In this document: in pieces, positions 1-64,000 of the stretch
How positions within the stretch are numbered: the first letter of the stretch is position 1
Layout of the letters: every line of letters begins with the position of its first letter
Assembly: GCA_964036665.1 (NCBI GenBank)
Contig: OZ038533.1
Location: 18,348,575 to 18,412,574, forward strand
Length of the DNA stretch: 64,000 bases
Source of the DNA: Gordius sp. MW1
Taxonomy: Eukaryota > Nematomorpha > Gordioida > Gordea > Gordiidae
Direction of reading: 5' to 3'
Notes under the pieces: model-generated
What the model was told of the DNA's origin: nothing
What the model saw: the letters and a program-made list of their open reading frames with translations, nothing else
The model's database searches: none
Position numbers and translations under genes: made by a program

Positions 1-210
1 GAAAATTCCAAACACATCTGACCTCTGCTCCTGAGAACCTTCTTACTTTTGTGACCTTAAGGCACAGTCAGTACCTGATAGAAGAGCAACTGGGTCCAGT
101 AGTTAATTAAAAATTAAAATAAAATTTTATTGCAACTTCTTATGTGTTGCATGAGCATAAACATTAAATGTTTTATTTGAAAATATCATCCACATGTCTT
201 TCTGTATTTA

Positions 211-566
211 TAATAGAATTTGCTTCCAATAATGGTAATGTGGGATTGATAAAATGAGAGGGTGGAAATGGGTTTAGATTTCGGTCGTCCAGCAACCATT
301 ATCAATAAAAAAAAGGTAATAGGTAAAAGGAAAATTACAAGTGAGGTGAATTACAAATAAGAAATTATAAATGAACGAATGACGAGGTTAAATTAAATAG
401 AGAAGGGAAATTACAAATAAAGGTATATATAAGGTGTCGACAAGATTTAATTTATAAACGAAAGTAATAAAAACCAGTTGAAACAGGAGGGTAAATAATA
501 GCGAACACTGGCTGGAACAAGCTATTATCAATCCCACATTACCATAATTTGAAACAAATTCTATTA
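211..566. mobile_element. MITE with long terminal inverted repeats
   Basis: About 42 bp at 211-252 are repeated in inverted orientation at 525-566; both arms contain GGTAATGTGGGATTGATAA or its complement. The arms differ at only a few bases. The outer ends are flanked by TA on both sides, as expected for a TA-targeting (Tc1/mariner-like) non-autonomous element. The roughly 270 bp between the arms carry no supported ORF. Structure is seen directly; the superfamily is inferred from the TA flanks only. Confidence 0.7.
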
Positions 567-2270
567 TATTCAAAGGATTGGTATTTCATAATTATATTAA
601 ATCTTTCTGTATTATATGTCGAAGTTACCAATAATTATATATTGTTACAAGCTTTGTCATAATATTAGCTCTGCTCTACCCACTTTGTTTAAATGTCTAC
701 CTTTGAACGGCATTTACACCTCTAGAGACTTGCTTTGCTTGATTTAAAAGCGCGTCTTAATCGAACTTATATTCGCTAATTGCTAATAATATAAATTTTT
801 TGTTCAAAATTTAAATGTAAACAGTTTATTTATTATCTCATTTTTTGTATATAACCAAATGTACTTATAAAAAAAATTCAAGGCCATCATTTTTGCATTT
901 GCAAATTATCCTAGAATCATATAAAACTATAATACTTTTAAAAACATAATTGAAACAACACTAAGTATAATGGGCCGAGGGTGTAAATAACGAAAAACAT
1001 TATATGATTTACATACATGGCTTTCGTTTATTAATAAATATTAATTATTTTTCTATATATGCTGTCTAGCAAAACTTGGAAAATTATAAACAAATTATTA
1101 CATGTATCTTTATAAAACCCCTGTTTATAAAGCACATACAATATTTAATTAAATTGCTTAGCATTTCTATATAAATTTTGAATTCAATCACATGATATTA
1201 TCTTAAAGAAGCTGAACTTAATTATAAATAGAGAGGCCATGTTACAATGTAATGTGAAATTCAAGTAAAATATTAAAGAATAGAATTATGTTTTACGAAA
1301 TGTTTCAATATTAAAAAGATTGCCATACATGTATACAGGCTATTATGTATATATTTAAAAATTATGATGTATAAAAACATAGGAATTTCATTCAAATACT
1401 AATAACAGTCCAATTATCTGTTTTTTTAATTAATCGCGTTTGTGCTTGATTTATGGTCAATAATTCCAAACAATTGACAAAATTTTAATTCCATAAACGC
1501 ATTTAAAATAAAACAAAAAATACTATGATAGAAGCCAAATCATAAAAGTTAAAAAAACGGAATGAAAAATCCTAGATTAAGCTACTATATAACCATCTAG
1601 GGTTACTAGTGTTTTAAAAAAAGCGAATGTTTTTTATAGTCGACGTTTAGGCTTAGTCGAAATTTGAAAAACATTTCATAGGTTGGTTTCTTGTAAAGTC
1701 AACCTTTAGGCTGTCACATTTATTATAATAGACCAAAGGTTATTCTGATTTATTAGTCGACCTTTGGTTTGTTTTAGGTGTCTAGAGGTGGGTTTGACTA
1801 ATAAAAATATGATACCTTTATGCACCTTACGCAAAAATTTTATAAAAATATATTTGGCTCTATAAGTGAGAGTTATGACAATTGTCAAGATAGGTTGACT
1901 AGTTTATTTTTAATATATTTAACAACTTTACGACATTCTACCCAGCGAATTTTGTCAAAATAACTTATTTGAATCTATAAGGACAATTATGACAATTGTC
2001 ATCAAGTTACGTTGACAAATTTTAATTTATTCTTGTAACAACTTTGTTAACCCACCAATTTTCGTTTAAAGAACTTATTTAACTCTATAAACGACAATTA
2101 TGACAACTGTCACCATAACAGACAAAAATAAATTCTGTCCTTTTTCTTAGTCAAACACTTAAGACTAAACAACTTGTCTTATTACCACATAGGTAAAATT
2201 TTTGACATCTATGAATTGATATTGCTAGTTAATATCTAGCCTAAATTTTAATTTTATCTTGATTAAATAT
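567..2270. other. AT-rich intergenic sequence, no gene seen
   Basis: No ORF with recognisable protein similarity and no repeat structure with defined ends was found. A phrase around 1650-1680 (TAGGCTTAGTCGAAATTTG) recurs in slightly altered form near 11693-11715, so the stretch holds at least one dispersed repeat fragment. Confidence 0.5.
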
Positions 2271-2273
2271 TAG

Positions 2274-2470
2274 TTACTGAGCAAAAATTTATTACTATGC
2301 AACATTGGAATCATAACTGAATAAATGAATTAATTACAGAGCAATATAATTCTATTCTGCACATTAAATTATTCACTGAGCATTTGAATATTTTACTGAG
2401 CATTTTATTATTCTACTGAGCAATTTAATATTTTACTGAGCAAAAATTGAATTAAATACTGAGCACAATA
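2274..2470 (+). repeat. Array of TACTGAGCA motifs (forward)
   Basis: The 8-mer ACTGAGCA, usually TACTGAGCA, occurs about six times between 2274 and 2465, spaced by AT-rich filler of about 15-25 bp, with degenerate copies between (for example CAGAGCA near 2337). The spacing is irregular and the filler is not conserved, so it is neither a simple tandem repeat nor a CRISPR array. An array of the reverse complement TGCTCAGTA lies at 9555-9712. Facing arrays of this kind resemble subterminal transposase-binding motifs of large DNA transposons; that reading is inference. Confidence 0.6.
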
Positions 2471-2722
2471 ATTTGTTCTCTTATAAAAATACAAAGTGTG
2501 TATATCACAGAATACCAAAGATAGGCGGGGAAGTTGAAAATATGTTAAAAAAATATAACACATTGTAGATGGCAGCATATTTAATAGTCACGCATTAATT
2601 CTATCAAATAAAATGATATTTAATAGAGACTTTAAATTTATAGCTTATATAGGTAATTTGCTATTAAAATTAATTTATTTGAACTCTTTTTAATATGTAT
2701 ATATATCCTAAATTTTTTTTTA

Positions 2723-2976
2723 TTAGAGACTATAATTTAGTCGTAAAATGAAGAGATAAAAAACGAAGCATACGAGTTGAAACCTCAAGGTGACCTAACC
2801 TCGGACCTGACTAAGGTTTTTTTATTTAAAAAACCTTGAGGTCCTTATAAACCTCAAACCTTGAGGTTAGGTTTTGATTGACTACCTCAGGTTTTCAATC
2901 AACCTTAACCTAAACCTTACCTCAGGGTTACCTGAAGTTCACCTGACCTAAGGTTTTCCCCACCACTAGTCTCTAA
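2723..2976. mobile_element. Foldback element rich in AGGTT/AACCT motifs
   Basis: The segment begins with TAGAGACTA and ends with TAGTCTCTA, which are inverted copies. The interior from 2783 is built almost entirely of variants of ACCTNAGG and AACCTCAAGG in both orientations (for example AAACCTTGAGG and CCTAAGG), so it can fold on itself extensively. No ORF is present. The TAGAGAC end resembles hAT-type termini, but no clear 8-bp target duplication was seen. Confidence 0.5.
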
Positions 2977-2979
2977 TAG

Positions 2980-4985
2980 GTGGCCATGCGCAAACAATTT
3001 CAAATCCTATTTAACAATGGTGACAACTCTTTGGTTTAAAAAAAAGAAATGTAATGTTTTAGACGAATAGCTTATTTCTATCTTGTTAAAGAGATGTTAA
3101 AGCCCAAAAGGGATTTTGTCGTTTTTCCGCCCCTCGGCAACAAATTGTAAGATCATTATTGTTAATAGAGGCAGCGATTCATTAAAGGTGCAACCGATTG
3201 CTTCGGATAATAAATAGTATTCGTAAAGTCGAATGGAACTTTTACTCTTCTAAAGGCTTGTCTTACTCTTAATATTGGATTCAGATTCAAATCGCGCAAA
3301 TTTATCTTTTTCTATACGATTCAATTTCATGGTCAAACTCGGTTGTAATTATTAATATTTTGTTTTTTGCTAGTTAAAACGTATTTTTGTTTATTTTAAC
3401 TCTTGAGATTATATCTAAACTTTGCTAATACCAAAATTATAAATACATACAACATTTAAACTTAAAAAAAACTTGCTTGAAAAAATTTTGCATCTTACAA
3501 AAACGCTGCTAGTTATGCTTCTGAAATGTAAATCTGCTGTAAAATCTAAGTTAAGACACGGCTATGTTATAACCCGTACGACGATTTTTGCTGCGCATCA
3601 AAATCCGATATTGAGACAAGCCTTAAGAGCCATTTGAATTAAATCTTAGGTATTGTGTCACAAATTATTTACCAAACATTTAGAATATATCTATATTGGA
3701 GTAAAGCCTGCTAAGACTATTAAATTTCATCTTTAAAAGATTTTAAAATAGCTTTAATACTTTTTCCATAATGATTTATGAAGCCTAAACATTTGATATT
3801 AATCTAGTACCAAGCCAGGCTTGTTAAAGTTTTTACCTTTTTAAGCAAATACATAACCGCTTTGCCAAGGCTTGTAGGCTCGTCAGAGGGCCAACCTGCC
3901 CGTGCAAATCTCTATTAGATTTTTAGATTATGAAAAGTTCTAAAATTTGAAGACCCAATTGGTATTTATAGTTAGGGCAGGGCAGTTCAACGGGCGGGCT
4001 CGGGACGGCATTAAAGTAATAAAATCAGATCAGGTAAACCACGACGTCTTGAAGTCTTTTGATAAGTGTAACTATGACAGGATTTTCTAAGGTGGCGCCT
4101 CTGCCACAGGTGGGTCTTGTATTTAATTTTAATTTTAACTTGCAGTAAACTCGTATCGTCTAAGGTTTGTTGTTACATTTCAAATAAGATAGCTCAATTT
4201 GTGACTACTGATTTCCTCGTCTATGTGATGTAATGTTCATGAAGTTTGTTGGGCGATAACCGCCGCGTCTTAAATTTTGTCATGTATAAACTATAAGCCC
4301 CCGTCTCGTTATTGGTTGCTTACCCCTCTTGCTTTAGTCTTAAATAACACTAATAGCATGTAATATGTCAAAATATACAATTCGCACTTTACATACTCGT
4401 ATAACTTCTTTAATCCATACATTAACATCAACCCTTCAAGCTCGATCGTTTACCGACTTTTCAATAGCTTAGGTCTTTTGACACATGTGGACCATTTTCA
4501 AATTTTCTTAGTGGACGTCGATGTAAACTTGTACTTTCCATGATGCGCTCCCCTTTAGGCCTATCTCAATATCTTTTGAGATAGGCTAGTATAGGAGACG
4601 TTGGGCTTGTTTCTTCCCCCATTAGTTTAGGTTTTGGTTATCAAATTTTAAATATCGCACAATCTTGACCATTTTGATAGATAAGTATGACAACAACCAG
4701 AGAAATTCCATATTTGCTTTTTTATTAATAGTTTCCAGGCAGGATCCTTTTGTTCACTTATTCATCTTTCCCAATATTACTAGTTTTTTGATTTAGCAGC
4801 GGCACAGTTAAATCAAAAGGCATACGACTATAAATAATTCTATGCAACTGAAAATCGTAAGACATCGGCTTCTAATTCAGACTATCAATAGTTGTATATA
4901 TTCATTAAACTTTTTTAACCTATAGACCAACTTTCCGTTTAATCGTTGAATAGGCTCACACTTTTGCTTAACGAACCACCTATTT
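2980..4985. other. Intergenic sequence, no gene seen
   Basis: No ORF longer than about 60 codons with recognisable similarity. There is a small hairpin at about 4557-4586 (GCCTATCTCA paired with TGAGATAGGC). A short GC-rich patch at 3966-4012 (GGGCGGGCTCGGGACGG) is a member of a dispersed GGGCTCGGGC-type repeat also seen at 6540-6600, 6735-6845, 7025-7075 and 35780-35930. Confidence 0.45.
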
Positions 4986-5219
4986 CTCCCCTGGAGCTCG
5001 TTGTTGTAAGAAAGCCCCTAGCCCTGTACCGAATATATCTACAACCAGGCCTGTCTCCCAATTTTGATTAAAGTAGGCTAGCACGGGAACCTTGGTAAGT
5101 GCGGTGCGGACTTTGGCACCACCTGCTTATTGCACTCTACCCCAATAAAAAGCCACATTCTTTTCCATTATGTTGTGAGGATTCTGATTTAGAGTACATT
5201 TTAATAAACTTTTAAAAAT

Positions 5220-5801
5220 ATAATGTTAACCCAAGTTGATTCAAATTCATTTTTATTTACCTTTTCCATTGCGTCTATAGTTAGATTTTATTACTATTTG
5301 AATCCCTTTGTTGATGATTAAATATCTCAAAAATGTGACTTCCTTAGCCCATAAGACGTTCTTGGTTATGTTTGGCACAAACCCCCACCTTTGTAAAGTT
5401 TATATACCTTGAATATCCGCTCGTTGTGGACTTCTTCGGTTTCACTCTCATTTAGTATATCGTCTATCTATACTGCCACTCTATTCATCGCTCATAATTT
5501 TGATCCATTGTTTTTTTAAAAATAACTGCGGCGCAATTTAAGCAGATAGGCACATGGTTAACTTCAAACAAACCTTGTGATTGGAGATCTTCAATCGTTG
5601 GCTTGTCTCTGGACCAAGCTCAAGCTGCAAGTAAGCTTTGCCCAAGTCCAATTTAAAGAAGAAACATGGGTTAATTATTTTATTTAACAAATAAACGATT
5701 TTGGGTAGAGGATACATCAATCCGTGTGCATATTCATTTATAGTAAGCCGATAATCAATCCATAAACATAGTTTCCCATCGCTTATCTTTACGGGTTCCA
5801 C
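5220..5801 (-). pseudogene. Gypsy-type reverse transcriptase remnant
   Basis: The minus-strand translation at 5538-5801 contains the Ty3/Gypsy RT signature: an SDGKLCLWIDYR block, then YPLPKI, then FFKLDLGKAYLQL, which carries the first catalytic aspartate region of RT. Further left, in shifted frames, 5220-5450 reads through a palm/thumb segment ending in a WAKEVTFL-like block. Frameshifts and stops break the reading frame, and no LTRs were found around it. It is a dead fragment of a Gypsy pol gene; gag-like coding on the other strand at 6015-6302 may or may not come from the same insertion. Confidence 0.75.
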
Positions 5802-6014
5802 CGGGCTGGCCTTCCTTAAAATTCGATTGAATTCTCATAGGTTCGACAAGAGTTTAGAGAGACGATATATGGGTACGTAAATAGACTCTAGGCCTCAGAT
5901 TAATTAAAAAACCCTTAAATATAATTGCTAATTACATATGACTTATATTAGTAATCATCTTTCGTATACATGTAAGAATGACTAACAAGACCTAATAACA
6001 TTTAATACTTCCCA

Positions 6015-6302
6015 GTGTCCAAAAAAAATTTGATAATATGTCGGGTTAGGCCTATCCCCCCTAATTGCAACTTAGGAGGCGAAGAACTGCGAAACAGAAT
6101 GGCAGACCAATTTGTTATAGGATTAAGCAATAGAGTTTTTACTGGCAAGACTGTAATTCGAAATGACATCAAATGGGACCGCTTACGAGAGCTGTTAATA
6201 ATGGCCGAGACGATAGATGGCGGACCAAGCTCGTTGCAGGACGTGTTCGAAGAGGCGTTGAGGGTTACGTCGAGACGAAAAGCATGGCCTGGGCCTGTGT
6301 AG
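6015..6302 (+). pseudogene. Retrotransposon gag-like remnant
   Basis: An open frame of about 95 codons contains the block NCNLGGEELRNRMADQFVIG followed by a segment with RNDIKWDRLRELLIMAE. This matches the general pattern of gag polyproteins of LTR retrotransposons (a helix-rich capsid segment listing how many residues the region 'drops' or 'returns'). The frame lacks a good start codon and no zinc knuckle follows. Composition is more GC-rich than its surroundings. Assignment to gag is from residue pattern only and is moderately sure. Confidence 0.5.
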
Positions 6303-7720
6303 GGTGAATAAAATAAGCCCGGAATACGTGTATCTGGTTATAATTTGCTTTAAGTGAAAAGCGCTCTATTTTATTTGCAACAATATACTATATCACATGC
6401 AATAACAAGCGTGTTGATTGGCTAATAAAAGGATATTTTTGTAAAAAGCATGCAGAAATACCATATACGTGTTTATTAGGGATATTACACACCATAATCA
6501 CTATTTTTATCTGATGGCCGGGCCTAGAAACTGTCTAAATTTTTGATTTTCGTGAGGGCTCGGGCGGTCCCTAGCAAGATTCGGGCGATTCGGGCTCAAT
6601 TATATCTTCAAATAAATAATACAATATCTGGTTTTCGTATATTATTTTGTCACTTTTTTTATGTGATTTTATCAGAGTTGTTAATTAGAATATGACGATA
6701 TCAATTTTAATAAATTTAATAAAACATCATTTTGGGTCGGGCAGTTCGGTCAGCTCTAATAATTCGGGCATGGTTGGGATGCACTTATGGGGCGGGCTCG
6801 GGAGGGTAGCTTAGTTATATCGGACCCAGCCGGGTTCGGGCAAAACATTTTTAACAAATCTGGTTCATTTTCATACTTAAAAATATTATAAAATACCATG
6901 GTATAATGCACTCACTATACATATAATCATATTTTTTAGATGAATGTTGCCTCGTATCCAGGCGCTTAGCCATGATTTTTACGAGGGGGGGGGGATAAGC
7001 TGGCAAAAAAATTAAATAACCAAGAAGTCGGCCTCGCTGCTGGGCCCACTCGCTAGGGTCGGGCAGGCTACCGTTCTAAATTGAAATTTTTAAGTATGCC
7101 TGATTTTAATTTTTATATAGTTGACTATTTTTTTGTCACCTTTCTATTTATAAAAATTCTAGAATTAGATCAAAATTTTTGAAAATAATACAAAATTTGT
7201 GAAAATTAAAATCGTCATTTTGGGCCCGGCAATTTAAGGGTTTTAGCTGGCATTGGCAGGTAATTTAGATATCAAACCGTGATGGGCTTTAGCAGAAAAG
7301 TTTAGATAACCCATGTAATTTAGTTAATAATCAAAAAATAAGGGTTATTTAGGCCACTGCTCGTTTCTACATAAATTGGGAATCATTGTTTTTGAATTAA
7401 AGGTACTAAAACCATTCTCATAAAACTATATGAACGAGTTGAAGATTATTTTTAAGTTTATCAAATAAAAATCATTTGTTTCAATTTTTTATTAAGGACA
7501 ACTAAACTCGCAATCTATTTGAAAACTATGTAAAACTAAATAAGCCAATTATTGTATAATTTTCGTTACTAAAACTTAAATTAGCATTTATTATATTAAA
7601 ATCTTCTAGCAGGGCAATTTGCCTATTTTTCTAGCTTTTCAAAGGATACTCTCATTCGTTTATAATATACATAACTTTTTTCGTTTATAATAAACTTTTT
7701 TGCCTTTTTATATATGGAAC
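6303..7720. other. Intergenic sequence with GC-rich dispersed repeat patches
   Basis: No gene seen. Patches at 6540-6600, 6735-6845 and 7025-7075 are rich in GGGCTCGGG and TTCGGGC phrases and look like decayed copies of one dispersed repeat. A short piece at 6960-7005 (GCTTAGCCATGATTTTTACG then a G-run) resembles one end of the CATGGGCGTAGCC MITE family found elsewhere in this window. Confidence 0.45.
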
Positions 7721-7721
7721 T

Positions 7722-9113
7722 TGTAGATAAATATGTTCTCTACTTTAGCTTTATTTATAACCCAAAATAAAAATGATTAGAAAATGAATAAATATTTAGT
7801 TAAAACATCTTGTTTATATAGTAGCGAGGTGAGTGGTAAAATAATAAAGTTAAGATTTATGAATAGTGATGGGTGTGAATGGTTAAGTTCTTCGGACGAG
7901 CAAGTTGCTTTATTCTAATTACCTAGAAGGTTAAATTCTTTCCTAAGTAACGATATTCAAATAAAAATTCTTTCCTAAGTAACGATATTCAAATAAGAGT
8001 GTAATTATATAATTCCCTCACCAGTTTCACGGAGTGAAGTATTCTGCCAATTTAAGGTTTTTTTGGTAGGTGTAGGTGAAAAGTGGCCTTCGAGAACATG
8101 TTTGTAATGTTTTGCATAAGGTAAATGGCCAGTAGTTCTCAGCTGAAATTGCTTTGGCCTGTTTGCGTTTGTGAAAGTGGTTTTGAATAGAAAGCAAGTG
8201 GTAGAATATCACCGTTTAATATTTTTGTTCCAAGTTGTTTAGTGTTTGCACTAGTGTTTGCTGGTGTGATGACCGAGGTTGAGTGATTATTGGAAGTTGA
8301 TGTGCTATCCTTTATTTAGTAGTGTTGTCGAGATCTATTTTAGAATCGCATTCTTCCCTCAGTTTAATCGGTCAGTATTGGTTAGAAGCTTGGTAGGGAA
8401 GTGTTGTTGCTTTGTCGAACGTTGTCCTTGCTAGTTGTAATAGGCCATATGATGTTGCTTATTATGGGATGTGTTTTGCAGTGAGGCCATTGGCAGGGCA
8501 GTGGTCAATTGTACGTTCGGTAGACATGTTGTTGCTTGTGTAGTGTTGTAGTAGGGTCACATGGTTTTCTTTCGTTTTAACAATCAGATAGGTAGGTAGT
8601 TTGTATCTTTCACAGCAGTAGTACCATATGGATGCCGGATTGAGAAGATAAAGCCCTATATCTGAATTGTTTTATTTTTAACTTAAAAAAACCAAACACC
8701 ATTACTAAAAGGACTGGTATGGGGAGAAAATATGTCTCCCCGAAAGTCAAGGTCAACGTGGACCTGGGTTATAAATTCTAAGGGGGAAGGAGAAAAAAAT
8801 CGGCTTCCCCGAAAATACGGGGTCACCATTTGTAGAGAAATATGTTCTCTACTTTTACTTTTATTATAACCCAAAATAAAAATGATTCGAAAATGAATAA
8901 ATATTTAGTTAAAACATCTTGTTTATATAGTAGCGAGGTGAGTGGTAAAATAATAAAGTTAAGATTTATGAATAGTAATGGGTGTAAATGGTTAAGTTCT
9001 TCGGACGAGCAAGTTGCTTTATTCTAATTGCCTAGAAGGTTAAATTCTTTCCTAAGTAACGATATTCAAATAAAAATTCTTTCCTAAGTAACGATATTCA
9101 AATAAGAGTGTAA
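7722..9113. mobile_element. Short non-autonomous LTR element (TRIM/LARD-like)
   Basis: Two direct repeats of 283 bp each (7722-8004 and 8831-9113) flank an 826-bp interior. The copies differ at only a handful of positions, so the insertion is fairly young. Each repeat starts with TGTAGA and contains a tandem duplication of about 32 bp (the CTTTCCTAAGTAACGATATT phrase occurs twice). A purine-rich run, AAGGGGGAAGGAGAAAAAAA, lies about 40 bp before the right repeat and could be a polypurine tract. The interior encodes no gag or pol. No target-site duplication or clear primer-binding site was seen, so a plain segmental duplication cannot be excluded. Confidence 0.6.
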
Positions 9114-9540
9114 CCATAAACTCAGATAAAATTGTAGCCTACCAAAACTTACTTACAATTAGAAAAAAGCAATTATTTTTATATATAAAATTACTCCCTG
9201 AAATTTCTATCTGCTATACTGTGCAAGGCAGATTAGTGCCTAACTTTTTTAATTTGATATTTAACATTCCACCTTTTTAAAACCTAAACATTGACATCTG
9301 GGAAAATAGATTTTATAAAATGTATTATTTTACTCTATCTATAACTAAGTTTGAAATCATACAGATTATATTTAATTTCATACTGATAAACGGTTGTCTG
9401 AGCTATAACCCTTTGATTAAAATTTGTTTCTGGTCGACAATCGCTAGCTTTTTTTATGAAGAAATAAGTCATTTGAACAATTAAAGTTTATTGAAAAAAT
9501 GATAGTTGGTTAATTATTTTAATTTGAAGGTCTATTAACA
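9114..9540. other. AT-rich intergenic sequence, no gene seen
   Basis: Nothing supported in either strand. Confidence 0.5.
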
Positions 9541-9549
9541 TTAGGATGT

Positions 9550-9715
9550 TATTTAAATGCTCAGTAATAAATTAAGAAATGCCCGTGCTCAGTACTTTAT
9601 TAAAGTGCCTAGTTAAAAATTCGAAAGTGCTCAGTAAATTATCTTTAAAATGTTCAGCTTTAAATTAAAAAATGCTCATTTTGCTAAAATGCTCAGTAGA
9701 TAAATTCATAAATTG
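9550..9715 (-). repeat. Array of TACTGAGCA motifs (reverse)
   Basis: TGCTCAGTA or close variants (GTGCTCAGTA, ATGTTCAGC, AATGCTCA) occur about six times between 9556 and 9711 with AT-rich spacers of about 20 bp. This is the reverse complement of the array at 2274-2470, so the two arrays face each other across about 7.1 kb that include Gypsy remnants and a TRIM-like element. Confidence 0.6.
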
Positions 9716-9779
9716 TGATATTAATTTATTATATTTTATAAAATTGGTATACAATTTTTTTTAAATAAATTAAGAACTT

Positions 9780-11130
9780 TGCCCCTCTCCCTTTTTTGTC
9801 CCGTTGGTTCCCCCCCCCCTTATTATTTACCCTCTTTCTCACCAGAGGGGAGGGGTGATTTGCCCCCCCCCGTTTTTTTTACCCTTTTTCTCACCAGGGG
9901 AAAGGGAGGTACCCCCCCCCCTTATTTTTTACCCTCTTTCTCACCCTCCGTTTTTTTACCCCCCCCCTCCCCTTATTTTTTACCCTCTTTCTCACCAGGG
10001 GGGAGGGCGGTAATTTTCCCCCTTCTTCTTTATACCCTGTTTCACACCTGGGGGGAGGGGGGTAATTTGACCCCCCTTCTTTCTACCCTCTTTCACACCT
10101 AAGGGGAGGTGGGGGATTTGACCCCCCCCCCTATTTTTTACCCTTTTTCTCATCGGGGGGGGGGGGGGAGTGATTTGCCCCCCCCCCCTTATTATTAGCC
10201 CTCTTTCTCATCCGGAGGCCCCCGCCCGGGTGAAAAAGAAGGTAAAAAAAGTGGAGGGGAGACAAATCACCTCCGCCCTCCCCCCCCCCCCCCCCCCCCC
10301 GGTTGAGAAAGAGGGTAAAAAATGGGGGCCCCTGGTTAGGAAAAGGGTAAAAAATGGGGGAAGGGCAGATCCCCCCCTCCCCCCTGGTGAGAAAGAGGGC
10401 AAAAATAAGGGGGGGGGGCAAATCACCTCCCCCTGGTGAGAAAGAGGATGAAAAATAGGGGGGGGGGGGAAATCACCCCCCCCCTCCTCAGGTGAGAAAG
10501 AGGGCAATAAAAAATGGGGGGACAAATCACCTCCCCCCCTGGTTAGGAAGAGGGTAGAAAATAGGGGGGAGTGGCAAATCACCCCCCCCCCCTTCTCTTT
10601 CCCTCCTGGTGAGAAAGAGGGTGAAAAATAAGGGGGGGGAGGCAAATTACCCCCCCCCCCCTCAGGGTGATAAAGAGGGTTAAAAAAGGGGGGGGGGGCA
10701 AATCACCCCCCCCCCCTTCTCAGGTGAAAAAGAGGGCAAAAAAACAAGGGGGGGGGGGGGGGGGGGGGTGGGGCAAATAACCTCCCCCCCCCTCCCTCCC
10801 CCCTTGAGAGAAAGAGGGCAAAAATAAGAGGGGGGCAAATCACCTCCCCCTGGTTAGAAAGAGGGTGAAAAATAAGGGGGGGGGGGGCAAATTACCGGTA
10901 AAAAAAGGAAGGGGGGGGGGGGCAAATCAACCCCCCCCCTGCTTCTCAGGTGAGAAAGAGGGCAAAAAAACAAGGAAGGGGCAAATCACCTCCCCCCCCC
11001 CCTGGTTAGAAAGAAGGTAAAAATAGAGGGGAGGGGCAAATCACAACCCCATCCCTTCCCCCTGATGAGAAAGAGGGCAAAAATAAGGGGTGGGGGCAAA
11101 TCACGGGGGGCAAATTACCCCCCCCCCCTC
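9780..11130. repeat. G/C-homopolymer minisatellite with internal strand inversion
   Basis: About 1.35 kb is made of units of roughly 40-60 bp combining a conserved core (ACCCTCTTTCTCACC or its complement GGTGAGAAAGAGGGT), a TTATTTTTTA/TAAAAAATAA segment, a GGGGCAAATCACC segment and long runs of C or G. From 9780 to about 10210 the core reads in the CTTTCTCACC orientation. From about 10225 to 11125 it reads as GGTGAGAAAGAGG. The switch lies near 10210-10230, so the array is a large imperfect palindrome. The long open frames here are artefacts of the low-complexity composition. Confidence 0.85.
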
Positions 11131-11335
11131 ATTGGAACTCATCAGTACGCCATAGTTAATTCTCTAGTCACATAGTAATCGAGATAGCTATATATAAGGC
11201 CAAATTAGATTTTCACGTTTACGGTGTTTAAGGATAAAACTCATTAAACCCACCATAATTGTGGCGTAAATAATATTTGTTTGAAATTTTGTTGAAATAA
11301 AGATTTATAATACGATTCCGGTTGGGGTTTTTATA

Positions 11336-11546
11336 AAGAGGGCCCGATTTACGACGGGTGGAAACCGCGAATCAAAAAGAGCGAAAACGTTATATGTCTG
11401 TTTTTATTTTCAAGTCACATTCTAAAAGTGATAGGGATAATTTAGTCAAATTAGTCTCTAATTTAAAATGTGTCCTAGATGACATATAAATTAGAGTTAT
11501 TCTTATTTGATTCGCGGTTTCCACCCGTCGTAAATCGGGCCCTCTT
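11336..11546. mobile_element. Palindromic MITE with perfect TIRs and TA duplication
   Basis: The 5' arm starts AAGAGGGCCCGATTTACGAC and runs on for about 40 bp. The 3' arm is its exact inverted copy, ending at 11546 before TA. Both ends are flanked by TA (11334-11335 and 11547-11548). The element is 211 bp with about 120 bp of AT-rich middle and no ORF. Perfect arms suggest recent movement. TA duplication points to a Tc1/mariner-type mobiliser, which is inference. Confidence 0.85.
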
Positions 11547-12970
11547 TATTAACAAAGTTGTAGTTCCCTTTTTATTTTTTATCAAAATTTACATTAGTTT
11601 TATAAAAAAAACAGTGTTTTGTTTATCCGACTTTTCGTTTTAGTTGACAAAACATAAACAGGGTGTTTAGTCTGGTTTTCTTAGTCGAACTCTAGGCTTA
11701 GTGGAAATTTGAAAAAATAAATTAGAGTCGACCGTTAGTCCTAATTAAACCAAAGGTGACCATACAAAAACCAAGTCGTTTTACTACTTCAAATTTCTAT
11801 AAATACGAAAAAATGAAATTTGATGGACTATTAGGAATAAGGATATCAAAAAATCGATTTCCTTTTTTAAATTAAATAAATTCTCCATGTCATGAAGGTA
11901 TTTTGATAACTTGTTTAACATAAATATTTTGGCCTTTTAGAAAATTATTTGCTTTCTATATTAAAAACGTAAATGTTTTAAAGCAAAGGATCTAGATATT
12001 TGCCTATCCTTTGCCGTTTTTTATTATGAAAAGGCTTTAATTCAGTTCCTTTTTTCACACCTAGCTATTAGAAATTCTACTTTTGGCAAGGATTGGGAGG
12101 TCTGAAAGGACGCGCCTGCCCCTGGTCTTCCAAAAATTATTTTCGAATTCTAAACGAAATTTGTCGGTTTTAGCATACCTGTTTTCCAAAATTAAGGATT
12201 TAAGTTTTAAAAAGTTTTAAAATTCCTGAATTTCTATAATTGCTCTTGACCTAGCATTTAAGTAAAATTTTTAGTGTTTTCAATTCACTAATAAATATAT
12301 GAAAAAAATATCATACACAACATCAACTCATCCCAAATATTTAAGAAAAAAACGTTGCCGTTGCCTGTATCTTCTAATAAGTCCTTTTATTTCTCACAAC
12401 TATATAAAATATATTATATCCAATACAAATTACATTTATGACAGCAAGGACTGCAAAACTGATATTTAAAAGAGATTTGCAATCAAATACTAAAGAATAT
12501 TACATTAAATCCAATAAAACATTATGAATTTACGTGTTGTTTTAATGTGGTTTGATTTAAATTGTGTTTATGCTTTATTACATTAAAGAAAATTTAAAGC
12601 AAAGAGATAAAAATGGTATTGAAGAGTATTGTTATTAATTAATTATTTGTACAACATCATGTTTAAATCATTTAAATGCGGTTATTAACCTTTCAAATTA
12701 CGTGCCTAATTCCTGTCAATAATATTTGAAAGTGCAAAATAATATGTTTTTTGATCTTGCAAAACCAATTTGGCAAACGATTAAAGATTTATTTTACCTT
12801 TACACTGCCAAAATTCACAGAATATTTTTAATTCTTACTAATTTTAATTATTTTAATTAAATTTTTATAAATAAAACAGCTCAGATTAGCCAAAAATCGG
12901 GGGAAATGTACTTTAATAAGAGAGGCGATGAACTTTTAAATATTTGGGAGATCTTATAAACAAATCATCA
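11547..12970. other. Intergenic sequence upstream of the micro-exon gene
   Basis: AT-rich; no ORF of note. It contains the presumed 5' flanking sequence of the gene beginning at 13048. Confidence 0.45.
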
Positions 12971-12973
12971 CAC

Positions 12974-12982
12974 TATAAAAAG
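12974..12982 (+). promoter_or_regulatory. TATA box of the micro-exon gene
   Basis: TATAAAAAG at 12974-12982 is a consensus TATA box placed 66 bp before the ATG at 13048-13050. It would put transcription start near 13005 and give a short leader. The surrounding sequence has few other TATAAAA matches followed by G. Inferred, no transcript evidence. Confidence 0.5.
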
Positions 12983-13047
12983 GCAATCTAAATTTAACAT
13001 TTAATTAAGTTACAATTATAAAATACTTGCTTAAAATACAAAAAACG

Positions 13048-16000
13048 ATGAAGCTTTTTAGCATTATCCTAAGTACCTTGTTCCTCGCAAATGTCCTATC
13101 TGGTAAATTTTAAAAAGTTTAATGTGTACGTATAATATCAATGCAAAAACCTTTTAGCTCCCACAACTGGTAATTTAATAATAAATATCTTAATAATTGG
13201 GGCAATATTGTTATTTAACTGTGTGTTTTTCACATTTTTATAGATCGTGTAGTTGAAGCAGTTACCCAAGCAGGTAAGCTCCTTTTCCATACAATTTAAT
13301 ATTTTCACTTTGTGAAATAGAACAGATCTCTCATGTTGTTACAAGCAAAAATTCATTTTTTTAATTCTGACTACAGTAAATCGAGCAAATATGAAATCTA
13401 TATTTTTTATCAATTAACGCCCAAATCTGCAGCCGCTGGTGAGCGAATATAAATTTTTTGGCTTAATTCTAGCTCATAATTTTAATTTTTCAAATGTATA
13501 TTTTGTTTTACAACGTTTTAATTAATATAATTTATCCCCTAAAGTTGTTAACATTCAAAATGATCAACCAGCTTCTGGTAAAAATATTCTATAAACATAT
13601 TTATTAAAATAAAAATTCTATTATGGTGTTTAATTATGTCTTATTTGTTTATTTTTGAAAGAACATAATGTTTAAATATTTTAAACGAGATATCTATAAT
13701 TTTTAATGTATAATAATATCAATTAATGACGATTTAATCCCAAATGTAGTAGATGTCACTGCAGAAGGTAAACTTTAATTAAAATTATTTTTAAAAAAGG
13801 ATATAAAATTATATTATTTATTTATAGTTTCAGAAATTCAAACCGACCAACCTAGTCTTACAACTACCCCCGTCACAGGTATGTACATTATTAAGATTAA
13901 AGTATAAACAAACAAATCTATTATATTTGTTTTCATTATTTTTTTTTAAAGCTGTCAACGCATCTGGGGGTATAATAATTCTAACCTTCCGATTTGATTG
14001 TCAAAATTTTAAAACTATATTATTTGGAACACTTCAAAATAAATAACATTGTTTTATAGTCACTCATGAGGAGGGTAAATAATATATAATAATTATTACT
14101 GCAATGTGAATAATAAAATTACATAACTCTAATTATTATTTTAAATTATATTTGGCGGTTAGTGCAAAATGATGGACCTGTTACAACTTCAGCCCCTCTT
14201 GCTAGTAAAACAGTTATTATTACCAGATAAATATTAGAATTAATATATTTAATTAAAAAATTTGTCAATGGAATGATTAAAAATTGAATTTGCTCGAAAA
14301 ATTTGATTTAGCTAATGGTACAAGTATTTTTGACGCTTGAAATTTAAATCCCTTTGATAATTAAAAATATTGAATTACAACTTTTTTATTAATTCTAGCT
14401 CCAGATCCAGATCATGAACGTTTGGGCTGATTATAATTTTGTTTGAATATATTAAAAATACTGAGAAAATTTTTTATTACTTGTTGTTTCATTAATTTTC
14501 TTTTTAGAATTTGATTTCGGAAACGTACTTGTAGTAATAGAGCATGGTCAGGAACTCAGGGGTCTTGCAGGTACACTAGGTCACATATATAACCTGTTAT
14601 TGAATAGAAAAATTTTTTAATAGTTACTAATTGTTCGCTTTGTTTTAAATCACAGTTAATGACACTACCACAAATATGTTAAAATTTTAAAAACAACATT
14701 CGGTTTTAATTTTATAAAAAAAATTTATTCGAACATCAAACAGCTGCATCGAAAGGTATTACTAAAAAATAAAATTAATTTATTTAAAAAACCCAATATC
14801 TTGTGTAGAAGTCCAACACGATGAACCAGCTAAGGAAACACGCCCTGCAGGTATTATATTGCAAAAAATTTAATTTATATTCTGTCTTTAAAAATTACTA
14901 ATAACCGTATTGATCGCTGGTTATTTATATAGTACGATATCTCCTAGCACCTGCTCCAACCACTTCTGAAGGTAAACATTCTTCCTTAACAAACCTCGAA
15001 AGCCTTATTGTTAAATAATATGTAAAATGCAAAAAAAATGTAACTTATTATAGAGCTTCAAAATGACGAACCAGCTGCCAATGCCACAGCTCACGCACAC
15101 TGTATGAGAATTTTGCATTTAGTTGTATATTTAATAAAGATATTAATTTATCACAAATTTTATATTTAATGTTATGTTTAGCTAACAACACTGACGGTAT
15201 AATGTTCCTTAACAATAGATTAAAAGTTTAATTTATAATTTAAGGCTCCAAATATTGGGATAAACATTCTTTATTTAAATGTTTTAAATATAGCGGTCCA
15301 AAATGATCAGCCAATAACTATCACTGCATCAGGTTAACAATAGCTTTTATAAAGCTTTGTCACCTATCTCTAGTAAATAGTAACATTTTTCGTTTATTTT
15401 TTATAATAAAGTCAATGAGACAACTACACGTTAGTATAAATTTAAATTTATAAAATTATGCCTTACTAATATTTAATTATATTTAATTATTTTAGACGTG
15501 CCTGAGGAGGAAAGTATAATCTTAATTATTCTTTCAAATATGATAACCCCCGTTTATATCTATTAACAGTCGTTTTTATTTAAACTCCTTTATAAATTAT
15601 AGCGTAATTGAATAATATAAATTAAACTAAATTGAACTTAATTTCAACGCATTATATAGGACCACAGAACGATCATGCCCATGATGTTACTACTACACTA
15701 CTTGGTAAATTATAGCTTTAATTAAAATTATTAATTACATTTTATTTGTATCCTTATTTCAGCAAATGTAACAGTTACAGGTATAACAACGTTTTAATAG
15801 ACATTAGTAGCTCCTCATAATGACGAAGGTGATTAGATAGCAATTACATAAATAAAAGCATAACAAGATGGTCAAAGCAATTCTTTATAGGATGTTTAGG
15901 GTAGAATCTATGATTAAAAATAAAAATTTTAGTGTAGCAATTACATTTGGTGACCTTTTTCAGTTCCAATAACATGTAAATCAATCGAACTTTTGTAAGC

Positions 16001-16388
16001 AACGGATAGATCTTAATTAGACAATAATATTTATAATATAAGAAGCAGAGATGTTTATAATATAAATACTAACTTTTTGTCCACTTTAAGTATGTATTTG
16101 CTTAGTCTGTGCCTCTATAATATTGGTTTACATATATAACTTATTAAAATCTTTTTTAGTGCATTGCGGTGAAGGAGTCACCACTGTTGCAGGTAAACAG
16201 CCTAATGTAATGCATATGTCGCTGACTTGAATTAAATTTCCGCTGCTTCTGTTTTTATGTTTTGCGTTATAAAACCTTTTTCAATATTCTTCATTTCTAA
16301 TTATTTGAAATAAATTTAATTTATTTTGTTTAATAAAAACTAACTAGCGCCCACAAACCAAACAGAAGATGCTCTAACGACCGTTTAA
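13048..16388 (+). CDS. Micro-exon gene for a secreted Thr-rich protein (MEG-like)
   Basis: Exon 1 (13048-13102) encodes a signal peptide, MKLFSIILSTLFLANVLS. Then follow GT..AG-bounded micro-exons, all multiples of 3 with phase-1 junctions: 13158-13169, 13244-13273, 13433-13438, 13545-13577, 13750-13767, 13828-13878, 13952-13969, 14060-14074, 14163-14204, 14399-14419, 14508-14570, 14744-14755, 14809-14850, 14933-14971, 15054-15101, 15182-15196, 15294-15332, 15412-15429, 15496-15513, 15660-15704, 15763-15780, 15808-15828, 16160-16192, last 16348-16388 (TAA). The sum is 753 nt, 250 residues. Modules of the type (V/I/L)QND(Q/E/G)P recur in exons at 13545, 14163, 14809, 15054 and 15294. Several N-x-T sequons and many Thr suggest heavy glycosylation; one Cys is visible. 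Introns are 50-330 nt. Odd points: the 15781-15807 intron is only 27 nt, the 14420 donor is weak, and a possible 22-nt exon at 14656 is out of phase and left out. Architecture matches schistosome micro-exon genes; no sequence homologue is recognised. Splicing is predicted by eye. Confidence 0.75.
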
Positions 16389-16736
16389 GAAGACTAAAAA
16401 GAGTGCCTATATTAAATAACTGATTAAATTTTTATATTGTAGTTTCTTTATTATAACAAACTTTTATCACTCTTTTATTTAAATATAATATAAATCTGAA
16501 AAGTATATTTTTTAAAAACCTGTTTAGGCGACTTGGAAGTTTTCGGAATTCAACCATATAAATTCATTTGCCCAAATTACTATTTTTATTAACATTTTCA
16601 AATAAACACCCCAAGTCAATCTGTTAGCCAATTCATTCTTTAATAATTTTTTACAATTAACAACATTTACATTCACATTCATGTATATGTCTTTATACTA
16701 CAAACTTTGTTCTGTCATCATCTCTTTATAAATATA

Positions 16737-18130
16737 CTAGCTGACCCGGCAAACGTTGTTTTGCTATATACATTAAGATTTCTAGAAGATACTATAAGTG
16801 ATGTGCATGCTCATCGTTATGCCTCGATCATATAATGAGCGATTAAAATATAATTGTCCAATGGGAAATAATTCACGAACTTATTGTAGGAAGAATTAAC
16901 ACGCTAAGCACAAAATATAAACACATAAAGCAAAGTACTTAACATCAAATTTTTTATTGCTTTGCTTTACACATTTTGCCTATATAAATATACTATCAAA
17001 TAAATTAATACATGCCTTTGCCACAGGTTTGTTTTTTTTATTAAAAACTTTTTTGGCCCTACCGCAAAATCACGATTCTGGCAAATGGCCGTTTTCGGAC
17101 TTCAATCAAAACCCCAACCCGCCCTGGAAATCTGTTTTATTTTTGCGCCTGAACATAATTTAGCGCGTCCTGCTTTTCACTTATTTGGGCAAACTACAAT
17201 TCTTTTATTTGAAATACAATTTTCTTTAATATAATAAAAATATTTAATTAAAGGATGGATAATTATTAAAAATATTCTATGATCGACCACGTAATAATAA
17301 TGGCAAAAATTGCATAATTTAAATTTTATTTATTTAAATTAAATAGTTGTTAAACCCCAATATTTTGATCGTATACTGTAACATTTTTATTATACTTTTA
17401 AATATCTAATTCGAGAAAACTTCAACCTTGTATGTATGACGTCATTATTGTATATGATGCTAAAAATGAAACTGGCTAGGAAATGGTCGATATTTTTAAA
17501 ACTAAAATGAATTTTAGAAATCTGAAAAAACTATTTTACCCCTGGCCGCCCTGGGAACCTACGGGTAAAGTTTCGCGCTAATAGGGCAGGTAGTTTCAGA
17601 ATTTAGCCCTTACATACATACATACATACATACATATATACATACATACACTTTACTTTATATATATAGACTAGCTGACCCGGAAAACGTTGTTTTGCTA
17701 AAAATACAATTTTCTTTAATATAATAAAATTCGAGAAAACTTCAGCCTTGTATGTATGACGTCATTATTGTATTTGGTGGTTTAAATGAAACTGGCCGGG
17801 AAATGTCCAATATTTTTAAAACTAAAAGGAATTTTAGGATTTTGAAAAAGCTATTTTACCCCTGGCCGCCCTGGGCATCTATGGCTAAATTTTCGCGCAA
17901 ATCGGGCCGGTAGTTTCAGAGTTTAGCCCTTTTTTAAAATGTAATGTCCGATATTTTTTAAACTAAAACGAATTTTAGAATTCTAAAAAAGCTATTTTAC
18001 CCCTGGCCGCCCTGGGCATCTATGGCTAAATTTTCGCGCGATTCGGGCCTGTAGTTTCAGAATTTAGCCCTTACATACATACATATATACATACATATAT
18101 ACATACACTTTACTTTATATGTATAGATTT
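16737..18130. repeat. Dispersed repeat with GACCCGG(C/A)AAACGTTGTTTTGC start, two units
   Basis: CTAGCTGACCCGGCAAACG starts at 16738 and a near copy starts at about 17671. Both units share a long segment (GAGAAAACTTCA.CCTTGTATG through CCCCTGGCCGCCCTGGG to GTAGTTTCAGA.TTTAGCCCTT) and end in CATA/TATA microsatellite followed by CTTTACTTTATAT. The second unit contains an internal tandem duplication of about 130 bp (about 17795-17930 and 17942-18072). The first unit is longer because of about 450 bp of extra sequence at 16770-17220. No coding capacity is visible. This looks like a tandemly arranged non-autonomous element; its class cannot be named from sequence alone. Confidence 0.65.
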
Positions 18131-18229
18131 CCGCATATTTTTAATAAATAAATCAATTCTAAAAACTTTGTTAAGCTATTTATTAGATCCTATAAAGCCT
18201 AAAAACTCGATAAATGCTCGTATTTTTAA

Positions 18230-18480
18230 TATAGTAAGGGTTGAGGCTCCATGCAAAATAAATTTTTTTAGGCCCAAGCCCTTCATTTCTATTTTTTATT
18301 TTTCCGTGCCCGACCCAAGCTCGAATTTTTACTTTTGGTCCTTAAGCTAGGACTCGGCCGGAGTAGTTGGTTTGGATTTGCTTCAGACCTGGGGGAGTAG
18401 GTGGGTGAGGTCTTAGGCGGCCCATTCCGGGTTTTCAGCACGGGTGACCCCGGGTCTAGTCGGATTATAAGAAATAAATT
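18230..18480. repeat. GC-rich dispersed repeat patch
   Basis: A patch rich in GCCC, CCGGG and GGGTG phrases in otherwise AT-rich DNA (for example GGTGACCCCGGGTCTAG at 18445). It resembles, in composition and phrases, the GGGCTCGGGC-type patches at 6.5-7.1 kb and 35.8 kb. The two overlapping open frames here on opposite strands are not credible genes. Confidence 0.4.
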
Positions 18481-19244
18481 TGCAGGACTCTCCATTGCTG
18501 TACTTTTCATCTGACTAAAATACCAACAAATTAATCAACAAGATTTAAAATATTTTTCCTTATCCAACACGGGCAAACCTTAAGAGTTGGATGAAGGATA
18601 ATAGCCATGAAATACCCTTTTTAAAACTCAAAAGATTTAAAAAAAAAATATATTTAAGATTAGCTATTATTTATTCCTTGTAAAATATTCTGGATTTTCA
18701 TTTAATACGCATATATAGTATTTAATTTATTGTCGGTATATAATAAGCCAAGGACAAGGACCTATATTTTACCTTTCAGGGATTCTATTACCTTGCATAC
18801 TGGTGGTATAACCTCTAAAGATTTTAAATTAAACGTATAGAAGCAATTTAAGTAGTCTAATTAACAGTATTCCCTGTTATAAATTGTGTCACATAAGTTT
18901 TAATTGAAAATTGCCTTTGATCAAAACCGAGAATTTTAAACATAAAATCTAATGTCTAGGCTCACAATTTTATGACGGATGAGTCTTTCAACTAGTTCAT
19001 TGGCTAGAAAGGAACTTTTTGTCTGCCAGCTTCCTGAAAATTTGAAGTTAATACCTGGCTTATCATTATGTAAGTATCTAGTTCCATTGCTTGTTTTAAT
19101 GAGGCAATTAGTAACGGAATCAAACTTAAAACTAGTTCTTTTAACAACTAACTATAAATATATGTATGTAGATAAATTTAAAAATTTTCGTATTGCAACT
19201 CTACAAAATCTTGGCCCTAACGATAGTGTATAAACATGTAGATG
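18481..19244. other. Intergenic sequence, no gene seen
   Basis: An 84-codon frame at 18979-19233 has no recognisable motif and is most likely chance or decayed repeat. Confidence 0.4.
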
Positions 19245-19249
19245 ATCGT

Positions 19250-19345
19250 TATACTAATTTACATATGTCGTAATCGGAAAACAAAATTATATTTATCCAC
19301 ATGGTATATACAAAACTGATATTACAAATTACGCTATATATTACA
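19250..19345 (-). repeat. 3' LTR of Gypsy element
   Basis: The 96 bp are a near copy of 23203-23303. Outside it lies ATCGT (19245-19249), repeated directly after the other LTR (23304-23308), giving a 5-bp target duplication. Inside it, read on the minus strand, AATAGGGAGAAA directly precedes the LTR and is a good polypurine tract. Confidence 0.9.
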
Positions 19346-19389
19346 TTTCTCCCTATTTTAAGTGTGAAAAACCGTACAGGTGGTTTTGA

Positions 19390-22300
19390 CGTTCAGTCGA
19401 TCGTCTTAACGTAATCGGACTTGCAACTTTTTCAACATTCGTTTCCAGACTAGTATTCGGACTTGCAACTTTTTCTACATTCGGTTCCATACTAGTATAG
19501 TTAGTTTCGACGAACTGGGACTGCATCCTAAATTTTAACCGATCCGCGTGTTTCCTTTTAATTCCTTTATCAGTGCGAACATTATATGAATATGGCCTTT
19601 ACGTTGTAGAATAAATCCTACCAGCCCGCTTAAATTTCATTCGGAATCCATACTGGATCTCCAACATTAAATTCCCTATAACACGCTTTTCGGTCATGGT
19701 AGCTCTATTGTTTAGCTAATCTCTCCTTCCACTTTTCTTTCGGAACTGGTCGAATAAGGCCAACGCTGTCATTACTCTTCTTCCCAACAACAGTTCTGCC
19801 GGAGCTTTACCCGTGGTTGCCTGAGGTGTATTCCTGTATGTCATATTTATATGTTGAAGGCATAGTTATTTCTCTCCTAATTTTCTTGCTGCCCAGTGTC
19901 TTATTTTAGCGTCCGAATTATTTTCTCAGCTAATCCATTTGTTTTGGGGTGGTATGGAGTTGATGTTACGTGCTTAATGTTGTTGTTGTCAGAAAATTTT
20001 GTGAATTCTTCACCGACAAATTGTGGTCCATTATCTGAAACAATCTGCACGGGAATACCGAACCTGCAAAACCATTTCGTAATTGCCTCACAATTTGTGG
20101 TCCTTTAATCGACAAAAGTGTGGCTACCTCCACCCATTTCATTAATGCATCAATTAAAACCAACCAATAATTTCCTTCGACAGGTCGGAAATATCTATGT
20201 GGACTCGATCCCAAGGACGGTCAGGTACGGACCAAGAATATAAGGGAACTTCTTGTTCGGCTTGTCGGCCTTCTTGACAACCGTCACATCCTTTACAAAC
20301 AAATTAATACTCTTGTCCATTTCCGGCCACCAAACTTAATATCGGGCTAAATTAAGCATTCCTGTGATCCCGGGGTGTCCTTGGTGTAATATTTTTAAAA
20401 CCAACTCTTGTAAGTTCCTCGGTACTATTAGCCGATTGCCACGCCATAATAATCCACCTTCAAATGACAGTTCCTCCCTTCGATTGTAGTACGTTTTCAT
20501 GTCAAAACGGCATTTTTTTAAATCCAACCGCCATTCTCGGTTGATCGCTAAAATTAATTCACGACAAAAAAGGATCTTGTTTAATTGATGTTTTTAGCAT
20601 TTCATAATCTAACTTTAATTCATCTAACATGAGTAGGCCTTCAAGGTATTTTGGATCGGCAGTCTCGACAATGCATCAGCGCATTGATTGTTCTTTCCTG
20701 ATCGGTATTTTATGTCGTATTGATAACCATTTAAAAATAAAGCCCACCAAATTAATCTATTATTAATCACTTTCGGTAAATCCCGATGATTTCCGACTAA
20801 TCTTTCTAGAGGTTTGTGGTCTGTCATCTATACAAATTTTCGACCACGTACGTATTGATCGAATTTTTGAACACCGAACACAATGGCTCGCGCTTCCCGA
20901 TCAATTGTAGAGTATCGTTTTTCGGACTCGCTTAACGTCCTGGATGCGTACACAATAGCTCTTTCGGACCCGTCTGCATATAAGTGTGATAGTACAGCAC
21001 CAACACCAGTTTCAGAAACATCTACCGCTAGGTATAACGGCAATGAGGTTGAATTTGGTACCAATGTATTGGACGTCGAAAGCATCAGTTTAACATCGCT
21101 AAAAATCTTCTGCTCTTTAGTCGTCCATTTCCAACCTATTGATGAGCCCGTCAATGCATGCAAGGGTGCGCATTTTTCGTGTAACATTGGGATGAACTTT
21201 TCCTGATAATTAACTAGTCCTAAAAAGGAACGTAGTACTTTTTTGTTTTGTGGTTCTTTGAAATTAACAATGGCATCCACTCGCTTTTGAGTCGGGTGGA
21301 TCCCTGTTGCATCGATCACATGTCCCAAGTATTTAACTGAATTTTGGAAAAATTTAACCTTTTCCTTCTTTGCTTTAGACCAGCGTCCTGTACCCTCCAG
21401 ATTTTGCAAATGGTCATTTTTATTTACCCCTGTATCTATGATCGCCGTCTAAGAGTACGCCGGTAGGGGGAATCCCATCTAATAATTCCTCCATATAACG
21501 TTGGAATAAATTTGGTGGTATCGAAAGTTCAAATGGAAGACGTTTATGTCGATAATAACCTAAATGTGTTGCGATATGAGATACTGTCGCGACTCTTCTT
21601 CGACCTTCATCTGAAGATAGGCATCACATAAGTCAATTACTGTATATTTCTGCCCTCCTGCGATCTTCAGAATTAAATCGTCAAATGTAGATGGTTGTTT
21701 AAAGTTTGGAAGGGATTGATAGTAACTCGAAAATCGCCTCAGATTCTAATGGAATTATTTGATTTTAATACATTTACTATTGGAGTTGCCCATGTTATTG
21801 GTGTTGCTGCAGGATCAACATGTTCAATTATATCTTCGTCCAATAATCTTTTAATTTCCTCTTCAACTTTATTCCTTAAAGTAAAAGGAACTCTTTGTGC
21901 AGGAAATGCTATGGCTTTGGCTTCTTCCTTTACAAAAAGATTTACCTCATAATCTTTAATACAGCCAGTGCCATCACTGAACACATTGGTACAACCAATT
22001 CCTCTTCTATGTTTTGAGCTTTTTTTAAAGCATTCATCTTAACTTGATGAGGAAGTTTTAGGTTAAAAGATTGGATCCAATTTAACCCAAAGATGGGGTC
22101 TTCTTCTACAGTTGTTACAATAGCTGTTAATTTTAAAGTTTTATTGTTTAAATTTACATAGACTGTGTTTCTCCACATATAGGAACTGGATTATTTTAAA
22201 AAGCTTTTATCTTGGGGCATGGTGTTAATTGAGGTGTATTTAAAATGTTGTAGATATTCTTGTTAATTACAGATACTGATGAGCCAGTATCATGTAACAT

Positions 22301-23000
22301 TTTGAAAATTTTCTGATTTATCCTTACATGGATGTATGGTTTAAGGTGAGTTACATTATTTAAGTCATAAATTTTTCCAAGTGTATTAATAATCTGGTTT
22401 ACTTTGTTTGAGGTTTTGCACATTTTTGCAAAGTGTCCTCTATGATGACATATGGAACATTCTTTTAAAAATGCTGGACATGCTTCATTGCATGCTACTT
22501 ACCAGTTACCACATCTATAGCAATTCCTTATAAATGATTGTTGATGTTCATCCTTTTTTGTAACAAATTGTTTTATTGATTGCCTATTCTTTTGATTTGA
22601 GTACATTGGATTTGGTTTTTTATAATTTTGAATTTTGTTTAAATCTTGTGATGTGTTAACTTCTTTATTAGCTGTCTCCATTGTAGATTGAATATATCAT
22701 TAAATGTTACCAAATAACCCTCTTTCTAAGCTTCAGGCCATCTTGTCCTGACATCAATTTCCAATGATAGGTTTTGATACCCATTTATGAGTTGGTCACG
22801 GAGCCGTTCATCTAAATTAAATTTGAAGTCACAATTTTCTGCAGATGATTTTAATCTTGATACAAACTCAATCAGAGTTTCATCATTTCTTTTAAGACAT
22901 CTCATGAATTGTAATCTTGAATGGAAAATTGTACTTTTTTGTGAAAATACCTTTTTCATTAACTCTATTAAGTCCTTTTATTTAAGGATATATCTTCAGG
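19390..23000 (-). pseudogene. Gypsy gag-pol polyprotein remnant
   Basis: Read on the minus strand. The capsid segment at 22959-22726 carries a RLRDQLINGY block. A zinc-knuckle region at about 22520-22425 follows with CYRCG and CSICHHRGHFAKMC. The protease at 22370-22200 retains the active-site motif DTGSSVSVI. RT is spread over 22180-21190, including a LRSFLGLVNY block. RNase H lies at 21190-20640 with LYLAVDVSETGVGAVLSH, VYASRTLSESEKRYSTIDRE and DHKPL blocks, ending in KNNQCADALSRLP. Integrase begins near 20500 with the HQGHPGITG zinc-binding segment and continues to about 19400. Stops and frameshifts interrupt it at several points, for example around 21410-21690 and 19960-20330. It cannot make a working polyprotein. 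Confidence 0.9.
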
Positions 23001-23202
23001 GTATAAAAAGTTTATTAGAGTTTCAATGTCTTTCTGACCCATGTATCCAAATATGATTTTGCATCGAGTAGCTTTAGGCACATTTTTAGCCACAAAAATA
23101 TTAGTGATAGTTATTATGTAATTGAAATATTATAACCTTGTTTAAAATTAGGTATTCCCACAGACTCCATTTTTAGAATAGGTTTTTTCTCGACCGCGCC
23201 AA

Positions 23203-23303
23203 TATACTAATTTACATATGTCTTAAATTGGAAAACAAAATTATATATTTTCATACACATGGTATATACAAAACTGATATTACATATTACGCTATATATT
23301 ACA
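23203..23303 (-). repeat. 5' LTR of Gypsy element
   Basis: The 101 bp match 19250-19345 with a few substitutions and a 5-bp indel. It is followed outside by the ATCGT duplication at 23304-23308. Read on the minus strand it begins TGTAATATATAGCG. Confidence 0.9.
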
Positions 23304-23309
23304 ATCGTT

Positions 23310-24735
23310 AATCAAGAATAATTCAGATTTGTTCTATTTATTAGTTATATATTTGACGGAGGGGATTGAGTAAATATATTATATACAAAAATATTAATAA
23401 AACGTTTTAAATGTGTGTACATAATCAAAGGTGTATAACTCCCATTCCTTGAAAGGTATGATGTTTTTGCTTAATTTTACATCATATATGATTTTGATTA
23501 TCGATGAATCCGCAGGAGAAAGGAGCACCCTACCATGTCAACAAGTGAGAGGTTTTTTTTTATAAACACTTAATGTAATTCACTTTAGACGACATTGCAA
23601 AGTTTTGTGCTTAAGGCTGGTAAAAAATGATAAACTTCTTTAAATTTAATATTGAGCTTTATATATTATGAACATTTTTGTATGGGCCAATACATATATT
23701 AAGGTAATTAACCTTAAACTAAAATGTTTTATTTTAAATTTTACATCCAAAATTAAATTTTAGAGTTTTGAGCATTTTGGTTCATGATACTTGCTGTATC
23801 ATTGCTGTAGTTGCTTACTACACGAATATTTCCTTACCCCACCCTCATCTATCTCCACGATTAATTACGCGTAGTAAGACCAGCTGCGCTGGCAAGGCAA
23901 TTATGCTTGAAGGAGCGTACGGGGCATTTATTCTGTGAATTCACACACACAAACCCCCCCCCCCCCATCATCTCTCTCTTATTTATTAGTGTCTGTATAC
24001 GCATCTTAAGGTATACGCATTTTAATGTAACGCATCTTTATGTATACGTGTAGTCCCTCTCCCCCATCGCTCTCTACGCAATTTATATAGTGAGATTCTA
24101 ATACGAGTATTCCCATCATTATTTAGCTCGTAGTTATTTGTAAACGCGTAGGAATACATACGCGTGTTTACATCATATGATACCTCACATGATAGAGATA
24201 TCAATCCGCATATATATTTCTTTTATTAGAATAATTATCATGTTTACATATAATTTTTCTCGCGGATTTTTTGGGCATCGTAGTAATACGTTTTTCATGA
24301 AATAAAGGTATGAATAAGTAAATTATAAGGTAATTAAAAATATCCATAAATATAATCCTAATAACGTAACCCTTAATCATTAACTAATCCTTAAACTCTA
24401 AATCATAATTCCGTTTTATTAAAGTAGTCTTTCATACAATTATATTGATAGATTGTATTAAATTTTATACCGCATTTATGTATGTATATATTTACAAAAA
24501 TAGACAAATGTGATATATAATCAAGAATAATATAAATATCTATAACACAAGATTGCCACATTTGTAAAGTAAATATTCCTAATATTTCATTTCAATATCA
24601 TTAATATCAGTATTCCAATCTTAAGAGAAAAACTTTTTTCTCGATAGTACATTTATAAGTTTATTTTATTATACTTTTTTTTTTAGGTAAAATCTATATA
24701 TGAAAAATATAAAACACGATCAATAAAGAAATAAA
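23310..24735. other. Intergenic AT-rich sequence with short GC patches
   Basis: No gene is recognised. Around 23820-24200 there are several TATACG/CGTATA phrases (AGGTATACGCATTTTAATG and similar) next to the 3' side of the minus-strand RT element and possibly belonging to its untranslated tail. A C-run lies at 23957-23967. Confidence 0.4.
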
Positions 24736-24739
24736 AAGC

Positions 24740-27545
24740 GTGACTACTCTTCATCTTCATTGAGGGCCAGAGGCCAGGTGTCGGAAAATGCCTTATAATT
24801 GTATTTGGCTATTAAAATTCCTATTATTTGGCGCAAAAGAAAACTTGCTGAGTATTTTCCTTCGGGAGATCTCTTTCCCATCAATTTAAAGAAGGCTAAT
24901 GCCTGTTTGCCAAAAGTGGCAGAACAAGAAGCCACGATAGGGATAAAAATTTTAGAGGGAATTATATCACGGTATTTATGAGTTTTGCGTGCTTCCGCTA
25001 GAGCTAATGAGTCAGCGTTATTGTTAGAGGGTGCAAATACGTCGATGCAGGTAAAGTCCCAAGATAGGAACTTACCATACTCCCATGGAATTGTGGATGT
25101 TCCATCGGGGCGCATTCTACCCTCAAGAGTGGGTTCAGATGGTTAAAGAATAGAAGGGAAGCCGGCTTTTAGTAAAGCGGTTTGAATCAAAAGGTTATTC
25201 TTTTGATGGCGAATGAAACGGAATTTGTAAGTTTACAATGTAAGGGGTGGTGGGCCCAAACATCAATTTGTTTCTTACAATTTTTACAAGTCAATTGCTT
25301 GTAAATTAGGATCCCCAGTCTCAAGGCGATCGCGTAAGTAATTTCGGGGCTTGAGAGTACGAGCCCAGAGAACTTGCTTGGAATGCATTTCAGCCATTCG
25401 TGACCAGAGTCAGTCGTTAGTGACCTGAGATTGAAATGCTGTACGGCGTCACAACTCGAAAGTAGGTAAGCGACGGAGCGTGACACTATACTGGCATCCC
25501 AATCGCGTTGTTTGACTGAATCTGGAATAATGGCTCCTGGCATTACATTTTCAAGCCATGATGTTAAAGCAGTTTGCGTTAAAAAATCTTCCGTATGGGT
25601 GGTCAATTTAAAAACGAGATCTTTAACTAGATTGAAAGACGAGAGGAAGGCTACTAGACTAATGGTCAAAGGGGATCTTATTCCTAATCCTCCAGATTTA
25701 GTTGGAAGTATGGCAAGTAACCAGTTAGTATCATTAAAAGATAAGTGTAAAATTTTTTCTAGGAGATTTTTAATTGTGGATTCGTAAAATTAAAGAATAT
25801 ATGTAAAAAAGCAGCGGCTGATCTAAATCCATGCTGAATCTTGGAGATATTAAAAAAGTTTTTTATCATAAAAAAAGCGTGATGTATTGGTAACAATTTT
25901 AAAAGTTCCATTTATGAGGCCAACAAAGCTAAATGTTTACTTAAAAAGTCCTGCAAGCACGGAGATCCGCCTATGGGTGAACCGAGCATAGAAAGTCTTT
26001 CCTTAGCTACGGTGGAATAAGGTTTAAAAATCGAATATTGGTCGCAAGTAGGTGGTCGTAAAATTTCGCATTTGCCATCGTTGAGAGATAGATTTAAAGG
26101 TACACAATAGTCTTTGATGATGTTATGGCTTTAGCGACCTGATCATAGCTGCCCGCCAAAGTCGCATCATCTAGGTACCATACATGTAATGATAGGTCGC
26201 ACGCACTGATCCTTATTTTGGTTAATAGGTTTCTTTATCCCGCAACAAAATAATGGTGGTCATAGGGGATCACCTTTTTCAAATAAGATTATGATGCAAT
26301 CTTTATATTTTGTTCATTCCAATTCTTAATTTCCAATTCTAAAACACGATGATGAACTCTTTGTATTTGTTCAGGATGGGATTTAAAATATGAGGAATAG
26401 GAATAAGGGGAGATATTGAACGAGCTGCATAATAAAGGGACACCCTCTTCCCATTTAGGAAGAGGGGTAAAATTATTAAACTCCTTTTTACTACATAGAA
26501 TTTTACCTAATTTATTTTGTATCCGAGAATTAAATAATGAATTAAATCACACAAGAATTAAAATTATCAATACGATCACACGCGTATATTAAAATTACTG
26601 ATGCGTGTTCATGTTGATAAACAATCAAATATGGGGAGAAATAAATAAATAAGTATAAGCGCGTCGGGGGGAGGGGGGTAAAGTCACACACGTACTGAAA
26701 TTAAATAGAAAGTAAAAGTATCACTATGTACTTAAAGTTACAGGAAAAGGGGTTACTCAGTGAGTATGCCTCTGATAGGCAGATGTACTTCTCGTATAAG
26801 AGATAAGATCAAAAGATCCGACAATGTTAGGAAATCTAACAATAAATGTTGAATTAATCGAATGAGATTTTTTTGTTTTACGAGGGGTTGGGGGAAATGG
26901 GGAATCCACGTATCAAGGGATACGATAACCTTGTTGAAGGCCCTCAGCAGATTTAATTATAAAGGAGCCAAAATTTAAAAGGGATGGTGATCCGTAACTT
27001 TCTAAGATATAATTTGCTTATTGGGGAAACTCTTCTAAAAAATTTTAAAAACGTTTCTATTAAGCTGATTGAAGGCATTTGAGAAATCCAGTTTCACTAG
27101 ACAGTGGTCGGGATGAAGGTTTTGTATTGTGATACCTGCATGGCTTACAGCCTCACATCCTCCCTTCACACTAAAGCCTAATTGATGAGGTGAAAGGGTA
27201 TTGGTCAATGAGGGTTTGATTCGTTTGCAAATTATTTTAGGAATTAAACGGCGGAATACACTCCCAATGGCGATGGGTCTTAAGGAATTGTTAGGTTTTT
27301 TTAAAGCTAAAAGACGTGCCCCAAAGAGAACTGGCCTTATCTCTTGAGGGACATTGGCATTTACAATTAAGTTGCAAAGATGGGTAATTGATACAAGCAA
27401 TGAGTATGAAAAATTGTTCTTTAGATTGATTAAATCTTGCAAGAAGTTAGGTATGCCATCTAACCCTGCAGAGGAATCTAGGGGAAATGAGTTGATAGCT
27501 TCACTAATTTCTTGGGGAGAAAACAATGTAACGCTTCTGCATTCT
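24740..27545 (-). pseudogene. Non-LTR-type retrotransposon RT with C-terminal nuclease-like domain, decayed
   Basis: On the minus strand, 27526-27035 encodes an RT segment: SPQEISEAINSFP, GLDGIPNFL, then LRPIAIGSVFRRL, HQLGFSVKGGCEA and VKLDFSNAFNQLNR, which carries the catalytic aspartate of RT block A. Downstream, 25669-25187 holds a linker with a Cys-rich end (CKNCKK and HHPLHC). The last segment, 25115-24744, has RPDGTSTIPW, WDFTCIDVFAP and a YRDIIP...IPIVASCSATFGKQALAFF run. In related animal elements the RPD..(20)..WD.T..D. pattern ends the ORF and resembles a PD-(D/E)XK nuclease core; that comparison is from memory of the family. Frame breaks between 25800 and 27000 show it is dead. 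A second, poorer copy lies at 44440-45850. Confidence 0.75.
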
Positions 27546-27611
27546 TGAATAAATAATACACCACAATTTTTTTATTGCGAATAATCTTCAACTTTGTAAT
27601 AAAATTTTTAA

Positions 27612-27795
27612 TAGCAGTTTGTCACACTAAGGTGGTCAGCTTCTTTTTTGGATGAGGGGTGACGCTCGGCTATCTAAGCCTGACAGCCCTGTTTACGAAG
27701 TGAAATTTTTAAAACAAAGTGCTAAAAGCGATATTTGAACCTGAGAGCTCTTATTCAAAGACAAGCCTATACCAACTACGCCGCCACCCCCCTTT
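27612..27795 (-). mobile_element. tRNA-headed SINE built from the ends of the RTE element
   Basis: Read on the minus strand from 27795, a tRNA-like head (GGGGGGTGGCGGCGTAG... with a B-box-like AGGTTCAAATAT) is followed by GGCTGTCAGGC.T.GATAGCCG and AGCGTCACCCCT.ATCCAA. These match the 5' region of the RTE at 41266. It then jumps to AGCTGACCAC...GTGTGACAAACTGCTAT, which matches the RTE's extreme 3' end (44330-44358). The 184-bp unit therefore equals head + RTE 5' + RTE 3', the expected layout for a SINE mobilised by that RTE. Target duplications were not identified. Confidence 0.85.
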
Positions 27796-27799
27796 TCGC

Positions 27800-29620
27800 T
27801 CTAATAATAAATCTAATTGACAAAAATTTTATAGTGGGCGGATGATTTGCACAAAGTAAGGCTTGAGCACTGCAGAAAGGAAAAGAGGATGAATCTATCA
27901 TTAACGAGTGGATATCGTAAAATCCTAAAAACGTATAATCTAGCATTTGGATGAAACGTAAAACGGTAGAAGCAAATCATAGTTATTTTACATCTTGAAA
28001 GCTCATGACAGCATATTAAGCGTACACTTTAATTACCATATATTATAATAGGGAATTTGTTATAATGGGAGGAAATTTGATAACTTTGGCATAAATGTAA
28101 ATCGTTTGGTATAACAGGGAGGTAAGAATCACAATTCAAGCAATATGACTTATGCCACAGATTGAGATAATAATATATGAAGGAGTAAGAGTTTTATACA
28201 ATTTAACATTGTTTTAGTGACAACAATGTTTTTACTTTTGCCAAGCAATAACATGTCTATGATTTTAATTCCGCAGGTTCCCGTTAATATTCTTAAATTT
28301 TTTACATAAGTTTTTAGCTGGTTTGGAGAAGTAGCCCTCAATTAAGTAGGTGGTTATCGGTAGACTGAATGGCGTTAATACAAACACCAAAATGAAAGGG
28401 CCCCGGGGCATTCTGAGGGAGACAGATATATCAAGTGTAAAAATGCCATCTACCCTAAGAAATTCTGATTTTAAGTAAGTTTGTGCCATTTATATAAATT
28501 TTAAACTCAAGCTTAGTCGATATTTAATATGCCTCTACTGCCTGGCAAAACAATTGATGAGCTTTGACAGAACTAGAATAAAAGTTTCTCAGACCTAGTT
28601 CTTTAATAAGAAAATTTAATTTAACTGTAAAATAAAAAAGTAACGAATTGAATATGTAACTAATTGTAATATTTTTCATTTTAGTAAAAAGTTCAGTTAA
28701 TCGAAAAGTTGTCTGCAATTTTTTGCAGTGTTTTAATAATGACAAAAGAATGTTCAGATTGCTGAAAGGATCTTAACAAGTGGCAACATCTTTGACACTA
28801 TTTTATTAATATCACTCACCCTATAAAGATTAGGTATATGATGTCGAAGCTGAATATTTAAAACAGTGTCATACAATTTAGACCTATTTTTAACCTTTTA
28901 ATAAGGATAAACCTTTACACCTTTATTTTTAAAACATAAAGGTAACAACATTCAGTTTCTTTATAACAAGTCAGCAAACAGACTTTGTAATAATAAAATA
29001 TTAGACTATATGCTTTTTTCGGAATTTTGATAAATAATGTTTTCTATAAACATTTGAGGTATCCACAGAGATCTTTTAAGCTAGCTTTATTTTTTTAATT
29101 TGTTAATAAATCCTTTTTATTAAAAATAATATTTCTAAAACTTGTAAAATGATGAACTACTATATTTTACCCTCTTTCAGATAAAAAATTTTGTAGATAG
29201 GTAATAGGGGCGTGTACTGCCTCGGGCAATACATTAATTACCGAATTATAGAATGTAGTGTTAACGTGTGACATTTTATCTTTATATCTTCGTTTAGTAT
29301 ACACGAATATCATTCTTTTGCCCTTCCGAACGTCGATTAAAATATTATACCGCATCCAACAATTTATGTAAATAATAAGAATGTATCAAGTATTTATGTT
29401 TTGTTTTAAGACTATATATATGTTTGAAATTGTCGCAAAAATTAAATTCATAATAATTTTTGACATTATTTGGCAACAGTTAAATATTATCCCCTAATTT
29501 AAACGTATATTATTCCTGACCTAATTTTTGCCCCAAACATTGACCAAATTTATGCCCAATATTGACCAAAAATTTTGATATCGTTTTATTTTACCATTAA
29601 CATGCATAGACTAATATATG
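27800..29620. other. Intergenic sequence, no gene seen
   Basis: Several minus-strand frames of 60-75 codons occur (for example 28265-28489 and 28524-28745), but none has a recognisable motif, good codon composition or splice context. Treated as non-coding. Confidence 0.45.
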
Positions 29621-29624
29621 CATA

Positions 29625-29924
29625 GACTAATAAAACTATAGACTGCCGAACAGCTGATAATTTTACAGCAAATATAGCCACCGCCATTTTGTGGGAAATT
29701 TAAACCAAACAATAGAATTCAGCAAAATTTATTGTTCTAATCTACTTATTTTTTTAATTTATAAATTAAGTTATTAGTCTTATTTATTTTCTTTAATATT
29801 TTATTGTGGAGAAGTATATATATACCTATTGTTGAATTTTTCCTACAATATGGCAGCTATTTTGGTGTATGAATGATTTTAATAGTAAAAATCAGCTGTT
29901 CGGCAGTTTATAATTTTATTAGTC
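29625..29924. mobile_element. MITE with about 40-bp TIRs
   Basis: The left arm, GACTAATAAAACTATAGACT then GCCGAACAGCTGAT, is repeated in inverted orientation at 29885-29924 with a few mismatches. Secondary pairing continues inward (CCACCGCCATTTTGTGG against CCTACAATATGGCAGC). The element is 300 bp, non-coding, and its right end directly abuts the next MITE. Confidence 0.75.
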
Positions 29925-30107
29925 GGTGCCCTATCAACTCGCAGAAAACAATCTCGCCGAAAAATAATGTCCCCCAGCTAAAAAAAGGTCCCCAAGCTTA
30001 TTAACCCTAACCCATCAACCAATCACAAATTTGGGGACATTTTGGGGACATTTTTTAGCTGGGGGACATTATTTTCGAGATTGTTTTCGGCGAGTTGACG
30101 GGCTACC
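29925..30107. mobile_element. Palindromic MITE immediately upstream of MED18
   Basis: Arms of about 65 bp are inverted copies: 29925-29990 (containing CAACTCGC, AAAACAATCTCG and AATGTCCCCCAGCTAAAAAA) and 30045-30107. The middle is about 55 bp. The outer end at 30107 lies only 45 bp before the MED18 ATG, so the element supplies most of that gene's proximal promoter or leader. No target duplication was clearly seen. Confidence 0.8.
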
Positions 30108-30152
30108 ATGAGAGACGAGCATATACTAAAAAAATGTAACTAGTTGTCACAA

Positions 30153-30998
30153 ATGGAGCAGACGCTTGTTGAAAATCCAGGATATATTCAGCCTCAGGAA
30201 TATTTTTTACAAGGCATAGTTGGAGAAAATCATTTAGAAAATGCCATTCAGAAGTTAAAGGGATTAAGTGATGATTCCGATAAGCCTATACAGGAATTTC
30301 AGGACCATGAAATAGGACTTATATTACATACAAGTAAACTTAATTACAATATTTATAACAAGTTAAAGAAACTGCAACTAACACAAATTCCTATTTTCGG
30401 ATTAAATTAAGGCGGTCATTAATTAATCAAAACCTTTGCTACTTGCGTTATCATGGTCCCATTGAGAGTCTTGATAAAAATATTCAAACTTTATATAGAA
30501 CATCACTTGAAATTCCTGTTTCAAATAATGCTTTGTCATATTTTATTGAGATGGGATTTCAGTAACATCAATTCTCTAATACATTGATTAGGTGTTTAGG
30601 CAGGAATATGAATATATAGCTAAAGGTTATCTTTTTCACAAAGGCAAATTAAAAGTTACTTTATCCAAAATATTTAATGTAAGTTTTATAATATAAAATT
30701 TAATCTCTTGTATAGATTATAAGGCCTGGTAACTATGAGACCTTGGAACCTTTATCCTCATCATATTTAATTGACTTTAGCATAGTTGCTCCTCCTAGCC
30801 AAGTATTAAAATAATATGCTAACAAATGAAAAAATTAAATAGAAAAATCTAGCTGAAACAATCAAACTATTTGCAGATCAATTGAAACCGTAAGCTAATA
30901 TTATACTTATTAATGAGGATTTATAATATTGTTATTTTATTATTAGCTTAGTAAAGATTGAGAAAATGAATATAAGACCTCCAGTAGGCTCTTTTTAA
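30153..30998 (+). CDS. MED18: Mediator complex subunit 18
   Basis: Six exons join with consistent phase: 30153-30361, 30412-30561, 30600-30678, 30716-30802, 30843-30889, 30947-30998 (TAA). They total 624 nt, 207 residues, against about 208 in human MED18. Family landmarks in order: EYFLQG near the N-terminus, LKGLSDD, the DHEIGLIL stretch, LRYHGPIE, FIEMGF, YIAKGYLFHKG, KIFN, RPGNYETLEPLSSSYL, DFSIVAPPSQ, LFADQLKP. MED18 forms a beta-barrel head-module subunit with MED20 and acts in RNA polymerase II transcription in the nucleus. Introns are 50, 38, 37, 40 and 57 nt; those at 30362 and 30803 carry CTAAC branch-like motifs. Each apparent stop or frameshift is explained by one of these introns, so the gene looks intact. 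The start is the first ATG; a MITE ends 45 bp upstream. Confidence 0.93.
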
Positions 30999-31440
30999 TC
31001 ACTCACAAATGTTCATCACTTATAATATTGCAATGGCAGATGTGTAAGTTAGCTTTGTTTAGCAAATTATAAAACCAGTTATAACTAATAGATAACTGCA
31101 ATCATACCTTCATTTTTACATACAAACTTGTCATATATGTGTTTATTGTATTTGTAATATTTTTTATAAATAAAATGGTATATAAACACAAATAATTAAC
31201 AAATGGCCAATAAATTAATATTTAATTTTTTTACAATTTCATCGAATTTAATTAATATTAATTAGTTTATAAATATAAATAAATCATACACCATATAACT
31301 AAAAAGAACTGTTTCCCGAATTTTTATTAGTTAAGTAAAAATGGAAATTTGTTGGAAATGGCTAAAACAATTTCCTAGACACAAAAACGTAAAAAGATTT
31401 TTTATAAATACACTCTAATTATAAAAATAAAACAAGTTGA
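30999..31440. other. MED18 3' flank, AT-rich
   Basis: No gene seen. AATAAA at about 31168 (in TTTATAAATAAAATGG) is a candidate poly(A) signal. Confidence 0.4.
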
Positions 31441-31505
31441 ATTTTTTACCCTCTCCCCCACCCGCCCCCTTATTACTCTATCACTCACCCAGGGGGTAGT
31501 CTTTT
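31441..31505. repeat. Isolated unit related to the 9.8-11.1 kb minisatellite
   Basis: TTTTTTACCCTCTCCCCC, CCCCCTTATTA and CTATCACTCACCCAGGGGG occur in the same order as in one unit of the large minisatellite (ACCCTC...CCCC TTATTTTTTA ... CTTTCTCACC AGGGG). A single copy 20 kb away suggests the minisatellite grew from a dispersed element. Confidence 0.55.
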
Positions 31506-31523
31506 CTTATACAATACATCTTA

Positions 31524-32316
31524 GCAACTATTTGCAAAGAATAAACATCGATCTATCACAGGCAATATATGCCGCCGAAAATGCTATTTGCCAAATCAAA
31601 GATTTGCGTAAAAATCCGAAGAGGAGTTTAAAACTATTTTTACCATTGTTTCAAAGTTTAAAAAAAGTCATGATTTTTTCATTACTATTCCTAGAAGGAC
31701 GTCCCTTCAAACATTAAGGTCAACATACAGACAACATGCCCCGAAGCCTATTACTGGATCCCGTTGTATAATGCCTTTTTGGATTCGGTTTTAGCTGAAT
31801 TAGATGAACGATTCACTAAAAACCAACAGATACTTATGGAATTTGATACCCTGTTTATTGGATGCCCCGATCAACTCACCCCTCAAATATTAAATAATTT
31901 TTTAATGCAAAATTTTATGAAGATGATCTTGAAGGACCAGAAGAGCAGTTTGAATCCGATATTAAATCGTGGTATTCATCGTTTAAAGACTGCAATTCAG
32001 AAAAATTACCCAGCAATGCATTGGATACCTTATCCGATCATGCCTCTAAACTCAATCTTTATCCTAATATTAAAATTCTTTGCCATATTCTAGCAGCCTT
32101 ACCTGTGACAACGTGCTCTAATGAGCAGTGTTTTACAGTGCTAAAAAGACTTAAAACATGTCTTAGAAGCACAATTGGGCAAGAAAGGTAAACTATGGTT
32201 TTATTAGTTTTTAATTTAGGCTCACCGGATTAACGTTGCTCTATGTACACAGGCAATATACCCCTGATACTGAAAATGTTGTAAATGCGTTTCTATCTAA
32301 AAATCGTCGATATTGA
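31524..32316 (+). pseudogene. hAT-family transposase C-terminal part
   Basis: The region starts with a QRINIDLSQAIYAAENAI segment. Then come YNAFLDSVLAELDERF and, in a shifted frame, a LYPNIKIL...LPVTTCSNEQCFTVLKRLKT run, which is the hAT C-terminal dimerisation signature. A GT..AG intron of only 32 nt at 32188-32219 rejoins GQER to LTGLTLLYVHR in frame, and the frame ends at TGA 32314-32316. The order and wording match the ZMYM1/THAP-associated type of hAT transposases. A frame change near 31905 and missing N-terminal catalytic parts show it is not intact as it stands. TIRs were not found around it. Confidence 0.75.
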
Positions 32317-33170
32317 TTTTCAATTCATATTATTTTTATATTGTATATTTAATATAAATAAACATTTGTTGGAGTTTTACTTTAAGTATTTTATTATTTT
32401 TAAGCTATTGTCACTTTAAACTTTTAGGGAAAAAAACAATCCCAAAAATTAGTAAAAAATTTCACCTTGAAATTTTTCTAAAACCACCCATGCAAAAAAT
32501 CTTAGTTACGCCTATGATTAATACGACCATTTATTAATCAGGATCTAGAGTAAATACTTAATCTAAACCTTTCACTCAAGACAACAATGTTATCGCTTGG
32601 ACAAGGTTTATATAGTTTTTTGCACACAACGGTGAGGGCTCTTAGTTGACATATTCATAAGACTAATGATTTTTGCATAGTAGCTACAAATTTCGCATTC
32701 ACATCCCAATAATTTTTAAGGACCAGCATATGGTGAAAATTGCAAATGCTAACCCATAGTCATAGCTTTCTTCAATAGACATTAAATGTTGATTCGTCAA
32801 AGATATCTGCCATATTAGGTACGATAATTTAAAATGGAAATTTGTCAAGCCAAAGACAATACCGCTTTATATTGCCTAACAACCATCGTTCCATCAATCA
32901 ATTATCGCGGGCTGATAATTAATTTATTGATTTTAATTGCATTTTGTTTTAACCGAGAGCTATAAACCTTGTAACTTATTCTTAAAATGTATAGCCACGA
33001 TAAATCTTTTACTCAATCTTATTCCCTTTGGTTGAATATCCGATGCCTTTCCCCATACTTGGCTTAATAAAATGTGAAAGCCAAAATACACATCGTGTTC
33101 AAATCAACATTCATGAAATGGTTTCATGAAAAGAAGTTGTTTTACGTAGGTAATCGCTATGTATGCATTA
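32317..33170. other. Intergenic sequence, no gene seen
   Basis: No recognisable coding sequence. CAAAAAATCTTAGTTACGCC at about 32493 resembles one end of the CATGGGCGTAGCC MITE family. Confidence 0.4.
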
Positions 33171-33179
33171 TCAAGCCGC

Positions 33180-34427
33180 CAGGGTTTCTTTCAGGGGGGA
33201 GCCCGGGGGGTATTACCAATACCCCCCCCCCCCCCCCCCGGAGATTTTTGATTGAAGGAAGCATGAACTCAAGCTCCATCATGAAGTCATAAATTATATT
33301 AATAGGCTAAAATTGAAATTCAATAAATTATTTTATTTTGTCAATAAAAAAAAATATAAATCGGCGAAATCAAATTTCTTTTACAAATCAGATGGAAATC
33401 ATTCATAGACATCATTTTTTTACACCTGTGAACCCTAATTTACAACCTTGAAAGTTACAAATTATCTGTAATTAAAAAGTATCAATAGATAAATAAACAT
33501 AAATAAATTTTAGAATTATTAAATCACTATCTTACTTAAAAACTTAAAAAGAATTACATTATTAATAATTGATTCTATTGTTTGTTTTTTATTGATATAA
33601 TATGCTTTTTTTGAATTGCAGATGTCTGGTAAATATAAAAGTACTCTTTTACACTACTTTAGTAAAAAGGAAAAGCCTAATAAAAAAGATGAAATTTTAA
33701 TTATGTATGGGTATTTGTGTTTATATAAAATAAGACATGAATATGTTTGTCTGTAATAGGTAAAGATGGGACTGACTTAAAAAAACTCTTGTTTTATCCC
33801 TTACTATGGGAAATTATGGTAATTATTTTTAAGCATTAGATATTTTAAATATATATAAGTTAAAGGCAGATATTATTCTGCTTCCAGCAGTGAAATTCAC
33901 ATGAACTCTGAAAGAGGCAATAAAGATTTTGGTTTTAATATAGAAGTATTATATATATTTTCATGTTTTAGGACAAGATGAAAATTGTAATTCTGCTGGA
34001 GTGGGGAAAACTGTCTCTTCTTTTTCTTATGATAAAAATATTAAAATTATGCAAGTTGATAGAGATGAGTGTATTGGCAGCTCTACTAATTGCTCAGTCT
34101 CTGAAAGTGAAAAACATGGGCAAAATTTAAAACTTAAACCATCATATAAATTTATGATTTCATGGACATCTAAATACAAATGTGATGAAGCCTTAGGTGG
34201 GGCTTTATGCTCTGTCTGTTTTCTTTACAACGTACTTTCTTAAAAGAACACTTGCCCGTTAAAATATTACATGTATTTATTTAATGATTATGCGTGTATG
34301 CGTATCTATTTATATATCACTTAAATCACCAATAAAAATCAGTAAATATTATATAAAATGGTTATGCAATGAAAAAATTTTTTACCCCCCCCCCCCCCCC
34401 GGAGCATTTTTTCTGAAAGAAACCCTG
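33180..34427 (+). mobile_element. Non-autonomous hAT transposon with 8-bp duplication
   Basis: The ends are CAGGGTTTCTTTCAG (33180) and its exact inverse CTGAAAGAAACCCTG (ending 34427). Both are flanked by CAAGCCGC (33172-33179 and 34428-34435), a perfect 8-bp target duplication diagnostic of hAT. The 1,248-bp interior keeps part of a transposase N-terminus: an ATG at 33622 after an intron-like acceptor opens MSGKYKSTLLHYFSKK, and 34001-34243 encodes a segment ending in CSVCFLYN, like the TTF-type zinc finger preceding ZMYM1-like hAT transposases. G/C runs lie just inside each end (33225-33240, 34385-34400). The catalytic domain is deleted. Confidence 0.9.
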
Positions 34428-34435
34428 CAAGCCGC

Positions 34436-36698
34436 TTAAAATTGTCCAAATAAGAAGGTCTTGATGGTGTCGAATAGCTCCAATGGTATCGCTGGCTATT
34501 TTGGTCCCTTTGCCATATGGGAATGCCAAATCATTGGAAGCCCAATGTAAGTCCTAATTCGTTACATATAATGATAGCAACATAATTGACTCGCCGCTTT
34601 TTTGACATCCTTAAACAACTTATCTTTAAATATCTTAAAACCTCAACTCGAAATCAAAAAACATGTTGAAAAGTGCAAATGGGAATTGAAACTTGCTTCA
34701 TCATGGTATATTAATTTAGCAATAAAGCTTTTTTCTATTAGTACCTTTCAGTATCAGCATTTTCTATTATTAAATCTAATGAAAAGGCGGAAAAGAACAA
34801 GATCCATAAGAAGCCGAATCTTTAGGATTTTAATGGAGAATAATGGAATAATAGTAACTACAACAAGTCAAGCTTGCAGCAGAATTGAAGTCCAAAACAA
34901 TTATGAACAAAACACACTTAAAAGCGATCCCATTCATATGCCTTTTACTCAAAGCCCTATAAAATTTGCTGAATGTATTTTGGAGAGTGGCGTAAATGCG
35001 TTTCCAATCTTAAACACAGTATAAATAAAAATAAATCTAGACAAAGAGCCATGTTATAAAAATGTGGTATTAAACAACGATTCACCTATGATTAATGTAG
35101 ATGGTATATGGGCTAAGCCTTTTAGAAAATCAGTTATGATTTTATTCATGATCGTGCTTTCAATGCTTTCAACGACACCTTATAATTTGTCTAAACTCAA
35201 ATATTTCTATGCACTTAATGGTCAGGAAAACACCAAATTGTTGATGTCAAAAGTTTCACCCATAACTTTGTTATTAGAATGCATGATTTATTCCCTTTTT
35301 TGTGACTTACACATTGTTAGACTCAAATTTTAAACGCGAATTTTCATCATTATTTCTCAAGTGGGACAACCTATTGATTGGCGGAAACAATGGGCCCTAG
35401 CTAAACTAAGCTTTACATTCATAGTATGTGTTTAGCTTTAAACTATTTGATACAGCTCTAGGGTGATAATCTTTAAGTTTAGTTTAAAGATCATTAAATT
35501 CTTAAAAATTATGTATTTATGCATAAATCATATGAAAAGAGTTTTTTCTATAAAATTTGTTATAAGTTAAGGGAACACGCAATTTTGAATAATTAACAAA
35601 GTTTAAAAAGGTTGCTTTAGCCCCGAAAAATCTTATTTTCTACATAATTTGTTTGTAATAAGGGTAACCCAATTATTGTTCGTGCACAATATATGCCTAA
35701 ATAAAGTACATTTATGATTCAAATTTGAGGGCAAAATAAATATAAATGATGCTCGCTAATATAAATTTTAAGACCGTTTACAGAATTTTAGGCCCGTTCT
35801 AGCCCGTTATAAAACTTACTTGGCCCGCCCGAGCCCGTTATTAAACTTGATTAGCTCGCCCGAATCCGGCCCGTTTTTTTTATTTCGAAGCCCATCCCTA
35901 CCTGTCCCCGAGCCGGCCCTGCCCATGTATATCTCTAAATTAGATTATTCATATCTAGGTTATTATTAATAGTTGACAAAAATAGAATATTATGAGTAAT
36001 ATATGGTTTCAAGTGAAATTATGCCTAACCTTGAAAACAAATAAATTAAACTCAAAACGCTTTAATAAACTTTATGTCGCCCAAACATTTGTTTGGACTT
36101 CAAAATTATTATTCCTATAAACTTTGAGCCTGCATTTTGTAAATTTTTAATAAATTAGGTCCTGACTGAAATTTTTCAATGATTATTTACAAACTTTACA
36201 CTATCAAGGTGGCGGTTTGGTGAATTATATTTTATAAATTGTAATGTTGTTCACTTCAAATTAAAGAGGAGGAAGAGTTTAAAAATCGATAAAAGAACAT
36301 TAAATGTTTTGCATCCAAGAAATTTTAAAGTAAAATATTTTATAGCAGGTAAATAATAATCATTAATTTTCAGATAAAATTCTTAATATCTATTATATTA
36401 AGAGATTTTTTATTTTGTTGGCTGCTTGATATTAATAGTGATTCCCATTTCCAACTTAGATGTTTTAATAGTATTTGGAGAATTTTGGAGTCTGTGGGCA
36501 GCGGTCCTTCCCTCCCCCCCCCCCATGGCCAAGCCCCCGAATACCTAGGGCTGATTGGGTTAATTCTTTGTGACTTATTGTAACGTAAATAAATGATAAT
36601 AAATTTAGTTACACCTTAATAATTATTTTGCATTTAATTTGTATTGAATTTGCTTCCTTTAGAGTACAACCACATTTATTATATGAAATATAGGAATT
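34436..36698. other. Intergenic sequence with unexplained open frames
   Basis: Two consecutive frames, 34602-35024 (140 codons) and 35064-35333 (89 codons), lie on the + strand in one neighbourhood and could be decayed exons of one gene or transposon; no motif is recognised in either. A GC-rich patch at 35780-35930 (CCCGCCCGAGCCCG and CCGAATCCGGCCCG) is a copy of the dispersed GGGCTCGGGC repeat. The rest is AT-rich without features. Confidence 0.35.
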
Positions 36699-36706
36699 TA
36701 GGGTAA

Positions 36707-36875
36707 ACATGGGCGTAGCCAGCATTAGAACTAGAGGGGGCAATAATGATTTTGGGAGGGTCAAAATTATCATTTTTAAAATATTAGCCATCATTTTAAT
36801 AAACTTCAACAATTTTTTGGATTTAGAGGGGGCAGCCGCCCCTCCCTACCCCCCCCCCCCCTGGATACGGCCATA
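36707..36875. mobile_element. CATGGGCGTAGCC-family MITE, copy 1
   Basis: Starts ACATGGGCGTAGCC and ends GGATACGGCCATA, imperfect inverted ends. It is flanked by AGGGTAA on both sides (36700-36706 and 36876-36882), a 7-bp duplication. The interior has the family layout: G-run, CAATAATGATTTTGGGAGGG, an AT-rich middle, GGATTTAGAGGGGGCAGCC, C-run. It lies just upstream of the hyaluronidase gene. Confidence 0.85.
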
Positions 36876-37042
36876 AGGGTAATAAAAGGTGTTATTGGTA
36901 ATAAAGGTGTCTTAATTAGGTCAATATACAAAAAATAAGTAAGCAAACAAATTGGTATATTTCAAGGTCTCTCTGTGCAATGCTAATTATGACTACCAAA
37001 TATTTTCGCATTTTTTATTTTTAATTAGCTAAAATCAATCAT

Positions 37043-40000
37043 ATGCGCTCTTTATATTTTACACTCTTTATAACGGGGATAGTAGGAAGCGTTTTAAGCA
37101 TCGATAACAAGTTTGCTGATATTCCATTTAGAGTAATATGGAATTCTGAAACTCAAATTTGTAAAAGATTGCTCGGTAGTAATTTGGATTTAGACAAATA
37201 TGACATTGAAACCAACGTTGGACAAGCTTGGAGCGGAGAACTCATTCAACTTTTTTACTTCACCAAACTAGGATTGTGGCCTAGAATCTTAAATAGCTTA
37301 CCGATTAATGGCGGGGTCCCGCAAAAAATGGATATGTCACAGCATATTATAAAACTGCTAAAGGATTTAAGCGCCACTGTGCCCGATGTTGAATTTGAGG
37401 TATTAATTAGATGTCAACTGTTTTAGACACTTATTTTAAAAAAGGTAGATGTCGAAAATTTTTGTCGCCCTAAATAATCCTCATATCGATACGATCAGAT
37501 AATTATTGACAGACTGTTTCACTAAGAAAAGCTGATCTTTCAGCTAGTGTCTTTGTTGTTGGGATATGGCTTGACTTTATATAGATGCAAATGACAAAAT
37601 CACAATATTAGTAGAATAATTATGCTTTACAACTATTCTCTCCATATTGTTTTCTAAATTCAAATTTTTAATTTTCCAAGGGTACTGCTATAATCGATTA
37701 CGAAGAAAATTTGCCATTGTGGAACGACATACAAAGTGGTTCTTACCTTGTTTATGCCGTAAGAAAATGCGCTTTACCATTTAAGTATTGTCGATTTAAA
37801 TTGGGTTATAAAATTTTGGCTTGACATTTTTTAGATCGTTTAGTTTCAAAAAGGTGGCATCGTATTATTGGATTATGGTGCAATATTTTATAACCAAAGG
37901 GTTGTGAGAGAATTAGGATGTGTGTAATCGCCAGTCATTACTTTTGGATAACAATGCCATGTCGACAATAAGATGTGCATTTTAAAATCGATGGAAGCTA
38001 ACTTTGTAGAAGTTTTAGCTCTAAACATAGCATACTAATACCAAAATTACTAAAAATATCTACTTCGAGGAATAACAACAAATCTAACTAACATTGATTT
38101 TACTAGATAACTGCATGTGATATTTTAGAATGCATCCTTACAATTTGAAAGAGAAAATAATCCAACGCTCAACGACGAAAAGAAAATTGCAAATTACGCT
38201 AAAGCCAGCTATGAAAATGGTCATAAAGCTTTAATGTATGAATCAATAAAAGCGGCTATACAAATGAGGCCTAACGGATTATGGGGTTATTGGGGATATC
38301 CAATGTGTGCAAGGTAGGTTTATCATTTGGCAAGCTTTTAAACGATTTGATCAGCTACAATTATTATTTTACTTGTAATATTCAAATGTTTAATGATATA
38401 TAAAGTGTGATGTAGACATTCAGCTCATAGTTTTTAACAATAATATAAATCAGTTTATTTTTCCTGTCATAATCGCTAAATATTTAACCCTGGTGTGTAG
38501 TTAAAATAGATAAATATTTCGGTTTTCTAAAGGAGATTTACTGAATATTTCTGCGACATCCCCAACCAGAGGAAAAATGACAAAACTCAATGGTTGTATG
38601 ACTCAAGTACAGCCCTATACCCCAATATATACCTAAATGAAAAAGCGATTCCAGACTCAAATAATAGGGCAAACTACATATTAACTAGTATATCTTATTT
38701 TTTTATACTAATCTTGTATCTTATAAAACAATTGTGAGTAATTCATGAAAATTAAGTTAAGCCATTGATATATCTCTTTGCAAAAATTTTAGTTTATGAA
38801 CGTTCTCAAAGTCTAATTATTGTTCGAACTCTAATAATGCTATGGGCCATGCAATTCAATAGGTCTGATCGAACTATTGCACAGGAAACTTAATCGCATG
38901 TTAATGCTTGAATAAATCTTATGAGATAATAACTTATTCTTAAGGCATATTCCTAATTATTAATGGTTAAAAAATAGTAAGATTTTTCACACGGGCAATC
39001 AACTGGTTAATTGGTACTAAATATTCGCCGTTAAGCTGTGCAAGTGTTGAAATATGGTTTTAGCTAAGAATAAGTTTAATGAATACTTAGAAAACTTACA
39101 ATCTCTTATTTCATTGAAGGTTTTGAATTAAAATCAAAAAGTTTATTAGATAATGAAAATGTAGTTTATAATTTATCTTGCTAATCTATACAGACTTAAA
39201 GCTCAAGACAACTTTTTAATCTAGTACAAAATTCTTGTTGTTTTCTATAGGATTTAATCTTGTAATAGGTCAGCGCATCTCTACTAATTAAATAAGCTGT
39301 AAATATCATTCTTTATAAATCTATGTCGATCAAAGTGCTTACCATTTCAAGTGATAATTTTAAATGTTTAGTATCAGATATCAAGATGGTTTAAGCTTAA
39401 ACAATTTAATAGAATGGCTATAATAACAATACAATACACAAGAAGCAATATTTGTAAACTATATTTAGCCAGCTAAAATGAACTATTTTGAGTTTTTTAC
39501 CTTCTCTTAGTAAAATCTCTTCTACCCAGCGTTGCTGAGTCATTTCCTTTATAATTCAACATAAATAATTATTGTGTAGCCACGCAAAATGGTGAATTTT
39601 AGCTGATTTTACTATTGATTAAATAATTGAGATGATCGTTAGGTTATAAATAAACAAAAAATTAATTTTTAATGATTTAATTTAACAATTATAGTAATGA
39701 ATGAAGCAATGAGGGTTTCTAACAATAGACCTGGTGGCCCTATCCCAATATATGCTTACGCTCGATATCATTATGAAAAGGCTGTGTTTCCTTCGTTTTT
39801 ATCAAAAATTGACATAGAAAATACCATAGGTCAAGCGGTTGATACTGGAATGAATGGGATAGTAATAATTAAAACAAAACTTGTTTTTCCCTTTAAACAA
39901 TTTTGAGTAGATCTTCTTAAATGATGCAAAAAAGTTTTATTTAATCTTTTATTATTTCAAAATCAACTGGCCAATTAATATAGCAAATTTCAATTCATTG

Positions 40001-41097
40001 CATTGTTGCACATAACATTTGGGCGTATTATTGGGGGCCAATAATGCTTTAGGGAAGGGCAAAATGAGAATTTTATGAAATTTAAGCCACAATTGTAATT
40101 TTAAGGAATTTTAGGATTTCGAGAGGGACAGCCGCTCCTCTCTGCCACCCCCTGGCTTCGCCCATTAAAACATTTATAACTAATTGAGATTATTGTTTTG
40201 TTGCGATGTCGTTTGATCTTGGATAATTACATTGCAGCAAAATAATGACCCTAATGAAAATTTAAACAATTTTAAATTATAACATTTAACCGACTTGAAT
40301 TGCGTTCTGAATGCGTCAAACGGGACATGTTTTTAATGAGCTTATTTAATGACCATGGGCGTAGCCAGGTTTTGGATTAGGGGGGAGGATGTATTAAGTT
40401 CCATTGGGGGGGGGAAGACAATAATTTTTTTTAATTTTTAAGGGTTTTTGTATTAAAATTTTTTCTAATTTAGGGGGAAACGGCCGCCCCCCTCCGGCTA
40501 CGCCTATGCTAATGACTCTGTTTTCTATATTACGCATGCAAAACTGTTTGTAAACATATTATTAATAATCAATTTGCCTGCAAATTTACTGCTAGATATG
40601 GTGGGGATTCGCAGGGGATGTTAAGAATTGCAGTTTGCTATCAAATTATCTCTCTACAATATTGGGTCCAATCACGCAAAACATGCTTAATTACGCCGAA
40701 AGTATATGACTCATTAAATTTTAATAATTAAAACTGATTGATTGCTTTTCTTGGATAATTTTAAATACAGAAATTAAAAGAATTAATACAATTGCGTAAT
40801 GCCTATAAGGTATTATTGATAATACACCACAGGGGGGGGCACTTGATAGCGAGTAGTTTATTTGGAATGTTTTTATATTTAGAATGTAGTAAAGCTGTTT
40901 GCAATGGGCAAGGAAGATGTATCAAAACGGAATTTAAGAATCAACCTTCAAAACCAACTTCCATAGAAAATTTTGATATAGAAAATTACAAAAAATTTTG
41001 GGAAAACGGCACACCCTATCCCAGCACATTTAGAGGATATAGTTGCGTTTGTTATTTGGGCAAGAGTGGCTTCGATTGTAGAATTGATAGCAAATAA
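37043..41097 (+). CDS. GH56 hyaluronidase with C-terminal EGF-like module
   Basis: Seven exons join in consistent phase: 37043-37399, 37681-37758, 38129-38313, 38533-38687, 39695-39861, 40596-40701, 40883-41097 (TAA). They give 1,263 nt, 420 residues. Hyaluronidases cleave beta-1,4 links in hyaluronan and are secreted or lysosomal. Residues 1-19 form a signal peptide (MRSLYFTLFITGIVGSVLS). Family blocks follow: IPFRVIWN, then the catalytic IIDYEE, where D125 and E127 are the expected acid pair. Next come WNDIQSG, MRPNGLWGYWGYPMC, PIYAYARYHYE, and WWGFAGDVKNC in place of the usual (I/L)WGSS. The last exon holds a Cys-rich EGF-like part (CSKAVCNGQGRC...CVCYLGKSGFDC). The AG at exon 4 could be 3 nt further right. 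AATAAA overlaps the stop. Intron 5 holds two MITEs, and an RTE sits 169 bp downstream. All expected parts are present, so it appears functional. Confidence 0.93.
40021..40168. mobile_element. CATGGGCGTAGCC-family MITE, copy 2, in hyaluronidase intron 5
   Basis: Starts GGGCGTA (left end worn) and ends GGCTTCGCCCATTAAA. It is flanked by AACATTT (40014-40020 and 40169-40175). The interior CCAATAATG...AAGGGCAAAATGA...GGATTTCGAGAGGGACAGCC...CCACCCCC matches the family. Confidence 0.8.
40354..40509. mobile_element. CATGGGCGTAGCC-family MITE, copy 3, in hyaluronidase intron 5
   Basis: Starts CATGGGCGTAGCCAGG and ends CCGGCTACGCCTATGC, good inverted ends. It is flanked by TAATGAC (40347-40353 and 40510-40516). 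The same G-rich and AT-rich interior is present. It lies 185 bp from copy 2 within the same 734-bp intron. Confidence 0.85.
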
Positions 41098-41265
41098 ATA
41101 GAAACTAGCAATATTCGCATTTTATACATAAAATTCAATTAAAACTACTAATGTAATTATTACTTTGCTTGTAACTAGATTATGTCTACTTTCAACTGAT
41201 AAAATATGCGTCTAAAATGTTTATTTAGCCCCATTGAAATTTTGTCCATATAAATAGAATCAAAT

Positions 41266-41337
41266 GGGGCGTGGTGGTATATTGGGTAAAAGTTTATACT
41301 TTGAAGCGCGAGTGCCGGTTCGATTCCACCTCCGGCA
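41266..41337 (+). promoter_or_regulatory. tRNA-like internal promoter at RTE 5' end
   Basis: The 72-bp segment has an A-box-like TGGTGGTATATTGGGTA, a consensus B box GGTTCGATTCC at about 41318-41328, and a GCCGG/CCGGC pairing typical of a T-arm. It lies inside the target duplications, so it belongs to the transposon and is not a free tRNA gene. A related head begins the SINE at 27795 (minus). Pol III use is inferred from the boxes. Confidence 0.75.
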
Positions 41338-41559
41338 TTTATTTCAAAGTTTAAAAATATCTCACATCGTCAACACGGCTGTCAGGCCTGGATAGCCGAG
41401 CGTCACCCCTGATCCAAGTGCTATGAAAGTTCGTAATAATGAAAGTAATGAAAGCGCTAAGGCGTCCTCCTTAAACGACGCGCATGGTGCGCCCGTATCA
41501 TGTGAAAAGTCAACGAGGGTCACTACATCTTCCGCAAACCGATGTAGTTAAAGAAACTA

Positions 41560-44359
41560 GTTTGCTAAGGACGAGATTGAGAGTGGGCTTGCTAAATGTT
41601 GGAACGATGACTGCAAAATGCCGAGAAGTCTGACACCCTCAGCAAGCGACGGGTTGATATAGCGTGTATACAGGAAACAAGATGGAAAGGTGCAAAAGCA
41701 AGGATGATAGGTGAAGGCTATAAACTTTACTTCAATGGCCTAGAAACGAATAAAAATGGCGTGGCAATCATACTAGCCTCACATCTGCAAGATAAAGTCA
41801 TTGAGGTACAAAGAAAAAGTGGGATGATGTTGAGCGTAGAAGGTCGAATGATTAATGTAGTTTCCGGATATGCTCCACAAACAGGATGCATAGATGAAGA
41901 AAAGGAGGAATTTCGGGAAGAATGAGACGAAACGCTCCGCATTATACCCAGAACCGAGGTAGTTATAATTAGAGCGGATATGAATGGTCACGTAGGCAAA
42001 ACAAGAGAAGGATTTGAACGGTACCATGGTGGAAATGGTTACGGAGCGAGAAACGATGAAGGCGACGAAATATTGAAAATGGCCGTAGCATTTGATTTAG
42101 CCAACACAAATACCTTCTTCAAAAAGAATGTAAATCACCTTATAACGTATAAAAGTGGAAATCGATTTAGCAGATTGACTCCTCCTAATATATAGATAGG
42201 AATTAAAGAATGTACGAGATTGTAAGGTGATACCAGGTGAAGCTATTGCAGCCCAGCATAGACTTGTTGTGATGGACTATACCATCTCCAAGGCGAAAAC
42301 ACAAAACCGGAGAGATTAAATGTTAAAATCAAATGGTTCCGGCTACCAAAATTGAAAGATATTTACAATGAACATAGTTGAACGGCTGCAAATAGATGAT
42401 CAGCAGAATGCTAACGATATGTGGAATAACATAGCTTACACGGTACGATCAGTTGCGAGGTGTGTTCTAGGAGAAGGTAAACCAGGTAAACAAAAAGATA
42501 AGGAGACATGGTGGTGGAACGAAGACGTGCAACGCCAGGTCAAGTTGAAAAGAAAGCTTTACAAATTATGGTCAGGTAACAGAAATGAAGAAACACGATT
42601 GGCATATGTGAAAGCTAAAAATGAGGAAAAACGTTGTGTAGTCAAGGCTAAAACAGAGGTCTACGAGAATTTGAATGCCAAGTTAACCAGTAAAGAAGGG
42701 GAAAGAATGATCTACAAAATGGCAAAGACCAGGGCAAGGAACTCAAAGGATGTGGTAAACGTGAAAACCATAAAGAGCAAAGATGGCATCACTTTAACTC
42801 TGGACCAATCATAGATCGTTGGGAAGAATACAATAAAGAATTATTAAACAGTGAAAATGGGTTTTCGGACAACTGTGATAGCAAGAACTAAGAATATGAC
42901 CCAGAGTTAGAAGTGAGAAGAGGTTGACCAGGTGCTTAAAAATGGGTAGAGGGGTGAGACCTAATAATATACCTATGGAAGCATTCAAAATGCTGGGACC
43001 CCTAGGTGTACATCTACTTGCAAAGCTGTTCAACAAAATACTTGCAAGTGGTATGATGCCTGATGGGTGGAGGGAAAGCTATGTTATACCTATCTATAAA
43101 TTGAAAGGAGATGTACAAGAATGCAACAACTATCGAGGGATAAAGTTAACGAGTCACGTAATGAAGGTGTGGGAAAAGGTTATAGAAGCTAGACTCCGTA
43201 AAATATTAATAGATTAACGACAATTTGGGTTCATGCCTGGAAAGTCGACTTCAGATGCAATACATGGTCTTATGAGACTTATGCAAGTATATAAGGAAAA
43301 GGATCTTCATAGGTGTTTCATCGATCTTGAGAAAGCTTTCGATAAAGTGTCAAGGCGGTTGATATGGAATAGCCTGAGTTCCAATGGTGTACCCGAGGCT
43401 TATATAATGTTAATAAATGATATGTATAGAAACGCAAAAATCAAAGTACGGACATCCCGTGGTACATCAAAGGGATTTAGTTTAAATGTCGGTGTGCATC
43501 AACGATCGGCCCTAGGTCCATTGCTCTTCATAACAATAATGGATTCGATAACGAAGAACCTGAAACGCGAATCACCTTGGGCAATGCTCTTTGCGGAAGA
43601 TATCGTCCTGTGAGCAGGCTCAAACGTGGAATTAGCAGAGCAGGTAAAAATGTTGATGGAACGAATTGAAAGCAAAGGCCTTAGGGTCAACCGAGATAAA
43701 ACGGAATATGTATGCTTGGAGTCGGGGAATGAATAGAAGCCCACCTGCAAATCGATGACTGGTGTTTAAGCAGCAGGAAAGAATTCAAATATCTTGGTTC
43801 TAGGGTACAATCTGATGGAGGTGTGGAAAACAAAATTATGGCAAGAATAAACGCAGGCTGGCTAAAATTCAGGGAGTTGAGTGGTATCCTATGTGACAAG
43901 CACACCACTTAAATTAAAAGGACGGTTATATAGCCGTTATTATACCTACGGTATTGTATGGAGCGGAAACCTGGGCAATTATGGCAAAAGAGAAGCAAAG
44001 CTTGGTACAATTGAGATGCAAATGTTGAGATGGATCTTGGGAATAAGCAAAAAGGACCATATAAGGAATCAAGATATAAGGGATAAACTAAATGTAGTTC
44101 CGATTCAGAAAAAGAAGGTGGTAAGAAGATTGAGGTGGTATGGCCATTTGGAGAGACGGGAGGAAAGTCACTTGGCAAATCGTATAAGAAAGTGCAAGTC
44201 GATGGTAAGCAAAAGAGAGGGAGGCCTAAACTGACATGGAAGCATAAAATTGATATGGACTTGAAAAGGTACGAGGAAAAGCGAAGCTGGTGTAAGTGCA
44301 GGAATACATGGAGAACCTACTTGAAGGAGCTGACCACTAAATGTGACAAACAGCTATAG
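41560..44359 (+). pseudogene. RTE endonuclease-reverse transcriptase ORF, interrupted
   Basis: Coding runs in pieces. 41560-42195 is the APE-like endonuclease, with GLLNVGTMT, CIQETRWKG in shifted frames, VVSGYAPQTG, then MNGHVGKTREGFERYHGG and NTFFKKNVNHLITYKSG. A linker follows at 42368-42814. RT lies at 42924-43613 with MGRGVRPNNIPMEAFK, VIPIYKLKGDVQECNNYRGI, MPGKSTSDAIH, CFIDLEKAFDKVSRRLIW and an FAEDIVL box, where the usual F/YADD is changed to FAED. The C-terminal part (43881-44359) has MQMLRWILGISKKDHIRNQDI, RRLRWYGHLERRE and GRPKLTWKHKIDMDL, typical of RTE ORF ends. In-frame stops and frameshifts near 41924, 42195, 42814, 43217 and 43613 break it. Even without them, the altered catalytic box would likely block activity. 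Confidence 0.9.
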
Positions 44360-44551
44360 GAAAAAATAAATAAATAGAATCAAATAAAAAGCACTCATAA
44401 AAGCGTGATTTGTTATCTTTTGGTTTACAACCTTATGTTTTACCATCTTCGGCAAAAGCTAATGGATTAAAATAGTTTTTAGAATGCGTAAAGATATTAA
44501 CGCGTGTGAAGTCCCAAGTTAAGAACTTACCAACCTCCCATGGGACTAAAG

Positions 44552-44989
44552 TCGTGTTGTAAAAACGGCTGGGTTATGTTTGAACGACCTATGGTTTTAG
44601 TGGGCTAAATGTAGTGTAGCGGCATTCAAGGTTGCAATTTGAATACACGCGTTTTTCCTATATTTGAGCGCGGTCACAGACATTTGATTATACGCGTAGC
44701 CATTTGAATACACCTTAGTTTACACCGTACTTGGTATCGCTTATTTGATTGTTACTTTTATATATGTCCTTCGCTATGTGTATATAAAGCCCTATCTACC
44801 TAATTAAAGAGTCTCTCTGTCTCTTGATTTAGTCTCTTGGTTTAGAATCTGAGTTTAGTGTTTTGACCCCGGCCACTTCATAAAACTAAACACAGACCAA
44901 TTTTTTTTGGTAGAACCTTGGGTCTATTAATGTTTAGTTTACTAAATCCAAGGGTCGACCAATAAATTCCAGCCGTTTTTACAACACTA
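44552..44989. mobile_element. hAT-type MITE with 8-bp duplication
   Basis: Inverted ends GTGTTGTAAAAACGGCTGG and CCAGCCGTTTTTACAACAC are followed outside by a perfect 8-bp duplication, GACTAAAG (44544-44551 and 44990-44997). The element is 438 bp with no ORF. It sits inside the decayed RT copy, so it is younger than that copy. A second member starts at 63962. Confidence 0.92.
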
Positions 44990-45201
44990 GACTAAAGAAA
45001 CTTCGTCAGGACCCATCCTACCTCCTAGGATCGTATGGGTCAAGGATTGAGGGAATGATGGTAAATCTTGAATTAAAAAATTATCTTTTGATGGCGTATA
45101 AACCACTATTTATTAAATCTGCAATGGATTGGGTGATGAACCCACGTACCTATTTATTTTCTTATGTCGGTCGTAAGGAATCTGAAAGTGTAATACTGTA
45201 T

Positions 45202-45332
45202 TCATGGGCGTAGTAAGCAAATTTTTTTAAAATTATTAAAATTATGGCTAAAATTTCAAAAAATGATTATTTTGCCCCTCCCAAAACATTAATGCCCCTC
45301 TCATCTGATTCCAATGCTAGCGACGCCTATGG
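45202..45332. mobile_element. CATGGGCGTAGCC-family MITE, copy 4
   Basis: CATGGGCGTAG at 45203 and GACGCCTATGG at 45322-45332 form the ends. The interior reads as the reverse of copies 1-3 (TTTTGCCCCTCCCAAAACATTAATGCCCCTCTC). CTGTAT flanks both sides (45196-45201 and 45333-45338). The G/C runs are shorter than in the other copies. Confidence 0.75.
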
Positions 45333-45851
45333 CTGTATCATAACTCGAAAGTAGGTAAGGACCGATCGTGATACTATACTGGCATCCTAGTCTCGCTGTT
45401 TGGACGATTCTGGTATACAGGTTCCAGGTATAACGTTCTCGTTCCAGTATGATATGGCCATTTCCCTTTCAAAATCTTGTGTTTGAGAGTTTAATTTAAA
45501 GACTTCCTTAACGGATCGGAAAAACAAGATGAGAGCAATTTTAAAGCATCCAAAGTTGGCAGGGTGGCTTGTAGCCACCTGATATTTTTAAAAGGTAGAT
45601 TAAAGTTTTTCCAAGGAGATCTTTTATTGTAGATTAATATGCTTTTAAAATATATGGATGTAAATGTGGCAGCCTTTCTAGATCAATTGTGTATTATGGA
45701 GAGATTAAAAAAGTTTTTTATCATAAAAAAGCATGACGTGTAGGTAGTAGTTTGGAAAGATCCAATTTTGAGGCCAAAAGGGTCAAATGCTGTTTAAAAA
45801 GCTTTGTAACCAAGGATATTCGCCTATAGCCGGGCCGAGCATTAGCGATTA

Positions 45852-46775
45852 CACTGGTCTACAAATAAAAATAACCAAGAAACGGTCAACATATTCCGAT
45901 AGGGTTTTTTGTGGTGAACACAGATATGTTCTTCGTTTTTTTCTATGCGTCAAGTTTTTTAGATATTTTGATTCAAAGTTGCGAAAATGACCGTTTTTGA
46001 CCCTTTTCGATGCTCAATAGAGCGATATTGAATGGCTAAAAAAAACTTTAAACCTCCAAGTGGTAGAACCAACTTAGGGTAAAACATTGAAAAATGATTT
46101 TTTCCCCTATTGTTTTTACTTTTTCCAATGTATCGAATTTCAATTAGTCCCTACGCGAAGCGGCATCCTTTGAACCTCCCTCCCTCCCTCTCTATCTAAA
46201 TGGGTTTATAACACTATACTCTTGGTGCATGTGAGTGATTGATGGATGATGTGGGGGTGTGGGTGTGTAAGAGTAGTGGCGTAATACGAGCTATTCCTCT
46301 AGTAGAGAGGGAGGATGACAGGCGTAGTAGTAAGAATAGTTCGTATTAACCCACTACTCTTGCACCCACCACACTCATCAATCACTTACATGCACTAAGG
46401 GTATAGTGTTATATAAGCCTATAAGCCAATTAGATAGAGCGGGAGGGAGGCTAAAAGGAAGCCGCGATTTCGCATAGGGACTAATTGCATTTTTGATATA
46501 TATTAAAAAGTAAAAACAATAGGGGAAAAAATTATTTTTCAATGTTTTACCCTAAGTTGGTTTTACCACTTACAGGTTTAAAATTTTTTTTTAGCCATTC
46601 AGTACGCTCTATTGAGCATCAAAAAGGGTCAAAAACTTTCATTTTCGCAACTTTGAATCGAAATATCTTAAAAACTTGACGTATAGGAAAAAAGCGAAAA
46701 ACATATTTGTGTTCACCACAAAAATGTTGACCGTTTCCCGGTTATTTACACAAGATCATTATTTGTTGACTAGTG
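45852..46775. mobile_element. Foldback element with about 440-bp inverted arms
   Basis: The sequence from 45852 (CACTGGTCTACAAATA) repeats in inverted orientation up to 46775 (TATTTGTTGACTAGTG). Matching blocks run along almost the whole length: AACGGTCAACAT, TTTGTGGTGAACACA, TTTGAT.CAAAGTTGCGAAAATGA, GGTAAAACATTGAAAAAT, TAGTCCCTA.GCGAA, GTATAGTGTTAT. The turn lies at about 46305-46320. TTA flanks both ends (45849-45851 and 46776-46778), as in PIF/Harbinger-type insertions. Arms diverge by scattered substitutions and indels. No ORF is supported. Such DNA can form a very long hairpin or double-stranded RNA. Confidence 0.85.
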
Positions 46776-46778
46776 TTA

Positions 46779-47890
46779 TCTTTATTTACGGTAAAATATG
46801 GTTTAATATAGAATGTTGATTAAAAAAGAGCTCTATAAAACTTAACATTTTGCATCGTTAATTGAATAAGGATGTGCAATAAGCCATTATAAATTTACAC
46901 AAGAGACCGGTTAGACCAAATCCCAGTTAAAAGATAATAAAATATATAGTTTACCGCTCAAATATTGCTATTGACCTTTTAAACTATATAGGATGGACTA
47001 AATATTAAACATACTATAAAAATTTTTATCAAATACACTACTAATAAAGATTTCAACCATCACTGTTACAACTTTTACCATTTAAGTAATATTACAAATA
47101 TGGCGAGGAGCCATACACCGATTCAAAATAAATAAGTTACCAATCATTTTAATTTATACAATTTCCACTATGCTTATAAGTTGCTCTAGGCCTTTGCTGC
47201 TTATAAGAATCAAATAGTTTGTCAGATGTAATTTATTAAAAGTTGATATCTAAAATATTTTTCATTATTGACACCTTGCCTTTCAATTAGTAGGAAAAGT
47301 TGATAGAATATTTTCATGTAAGTTTAAATAATCATGTTAAATACTTAGAAAAATAAAATTATTGATTACCTTTATAACTAAAGTTTGGCTTGTTGTAGAA
47401 TCTTCCTCGTTTATTTTAGAAGTTAAGATAGATTTAGAATAACTTATTAAATATCTTCGTTAGAAAACACTCACTCTAGACACAAGCTTTTTGTATAAAT
47501 AATGTTAGAATTAGTAGATTTTTATCTAAAATTAAATCTCAAATTGATTACGATAATTTGTTATTTCTATATGCGCAACATTAACAAGACTACTATTAAT
47601 ATCATTAAGTTTATTATTAATATCATTGTTCCATATAATTTAAAACATTCAATTTTTTTTGTCAATGGGGGGGGGGGGGGGGTATGTAATCCATTAATCA
47701 TCATTTATATGAAGCTTACTGTAGTAATTATATTGTCATGTATTGTAATAATACATACGTACACCTAATTTGAATAAAAACTTGGTTATTTTCACATAAA
47801 AAATGGCTAAGAGGATCTAAATTAAATTTTGATAATAAAATAGTTTAGTTGACTTATCAAAAATTAGTATTAAGGAATATAAAGAAGAGG
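46779..47890. other. AT-rich intergenic sequence, no gene seen
   Basis: No supported coding sequence. A G-run lies at 47666-47682. Confidence 0.45.
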
Positions 47891-47899
47891 TGGATTTTG

Positions 47900-48785
47900 A
47901 GGATTACATAAAAAACATGAAATTTATGATAAAGGTTAAAGGTATAAAAATATATTTTGGAATTTAATGTTAAGGAAATTAAATATTCTATACTCCCAAA
48001 ATCCCTAGATGTGCCTTATTTAAGCCAATGGAAACAGTATTTACGGGTCAAAATTCATTCAAATGAAACGGTTAGAAGGAGAATCAATAATAGTATTTGC
48101 TCAAAAATGGAAAGAATTTGTTGGAATATCCAACTTTAAAGGTGCTGTATATAAAATCAGAGATCAATTTATCGCTGGCTGTCAATTACAAAGTTGGATA
48201 TTAAATTACGTACGCATTCCCACTGCAATGAATCCAGATGGTACAAGTACAACCTTTAAACAAGTCTTAGACGCAAGGGCATTGGAAAGGGTCGGACAGG
48301 AGGTAAACCATGGTATTAACAAAGTACAAAACAACTACAGGAATCAGACAAGACCCAACAACAGCAACAACTCTAATTGCTAACTGTGCGGAAGGTCACA
48401 CTTATATGCAAATTGTCCAGCAATCAAAGCAACATGTTATAAACGCAAGAAAATAGGACATTTTACAAGGGCTTGTAAAAGTAAACCTATTTATAATATC
48501 CAGGGTGGAGATGGATATGGAAGTTATGAAGATAATTTAATTAATCAAATTAGAAGAGTAGGGCTAAATAGAGCAACTACGATTGCACGTTTGAATGATA
48601 TTTCATATTCTCTTAAATATAACACGAGGGCACAGGTATCAGTCATTAACAAGAAAATATGGAACCAAGAGGGCAGCCCAAAGTTAAGACGAACTAACAA
48701 TTTGACCGTGTATGGTCAAAAGACGTTAGATGGTTTGAGAGTAGTGACTATTAAAGTGGAAGTGGGAGTAAAGGTTAGGAATTTA
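47900..48785 (+). pseudogene. LTR-retrotransposon gag and protease remnant, split by a hAT element
   Basis: The + strand encodes gag-like sequence in two frames: LEGESIIVFAQKWKEFV, then IRDQFIAGCQLQSWIL, TFKQVLDARALERVGQ and a NNSNNSNC stretch. Two zinc-knuckle-like boxes follow (CGRSHLYANC and CYKRKKIGHFTRAC, the latter with one Cys replaced by Arg). A protease-like segment then retains AQVSVINKKIW but has lost the DTG motif. It breaks off at 48785 where a hAT element begins; the interrupted sequence resumes at 51361 (LTKIVTKSLDVPVFGLPC). No LTRs were located. Confidence 0.75.
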
Positions 48786-51352
48786 ATGCAGAAAAACCGA
48801 GAAAATTCTCGAGAATTTGAAAAATGAGATCGAGACGAGAATTTTGATGTCGAGACGAGACGACGGGTTTTTATAGATCTAGATTTTATTAAATTAGTAT
48901 TTTAATATGCCTGATTTACATTAAGGTATTTAATATAAATCAATAGGATAGGAATATATTTGATATTAAAAGAACACGTAAGTGTAGTAAATTTCATATA
49001 TATTCGCAAAAAGCTTAAAGTTTGAATTACAGTTCATTTACATAAGTATGGATGGCACTTAGGGTATGTCAATAATTTAATAAATATATTTTTCAGATAT
49101 ATATGTAGCCTTAGCATTATTAAACAAAAATTTAATCTTGGAATGAGTTTTGATGGAGTAGTAAATATTACTAAAGCATCTTTGTATTTAGCAGTTTCTC
49201 ATCCTGCATGATGCAGTAATTTTGGTTGATATGGAATGAGGGAGTATTGATATCTCGGGCTTCCAAGCCTGACGGAACTATATTAGATTATGGCGCTTGA
49301 CTACCTACTATTCTTTATGATGCCGTAATTTTGGTGAATTAAACTTTTCTTTAGACCACTCGTATTGATAGGCTCACTCTAGCACTTTTTCACTAGTACT
49401 CCCTCAAAAAACCCAGAAATTTGAGTCTGACTCTTCACCAGGAACCTTACCCTTAGGGTGACCTCACCAGTAGCATACACAAAAATTGTATTTGGCTACT
49501 AAAAGTATAGCTTCTTGGATCACGAGAGTACACAAGCTCAACCACCACAATAAGGTATTTCTGGCTGACCACCAGCCTAGGTGACAAACAGTCATAGAAA
49601 AAGAAGAATGATGCAGTAATTATAAATTGGGAGTCAATTAGTTTGAATAATCAACAATCATACTGGTTAGGCTAAGGTGGCTCGAGCTTATTGGGGCACC
49701 CTAGCGTCATTTGTGCCTGCTTAACGATTTCAAAAGTACAATTAAGTATTTTATGACACCGTAATAGATTAAATCATGAGTTTTCTAAAAGCTTCAACTA
49801 ATGGCATACCTTCCAAATTTTTGAACTTTAATAAGACATTACTGTCATATATGTCATATATATGAGTTTTGGGGAAAGAGTCTTTGAAGACTAGCAACCA
49901 GAGGCATGGGGGTAATTACCAGATGGGGGACGATAGTAAGCGGGGAACAAAGGAAATAACAACTGGCGCAGTAACGTAAAAGACTCGAGGGATAATAACA
50001 ACTGGCGCAAGACTTAGAAAGGAAGAGATTCGTATCAGAGAAAAAAGTGTTAAAATCATCGAATATCATCATTAATTAATTTCCCTCGTAAAACATGTTG
50101 TAAATCTGTAGGCGTATGATTTGTTGAATTAATTTGGTATTATCCGGATTACACATCATCTATATAATAATTTGATCTGATATATAATAAAGAGCGTATC
50201 CAAAGGGAATAGTCAACTTAAATATACCCTGAAGTGAACAATTATGTGAATACATTGTTTTGTCATATGCATTACTCTTCAGTCTTCACATTATGAAGGA
50301 TGGTGCATTCGATATTATAATATCTATAGTTGTGGCAATTTTGCAATATAAAATAAACACGAACTTATACTGTATTAGACTAATAACTATTTAATTGCAA
50401 AGTTAGTTCGAATTGGAAGGTAATTATTTAGAATACTAATTTAATTTTAATGATTTTTGTCCTAAAATAAAAGTTAATTTAAAGTTTAAGTCCTGGATTC
50501 TATAACAATGCTGCTTTTATTGTTGTTTATACAAAATACAACGTTTTAATATGTGCAACTAATTATCAATTTTGTCCATAATAATATTACCATTAAAAGT
50601 CACTCGCACTTTGTGGTTTATAACGCTATAATAAACATGTAATAAACTTCATGGGATATAGGTAATATCAATGGACTACAACGTTTGCCTTAAAAATGTT
50701 AAGATCAACTTTGAGGTTTTAGCCAGGGCCAATGTGGGGTTTCAATTTGCCCAAATATGTAACTATCAAATATAGGTGAACTTATTAATTTCTAAGTCTG
50801 TTTAAATTCAACAGACACAGTGAATTTGATACAAATGTTATAATTTGTTAGACCTTTAAAATTTAATAAGGTATCAGTTAGTATATTTATTATATAAAAA
50901 TTTCAGCTCCAAAACACTTACAAGAATACTGGTAAACTCTAATTTAAAAAGTATCAATAACCACCATTCAATTCTATTTTTAATGCACGGTTATGCTATT
51001 TTAATATTAAACAAAAAGCGATCTTTCGTACTATACTTTTAATTTATTTTTAATTTGCACTCCATAGAAAATGTTATCTATTGTCAATGAAATGTCGTGT
51101 CGCGCTATATAATTAAAAAGTTTGTGTATTAAGGTTTTTAAAAAATATAAAGGTATGCCATTTGGATTTTTGTAACACTTACTTTAATAAAACAGGATAA
51201 AATTTTATTTTGTCTAAATTTTTCTTAGAGATGAGAAATCTCGTTGAGACGAGACCGAATTTTTCTAGACCGAGACTAGACGAAATCGAGATTTTCATAA
51301 TCGCTCCAAGACGAGATTTTGCTTTCGAGACCGAGACGGGTTCAAAACACTA
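48786..51352. mobile_element. hAT-type element nested in gag, with GAGACGAGA-rich ends
   Basis: A perfect 8-bp duplication GGAATTTA flanks it (48778-48785 and 51353-51360). Both ends are full of GAGACGAGA/TCTCGTCTC motifs (48805-48865 and 51225-51345), and the right end read outward gives TAGTGTTTTGAACCCGTCTC, a hAT-like terminus. The left terminus (TGCAGAAAAACCGAGA) matches it only loosely. The 2,567-bp interior shows no transposase domain. It contains the SINE-like insertion at 49222-49607. Confidence 0.75.
49222..49607 (+). mobile_element. SINE-like element sharing the RTE 3' end
   Basis: The 386-bp unit is flanked by a perfect 14-bp duplication, ATGATGCAGTAATT (49208-49221 and 49608-49621). 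Its 3' end, GGCTGACCACCAGCCTAGGTG then ACAAACAGTCATAGAAAAA, matches the tail of the RTE at 44330-44366, so that RTE probably mobilised it. Its 5' part has CTCGGGCTTCCAAGCCTGAC, which resembles the RTE 5' phrase in reverse complement. No clear tRNA boxes were seen in it. Confidence 0.85.
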
Positions 51353-51360
51353 GGAATTTA

Positions 51361-51480
51361 ACTAAAATTGTCACCAAAAGCTTGGACGTACCGGTGTTTG
51401 GATTACCTTGTATTTTAGAATTCGGTTTGTGAATTACGAAATGTTTAGGGAGTAACAAAGTTTACAAAGAGGTTAACACA
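51361..51480 (+). pseudogene. Continuation of the gag-pol remnant after the hAT insertion
   Basis: The frame from 51361 reads LTKIVTKSLDVPVFGLPCIL and then meets a stop. Removing the hAT element and one duplication joins it to the protease-like region ending at 48785. Only short similarity remains. Confidence 0.45.
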
Positions 51481-51639
51481 ATTCGTAATTTAGTGTTTTA
51501 ATAGGATTTTTATACGCATCTTTTATTTGGAACAAAATATATATATGGTAACTAACATTTTTATTTATGTTTTGTGTGGCAGATGTTTTTGTTCTAAGTT
51601 TTAAAGATGAAGGGAAGATCAAAAGGGGTATGTGGGACA

Positions 51640-52030
51640 TTGACCGCTAGTGCCTTGGTAATAAAGCAATGAAGGATACGCGATAACAATTAATGTATAA
51701 AGGAAGAAGGGGTTACAATATGATCTTAGCTTTTTTTGAAAATAACTGTTAACGATGGCCATGTCTTATGCTTGGGATACTTGGAGAAGTTTTTCTTTTT
51801 CTTTGTTCTTCAGACCATGCTTATAGCCTCCATGATTTTGTTCATACTTGAGGCGATCTATCCCAACGTGGACGTTGAAATCCGCTATAATTTTTAGCCT
51901 TTCTTCCTGTCCTAATCCTTATATTTTCTTTACTATGAATTGAGTAATATGTCTTTCTCGAATTCCACCCAACTTGGGCAGCATACGCGCAATAACTTTT
52001 AGGAAGCCCTTTTGTTCTGCAATAGTCCCC
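51640..52030 (-). pseudogene. RTE endonuclease remnant
   Basis: The minus strand from about 52030 reads a segment with ERHITQFIV, then ADFNVHVGIDRLKYEQNHGG, KHGLKNKEKEKLL and DMAIVNSYFQK. This is the DFN-HVG and NT-FFKK part of the APE-like endonuclease seen at 41960-42125. An in-frame stop sits before DMAIVNS. Only this part of the element survives. Confidence 0.7.
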
Positions 52031-52043
52031 ATATTACCCGAGA

Positions 52044-52411
52044 AGTGTAACCTGTAGGTGACACCACTTTGAACGCTTATAATTTTTAAACTATTGGATG
52101 AAATATTAATTTTAAAATTGAATATGAAAGAGCACACTTAGGCTAATCAGCTGATATGTTTTATTCCCCTTCCTCTTCCTTCTTTAATTAATAATGAGGT
52201 CTCAAATATCTCTAATTTAGAAATTTACACTGCTTCTCATATATTCACTAAAAATGGAGACTCAACCATATGTAATCTTATTTTAATTTATATCATTAAA
52301 ATCTTGACACTTTAACATTATTTTGATATGAAATTTAATTGTTTTCGGTTAATTAAAATGGGAATAATGTTGGTCCAAAGTTTGGTGTAACCTGTAGGTT
52401 ACACTGGGCAG
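52044..52411. mobile_element. Probable MITE with about 30-bp palindromic-cored TIRs
   Basis: AGTGTAACCTGTAGGTGACA at 52045 and the inverse of TGTAACCTGTAGGTTACACT at about 52386-52405 match. Similarity extends inward (CCACTTTGAAC against CCAAAGTTTGG). Each TIR contains its own near-palindrome TGTAACCTGTAGGTTACA. No convincing target duplication was found. Confidence 0.5.
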
Positions 52412-52530
52412 AGGTCCATACGTATAAGATGAATAATGCTACTTTTTTATTTGCTTAAATTTGATTTTTATAAGTAATTTGTATAAAAATATCCTTATTA
52501 GAAAGTTAATATCGCTTTGAGGTAAAAATT

Positions 52531-53640
52531 ATATGTTTAATTTAACCTTTGACCCCATCCACTTGGAAAATCCTGAAGATTACTTGAAACAATTTCTTTC
52601 AAATGATGTTATATTGTATGTGGTGAATATGAGTAAATTTCACTGTTAATGAATTTAAAGTCTAAATCTCAATTCTTTTTTTAACGGGCTACTTGTTTCC
52701 TAAGTATATTCAAATGTTTTGTGAACTCTGACCTGACTGTTTTAACAGAATGGTATCTAGTGGAATGCGTAGAATTGCTTCCAAGGAATAATTAAATATT
52801 TACATTAGGCCGACAACAGCAAATTGGTAAGGGTTGACAGTTTTTTTTAAGTTTGAGATTATATGGATCTTTGAGATGAAAAGTTCAAAAGCAACTTTCA
52901 ACAACGTAGTTCTTCTTACATAGCCATGGATGAGTGTATGGTTCCTTATTTCGGAACCACAATGCAAAAAAATTTAAAAAAGCCAGCCTTTTCGTTTCAG
53001 CTATAATGTGTGGTGTGCTGCAACAAAAAATGGCTACCTTGTCACATTTCAACCTTACCAGGTGGCTAAATTTCCTTAAATTGACAAAACGAAATAAGTT
53101 TAGGAGGAGCGGTCATATTAGACTTAGTAAATCAACTACCACCAGAATTTGGTCCACACAATATTTATTTCGATAATTTTTTTACGAGCCACAATTTAAT
53201 GATATGTCTTTCAAAGATGAATATTAGGGGCACAGGAACGGTGCGGGTCGATTGTTTAAAATGCCTAATTATAATGTAAAAGAACGAGGGTTTCTATCAA
53301 AAAATACTTATTTGATGGCTATCCGATGGTATAATAATGATATTGGCACAATGTTGTCAAATTGTCATAGGGTCAAGCCTACCACCTCTATTAGAAGAAT
53401 CTCTAAAGCGAAAAAATAGAAAAAAAATTGTAATTCAATATCCTCATATGATTAAAATGTCTAAATGTATTATGGGCGGTGTCGACCGCTTTGAGCAAAA
53501 TATGGATGCAACTAGATTATCATTTCGCGACAGAAAAGTGGTATTTTCCTATATTTGCATTTAGGCTGGATGCTGCATGCCAAAATGCATGGCATCTATC
53601 TTGCAGGGGAAAATTACATTATGTAATTTCAAAAGAGAGA
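52531..53640 (+). pseudogene. piggyBac-family transposase remnant
   Basis: Reading across frames, 52531 opens with FDPIHLENPEDYLKQF. 52925 reads MDECMVPYFGTT, the DES/DEC(M)VPYFG catalytic-region signature. YNVWCAATKNGYL and QPYQVA follow in shifted frames, then LVNQLPPEFGPHNIYFDNFF with the conserved NYFTS-like block. The C-terminal part (53450-53640) has MGGVDRFEQNMDATRLSFRD and LDAACQNAWHL in another frame. Many stops and frameshifts make it non-functional. TTAA-flanked TIRs were not identified. Confidence 0.85.
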
Positions 53641-54716
53641 TAGTGCAAAATTGTTTTAGAAAATAGGAACAATCGCGTAAACGGACTTTAAACCCGAAAT
53701 TAACTAATTTTAAGAATAATATAACATACAACAAAAGGCATCGTGTACTCAGAGGCGTTGTGTCGTCTGTCATAAAGCTAGTAGAATTTTTTGTGCATAT
53801 TATAAAGTAGGCCTTCTCATACATTATTTTCAATATTTCATAATAATTAACATATTATATACTCATTGATGTTAGTTAATACATTTTTATGCATCTTATA
53901 AAAAAATCATCATTATTGTATACATAATTATAAAATTTAATAAATTTTCTTTATACGTGTCATCATTAATTTGCAGGGAATTATTTAGACACTTTCGCAG
54001 TCATTCGTTATAAAGCAACAACCTAGAGACAAATTGTTAAAATAAATTTATAAAGCAGCCCATCTAAATAGCAATTAACAGAGAGTATGGTCTTTAGCCG
54101 GGGGCAGACAAATAAGATGTAAGCACCGGTCAGCAATAATTTGCAGGAAATTATATAGCCAGTTTCGCAATTCGCCGATAGCAACAACCTAGATAAGTTG
54201 CCAAAAGAAATTTATATAAAAAGTTAATCGGTCGGGCACAAAGTATTAATGGATATCTCTTAGGTCGGAAAAATTAAAGCCAACCAGCGGTCATTAGCTA
54301 GTCAATTTGCGAAAATAAAAGTCTTATAAATTGCATAAGTCCACAGCCATTAAAAACTCGTATTAATTTCCACAGCAATTAATGAAAAATTACAAGTTGG
54401 ACAGGACGGACCCCCGACAACTAAAAACAAGCCTAATTGCATAGCATTTGAAACATACGCGGATCATATAATTTGCCCAATATCATCAAACTGCTTGTTA
54501 GCCCTAAAGTTGTGTGCAAACGCTAAGCTAAATTACTCAAACCCTCTATTAATGTCTTTCAACTCGTGCTTACATCTTTTGCCTCAATTTATGACGTAAT
54601 AAAAAAAACACATAAATGCTAATCTAAAACCGAATCCTAACACTGAAGTCTAACTCTAGATTTTATTTTGACCCTGGATCCCTTCAGCCTAAGGTCGTAA
54701 ACAAGTTATTAAGTAT
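53641..54716. other. Intergenic sequence, no gene seen
   Basis: Two imperfect copies of a phrase (TTTGCAGG.AATTAT.TAG.CA.TTTCGCA) near 53970-54000 and 54139-54170 suggest an old local duplication of about 170 bp. Nothing coding was seen. Confidence 0.4.
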
Positions 54717-55415
54717 TAGAGATGCACCGATACCACTATTTTATGCCGATACCGATACCAGCCGATACTTAAGATTTTTTTGCCGATACCGATACCATGC
54801 CGATACTTATAATAAAAAAAATTTTTATACTAAAAAATATGTGTAAATTAAGTCACATCCAAATTTTGGTAGATCAGAATTTTGACGATAAAACAATTGT
54901 AATTATAATTTATAATATAATATTAATTTATAATAATAAATTTTGTTATTAATTAATTCAAAAGTATTGTGATTAATAGATCAAAAAAGAAATTTAAATT
55001 TTATTATGGTACACTTTATATTTTATTAATACATAAATTTATTTTATAAAAAAGTAAATATACGTGTAATTAGCTTATATTAAACTAATATTGAAAATTT
55101 AGTTCTCTTATGTTCAACTTAACAATTGTTAGTTGTTCTATTTTCTCCGAAAGAAGCCTTCTTACAGATGGTCAATGAGTTTATTATACTCCACATAGAA
55201 ATATTTATAGCCAATCAAATGAAACAATTTTCAAAAAATTTATAAAGTCCTCTATTTTTTAATGGTAGGAGATACTATAAATATTATTTTTTGAGTTTCA
55301 TATTGAAAAAGGTATCGGCTTGGTAATTGCCGATACTAGCAAAGTATCGGGCCGATTCTTTTGGCAAGGTATCGGCGCCGATACCATGCCGATACTTGGT
55401 ATCGGTGCATCTCTA
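54717..55415. mobile_element. hAT-type MITE with GCCGATACC subterminal repeats
   Basis: The ends are TAGAGATGCACCGATACC and its inverse GGTATCGGTGCATCTCTA. They are flanked by a perfect 8-bp duplication, TTAAGTAT (54709-54716 and 55416-55423). Just inside each end the motif GCCGATAC(C) or its complement GGTATCGGC is repeated many times (54750-54810 and 55310-55405). The 699-bp element has an AT-rich middle without transposase. TAGAGATGCACCGAT-type ends are a known hAT hallmark in animals. Confidence 0.93.
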
Positions 55416-55423
55416 TTAAGTAT

Positions 55424-56400
55424 GTGCCTATGGGGGCGCTTTCCTTACATAAATTTGTTTGGACGTTCTCACCGTTCAAACATTATAGTCCCTGACATTT
55501 GTTTAAGTCTAAAAATATTCATACCAAAATTTTTTCTCCTTGTTGCACAAGTCTCCCCGTTTATTGCCTTGTTAAGTATAATTTTCCCTCAAAATGTCCT
55601 ACACTGTCTTATCTTTCTTTTTAACATTGCTTTTGCCGAGCTTTACTTTATGAATGGGGGATTCGTTGCTCTTTAATTACCTAAAATGCCCATACTCTTC
55701 TTTTTACGTTCCTGGCCTATCCATTCGACTCTGGTTAATATAGTCACTAGCAAATATATCCTCTCACGCGCTTGCTATCGCTCGGAGTCTTTATTTTCCC
55801 CAATGCTATCAATATTTTTTGGTCGTTGTTTTATGTTTTAATTGCCCAACAGCATTGCCTGGACTATAATATCCGACATTGCCAAAACAAAAAACTAAGC
55901 TAACTGCTATCCTCGACCCCTTCAAACTTGCAGTTATAGGCGGCTATTGAACAAATTGGTGAACTGTTTCTACCACTCATTGACACACTTTGAAGAATCT
56001 GTATTTTATAGGCTAAGCTTAAAGTATGCACAAATAATCTAAGGTCGATTTTTTGTTTTTTTTTAAATCATATAATTTATCTCTATAAAAACCTCTTTAA
56101 ATATAGGGGGCCGTTCTATTCTCAAGGGGGGTTTCTGGGTGTGAGGATCCGTAACTAACAGAAATCCATGCGTTACTTATTATGGGATATAGGCTAAATC
56201 CCGAAAACGCAGAATCCCGAAACTACGATAATGCTATTGCTACTATTTTCAAATTTCCATATGTTTTTAAGTTTTAAAGTTTTATCACATCCCCAATAAT
56301 ATTATATACTTTCAATCCATTAATTCAAGAGCTAGATGGGTGCAACCTTTAAAATTTACTTATGTATGAAATATTGGATTTCTTAATATTTATAAATCCA
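55424..56400. other. Intergenic sequence, no gene recognised
   Basis: The 118-codon frame ending at 55676 starts inside the hAT MITE and continues outside it. It is hydrophobic but has no known motif and is likely chance. Confidence 0.4.
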
Positions 56401-56403
56401 TTT

Positions 56404-56915
56404 TTTCAGTAATTAAGGATTATATTTTAACTCTATGCTAAATTAATATATTCAAAATAGTATCTGTCTCCAATTTTTTGAGAGGGCTGCAATTAATAAA
56501 CACTAAAGTTTAAAATGATTACAAGCAAATATAAATATAGTCTTAATTGCACATATAAAATTTTTCAATATCTACAAACATATTAATGCAGTCTTTATTA
56601 TTGCTCTATGTTAATTTATCATAATATTTTTTAAGACATTTTATTCAATAATATATTCGAGGTAGTATCTATATCAAAATTCTTAGGAGGGCTGCAATCA
56701 ATAAATACTAATTTTTAAAATTATTACAAGCACATATACAAACACATCAATGCAGTCTTAATTATTGCTCTATGTTAATTTATCTTAATATTTTATAAGA
56801 CAATTTATTCAATAATATATCCAATGTACTATCTATCTCAAATTTTTTAAGAGGGCTGCAATTAAAACATAGTCTTATAAATTTTTCAATATCTACAAAC
56901 ATACTAATGAAGTAT
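56404..56915. repeat. Diverged tandem repeat, about 2.5 units of 160-210 bp
   Basis: GAGGGCTGCAAT recurs at about 56481, 56688 and 56851. Each is preceded by TATTCAA.ATA.TAT.C(A/G)A..TAGTATCTATCTC-type sequence and followed by AATAAA.ACTAA and ATCTACAAACAT.AATGCAGTCTT. The middle unit lacks about 45 bp. Likely a local duplication; not coding. Confidence 0.7.
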
Positions 56916-56924
56916 TAATTAAGT

Positions 56925-58040
56925 GTGAGATCCTATTGCGATTCCGAAAAATTCTGTCGGTACCTGCCTGATGATCGGAATATGGCGGGTGGACAGAATG
57001 ACGTGATGGTACGTAACGTTATGCATGAACGTTGCATGTACAGGGCAGTGTGGTCGATATGCGCTGAAGGGTGGTGCCGATGCATAGGAGCGTTAGGGCC
57101 AAGCCCGAAGGAATTCTGCCGGTACAGAGCAATGCGTGTACGACGAGGTTTCGGGTATAAAATTTAGTATTGCATGCGCGCACCTGAACCCAGATGCGAA
57201 TTTATTTTCGGAGGCTTAATGCCTGTAATGACCTGTTTTTTGGCTATATGCCGTATCACCTTTAAGTAGGTTTGATGAGGTCGAATTTCCTGGGTGGCAA
57301 ATATTTTTGCAGATTGCGCATGGTGTGATTCATACATTTGGTTTGTTACCGGAACGTCGTACGTGGTTTGATGAGAGGTCATACCATCGTAGTCAGGTCC
57401 AAGGTTACCTTTTGTGGAGTTTTAGCTCTTAGGTGATCATAGTAGGCGGAGTTGCATTTTATGCGAGATACGCCTGATGACAATTTTTTACACTTAGTGA
57501 TGTCGCTAGTGCCTGTGTCGGCGCCGATAGCTGATTTGTGGTATAGCGACATCGCTGATAATTAAATGGAAATATCGTACTCCTACAGTCGAGAGGCTAG
57601 CAGCTCTTATTGAGGAGCGGCCTGAACGACTTAGAGTGGCGAAGATGTTTCTATCTCGCTCTATTGGGGGAAAACATAGAAATTTCTTGGGTTGCGTTAA
57701 TCGAAAACTTGGGGTAGAGTATCATGAACCCAACGACGCTCAGATATACGTGGTCAATTGTTAGCCATCGATATGACGTTACCTTACAACAGACCCCCCC
57801 CCCCAGCAAGTTCGATGGTGCGATTCAATTTTTACGGTAAATTATGAAATCAAATCGAGAAGACCAATTGGAAGACCAAACCAGAAAGCGATCCAGGAAA
57901 CGTTTAATACAATTTGATACGTACGCCAGAACAAGGGAATATAGAAAATTCTATGCGGTCAAAAACTCAGGTCCGACGACCGTGCTGAGAGAGAGTCAAC
58001 ACTCGGGTATCTTAATTTGGGGGCATACGCACACATAACT
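56925..58040. other. GC-richer block of unknown origin
   Basis: Base composition rises clearly above the flanks, with CpG-containing phrases. Frames exist at 56925-57167 (80 codons, six Cys) and 57844-58038 (64 codons). A third segment at 57570-57760 reads TPTVERLAALIEERPERLRV then SRSIGGKHRNFLGCV before a stop. A phrase with AAATTCTG(T/C)CGGTAC occurs at about 56949 and 57112, so there is internal repetition of about 163 bp. No known family is recognised; a decayed retroelement leader or horizontally derived fragment are possibilities. Confidence 0.4.
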
Positions 58041-60528
58041 GTTAGGTGGCCCCCTTGATCTGCAATCTACATCCACATTAAGATGTCTGAACATTGACTT
58101 CCACCCCTTGTCCTTGAACGATTTGCTTAGGTAGAAACTGACCCCTTTCTACAATCGTGACCCACTGTAGAATAGTTTCTCCTAACTTCCGAGCTGTGGT
58201 TTCCTGGCGAAGCGTACCTTTACTCTTTTTAGCATTTGTGCTACCTCAATGCGCTTTCCAATCAGCATGCTCACATTCCAGAAGTTATTCGTATTCTATC
58301 TACAACTTATTTCCTAAGCCGCCTCAAACCTAGTATATTTTTGACAGTCCACGGGTGGGATATGCTTAGATTCTGTTGTAAAATTTGTTCAAAACTATTA
58401 TGATAGTGAAGTTGGTTTTTACAGCCAGTCTCCGACCTGACGTCTACCTACACTTTTAGCACACGGACTTGGGACCATCGTAGGTAGCGATTAAATTCAA
58501 AAACAATAAATTTAAAACGAGTAAAATAAAATTGCAGGTAAAGGTGCAGCCAATATCTAATTAAAAAATAAAAAATATTAAATTTCTACTCGATTTTATT
58601 AACGAAAAATTAAGAGTCTAATTATCCAATCTCCAAGGGTGATGCAAAGCTTGACAATTTTAGACCAATTGGTCAAACACCTTTATTCATATGATTTTCA
58701 GTTTTGCTTAATCCTGTTAAAAAGCGTAATTGTCTTACGCCTGAAATACACGAATTTTGTTAGTAAAGCGCTTTAAATCGATAGATTACATTAATTGCGC
58801 ATTTTTTGACCATGATACTATTATTTATATCATATTTAAAAAAACTATTTTAGAGCTTCTATAATTTTGCATTTTATCTAGGCTTTACATTTACACAAAG
58901 ATTCAACTTAGAGAAACATTTTGAGTAGCAAAGGAATGTTTAATCCATAAAGTAATAAGCTTGATAACTTTTCTTTTTAATTTAGACAGTTTTTAACTTG
59001 ATGCTTTATAATAACTTGCTTGTTAATTAAATGCCAAATACTATAAAATAATCTCTGATTTCTTATGTTGGTCTAAATAATCAACTCAATTTACAAGCAT
59101 ATATTTTTCAATTTGCGAAAAAAAATTTCTTGCATGCAATTTTGTAAATGTGTTTGCATAAATGCCTAAAGATTATGTTTTACTCTATAATATTTTATGA
59201 ACATGTGTTTGATTTGCTTAAATATTGTGGATACTTTTAAAAAATAACAAATTTTTTGATAAAATAATAAAATAAAGGCATTTTTTATATATTCAAACAA
59301 ACTTAGTATTAAAACTTGGATATAAAATTTGTTAAGTTTTTTTACAAAGCTCATATGTAAAATTGTTGTTGCTTTGAAATTTTATATATATGGGTTCATA
59401 ATGTTATTAACACTTTTATTTTTGTGCATTAATCATCTTTATTGTTTATTGGTAGGAATTTATTACACAAAATTCATTTCGTTAATTAAGCTTTATAATT
59501 TGTCTTCTGCATGAAAATAATTTTATAAAGCACAAACCTGCATTCAGCTCAGATTTAATTTCAATTTATACAATCTATAGATTAAAGTATTTCATGTGCA
59601 ATTTTATTCTAAAATTTGCATCAAAAAATATTTATGCTGGGATTGCATTAAGGTGTAGGATTTTTGTATTGTATAAAGTAGATTAAAATGAATGAGTTCT
59701 ATTTGACATTCTAACTATTTTGTAAATTTCATATTTAAACTTAAATAAAACTTGTCTATGGCTACGTAAACCTAAGTTTATCTAGTTATAAAACAATTTT
59801 TTAAATTATTAATAAATTCTGTAATACTTAATAACCAAAATATCTAGGAGATTATATTTAATCTTAAATATGGAATATATGATCAGCCAATCTGTATTTG
59901 TACCCATAAGCTTAAACTCTAACTTGGCATAATAATGGAGTATTGACAACCTTTGTAACTCAGCATTACTTTTTTATGTTTTTATTCTACCCATCATTTA
60001 AGTTTACAGGCACAGTTCTCAATTTATTAGGTCAACTGGAACCACGAAGTCAGAAACTTATTAATACTTTAAAACATTGCTTTGTTGAACTAATGGAATT
60101 TATAGATTTATTATTTATTTTTCTCAATGGTAACTGTTATAAGTTTGAATTACATGACATTTGCTTTAAAACTTCTAGATCATTTATCGTTTATCAATAG
60201 TTAAAGAATTTATTAAACTTATATTGAATGTGTTAATCATTAACCTGTTTCTCAGCCAATCAATAAATTTTAAAATCTTGTATTATATATAACAATTCAA
60301 TAATCATATATTTATTAACTTAAACCCTTCTTCATTAACTCTTTAGCTTTGGCTTTATGTTTATAGAGGCAATAATAACTAGTTTTAATATTAACTAGTT
60401 ATTAATTTTTATAATATCCTTGGAAAGTTTATGATATAAAGGCAATATATTCAAATCCTCTTATGAAAATATTTTCTTCCTTCATAATTTGACTCCAACC
60501 ATATGCTTTAAATTTTAATTACTTTTTT
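58041..60528. other. Long AT-rich intergenic or intronic stretch
   Basis: No exon with recognisable similarity was found. If the SETD2-like exon at 60531 is internal, part of this region is its upstream intron. Confidence 0.45.
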
Positions 60529-60540
60529 AGTTGGTACCCC

Positions 60541-62770
60541 ATGGCAGCCCCTAACGCAAACGAAAATGAGCCACCCAGTTATGTTGCGTTGCCAAATAAT
60601 TTGGACATTTCTCCTATAAATAGTCTCATCGAAGATTGTTTACGCCAAGTGGGAAATGGGTTTATAAGTCCTCAACCCTCGAACACTTTGATCTTTAGCA
60701 AAAAGCGTGGGACGATCGAGGGTAATGGCTTTTACAGAAAGGGTAAATTGGCTAGACGTTTAAACGGAAAACGGCGTTGGCTGGGATTTAAATCCTGCCA
60801 ATTCACTAGCTCTACCCTCAATGGCTACCACCACCCATGCAAGCTTTCTACTTCCTTAGGGAGCAACTTAGAATCTCATTTTTCAGGCAGTTTCGAGCAG
60901 CGCGATCGTACGTTTAATCGTAAAACCGCTTCGAGCGCATTACAAGCTCAAAGTATTTTAGGGTTCTTTCATGGTCGTACGGTAGGTATGCATTTATTAA
61001 CGATAACGAAATCCATAATCCCCGACCCTAACCCTCGTATCGACCCCACAAAGGGTCATCTCGTATACTCTTGGCTAATGGGCGCATCCGAAGGATTGTT
61101 TGGGCTTAATCATTTTCGCGACGAGACAAAGCTAGACGCCCTAACCGGAGATCTCCTAGCTAATTTACTATCTACTCCTTCATCCCCTACAAATTCTACT
61201 AAAACTCCCTCTATAGAATCACCGCCCTGCTTTTCCTTTAAGAAGGGTCTGGGCATCGATTCTATAATCGGGAAAATTTGGTCTTCCAAAAGGCTTAACC
61301 AACAATCGTGCTTACCGGCACCGCTTAAATCATCGCCAAACGTGGTCACAACTCATAATGGCAGATACCGCAAAACATTCTTACCCAAACGTCATTACAA
61401 AGGCAAACCACCGCCCAAAGCTAGCGGTAAGGGCTGGGTCAGAGTCGTAGTTCCAGTTAATTCCCAGCTATTATCTCTCGACGAAAATTCCACCTATTGC
61501 CCAACATCCAAGGGGACGCCTCCTCAATACGAAACGCGCGCCTTCAAACGACTCAAAGATATGCAAAATAACAAGGGCGCCGCCCCAAATTTCGCCCTGG
61601 AACCGGTAGAGCTATCCAATTCCTTGGATACTCTATCGACCGCCCCCAGTCCCGTTAATGCTAGTAGCGCCTCTCGCGGAAGCAATTACGATGCCGCGAT
61701 AGAAAGCGTCATACTTAAGTTGTGTCACAATGACATGAAAGCCAGTTTAGTTACGAAGAAAAAGAATGACTCTGCAGGAGGATTTGAACTTAACGCTGGA
61801 CTGGGAAGCGCCAGTATAAAAACCGAACCCAACGATACGTCTAATTCCGATATTTGTCAATCCACACCAACTCCTCAAGTCAATGAAGTAGGCACTCCCC
61901 TCCCATCCCCAAGCTCAATCATTCCTTCCCGGCGAACGGCTAAAGAGGAAATTCCCCACTTCGAACATATCGATGAAAATATTTACGCGTACGACGAGGA
62001 AAAGTATACCATTTTTTTGTGTAGCAAACGTGTGGTAACTGGTCTAAAGGCCTCAATTTCGTTTTGAATAGTTGGTAACACCCTATCCTACCTCCTCTAT
62101 GAGATAACCGTGGGATATTTAGATATTTTAAGGGCTTTAAAACTAATTATATTTACCTGAAGTTTTTTGAGGTTACGTGATCCTTCTTATATATTAAGGC
62201 TCTAATATACAGCAAAATCGGCGATTTTTAATAGTTTTTTATTATTATGGGGAGACCTTATAACGGATTTAATAATTTGATGGAGGTTGTAAGGTTAAAC
62301 CCGAGGTTGGAACATTTTATTTAGTATAATTGTCCATAACCCTTATTAAACCATTTATTATATGTATATGTATGTGAGCTTCCTTATAATAAATACACTT
62401 ATCGAGTTTTTTAGTATAATTTACCTTCTCTTCAGCAGTGACAACAAATTTAATTAATTATCGCTTGACGCATTTTTAAGGGATTTAAGTAAGTGTTTCA
62501 TTCAAAATCCCTTTTTTAAACTTGTTTGCGCAGATCGACGGATAAAAATGCGAGGAAACAAGCCAAACGAATGATATGCAATTGCGAAGCCCCCGTCGAT
62601 CCGTTATCACGTGACAAAGCAGACGATAACGACGTTGCCATAGCAACTACGACGACAACAAAGGATCCCGCCCTCACGGCGAAAGTAGCCTCCCTCGTTT
62701 CCGCCATCTTCACCCCCAAATCGGGCGGATGTGGGCCCGATTGTTTAAATCGTCTGCTCATGATAGAATG
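60541..62770 (+). CDS. SETD2: SETD2-like histone H3K36 methyltransferase, 5' part with AWS domain (partial)
   Basis: Two exons are visible. Exon A ends at 62003 (AA|gtatac). It either starts at the ATG 60541 or continues from an earlier exon through the acceptor at 60529-60530 (ACTTTTTTAG), the frame being open upstream. Exon B is 62534-62770 (acceptor TTTGCGCAG, donor TG|gtattt). The phase-2 junction joins HIDENIYAYDEEK to STDKNARK. Exon A is a long Ser/Pro/Asn-rich low-complexity N-terminus of about 487 codons. Exon B is the AWS zinc-binding domain: MICNCEAPVDPL, then GCGPDCLNRLLMIE(C). The CLNRLLMIEC wording fits Set2/SETD2 better than ASH1 or NSD. About 35 extra residues (Thr/Ala-rich) lie between the two Cys groups. 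The SET domain must lie beyond the window. The product would methylate nucleosomal H3K36 co-transcriptionally in the nucleus. Codon composition is much less AT-rich than its surroundings. Confidence 0.82.
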
Positions 62771-63630
62771 GTATTTTATATCTTTTACACATAAGTTATC
62801 TGTTTCTAAAATGATGAAATGTATCTTTACGGTTTATATATAATAATTAAAATTTATTTTTTTAATTTAGGTTTTTTGGTGAAATTTTTTTATAAAATAG
62901 ACTTTAGTCAATCTGTTTATACCCTCAAATGGCATAGCACCATTTAATTAAATTAATCTTTTGGTTATAATATTGTAATTTACACTTTTTATAATTTGAT
63001 AGCAGTTGTATCGTAAACAGTTGTTTTCAAGCTCCAACTTATCAACAGCTTAATTCAATTTTATGCGTTTTTGAACGCATTTCTTGTTTATCGTAAAACT
63101 ATCATGATGATGAATATTTAAAAGGTAAAAAACAACCTAACTTTTTAGTCATTGTTTTTTGAGCTCATTTGGATTGTATTCATATAGAGCTATATACAAG
63201 TGAGCTTGCCTGGGTTATTAAAGGGCCGGGAAAAAAAATTGGACTGATTTTGACATCTAATTATATTTTTAGATTTAATATTTATAACACTTCATTTTTA
63301 TTTATTATTACATAATGCATATTTTTACATCTTATTAAATTATAAAAATATGCCACTTGGCCTTTTCCTACAATTTTAAAGTTGTCGCTTATTATTTCAA
63401 CTCCTTATTTTATCATTAACGAGCCAGATTAAAATTGTGCCAGAAATTTTTTTCAATCTTTTTTTGCAAAAATTCTATCTTTCAATATTTAAAATTCTTA
63501 AACCCTCCCTGATTTTCTTGATTTTCTACCATGTATTAATTTGCCAATACAAATATATGAAAATTTGGTGTTAGATAGATACATGAATATACTATAATAA
63601 TCAAAATCTTGAGATTTTAAATGCGTTTTT
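62771..63630. other. SETD2-like gene intron sequence
   Basis: AT-rich, beginning at the donor of exon B (62771). No further exon was recognised before 64000. Confidence 0.5.
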
Positions 63631-63637
63631 GAACACC

Positions 63638-63764
63638 ATTGGCGTAGCCAACATTGGAATTAGAGGGGGGGGCAATAATGATTTAGGCAGGGGCATAATG
63701 AACATTTTTACAAATTTTTGGATTTATAGGGGGGCACCTGCCCCTCTTGGCTTACGCCCATGTA
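63638..63764. mobile_element. CATGGGCGTAGCC-family MITE, copy 5
   Basis: Starts ATTGGCGTAGCCAACATTGG and ends GGCTTACGCCCATGTA. It is flanked by GAACACC (63631-63637 and 63765-63771); matching flanks continue for three more bases (ATT), so the exact edge is ambiguous. The interior GGGGGGGGCAATAATGATTTAGGCAGGGGC matches copy 1. Confidence 0.85.
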
Positions 63765-63961
63765 GAACACCATTATCCCTAGAACTCAATTAAAACCATT
63801 TTTAAATCGGGTTTGGGATCGGTTATTAACTTTAACCCAAATTCATATTTCCTTCCGCGTGTTTGTGCTGAGGGAGGCGATTGGCAGCGCGTGGTTTCAA
63901 ATTCGCCTTTATTGAATGTGTCACACGATGGCAAGTTTAACATCAACGCGTTCTCGGCAAT

Positions 63962-64000
63962 TAGTGTTGTAAAAACGGCTGGGTTTTGTTTGGTTGAGCT
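63962..64000 (+). mobile_element. hAT-type MITE, left end, running off the window
   Basis: TAGTGTTGTAAAAACGGCTG then GGTTTTGTTTG matches the left end of the element at 44552. The copy at 44552 has TCGTG where this one has TAGTG, the canonical hAT start. The rest lies beyond the window. Confidence 0.8.

Follow-up and report, generated by a model that had tools for sequence, protein, structure and literature searches.

A hairworm multigene family with micro-exon architecture and probably secreted products

The window, a stretch of 64,000 nucleotides from Gordius sp. MW1 (Nematomorpha; assembly GCA_964036665.1, contig OZ038533.1, positions 18,348,575 to 18,412,574), contains a gene that is split into a long chain of micro-exons, and it is near certain that both the gene and this architecture are real. 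Judged jointly with its explanation as a gene of the parasitic stage that resembles the micro-exon genes (MEGs) of schistosomes, it is probable that it is a live hairworm gene and belongs to a small multigene family of secreted, micro-exon proteins.

In the best model the gene (13048..16388, plus strand) consists of 27 exons, which comprise 753 nt and encode 250 amino acids up to a TAA at 16386-16388. The chain opens with a putative signal-peptide exon, continues with 25 internal exons of 6-63 nt and closes with a terminal exon (Table 1). Each of the internal exons has a length divisible by three, and all junctions are in phase 1. Nearly all internal exons (24/25, 594 of the 753 nt) have a length of at most 51 nt, and 18 of the 25 are not longer than 36 nt (327 nt, under half of the coding sequence). 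Exons 11, 12, 24 and 25 are less certain than the others. The GC content was 0.46 in the exons versus 0.21 in the introns of a first hand model with 26 exons. Three acceptors are of the NAGNAG type (exons 6, 15 and 24), and there is one possible GC donor. The exons allow 351 exon-to-exon junctions, of which one forms a stop codon, while the frame stays open at the other 350. The initial annotation had described a signal-peptide exon and a chain of phase-1 exons that sum to 753 nt and end at a TAA; the chain and the total were retained, and the number of exons was raised from about 24 to 27. It had also stated that any exon could be skipped without a frameshift, which agrees with the exon lengths and the stop-free junctions found here.

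Table 1. Features of the window gene and its upstream region (positions of the window; W, window copy; P1, P2 and A to F, further copies)
Feature	Position	Strand	Observations
Putative promoter and 5' UTR, TATA box	12901..13047	+	Upstream sequence common to copies; TATAAA at 12974
Exon 1, putative signal peptide MKLFSIILSTLFLANVLS, ends in phase 1	13048..13102	+	Donor intact in 9/9 copies; leader judged by eye
Exon 2, 12 nt, APTT	13158..13169	+	AG and GT intact in 9/9 copies
Exon 3, 30 nt, DRVVEAVTQA	13244..13273	+	AG and GT intact in 9/9 copies
Possible extra exon, 24 nt, EQISHVVT, outside the 27-exon model	13321..13344	+	Donor GC in window, GT in P2 and F
Exon 4, 6 nt	13433..13438	+	Remnant of 21-nt exon 13418-13438; AG of the longer form missing in window, present in P1, P2 and F
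Exon 5, cassette Q exon, VVNIQNDQPAS	13545..13577	+	Acceptor AG unaligned in P2
Exon 6, cassette N exon, tandem NAGNAG acceptor	13750..13767	+	P1 has lost the splice sites
Exon 7, Q exon, VSEIQTDQPSLTTTPVT	13828..13878	+	P2 alignment partial
Exon 8, N exon, AVNASG	13952..13969	+	
Exon 9, E exon, VTHEE	14060..14074	+	Same sequence in P1 and P2
Exon 10, Q exon, VQNDGPVTTSAPLA	14163..14204	+	Acceptor lost in P1 and unaligned in P2; related exon predicted in A
Exon 11, N exon, 6 nt, uncertain	14312..14317	+	Neither P1 nor P2 conserves the donor; longer TNVT form predicted in P1
Exon 12, E exon, APDPDHE, uncertain	14399..14419	+	Acceptor AA in P1 and P2; donor weak
Exon 13, 63 nt, most diverged among the exons counted	14508..14570	+	Nonsynonymous:synonymous 16:2 versus P1, 14:1 versus P2
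Lost exon, VNDTTT, GT donor gone in window copy	14656..14673	+	Sites intact in the exon as predicted for P1 and P2
Exon 14, AASK	14744..14755	+	TASE in P1 and P2
Exon 15, Q exon, EVQHDEPAKETRPA, NAGNAG acceptor	14809..14850	+	AG and GT both present in W and in B to F (6/9 by search pattern); also predicted in A; P1 and P2 have lost the donor GT, and P1 the acceptor AG as well
Exon 16, E exon, APAPTTSE	14948..14971	+	
Exon 17, Q exon, ELQNDEPAANATAHAH	15054..15101	+	Homologous to terminal exon of short copies
Exon 18, N exon, SNNTD	15182..15196	+	
Exon 19, Q exon, AVQNDQPITITAS	15294..15332	+	Mostly deleted in P2
Exon 20, N exon, VNETTT	15412..15429	+	
Exon 21, E exon, HVPEEE	15496..15513	+	
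Exon 22, Q exon, RPQNDHAHDVTTTLL	15660..15704	+	Identical in P1
Exon 23, N exon, ANVTVT	15763..15780	+	
Exon 24, E exon, APHNDE, NAGNAG acceptor, uncertain	15811..15828	+	Preceding intron only about 30 nt
Exon 25, VPIT, probable	15964..15975	+	From chain program, in window and P2
Exon 26, LHCGEGVTTVA	16160..16192	+	
Exon 27, terminal, APTNQTEDALTTV, stop TAA	16348..16388	+	Differs from P1 by one substitution, from P2 not at all

The internal exons recur in a fixed order, in which an exon with the motif QNDxP (Q) is followed by an exon with an N-x-S/T sequon (N) and then by an exon ending in Glu (E). With labels that were assigned after the exons had been seen, this order was cyclic in all 21 transitions of a 22-exon composite of the long copies, which took in forms of P1 and P2 and in which exon 13 was entered as a Q position, and none of 200000 permutations matched it. 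For the window exons alone, 16 of 200000 permutations did so. The internal exons were probably multiplied by duplication of this three-exon cassette. As the cassette is frame-neutral, the splicing machinery could then include or skip nearly any exon with the frame kept. Exon skipping would thereby give protein variants from one gene, frame neutrality being the part of this step that was computed.

A blastn search revealed eight further copies of the gene on three contigs, so that the family has nine copies in total. All nine have kept donors 1-3 and acceptors 2-3 intact. Across six distant copies, introns 1, 2 and 3 are 77%, 62% and 70% identical to those of the window gene, some of them with inserted repeats, and the nucleotide identity of exon 1 equals that of intron 1 (both 77%), exon 1 having fewer gaps. 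The sequence upstream of the gene is also common to the copies; its TATA stretch is absent in P1 and altered in A in the alignment of the copies. The number of cassettes differs, as three long copies have many, while five short copies have one and appear complete. For later exon prediction in the copies a higher intron penalty was used, because with a low penalty the trained chain had overrun the gene. From a table of exon-site patterns across the copies the hits alone were used, since some patterns were too strict and produced false blanks (e.g., exon 16). The QND codon pattern had 15 matches in the whole genome versus three in a reversed control; five of the 15 are situated in W, P1 and P2, and ten lie outside.

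The comparison of the window copy with P1 and P2, its two nearest copies, revealed that the signal exon is constrained, that the mature part changes at a nearly neutral rate, and that exon 13 evolves far faster. Exon 1 has two synonymous and no nonsynonymous changes versus P1, and four and one, respectively, versus P2, and these few changes underlie its dN/dS values of 0 and 0.06. For all counted exons dN/dS was 1.22 (P1) and 1.02 (P2), and for exon 13 it was 2.53 and 4.5. The values near 1 in the mature part are compatible with relaxed constraint, too. Stop codons were absent from 197 codons in 21 exons (P1) and from 157 codons in 19 exons (P2). All gaps in the counted exons had a length of 3 nt (3/3 for P1 and 2/2 for P2), at least one of them common to both comparisons, and 7 of 30 (P1) and 7 of 50 (P2) intron indels were multiples of three.

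The peptide encoded by exon 1 was recognised by eye as a hydrophobic leader and is common to the copies; the protein is thus probably secreted. In the 26-exon hand model the product is acidic and rich in Thr, Ala, Val, Glu and Pro, with six sequons, a net charge of -31 and one Cys in the mature part, which may be disordered. The product would be a secreted, acidic Thr/Ala/Glu-rich protein with N-glycosylation sites and no recognised domain. Most likely, it would act as a mucin-like secretion of the parasitic stage, facing arthropod host tissue or haemolymph; Nematomorpha are parasites of arthropods that guide their hosts to water (excerpts of PMC10380579). Diversity between copies would arise by differences in cassette number, by exon loss through splice-site decay and by fast amino-acid change in single exons. 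We tentatively propose that hairworms may have evolved a micro-exon secreted-protein system independently, in which frame-neutral cassettes were duplicated and are combinatorially spliced to yield changing secreted glycoproteins inside arthropods, convergent with the schistosome MEGs and the aphid bicycle genes.

The composition, the sequons and the charge would also suit a disordered secreted protein of mucin-like or structural type that is spliced constitutively and belongs to the cuticle, the egg-string or a gut coating, an alternative that we regard as possible, but rather doubtful. The micro-exons would then be the footprint of cassette duplication without regulated skipping, comparable to the small symmetric exons of tropoelastin or titin PEVK, as duplication accounts for the exons without skipping and all of them might be constitutive. 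However, the mature exons change fast and partly with a nonsynonymous bias, as in exon 13, and both this change and the turnover of exons from copy to copy exceed the need of a structural repeat. In addition, the three NAGNAG acceptors and the possible GC donor invite alternative splicing.

Several features of the family would be expected of decay, namely a mature-part dN/dS near 1, a 1-nt deletion in the signal exon of copy A, the dead VNDTTT exon of the window copy, and the loss of splice sites of several exons between copies. In comparison with P1, 7 of 50 splice dinucleotides are lost, which is about neutral drift at 6.5% per site, although the losses are confined to five exons. Nevertheless, it is improbable that the window copy is a decaying pseudogene of a once-active family that makes no protein, because its frame is open across 250 codons and 27 exons, the signal-exon changes versus P1 and P2 are almost all silent, every gap in the counted exons spans 3 nt, and the upstream sequence is common to the copies.

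The initial annotation had seen the hallmark of schistosome MEGs in this gene. Flatworm MEGs, which form several gene families, are indeed alike in having a signal peptide and many tiny symmetric exons (excerpts of PMC10526429 and PMC4350168), and in the window gene the coding region lies mostly in very small symmetric exons behind an N-terminal leader, recognised by eye and in copy A affected by the deletion. In schistosome MEGs the mature part has a higher dN/dS than the signal peptide, a rate contrast that is present in both systems (excerpts of PMC4350168). However, flatworm MEGs have introns of 0.1-5 kb and a motif FL..F x6 W p (K/H/R) that follows the signal peptide (excerpts of PMC10526429), and in 2015 they were described as apparently restricted to platyhelminths (excerpts of PMC4350168). 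The introns of the window gene comprise 30-184 nt, with at least 100 nt in 9 of 26, the hydrophobic/aromatic motif is absent and the predicted protein of the 27-exon model is devoid of Trp, and the gene is that of a hairworm. The regular three-exon cassette is a feature of the hairworm family and is not mentioned for MEGs in the excerpts of PMC10526429 and PMC4350168. Membership in the flatworm MEGs was therefore rejected on phylum, motif and intron size, and of the proposed hallmark the tiny symmetric exons and the leader remain. A divergent homologue of platyhelminth MEG families, acquired by descent or horizontal transfer, would explain the same architecture and rate contrast, but it is very improbable given the other phylum, the missing motif, the short introns and the search results. 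A word-based protein search, which can miss distant relatives, yielded no homologue at E<=1, Pfam gave no match and PDB sequences gave nothing at E<=1, in agreement with the earlier failure to recognise a homologue. The earlier suggestion of a new family or a new lineage for the architecture is supported as to the lineage, which is that of hairworms rather than schistosomes, and we read the hairworm genes as an independent, MEG-like family.

Tandemly duplicated small symmetric phase-1 exons that encode disordered repeats are also found in tropoelastin, titin PEVK and other repeat proteins. The hairworm gene differs from these by the length of at most 51 nt of almost all internal exons, by the QND/sequon/Glu cassette and by the rapid turnover between copies. 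The aphid bicycle/megacycle genes are alike in that they encode putative secreted effectors, have many small internal exons of one phase, evolve fast and have few sequence homologues (excerpts of PMC9168663). In contrast, their exons are almost all in phase 2 and they encode CYC motifs (excerpts of PMC9168663), whereas the junctions of the hairworm gene are all in phase 1 and its mature part has a single Cys.

The exon boundaries had originally been chosen with phase in mind, and therefore the best phase-1 chain was scored with generic splice and composition parameters that had not been trained on the window gene. The region of the window gene reached a score of 127.3, and 22 of the 26 exons of the hand model were recovered exactly. 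It outscored all of 300 shuffles (mean 11.8, maximum 30.1) and all of 58 GC-matched, overlapping pieces from both strands of the same genome (maximum 52.5), in line with the original view that such a chain is hard to obtain by chance. The generic parameters replaced chain models trained on the window gene, which had given 457 versus at most 77.6 in 30 shuffles and at most 241 in 36 neighbouring pieces and were dropped as circular. Among genomic pieces of any GC content, 4 of 352 reached the score of the window gene. The explanation that GT..AG islands in AT-rich DNA were strung together by chance or by the reader's selection can practically be dismissed, because these four pieces, which show that equal scores are possible in GC-rich DNA under the same model, have a GC content of 0.38-0.43, because shuffles and GC-matched pieces score far lower, and because the splice sites recur across nine diverged copies, so that the paralogues had already refuted it. 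A scan of 264 kb for further micro-exon genes yielded 14 candidates, two of which passed a composition filter; one begins 1.4 kb upstream of copy A and enters its exons, and the other scores 1.0. The leader filter was too strict, as the window gene, P1 and P2 are absent from the two, and the scan is thus worthless as a negative result.

To our knowledge, the molecules of hairworm host manipulation are poorly known, and the family would offer concrete, probably secreted candidates. Among the listed matches from open-licence full texts in PMC, none dealt with genes of this kind in Nematomorpha. Tiny exons are often missed in annotation, as stated for plants in excerpts of the literature, and the family may therefore be absent from the annotations of other hairworms; assemblies of Acutogordius, Nectonema, Gordionus and Gordius are named in excerpts of PMC11603191. 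A family of MEG design in a second phylum, for which a sequence relation was not detected, would extend MEG-like architecture beyond platyhelminths, and if the proposal of convergence is true, micro-exon architecture would be a solution that recurs among parasites and plant feeders.

As observations on the genome itself, the gene order and the coding palindromes of its mtDNA identify a hairworm, probably a gordioid, although the gene order of the Nectonema class has yet to be obtained (excerpts of PMC10380579), and TTAGGG arrays are present at four of the six contig ends that were read.

The initial annotation had described, at 13048-16388 of the window, about 24 tiny exons in phase 1 downstream of a signal-peptide exon, and this arrangement was reproduced when the DNA was read and the exons were laid out. 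A hand-built model, 744 nt in 26 exons, had a GC content of 0.46 in exons versus 0.21 in introns. A chain-finding program gained one 12-nt exon and shifted one acceptor by 3 nt, and the final model thus comprises 27 exons, 753 nt and 250 aa, with TAA at its end. All 26 junctions are in phase 1, and all 25 internal exons are multiples of three with lengths of 6-63 nt (at most 27 nt in 15, at most 36 nt in 18 and at most 51 nt in 24 exons). NAGNAG acceptors are found in three exons. The further claim that any exon could be skipped without a frameshift held, and a stop would be created at just one of 351 exon-to-exon junctions.

Because the earlier boundaries had been set in knowledge of the phase, the chance test used the chain found by the program, which sought the highest-scoring chain of phase-1 exons, using generic weights for splice sites and a plain exon composition, none trained on this gene. 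The program gave the real region a score of 127.3 and recovered 22 of the 26 exons of the hand model exactly. Randomisation, which had been proposed as a check, gave a mean of 11.8 and a maximum of 30.1 in 300 dinucleotide shuffles. As genomic controls, 352 overlapping real pieces outside the family were taken from both strands. Among the 58 GC-matched pieces (0.22-0.31) the top score was 52.5; the real score was attained by four of the 352, with a GC content of 0.38-0.43, at which the composition term inflates the score. The highest-scoring control piece overlaps a repeat array (Table). An earlier chain model trained on the gene itself yielded a larger contrast, but was circular and was discarded.

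A blastn search within the 212-Mb genome (12 contigs) revealed eight further copies, nine in all, five of which lie in one 160-kb stretch of contig C7 (Table). GT at donors 1-3 and AG at acceptors 2-3 are present in all nine. In the nine-copy alignment, identity of the six distant copies to the window copy over aligned sites was 77% (exon 1), 86% (exon 2) and 82% (exon 3), versus 77% (intron 1), 62% (intron 2) and 70% (intron 3); the gap fractions were 0.00, 0.00 and 0.02 for the exons versus 0.10, 0.07 and 0.40 for the introns. Exon 1 thus shows no higher identity than intron 1, and what sets exons apart from introns is their scarcity of gaps and the higher identity of exons 2 and 3. Inserted repeats interrupt intron 2 in copies B, C and D, and in copy E they occur in intron 1; of 40 scored candidates (out of 2778 at first look), 34 were further copies of the intron-2 repeat elsewhere in the genome. 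An upstream TATA stretch is absent from P1 and altered in A, and the signal exon of A has a one-nucleotide deletion; this copy may be damaged.

Copies of the micro-exon gene and further features (C, contig; plain positions count along the window)
Feature	Position	Strand	Evidence	Remark
Window	C7:18348575-18412574			
Copy P1	C7:18287271		blastn	89-92% identity
Copy P2	C7:18233223		blastn	82-92% identity
Copy A	C7:18218344		blastn	
Copy B	C7:18205933		blastn	
Copy C	C7:1712163		blastn	
Copy D	C7:1717746		blastn	
Copy E	C1:2088988		blastn	
Copy F	C5:17232915	-	blastn	
Exon-15-like match	C5:17234883-17234955	-	80%	upstream of F; possibly a tenth, partial copy
Intron-2 repeat of B, C, D	e.g. C7:1717885-1718037			dispersed, ~155 nt
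Insertion in late intron of P1	C7:18290143-18294664		by eye	~4.5 kb; open stretches resemble a gypsy-type retroelement
Repeat array	9725-10702	both		long Pro/Phe/Ser-rich open frames
Lost exon	14656-14673			GT donor gone in the window
Dispersed repeats	~16737-18130			just downstream of the gene; start CTAGCTGACCCGG, with TACATACA microsatellites
Reverse-transcriptase fragment	27038-27571	-	Pfam RVT_1, E 7.5e-9	
GH56 hyaluronidase, N-terminal part	37025-37426	+	Pfam PF01630, E 3.3e-20	signal-peptide-like start; ~21 kb downstream of the gene
Open frame, 524 aa	60493-62067	+		no match in Pfam

Selection was counted pairwise between the hand model and P1 (21 exons) or P2 (19 exons). Exons 6, 10, 11, 12 and 15 of P1 and exons 7, 10, 11, 12, 15, 19 and 22 of P2 were excluded because splice sites were lost or the alignment was poor, and exon 5 of P2 was retained despite an unaligned acceptor AG. 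No stop was found in 197 codons versus P1 and in 157 codons versus P2. All gaps within counted exons were 3 nt long (3/3 and 2/2), one being common to both comparisons and a second pair lying at most 4 nt apart; 7 of 30 (P1) and 7 of 50 (P2) intron indels were multiples of three. The excluded exons contained three 1-nt gaps (P1) and a 6-nt gap (P2) in exon 15, and, in P2, a 35-nt deletion in exon 19 and a 3-nt gap in exon 7. Seven of 50 splice dinucleotides were lost in P1; neutral drift would yield a similar number, yet the losses are confined to five exons. The dN/dS ratio of exon 1 was 0 versus P1 and 0.06 versus P2 (two and five changes). For all counted exons it was 1.22 and 1.02, and 0.76 and 0.67 after removal of exon 13, which has 16:2 and 14:1 nonsynonymous to synonymous changes. 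When the non-independent pairs from seven copies (without P1 and A) were pooled, exon 1 had a ratio of 0.32 and the exon-15 type one of 0.34; exons 2 and 3 reached 1.27, and the exon-16 type, 24 nt long and with few changes, 4.13.

The internal exons follow a cassette order, in which a Q[NTH]D exon is followed by an exon with an N-x-S/T sequon and a Glu-ending exon. In a 22-exon composite, in which the P1 or P2 form replaced exons lost from the window copy and from which exons 1-4 and the three final exons were omitted, all 21 neighbours obeyed this cycle, with the Glu exon taken as optional, as did none of 200000 random orders; the labels were assigned after seeing the exons, with exon 13 taken as Q position. 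When only the exons of the window copy itself were permuted, 16 of 200000 random orders agreed with the cycle as well as the real order did. Copies B-F appear to be complete genes; hand splicing predicts products of about 71-94 aa that contain one QHDEP cassette, with a terminal stop-bearing exon homologous to exon 17. Expanded forms are represented by the window copy together with P1 and P2. Exon loss via splice-site decay leaves the frame unharmed: the lost exon (Table) has a predicted counterpart with intact sites in both P1 and P2, and since the upstream AG of exon 4 is absent, only 6 of its 21 nt remain in the window model.

The mature part of the hand-model product has 229 aa (Thr 14.8%, Ala 14.0%, Val 12.2%, Glu 9.2%), a net charge of -31, six sequons and one Cys. 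That no homologue had been recognised was borne out by a search of 5.8 billion proteins, in which neither the window protein nor an alignment of the five short copies found a candidate at E<=1; Pfam and PDB yielded no match. Judging from excerpts of PMC10526429, the flatworm micro-exon genes (MEGs) are built alike, but their phylum, motifs and intron size are different. According to extracts of PMC9168663, aphid bicycle genes follow the same principle, with phase 2 and CYC motifs instead. Therefore, the family belongs to neither group; it is a known architecture in a new phylum. A search of open-licence PMC articles gave, among the matches listed, no description of such genes in Nematomorpha.

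It is proposed, from a predicted leader recognised by eye, that the product is secreted; it would be a disordered, glycosylated, mucin-like protein. The exon subset might differ from transcript to transcript, splicing variation being possible by construction, and the cassette number from gene to gene. The main rival explanation is a constitutively spliced structural secretion. For the variable mucin-like protein, the proposed use is by the parasitic stage against arthropod host tissue; parasitism, the rate contrast and the analogy with MEGs, in which one account (PMC4350168, in part) has the signal peptide evolving more slowly than the mature part, suggest such a host-facing role.

TTAGGG arrays were found at four of six contig ends read. 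Contig 12 (14,798 bp) is mitochondrial, and in the 9 kb read, the order was cytb, trnS2, on the opposite strand trnL1-rrnL-trnV-rrnS-nad1-trnL2, and then cox1-cox2-trnK-trnD-atp6-cox3-trnG-nad3-trnA-trnN-trnS1-nad4L (names of protein genes and rRNAs were assigned by eye; atp8 and trnR left out). These 9 kb also contain nine inverted repeats, all perfect and 17-108 nt in length; several lie within genes. Such repeats in mitochondrial coding genes are called the extraordinary feature of the four Nematomorpha studied in the relevant section of PMC6649704. Gene order and repeats therefore identify a hairworm. For Nectonematoida, the other hairworm class, the gene order is still to be obtained according to a passage of PMC10380579; the hairworm carrying the gene is probably a gordioid.
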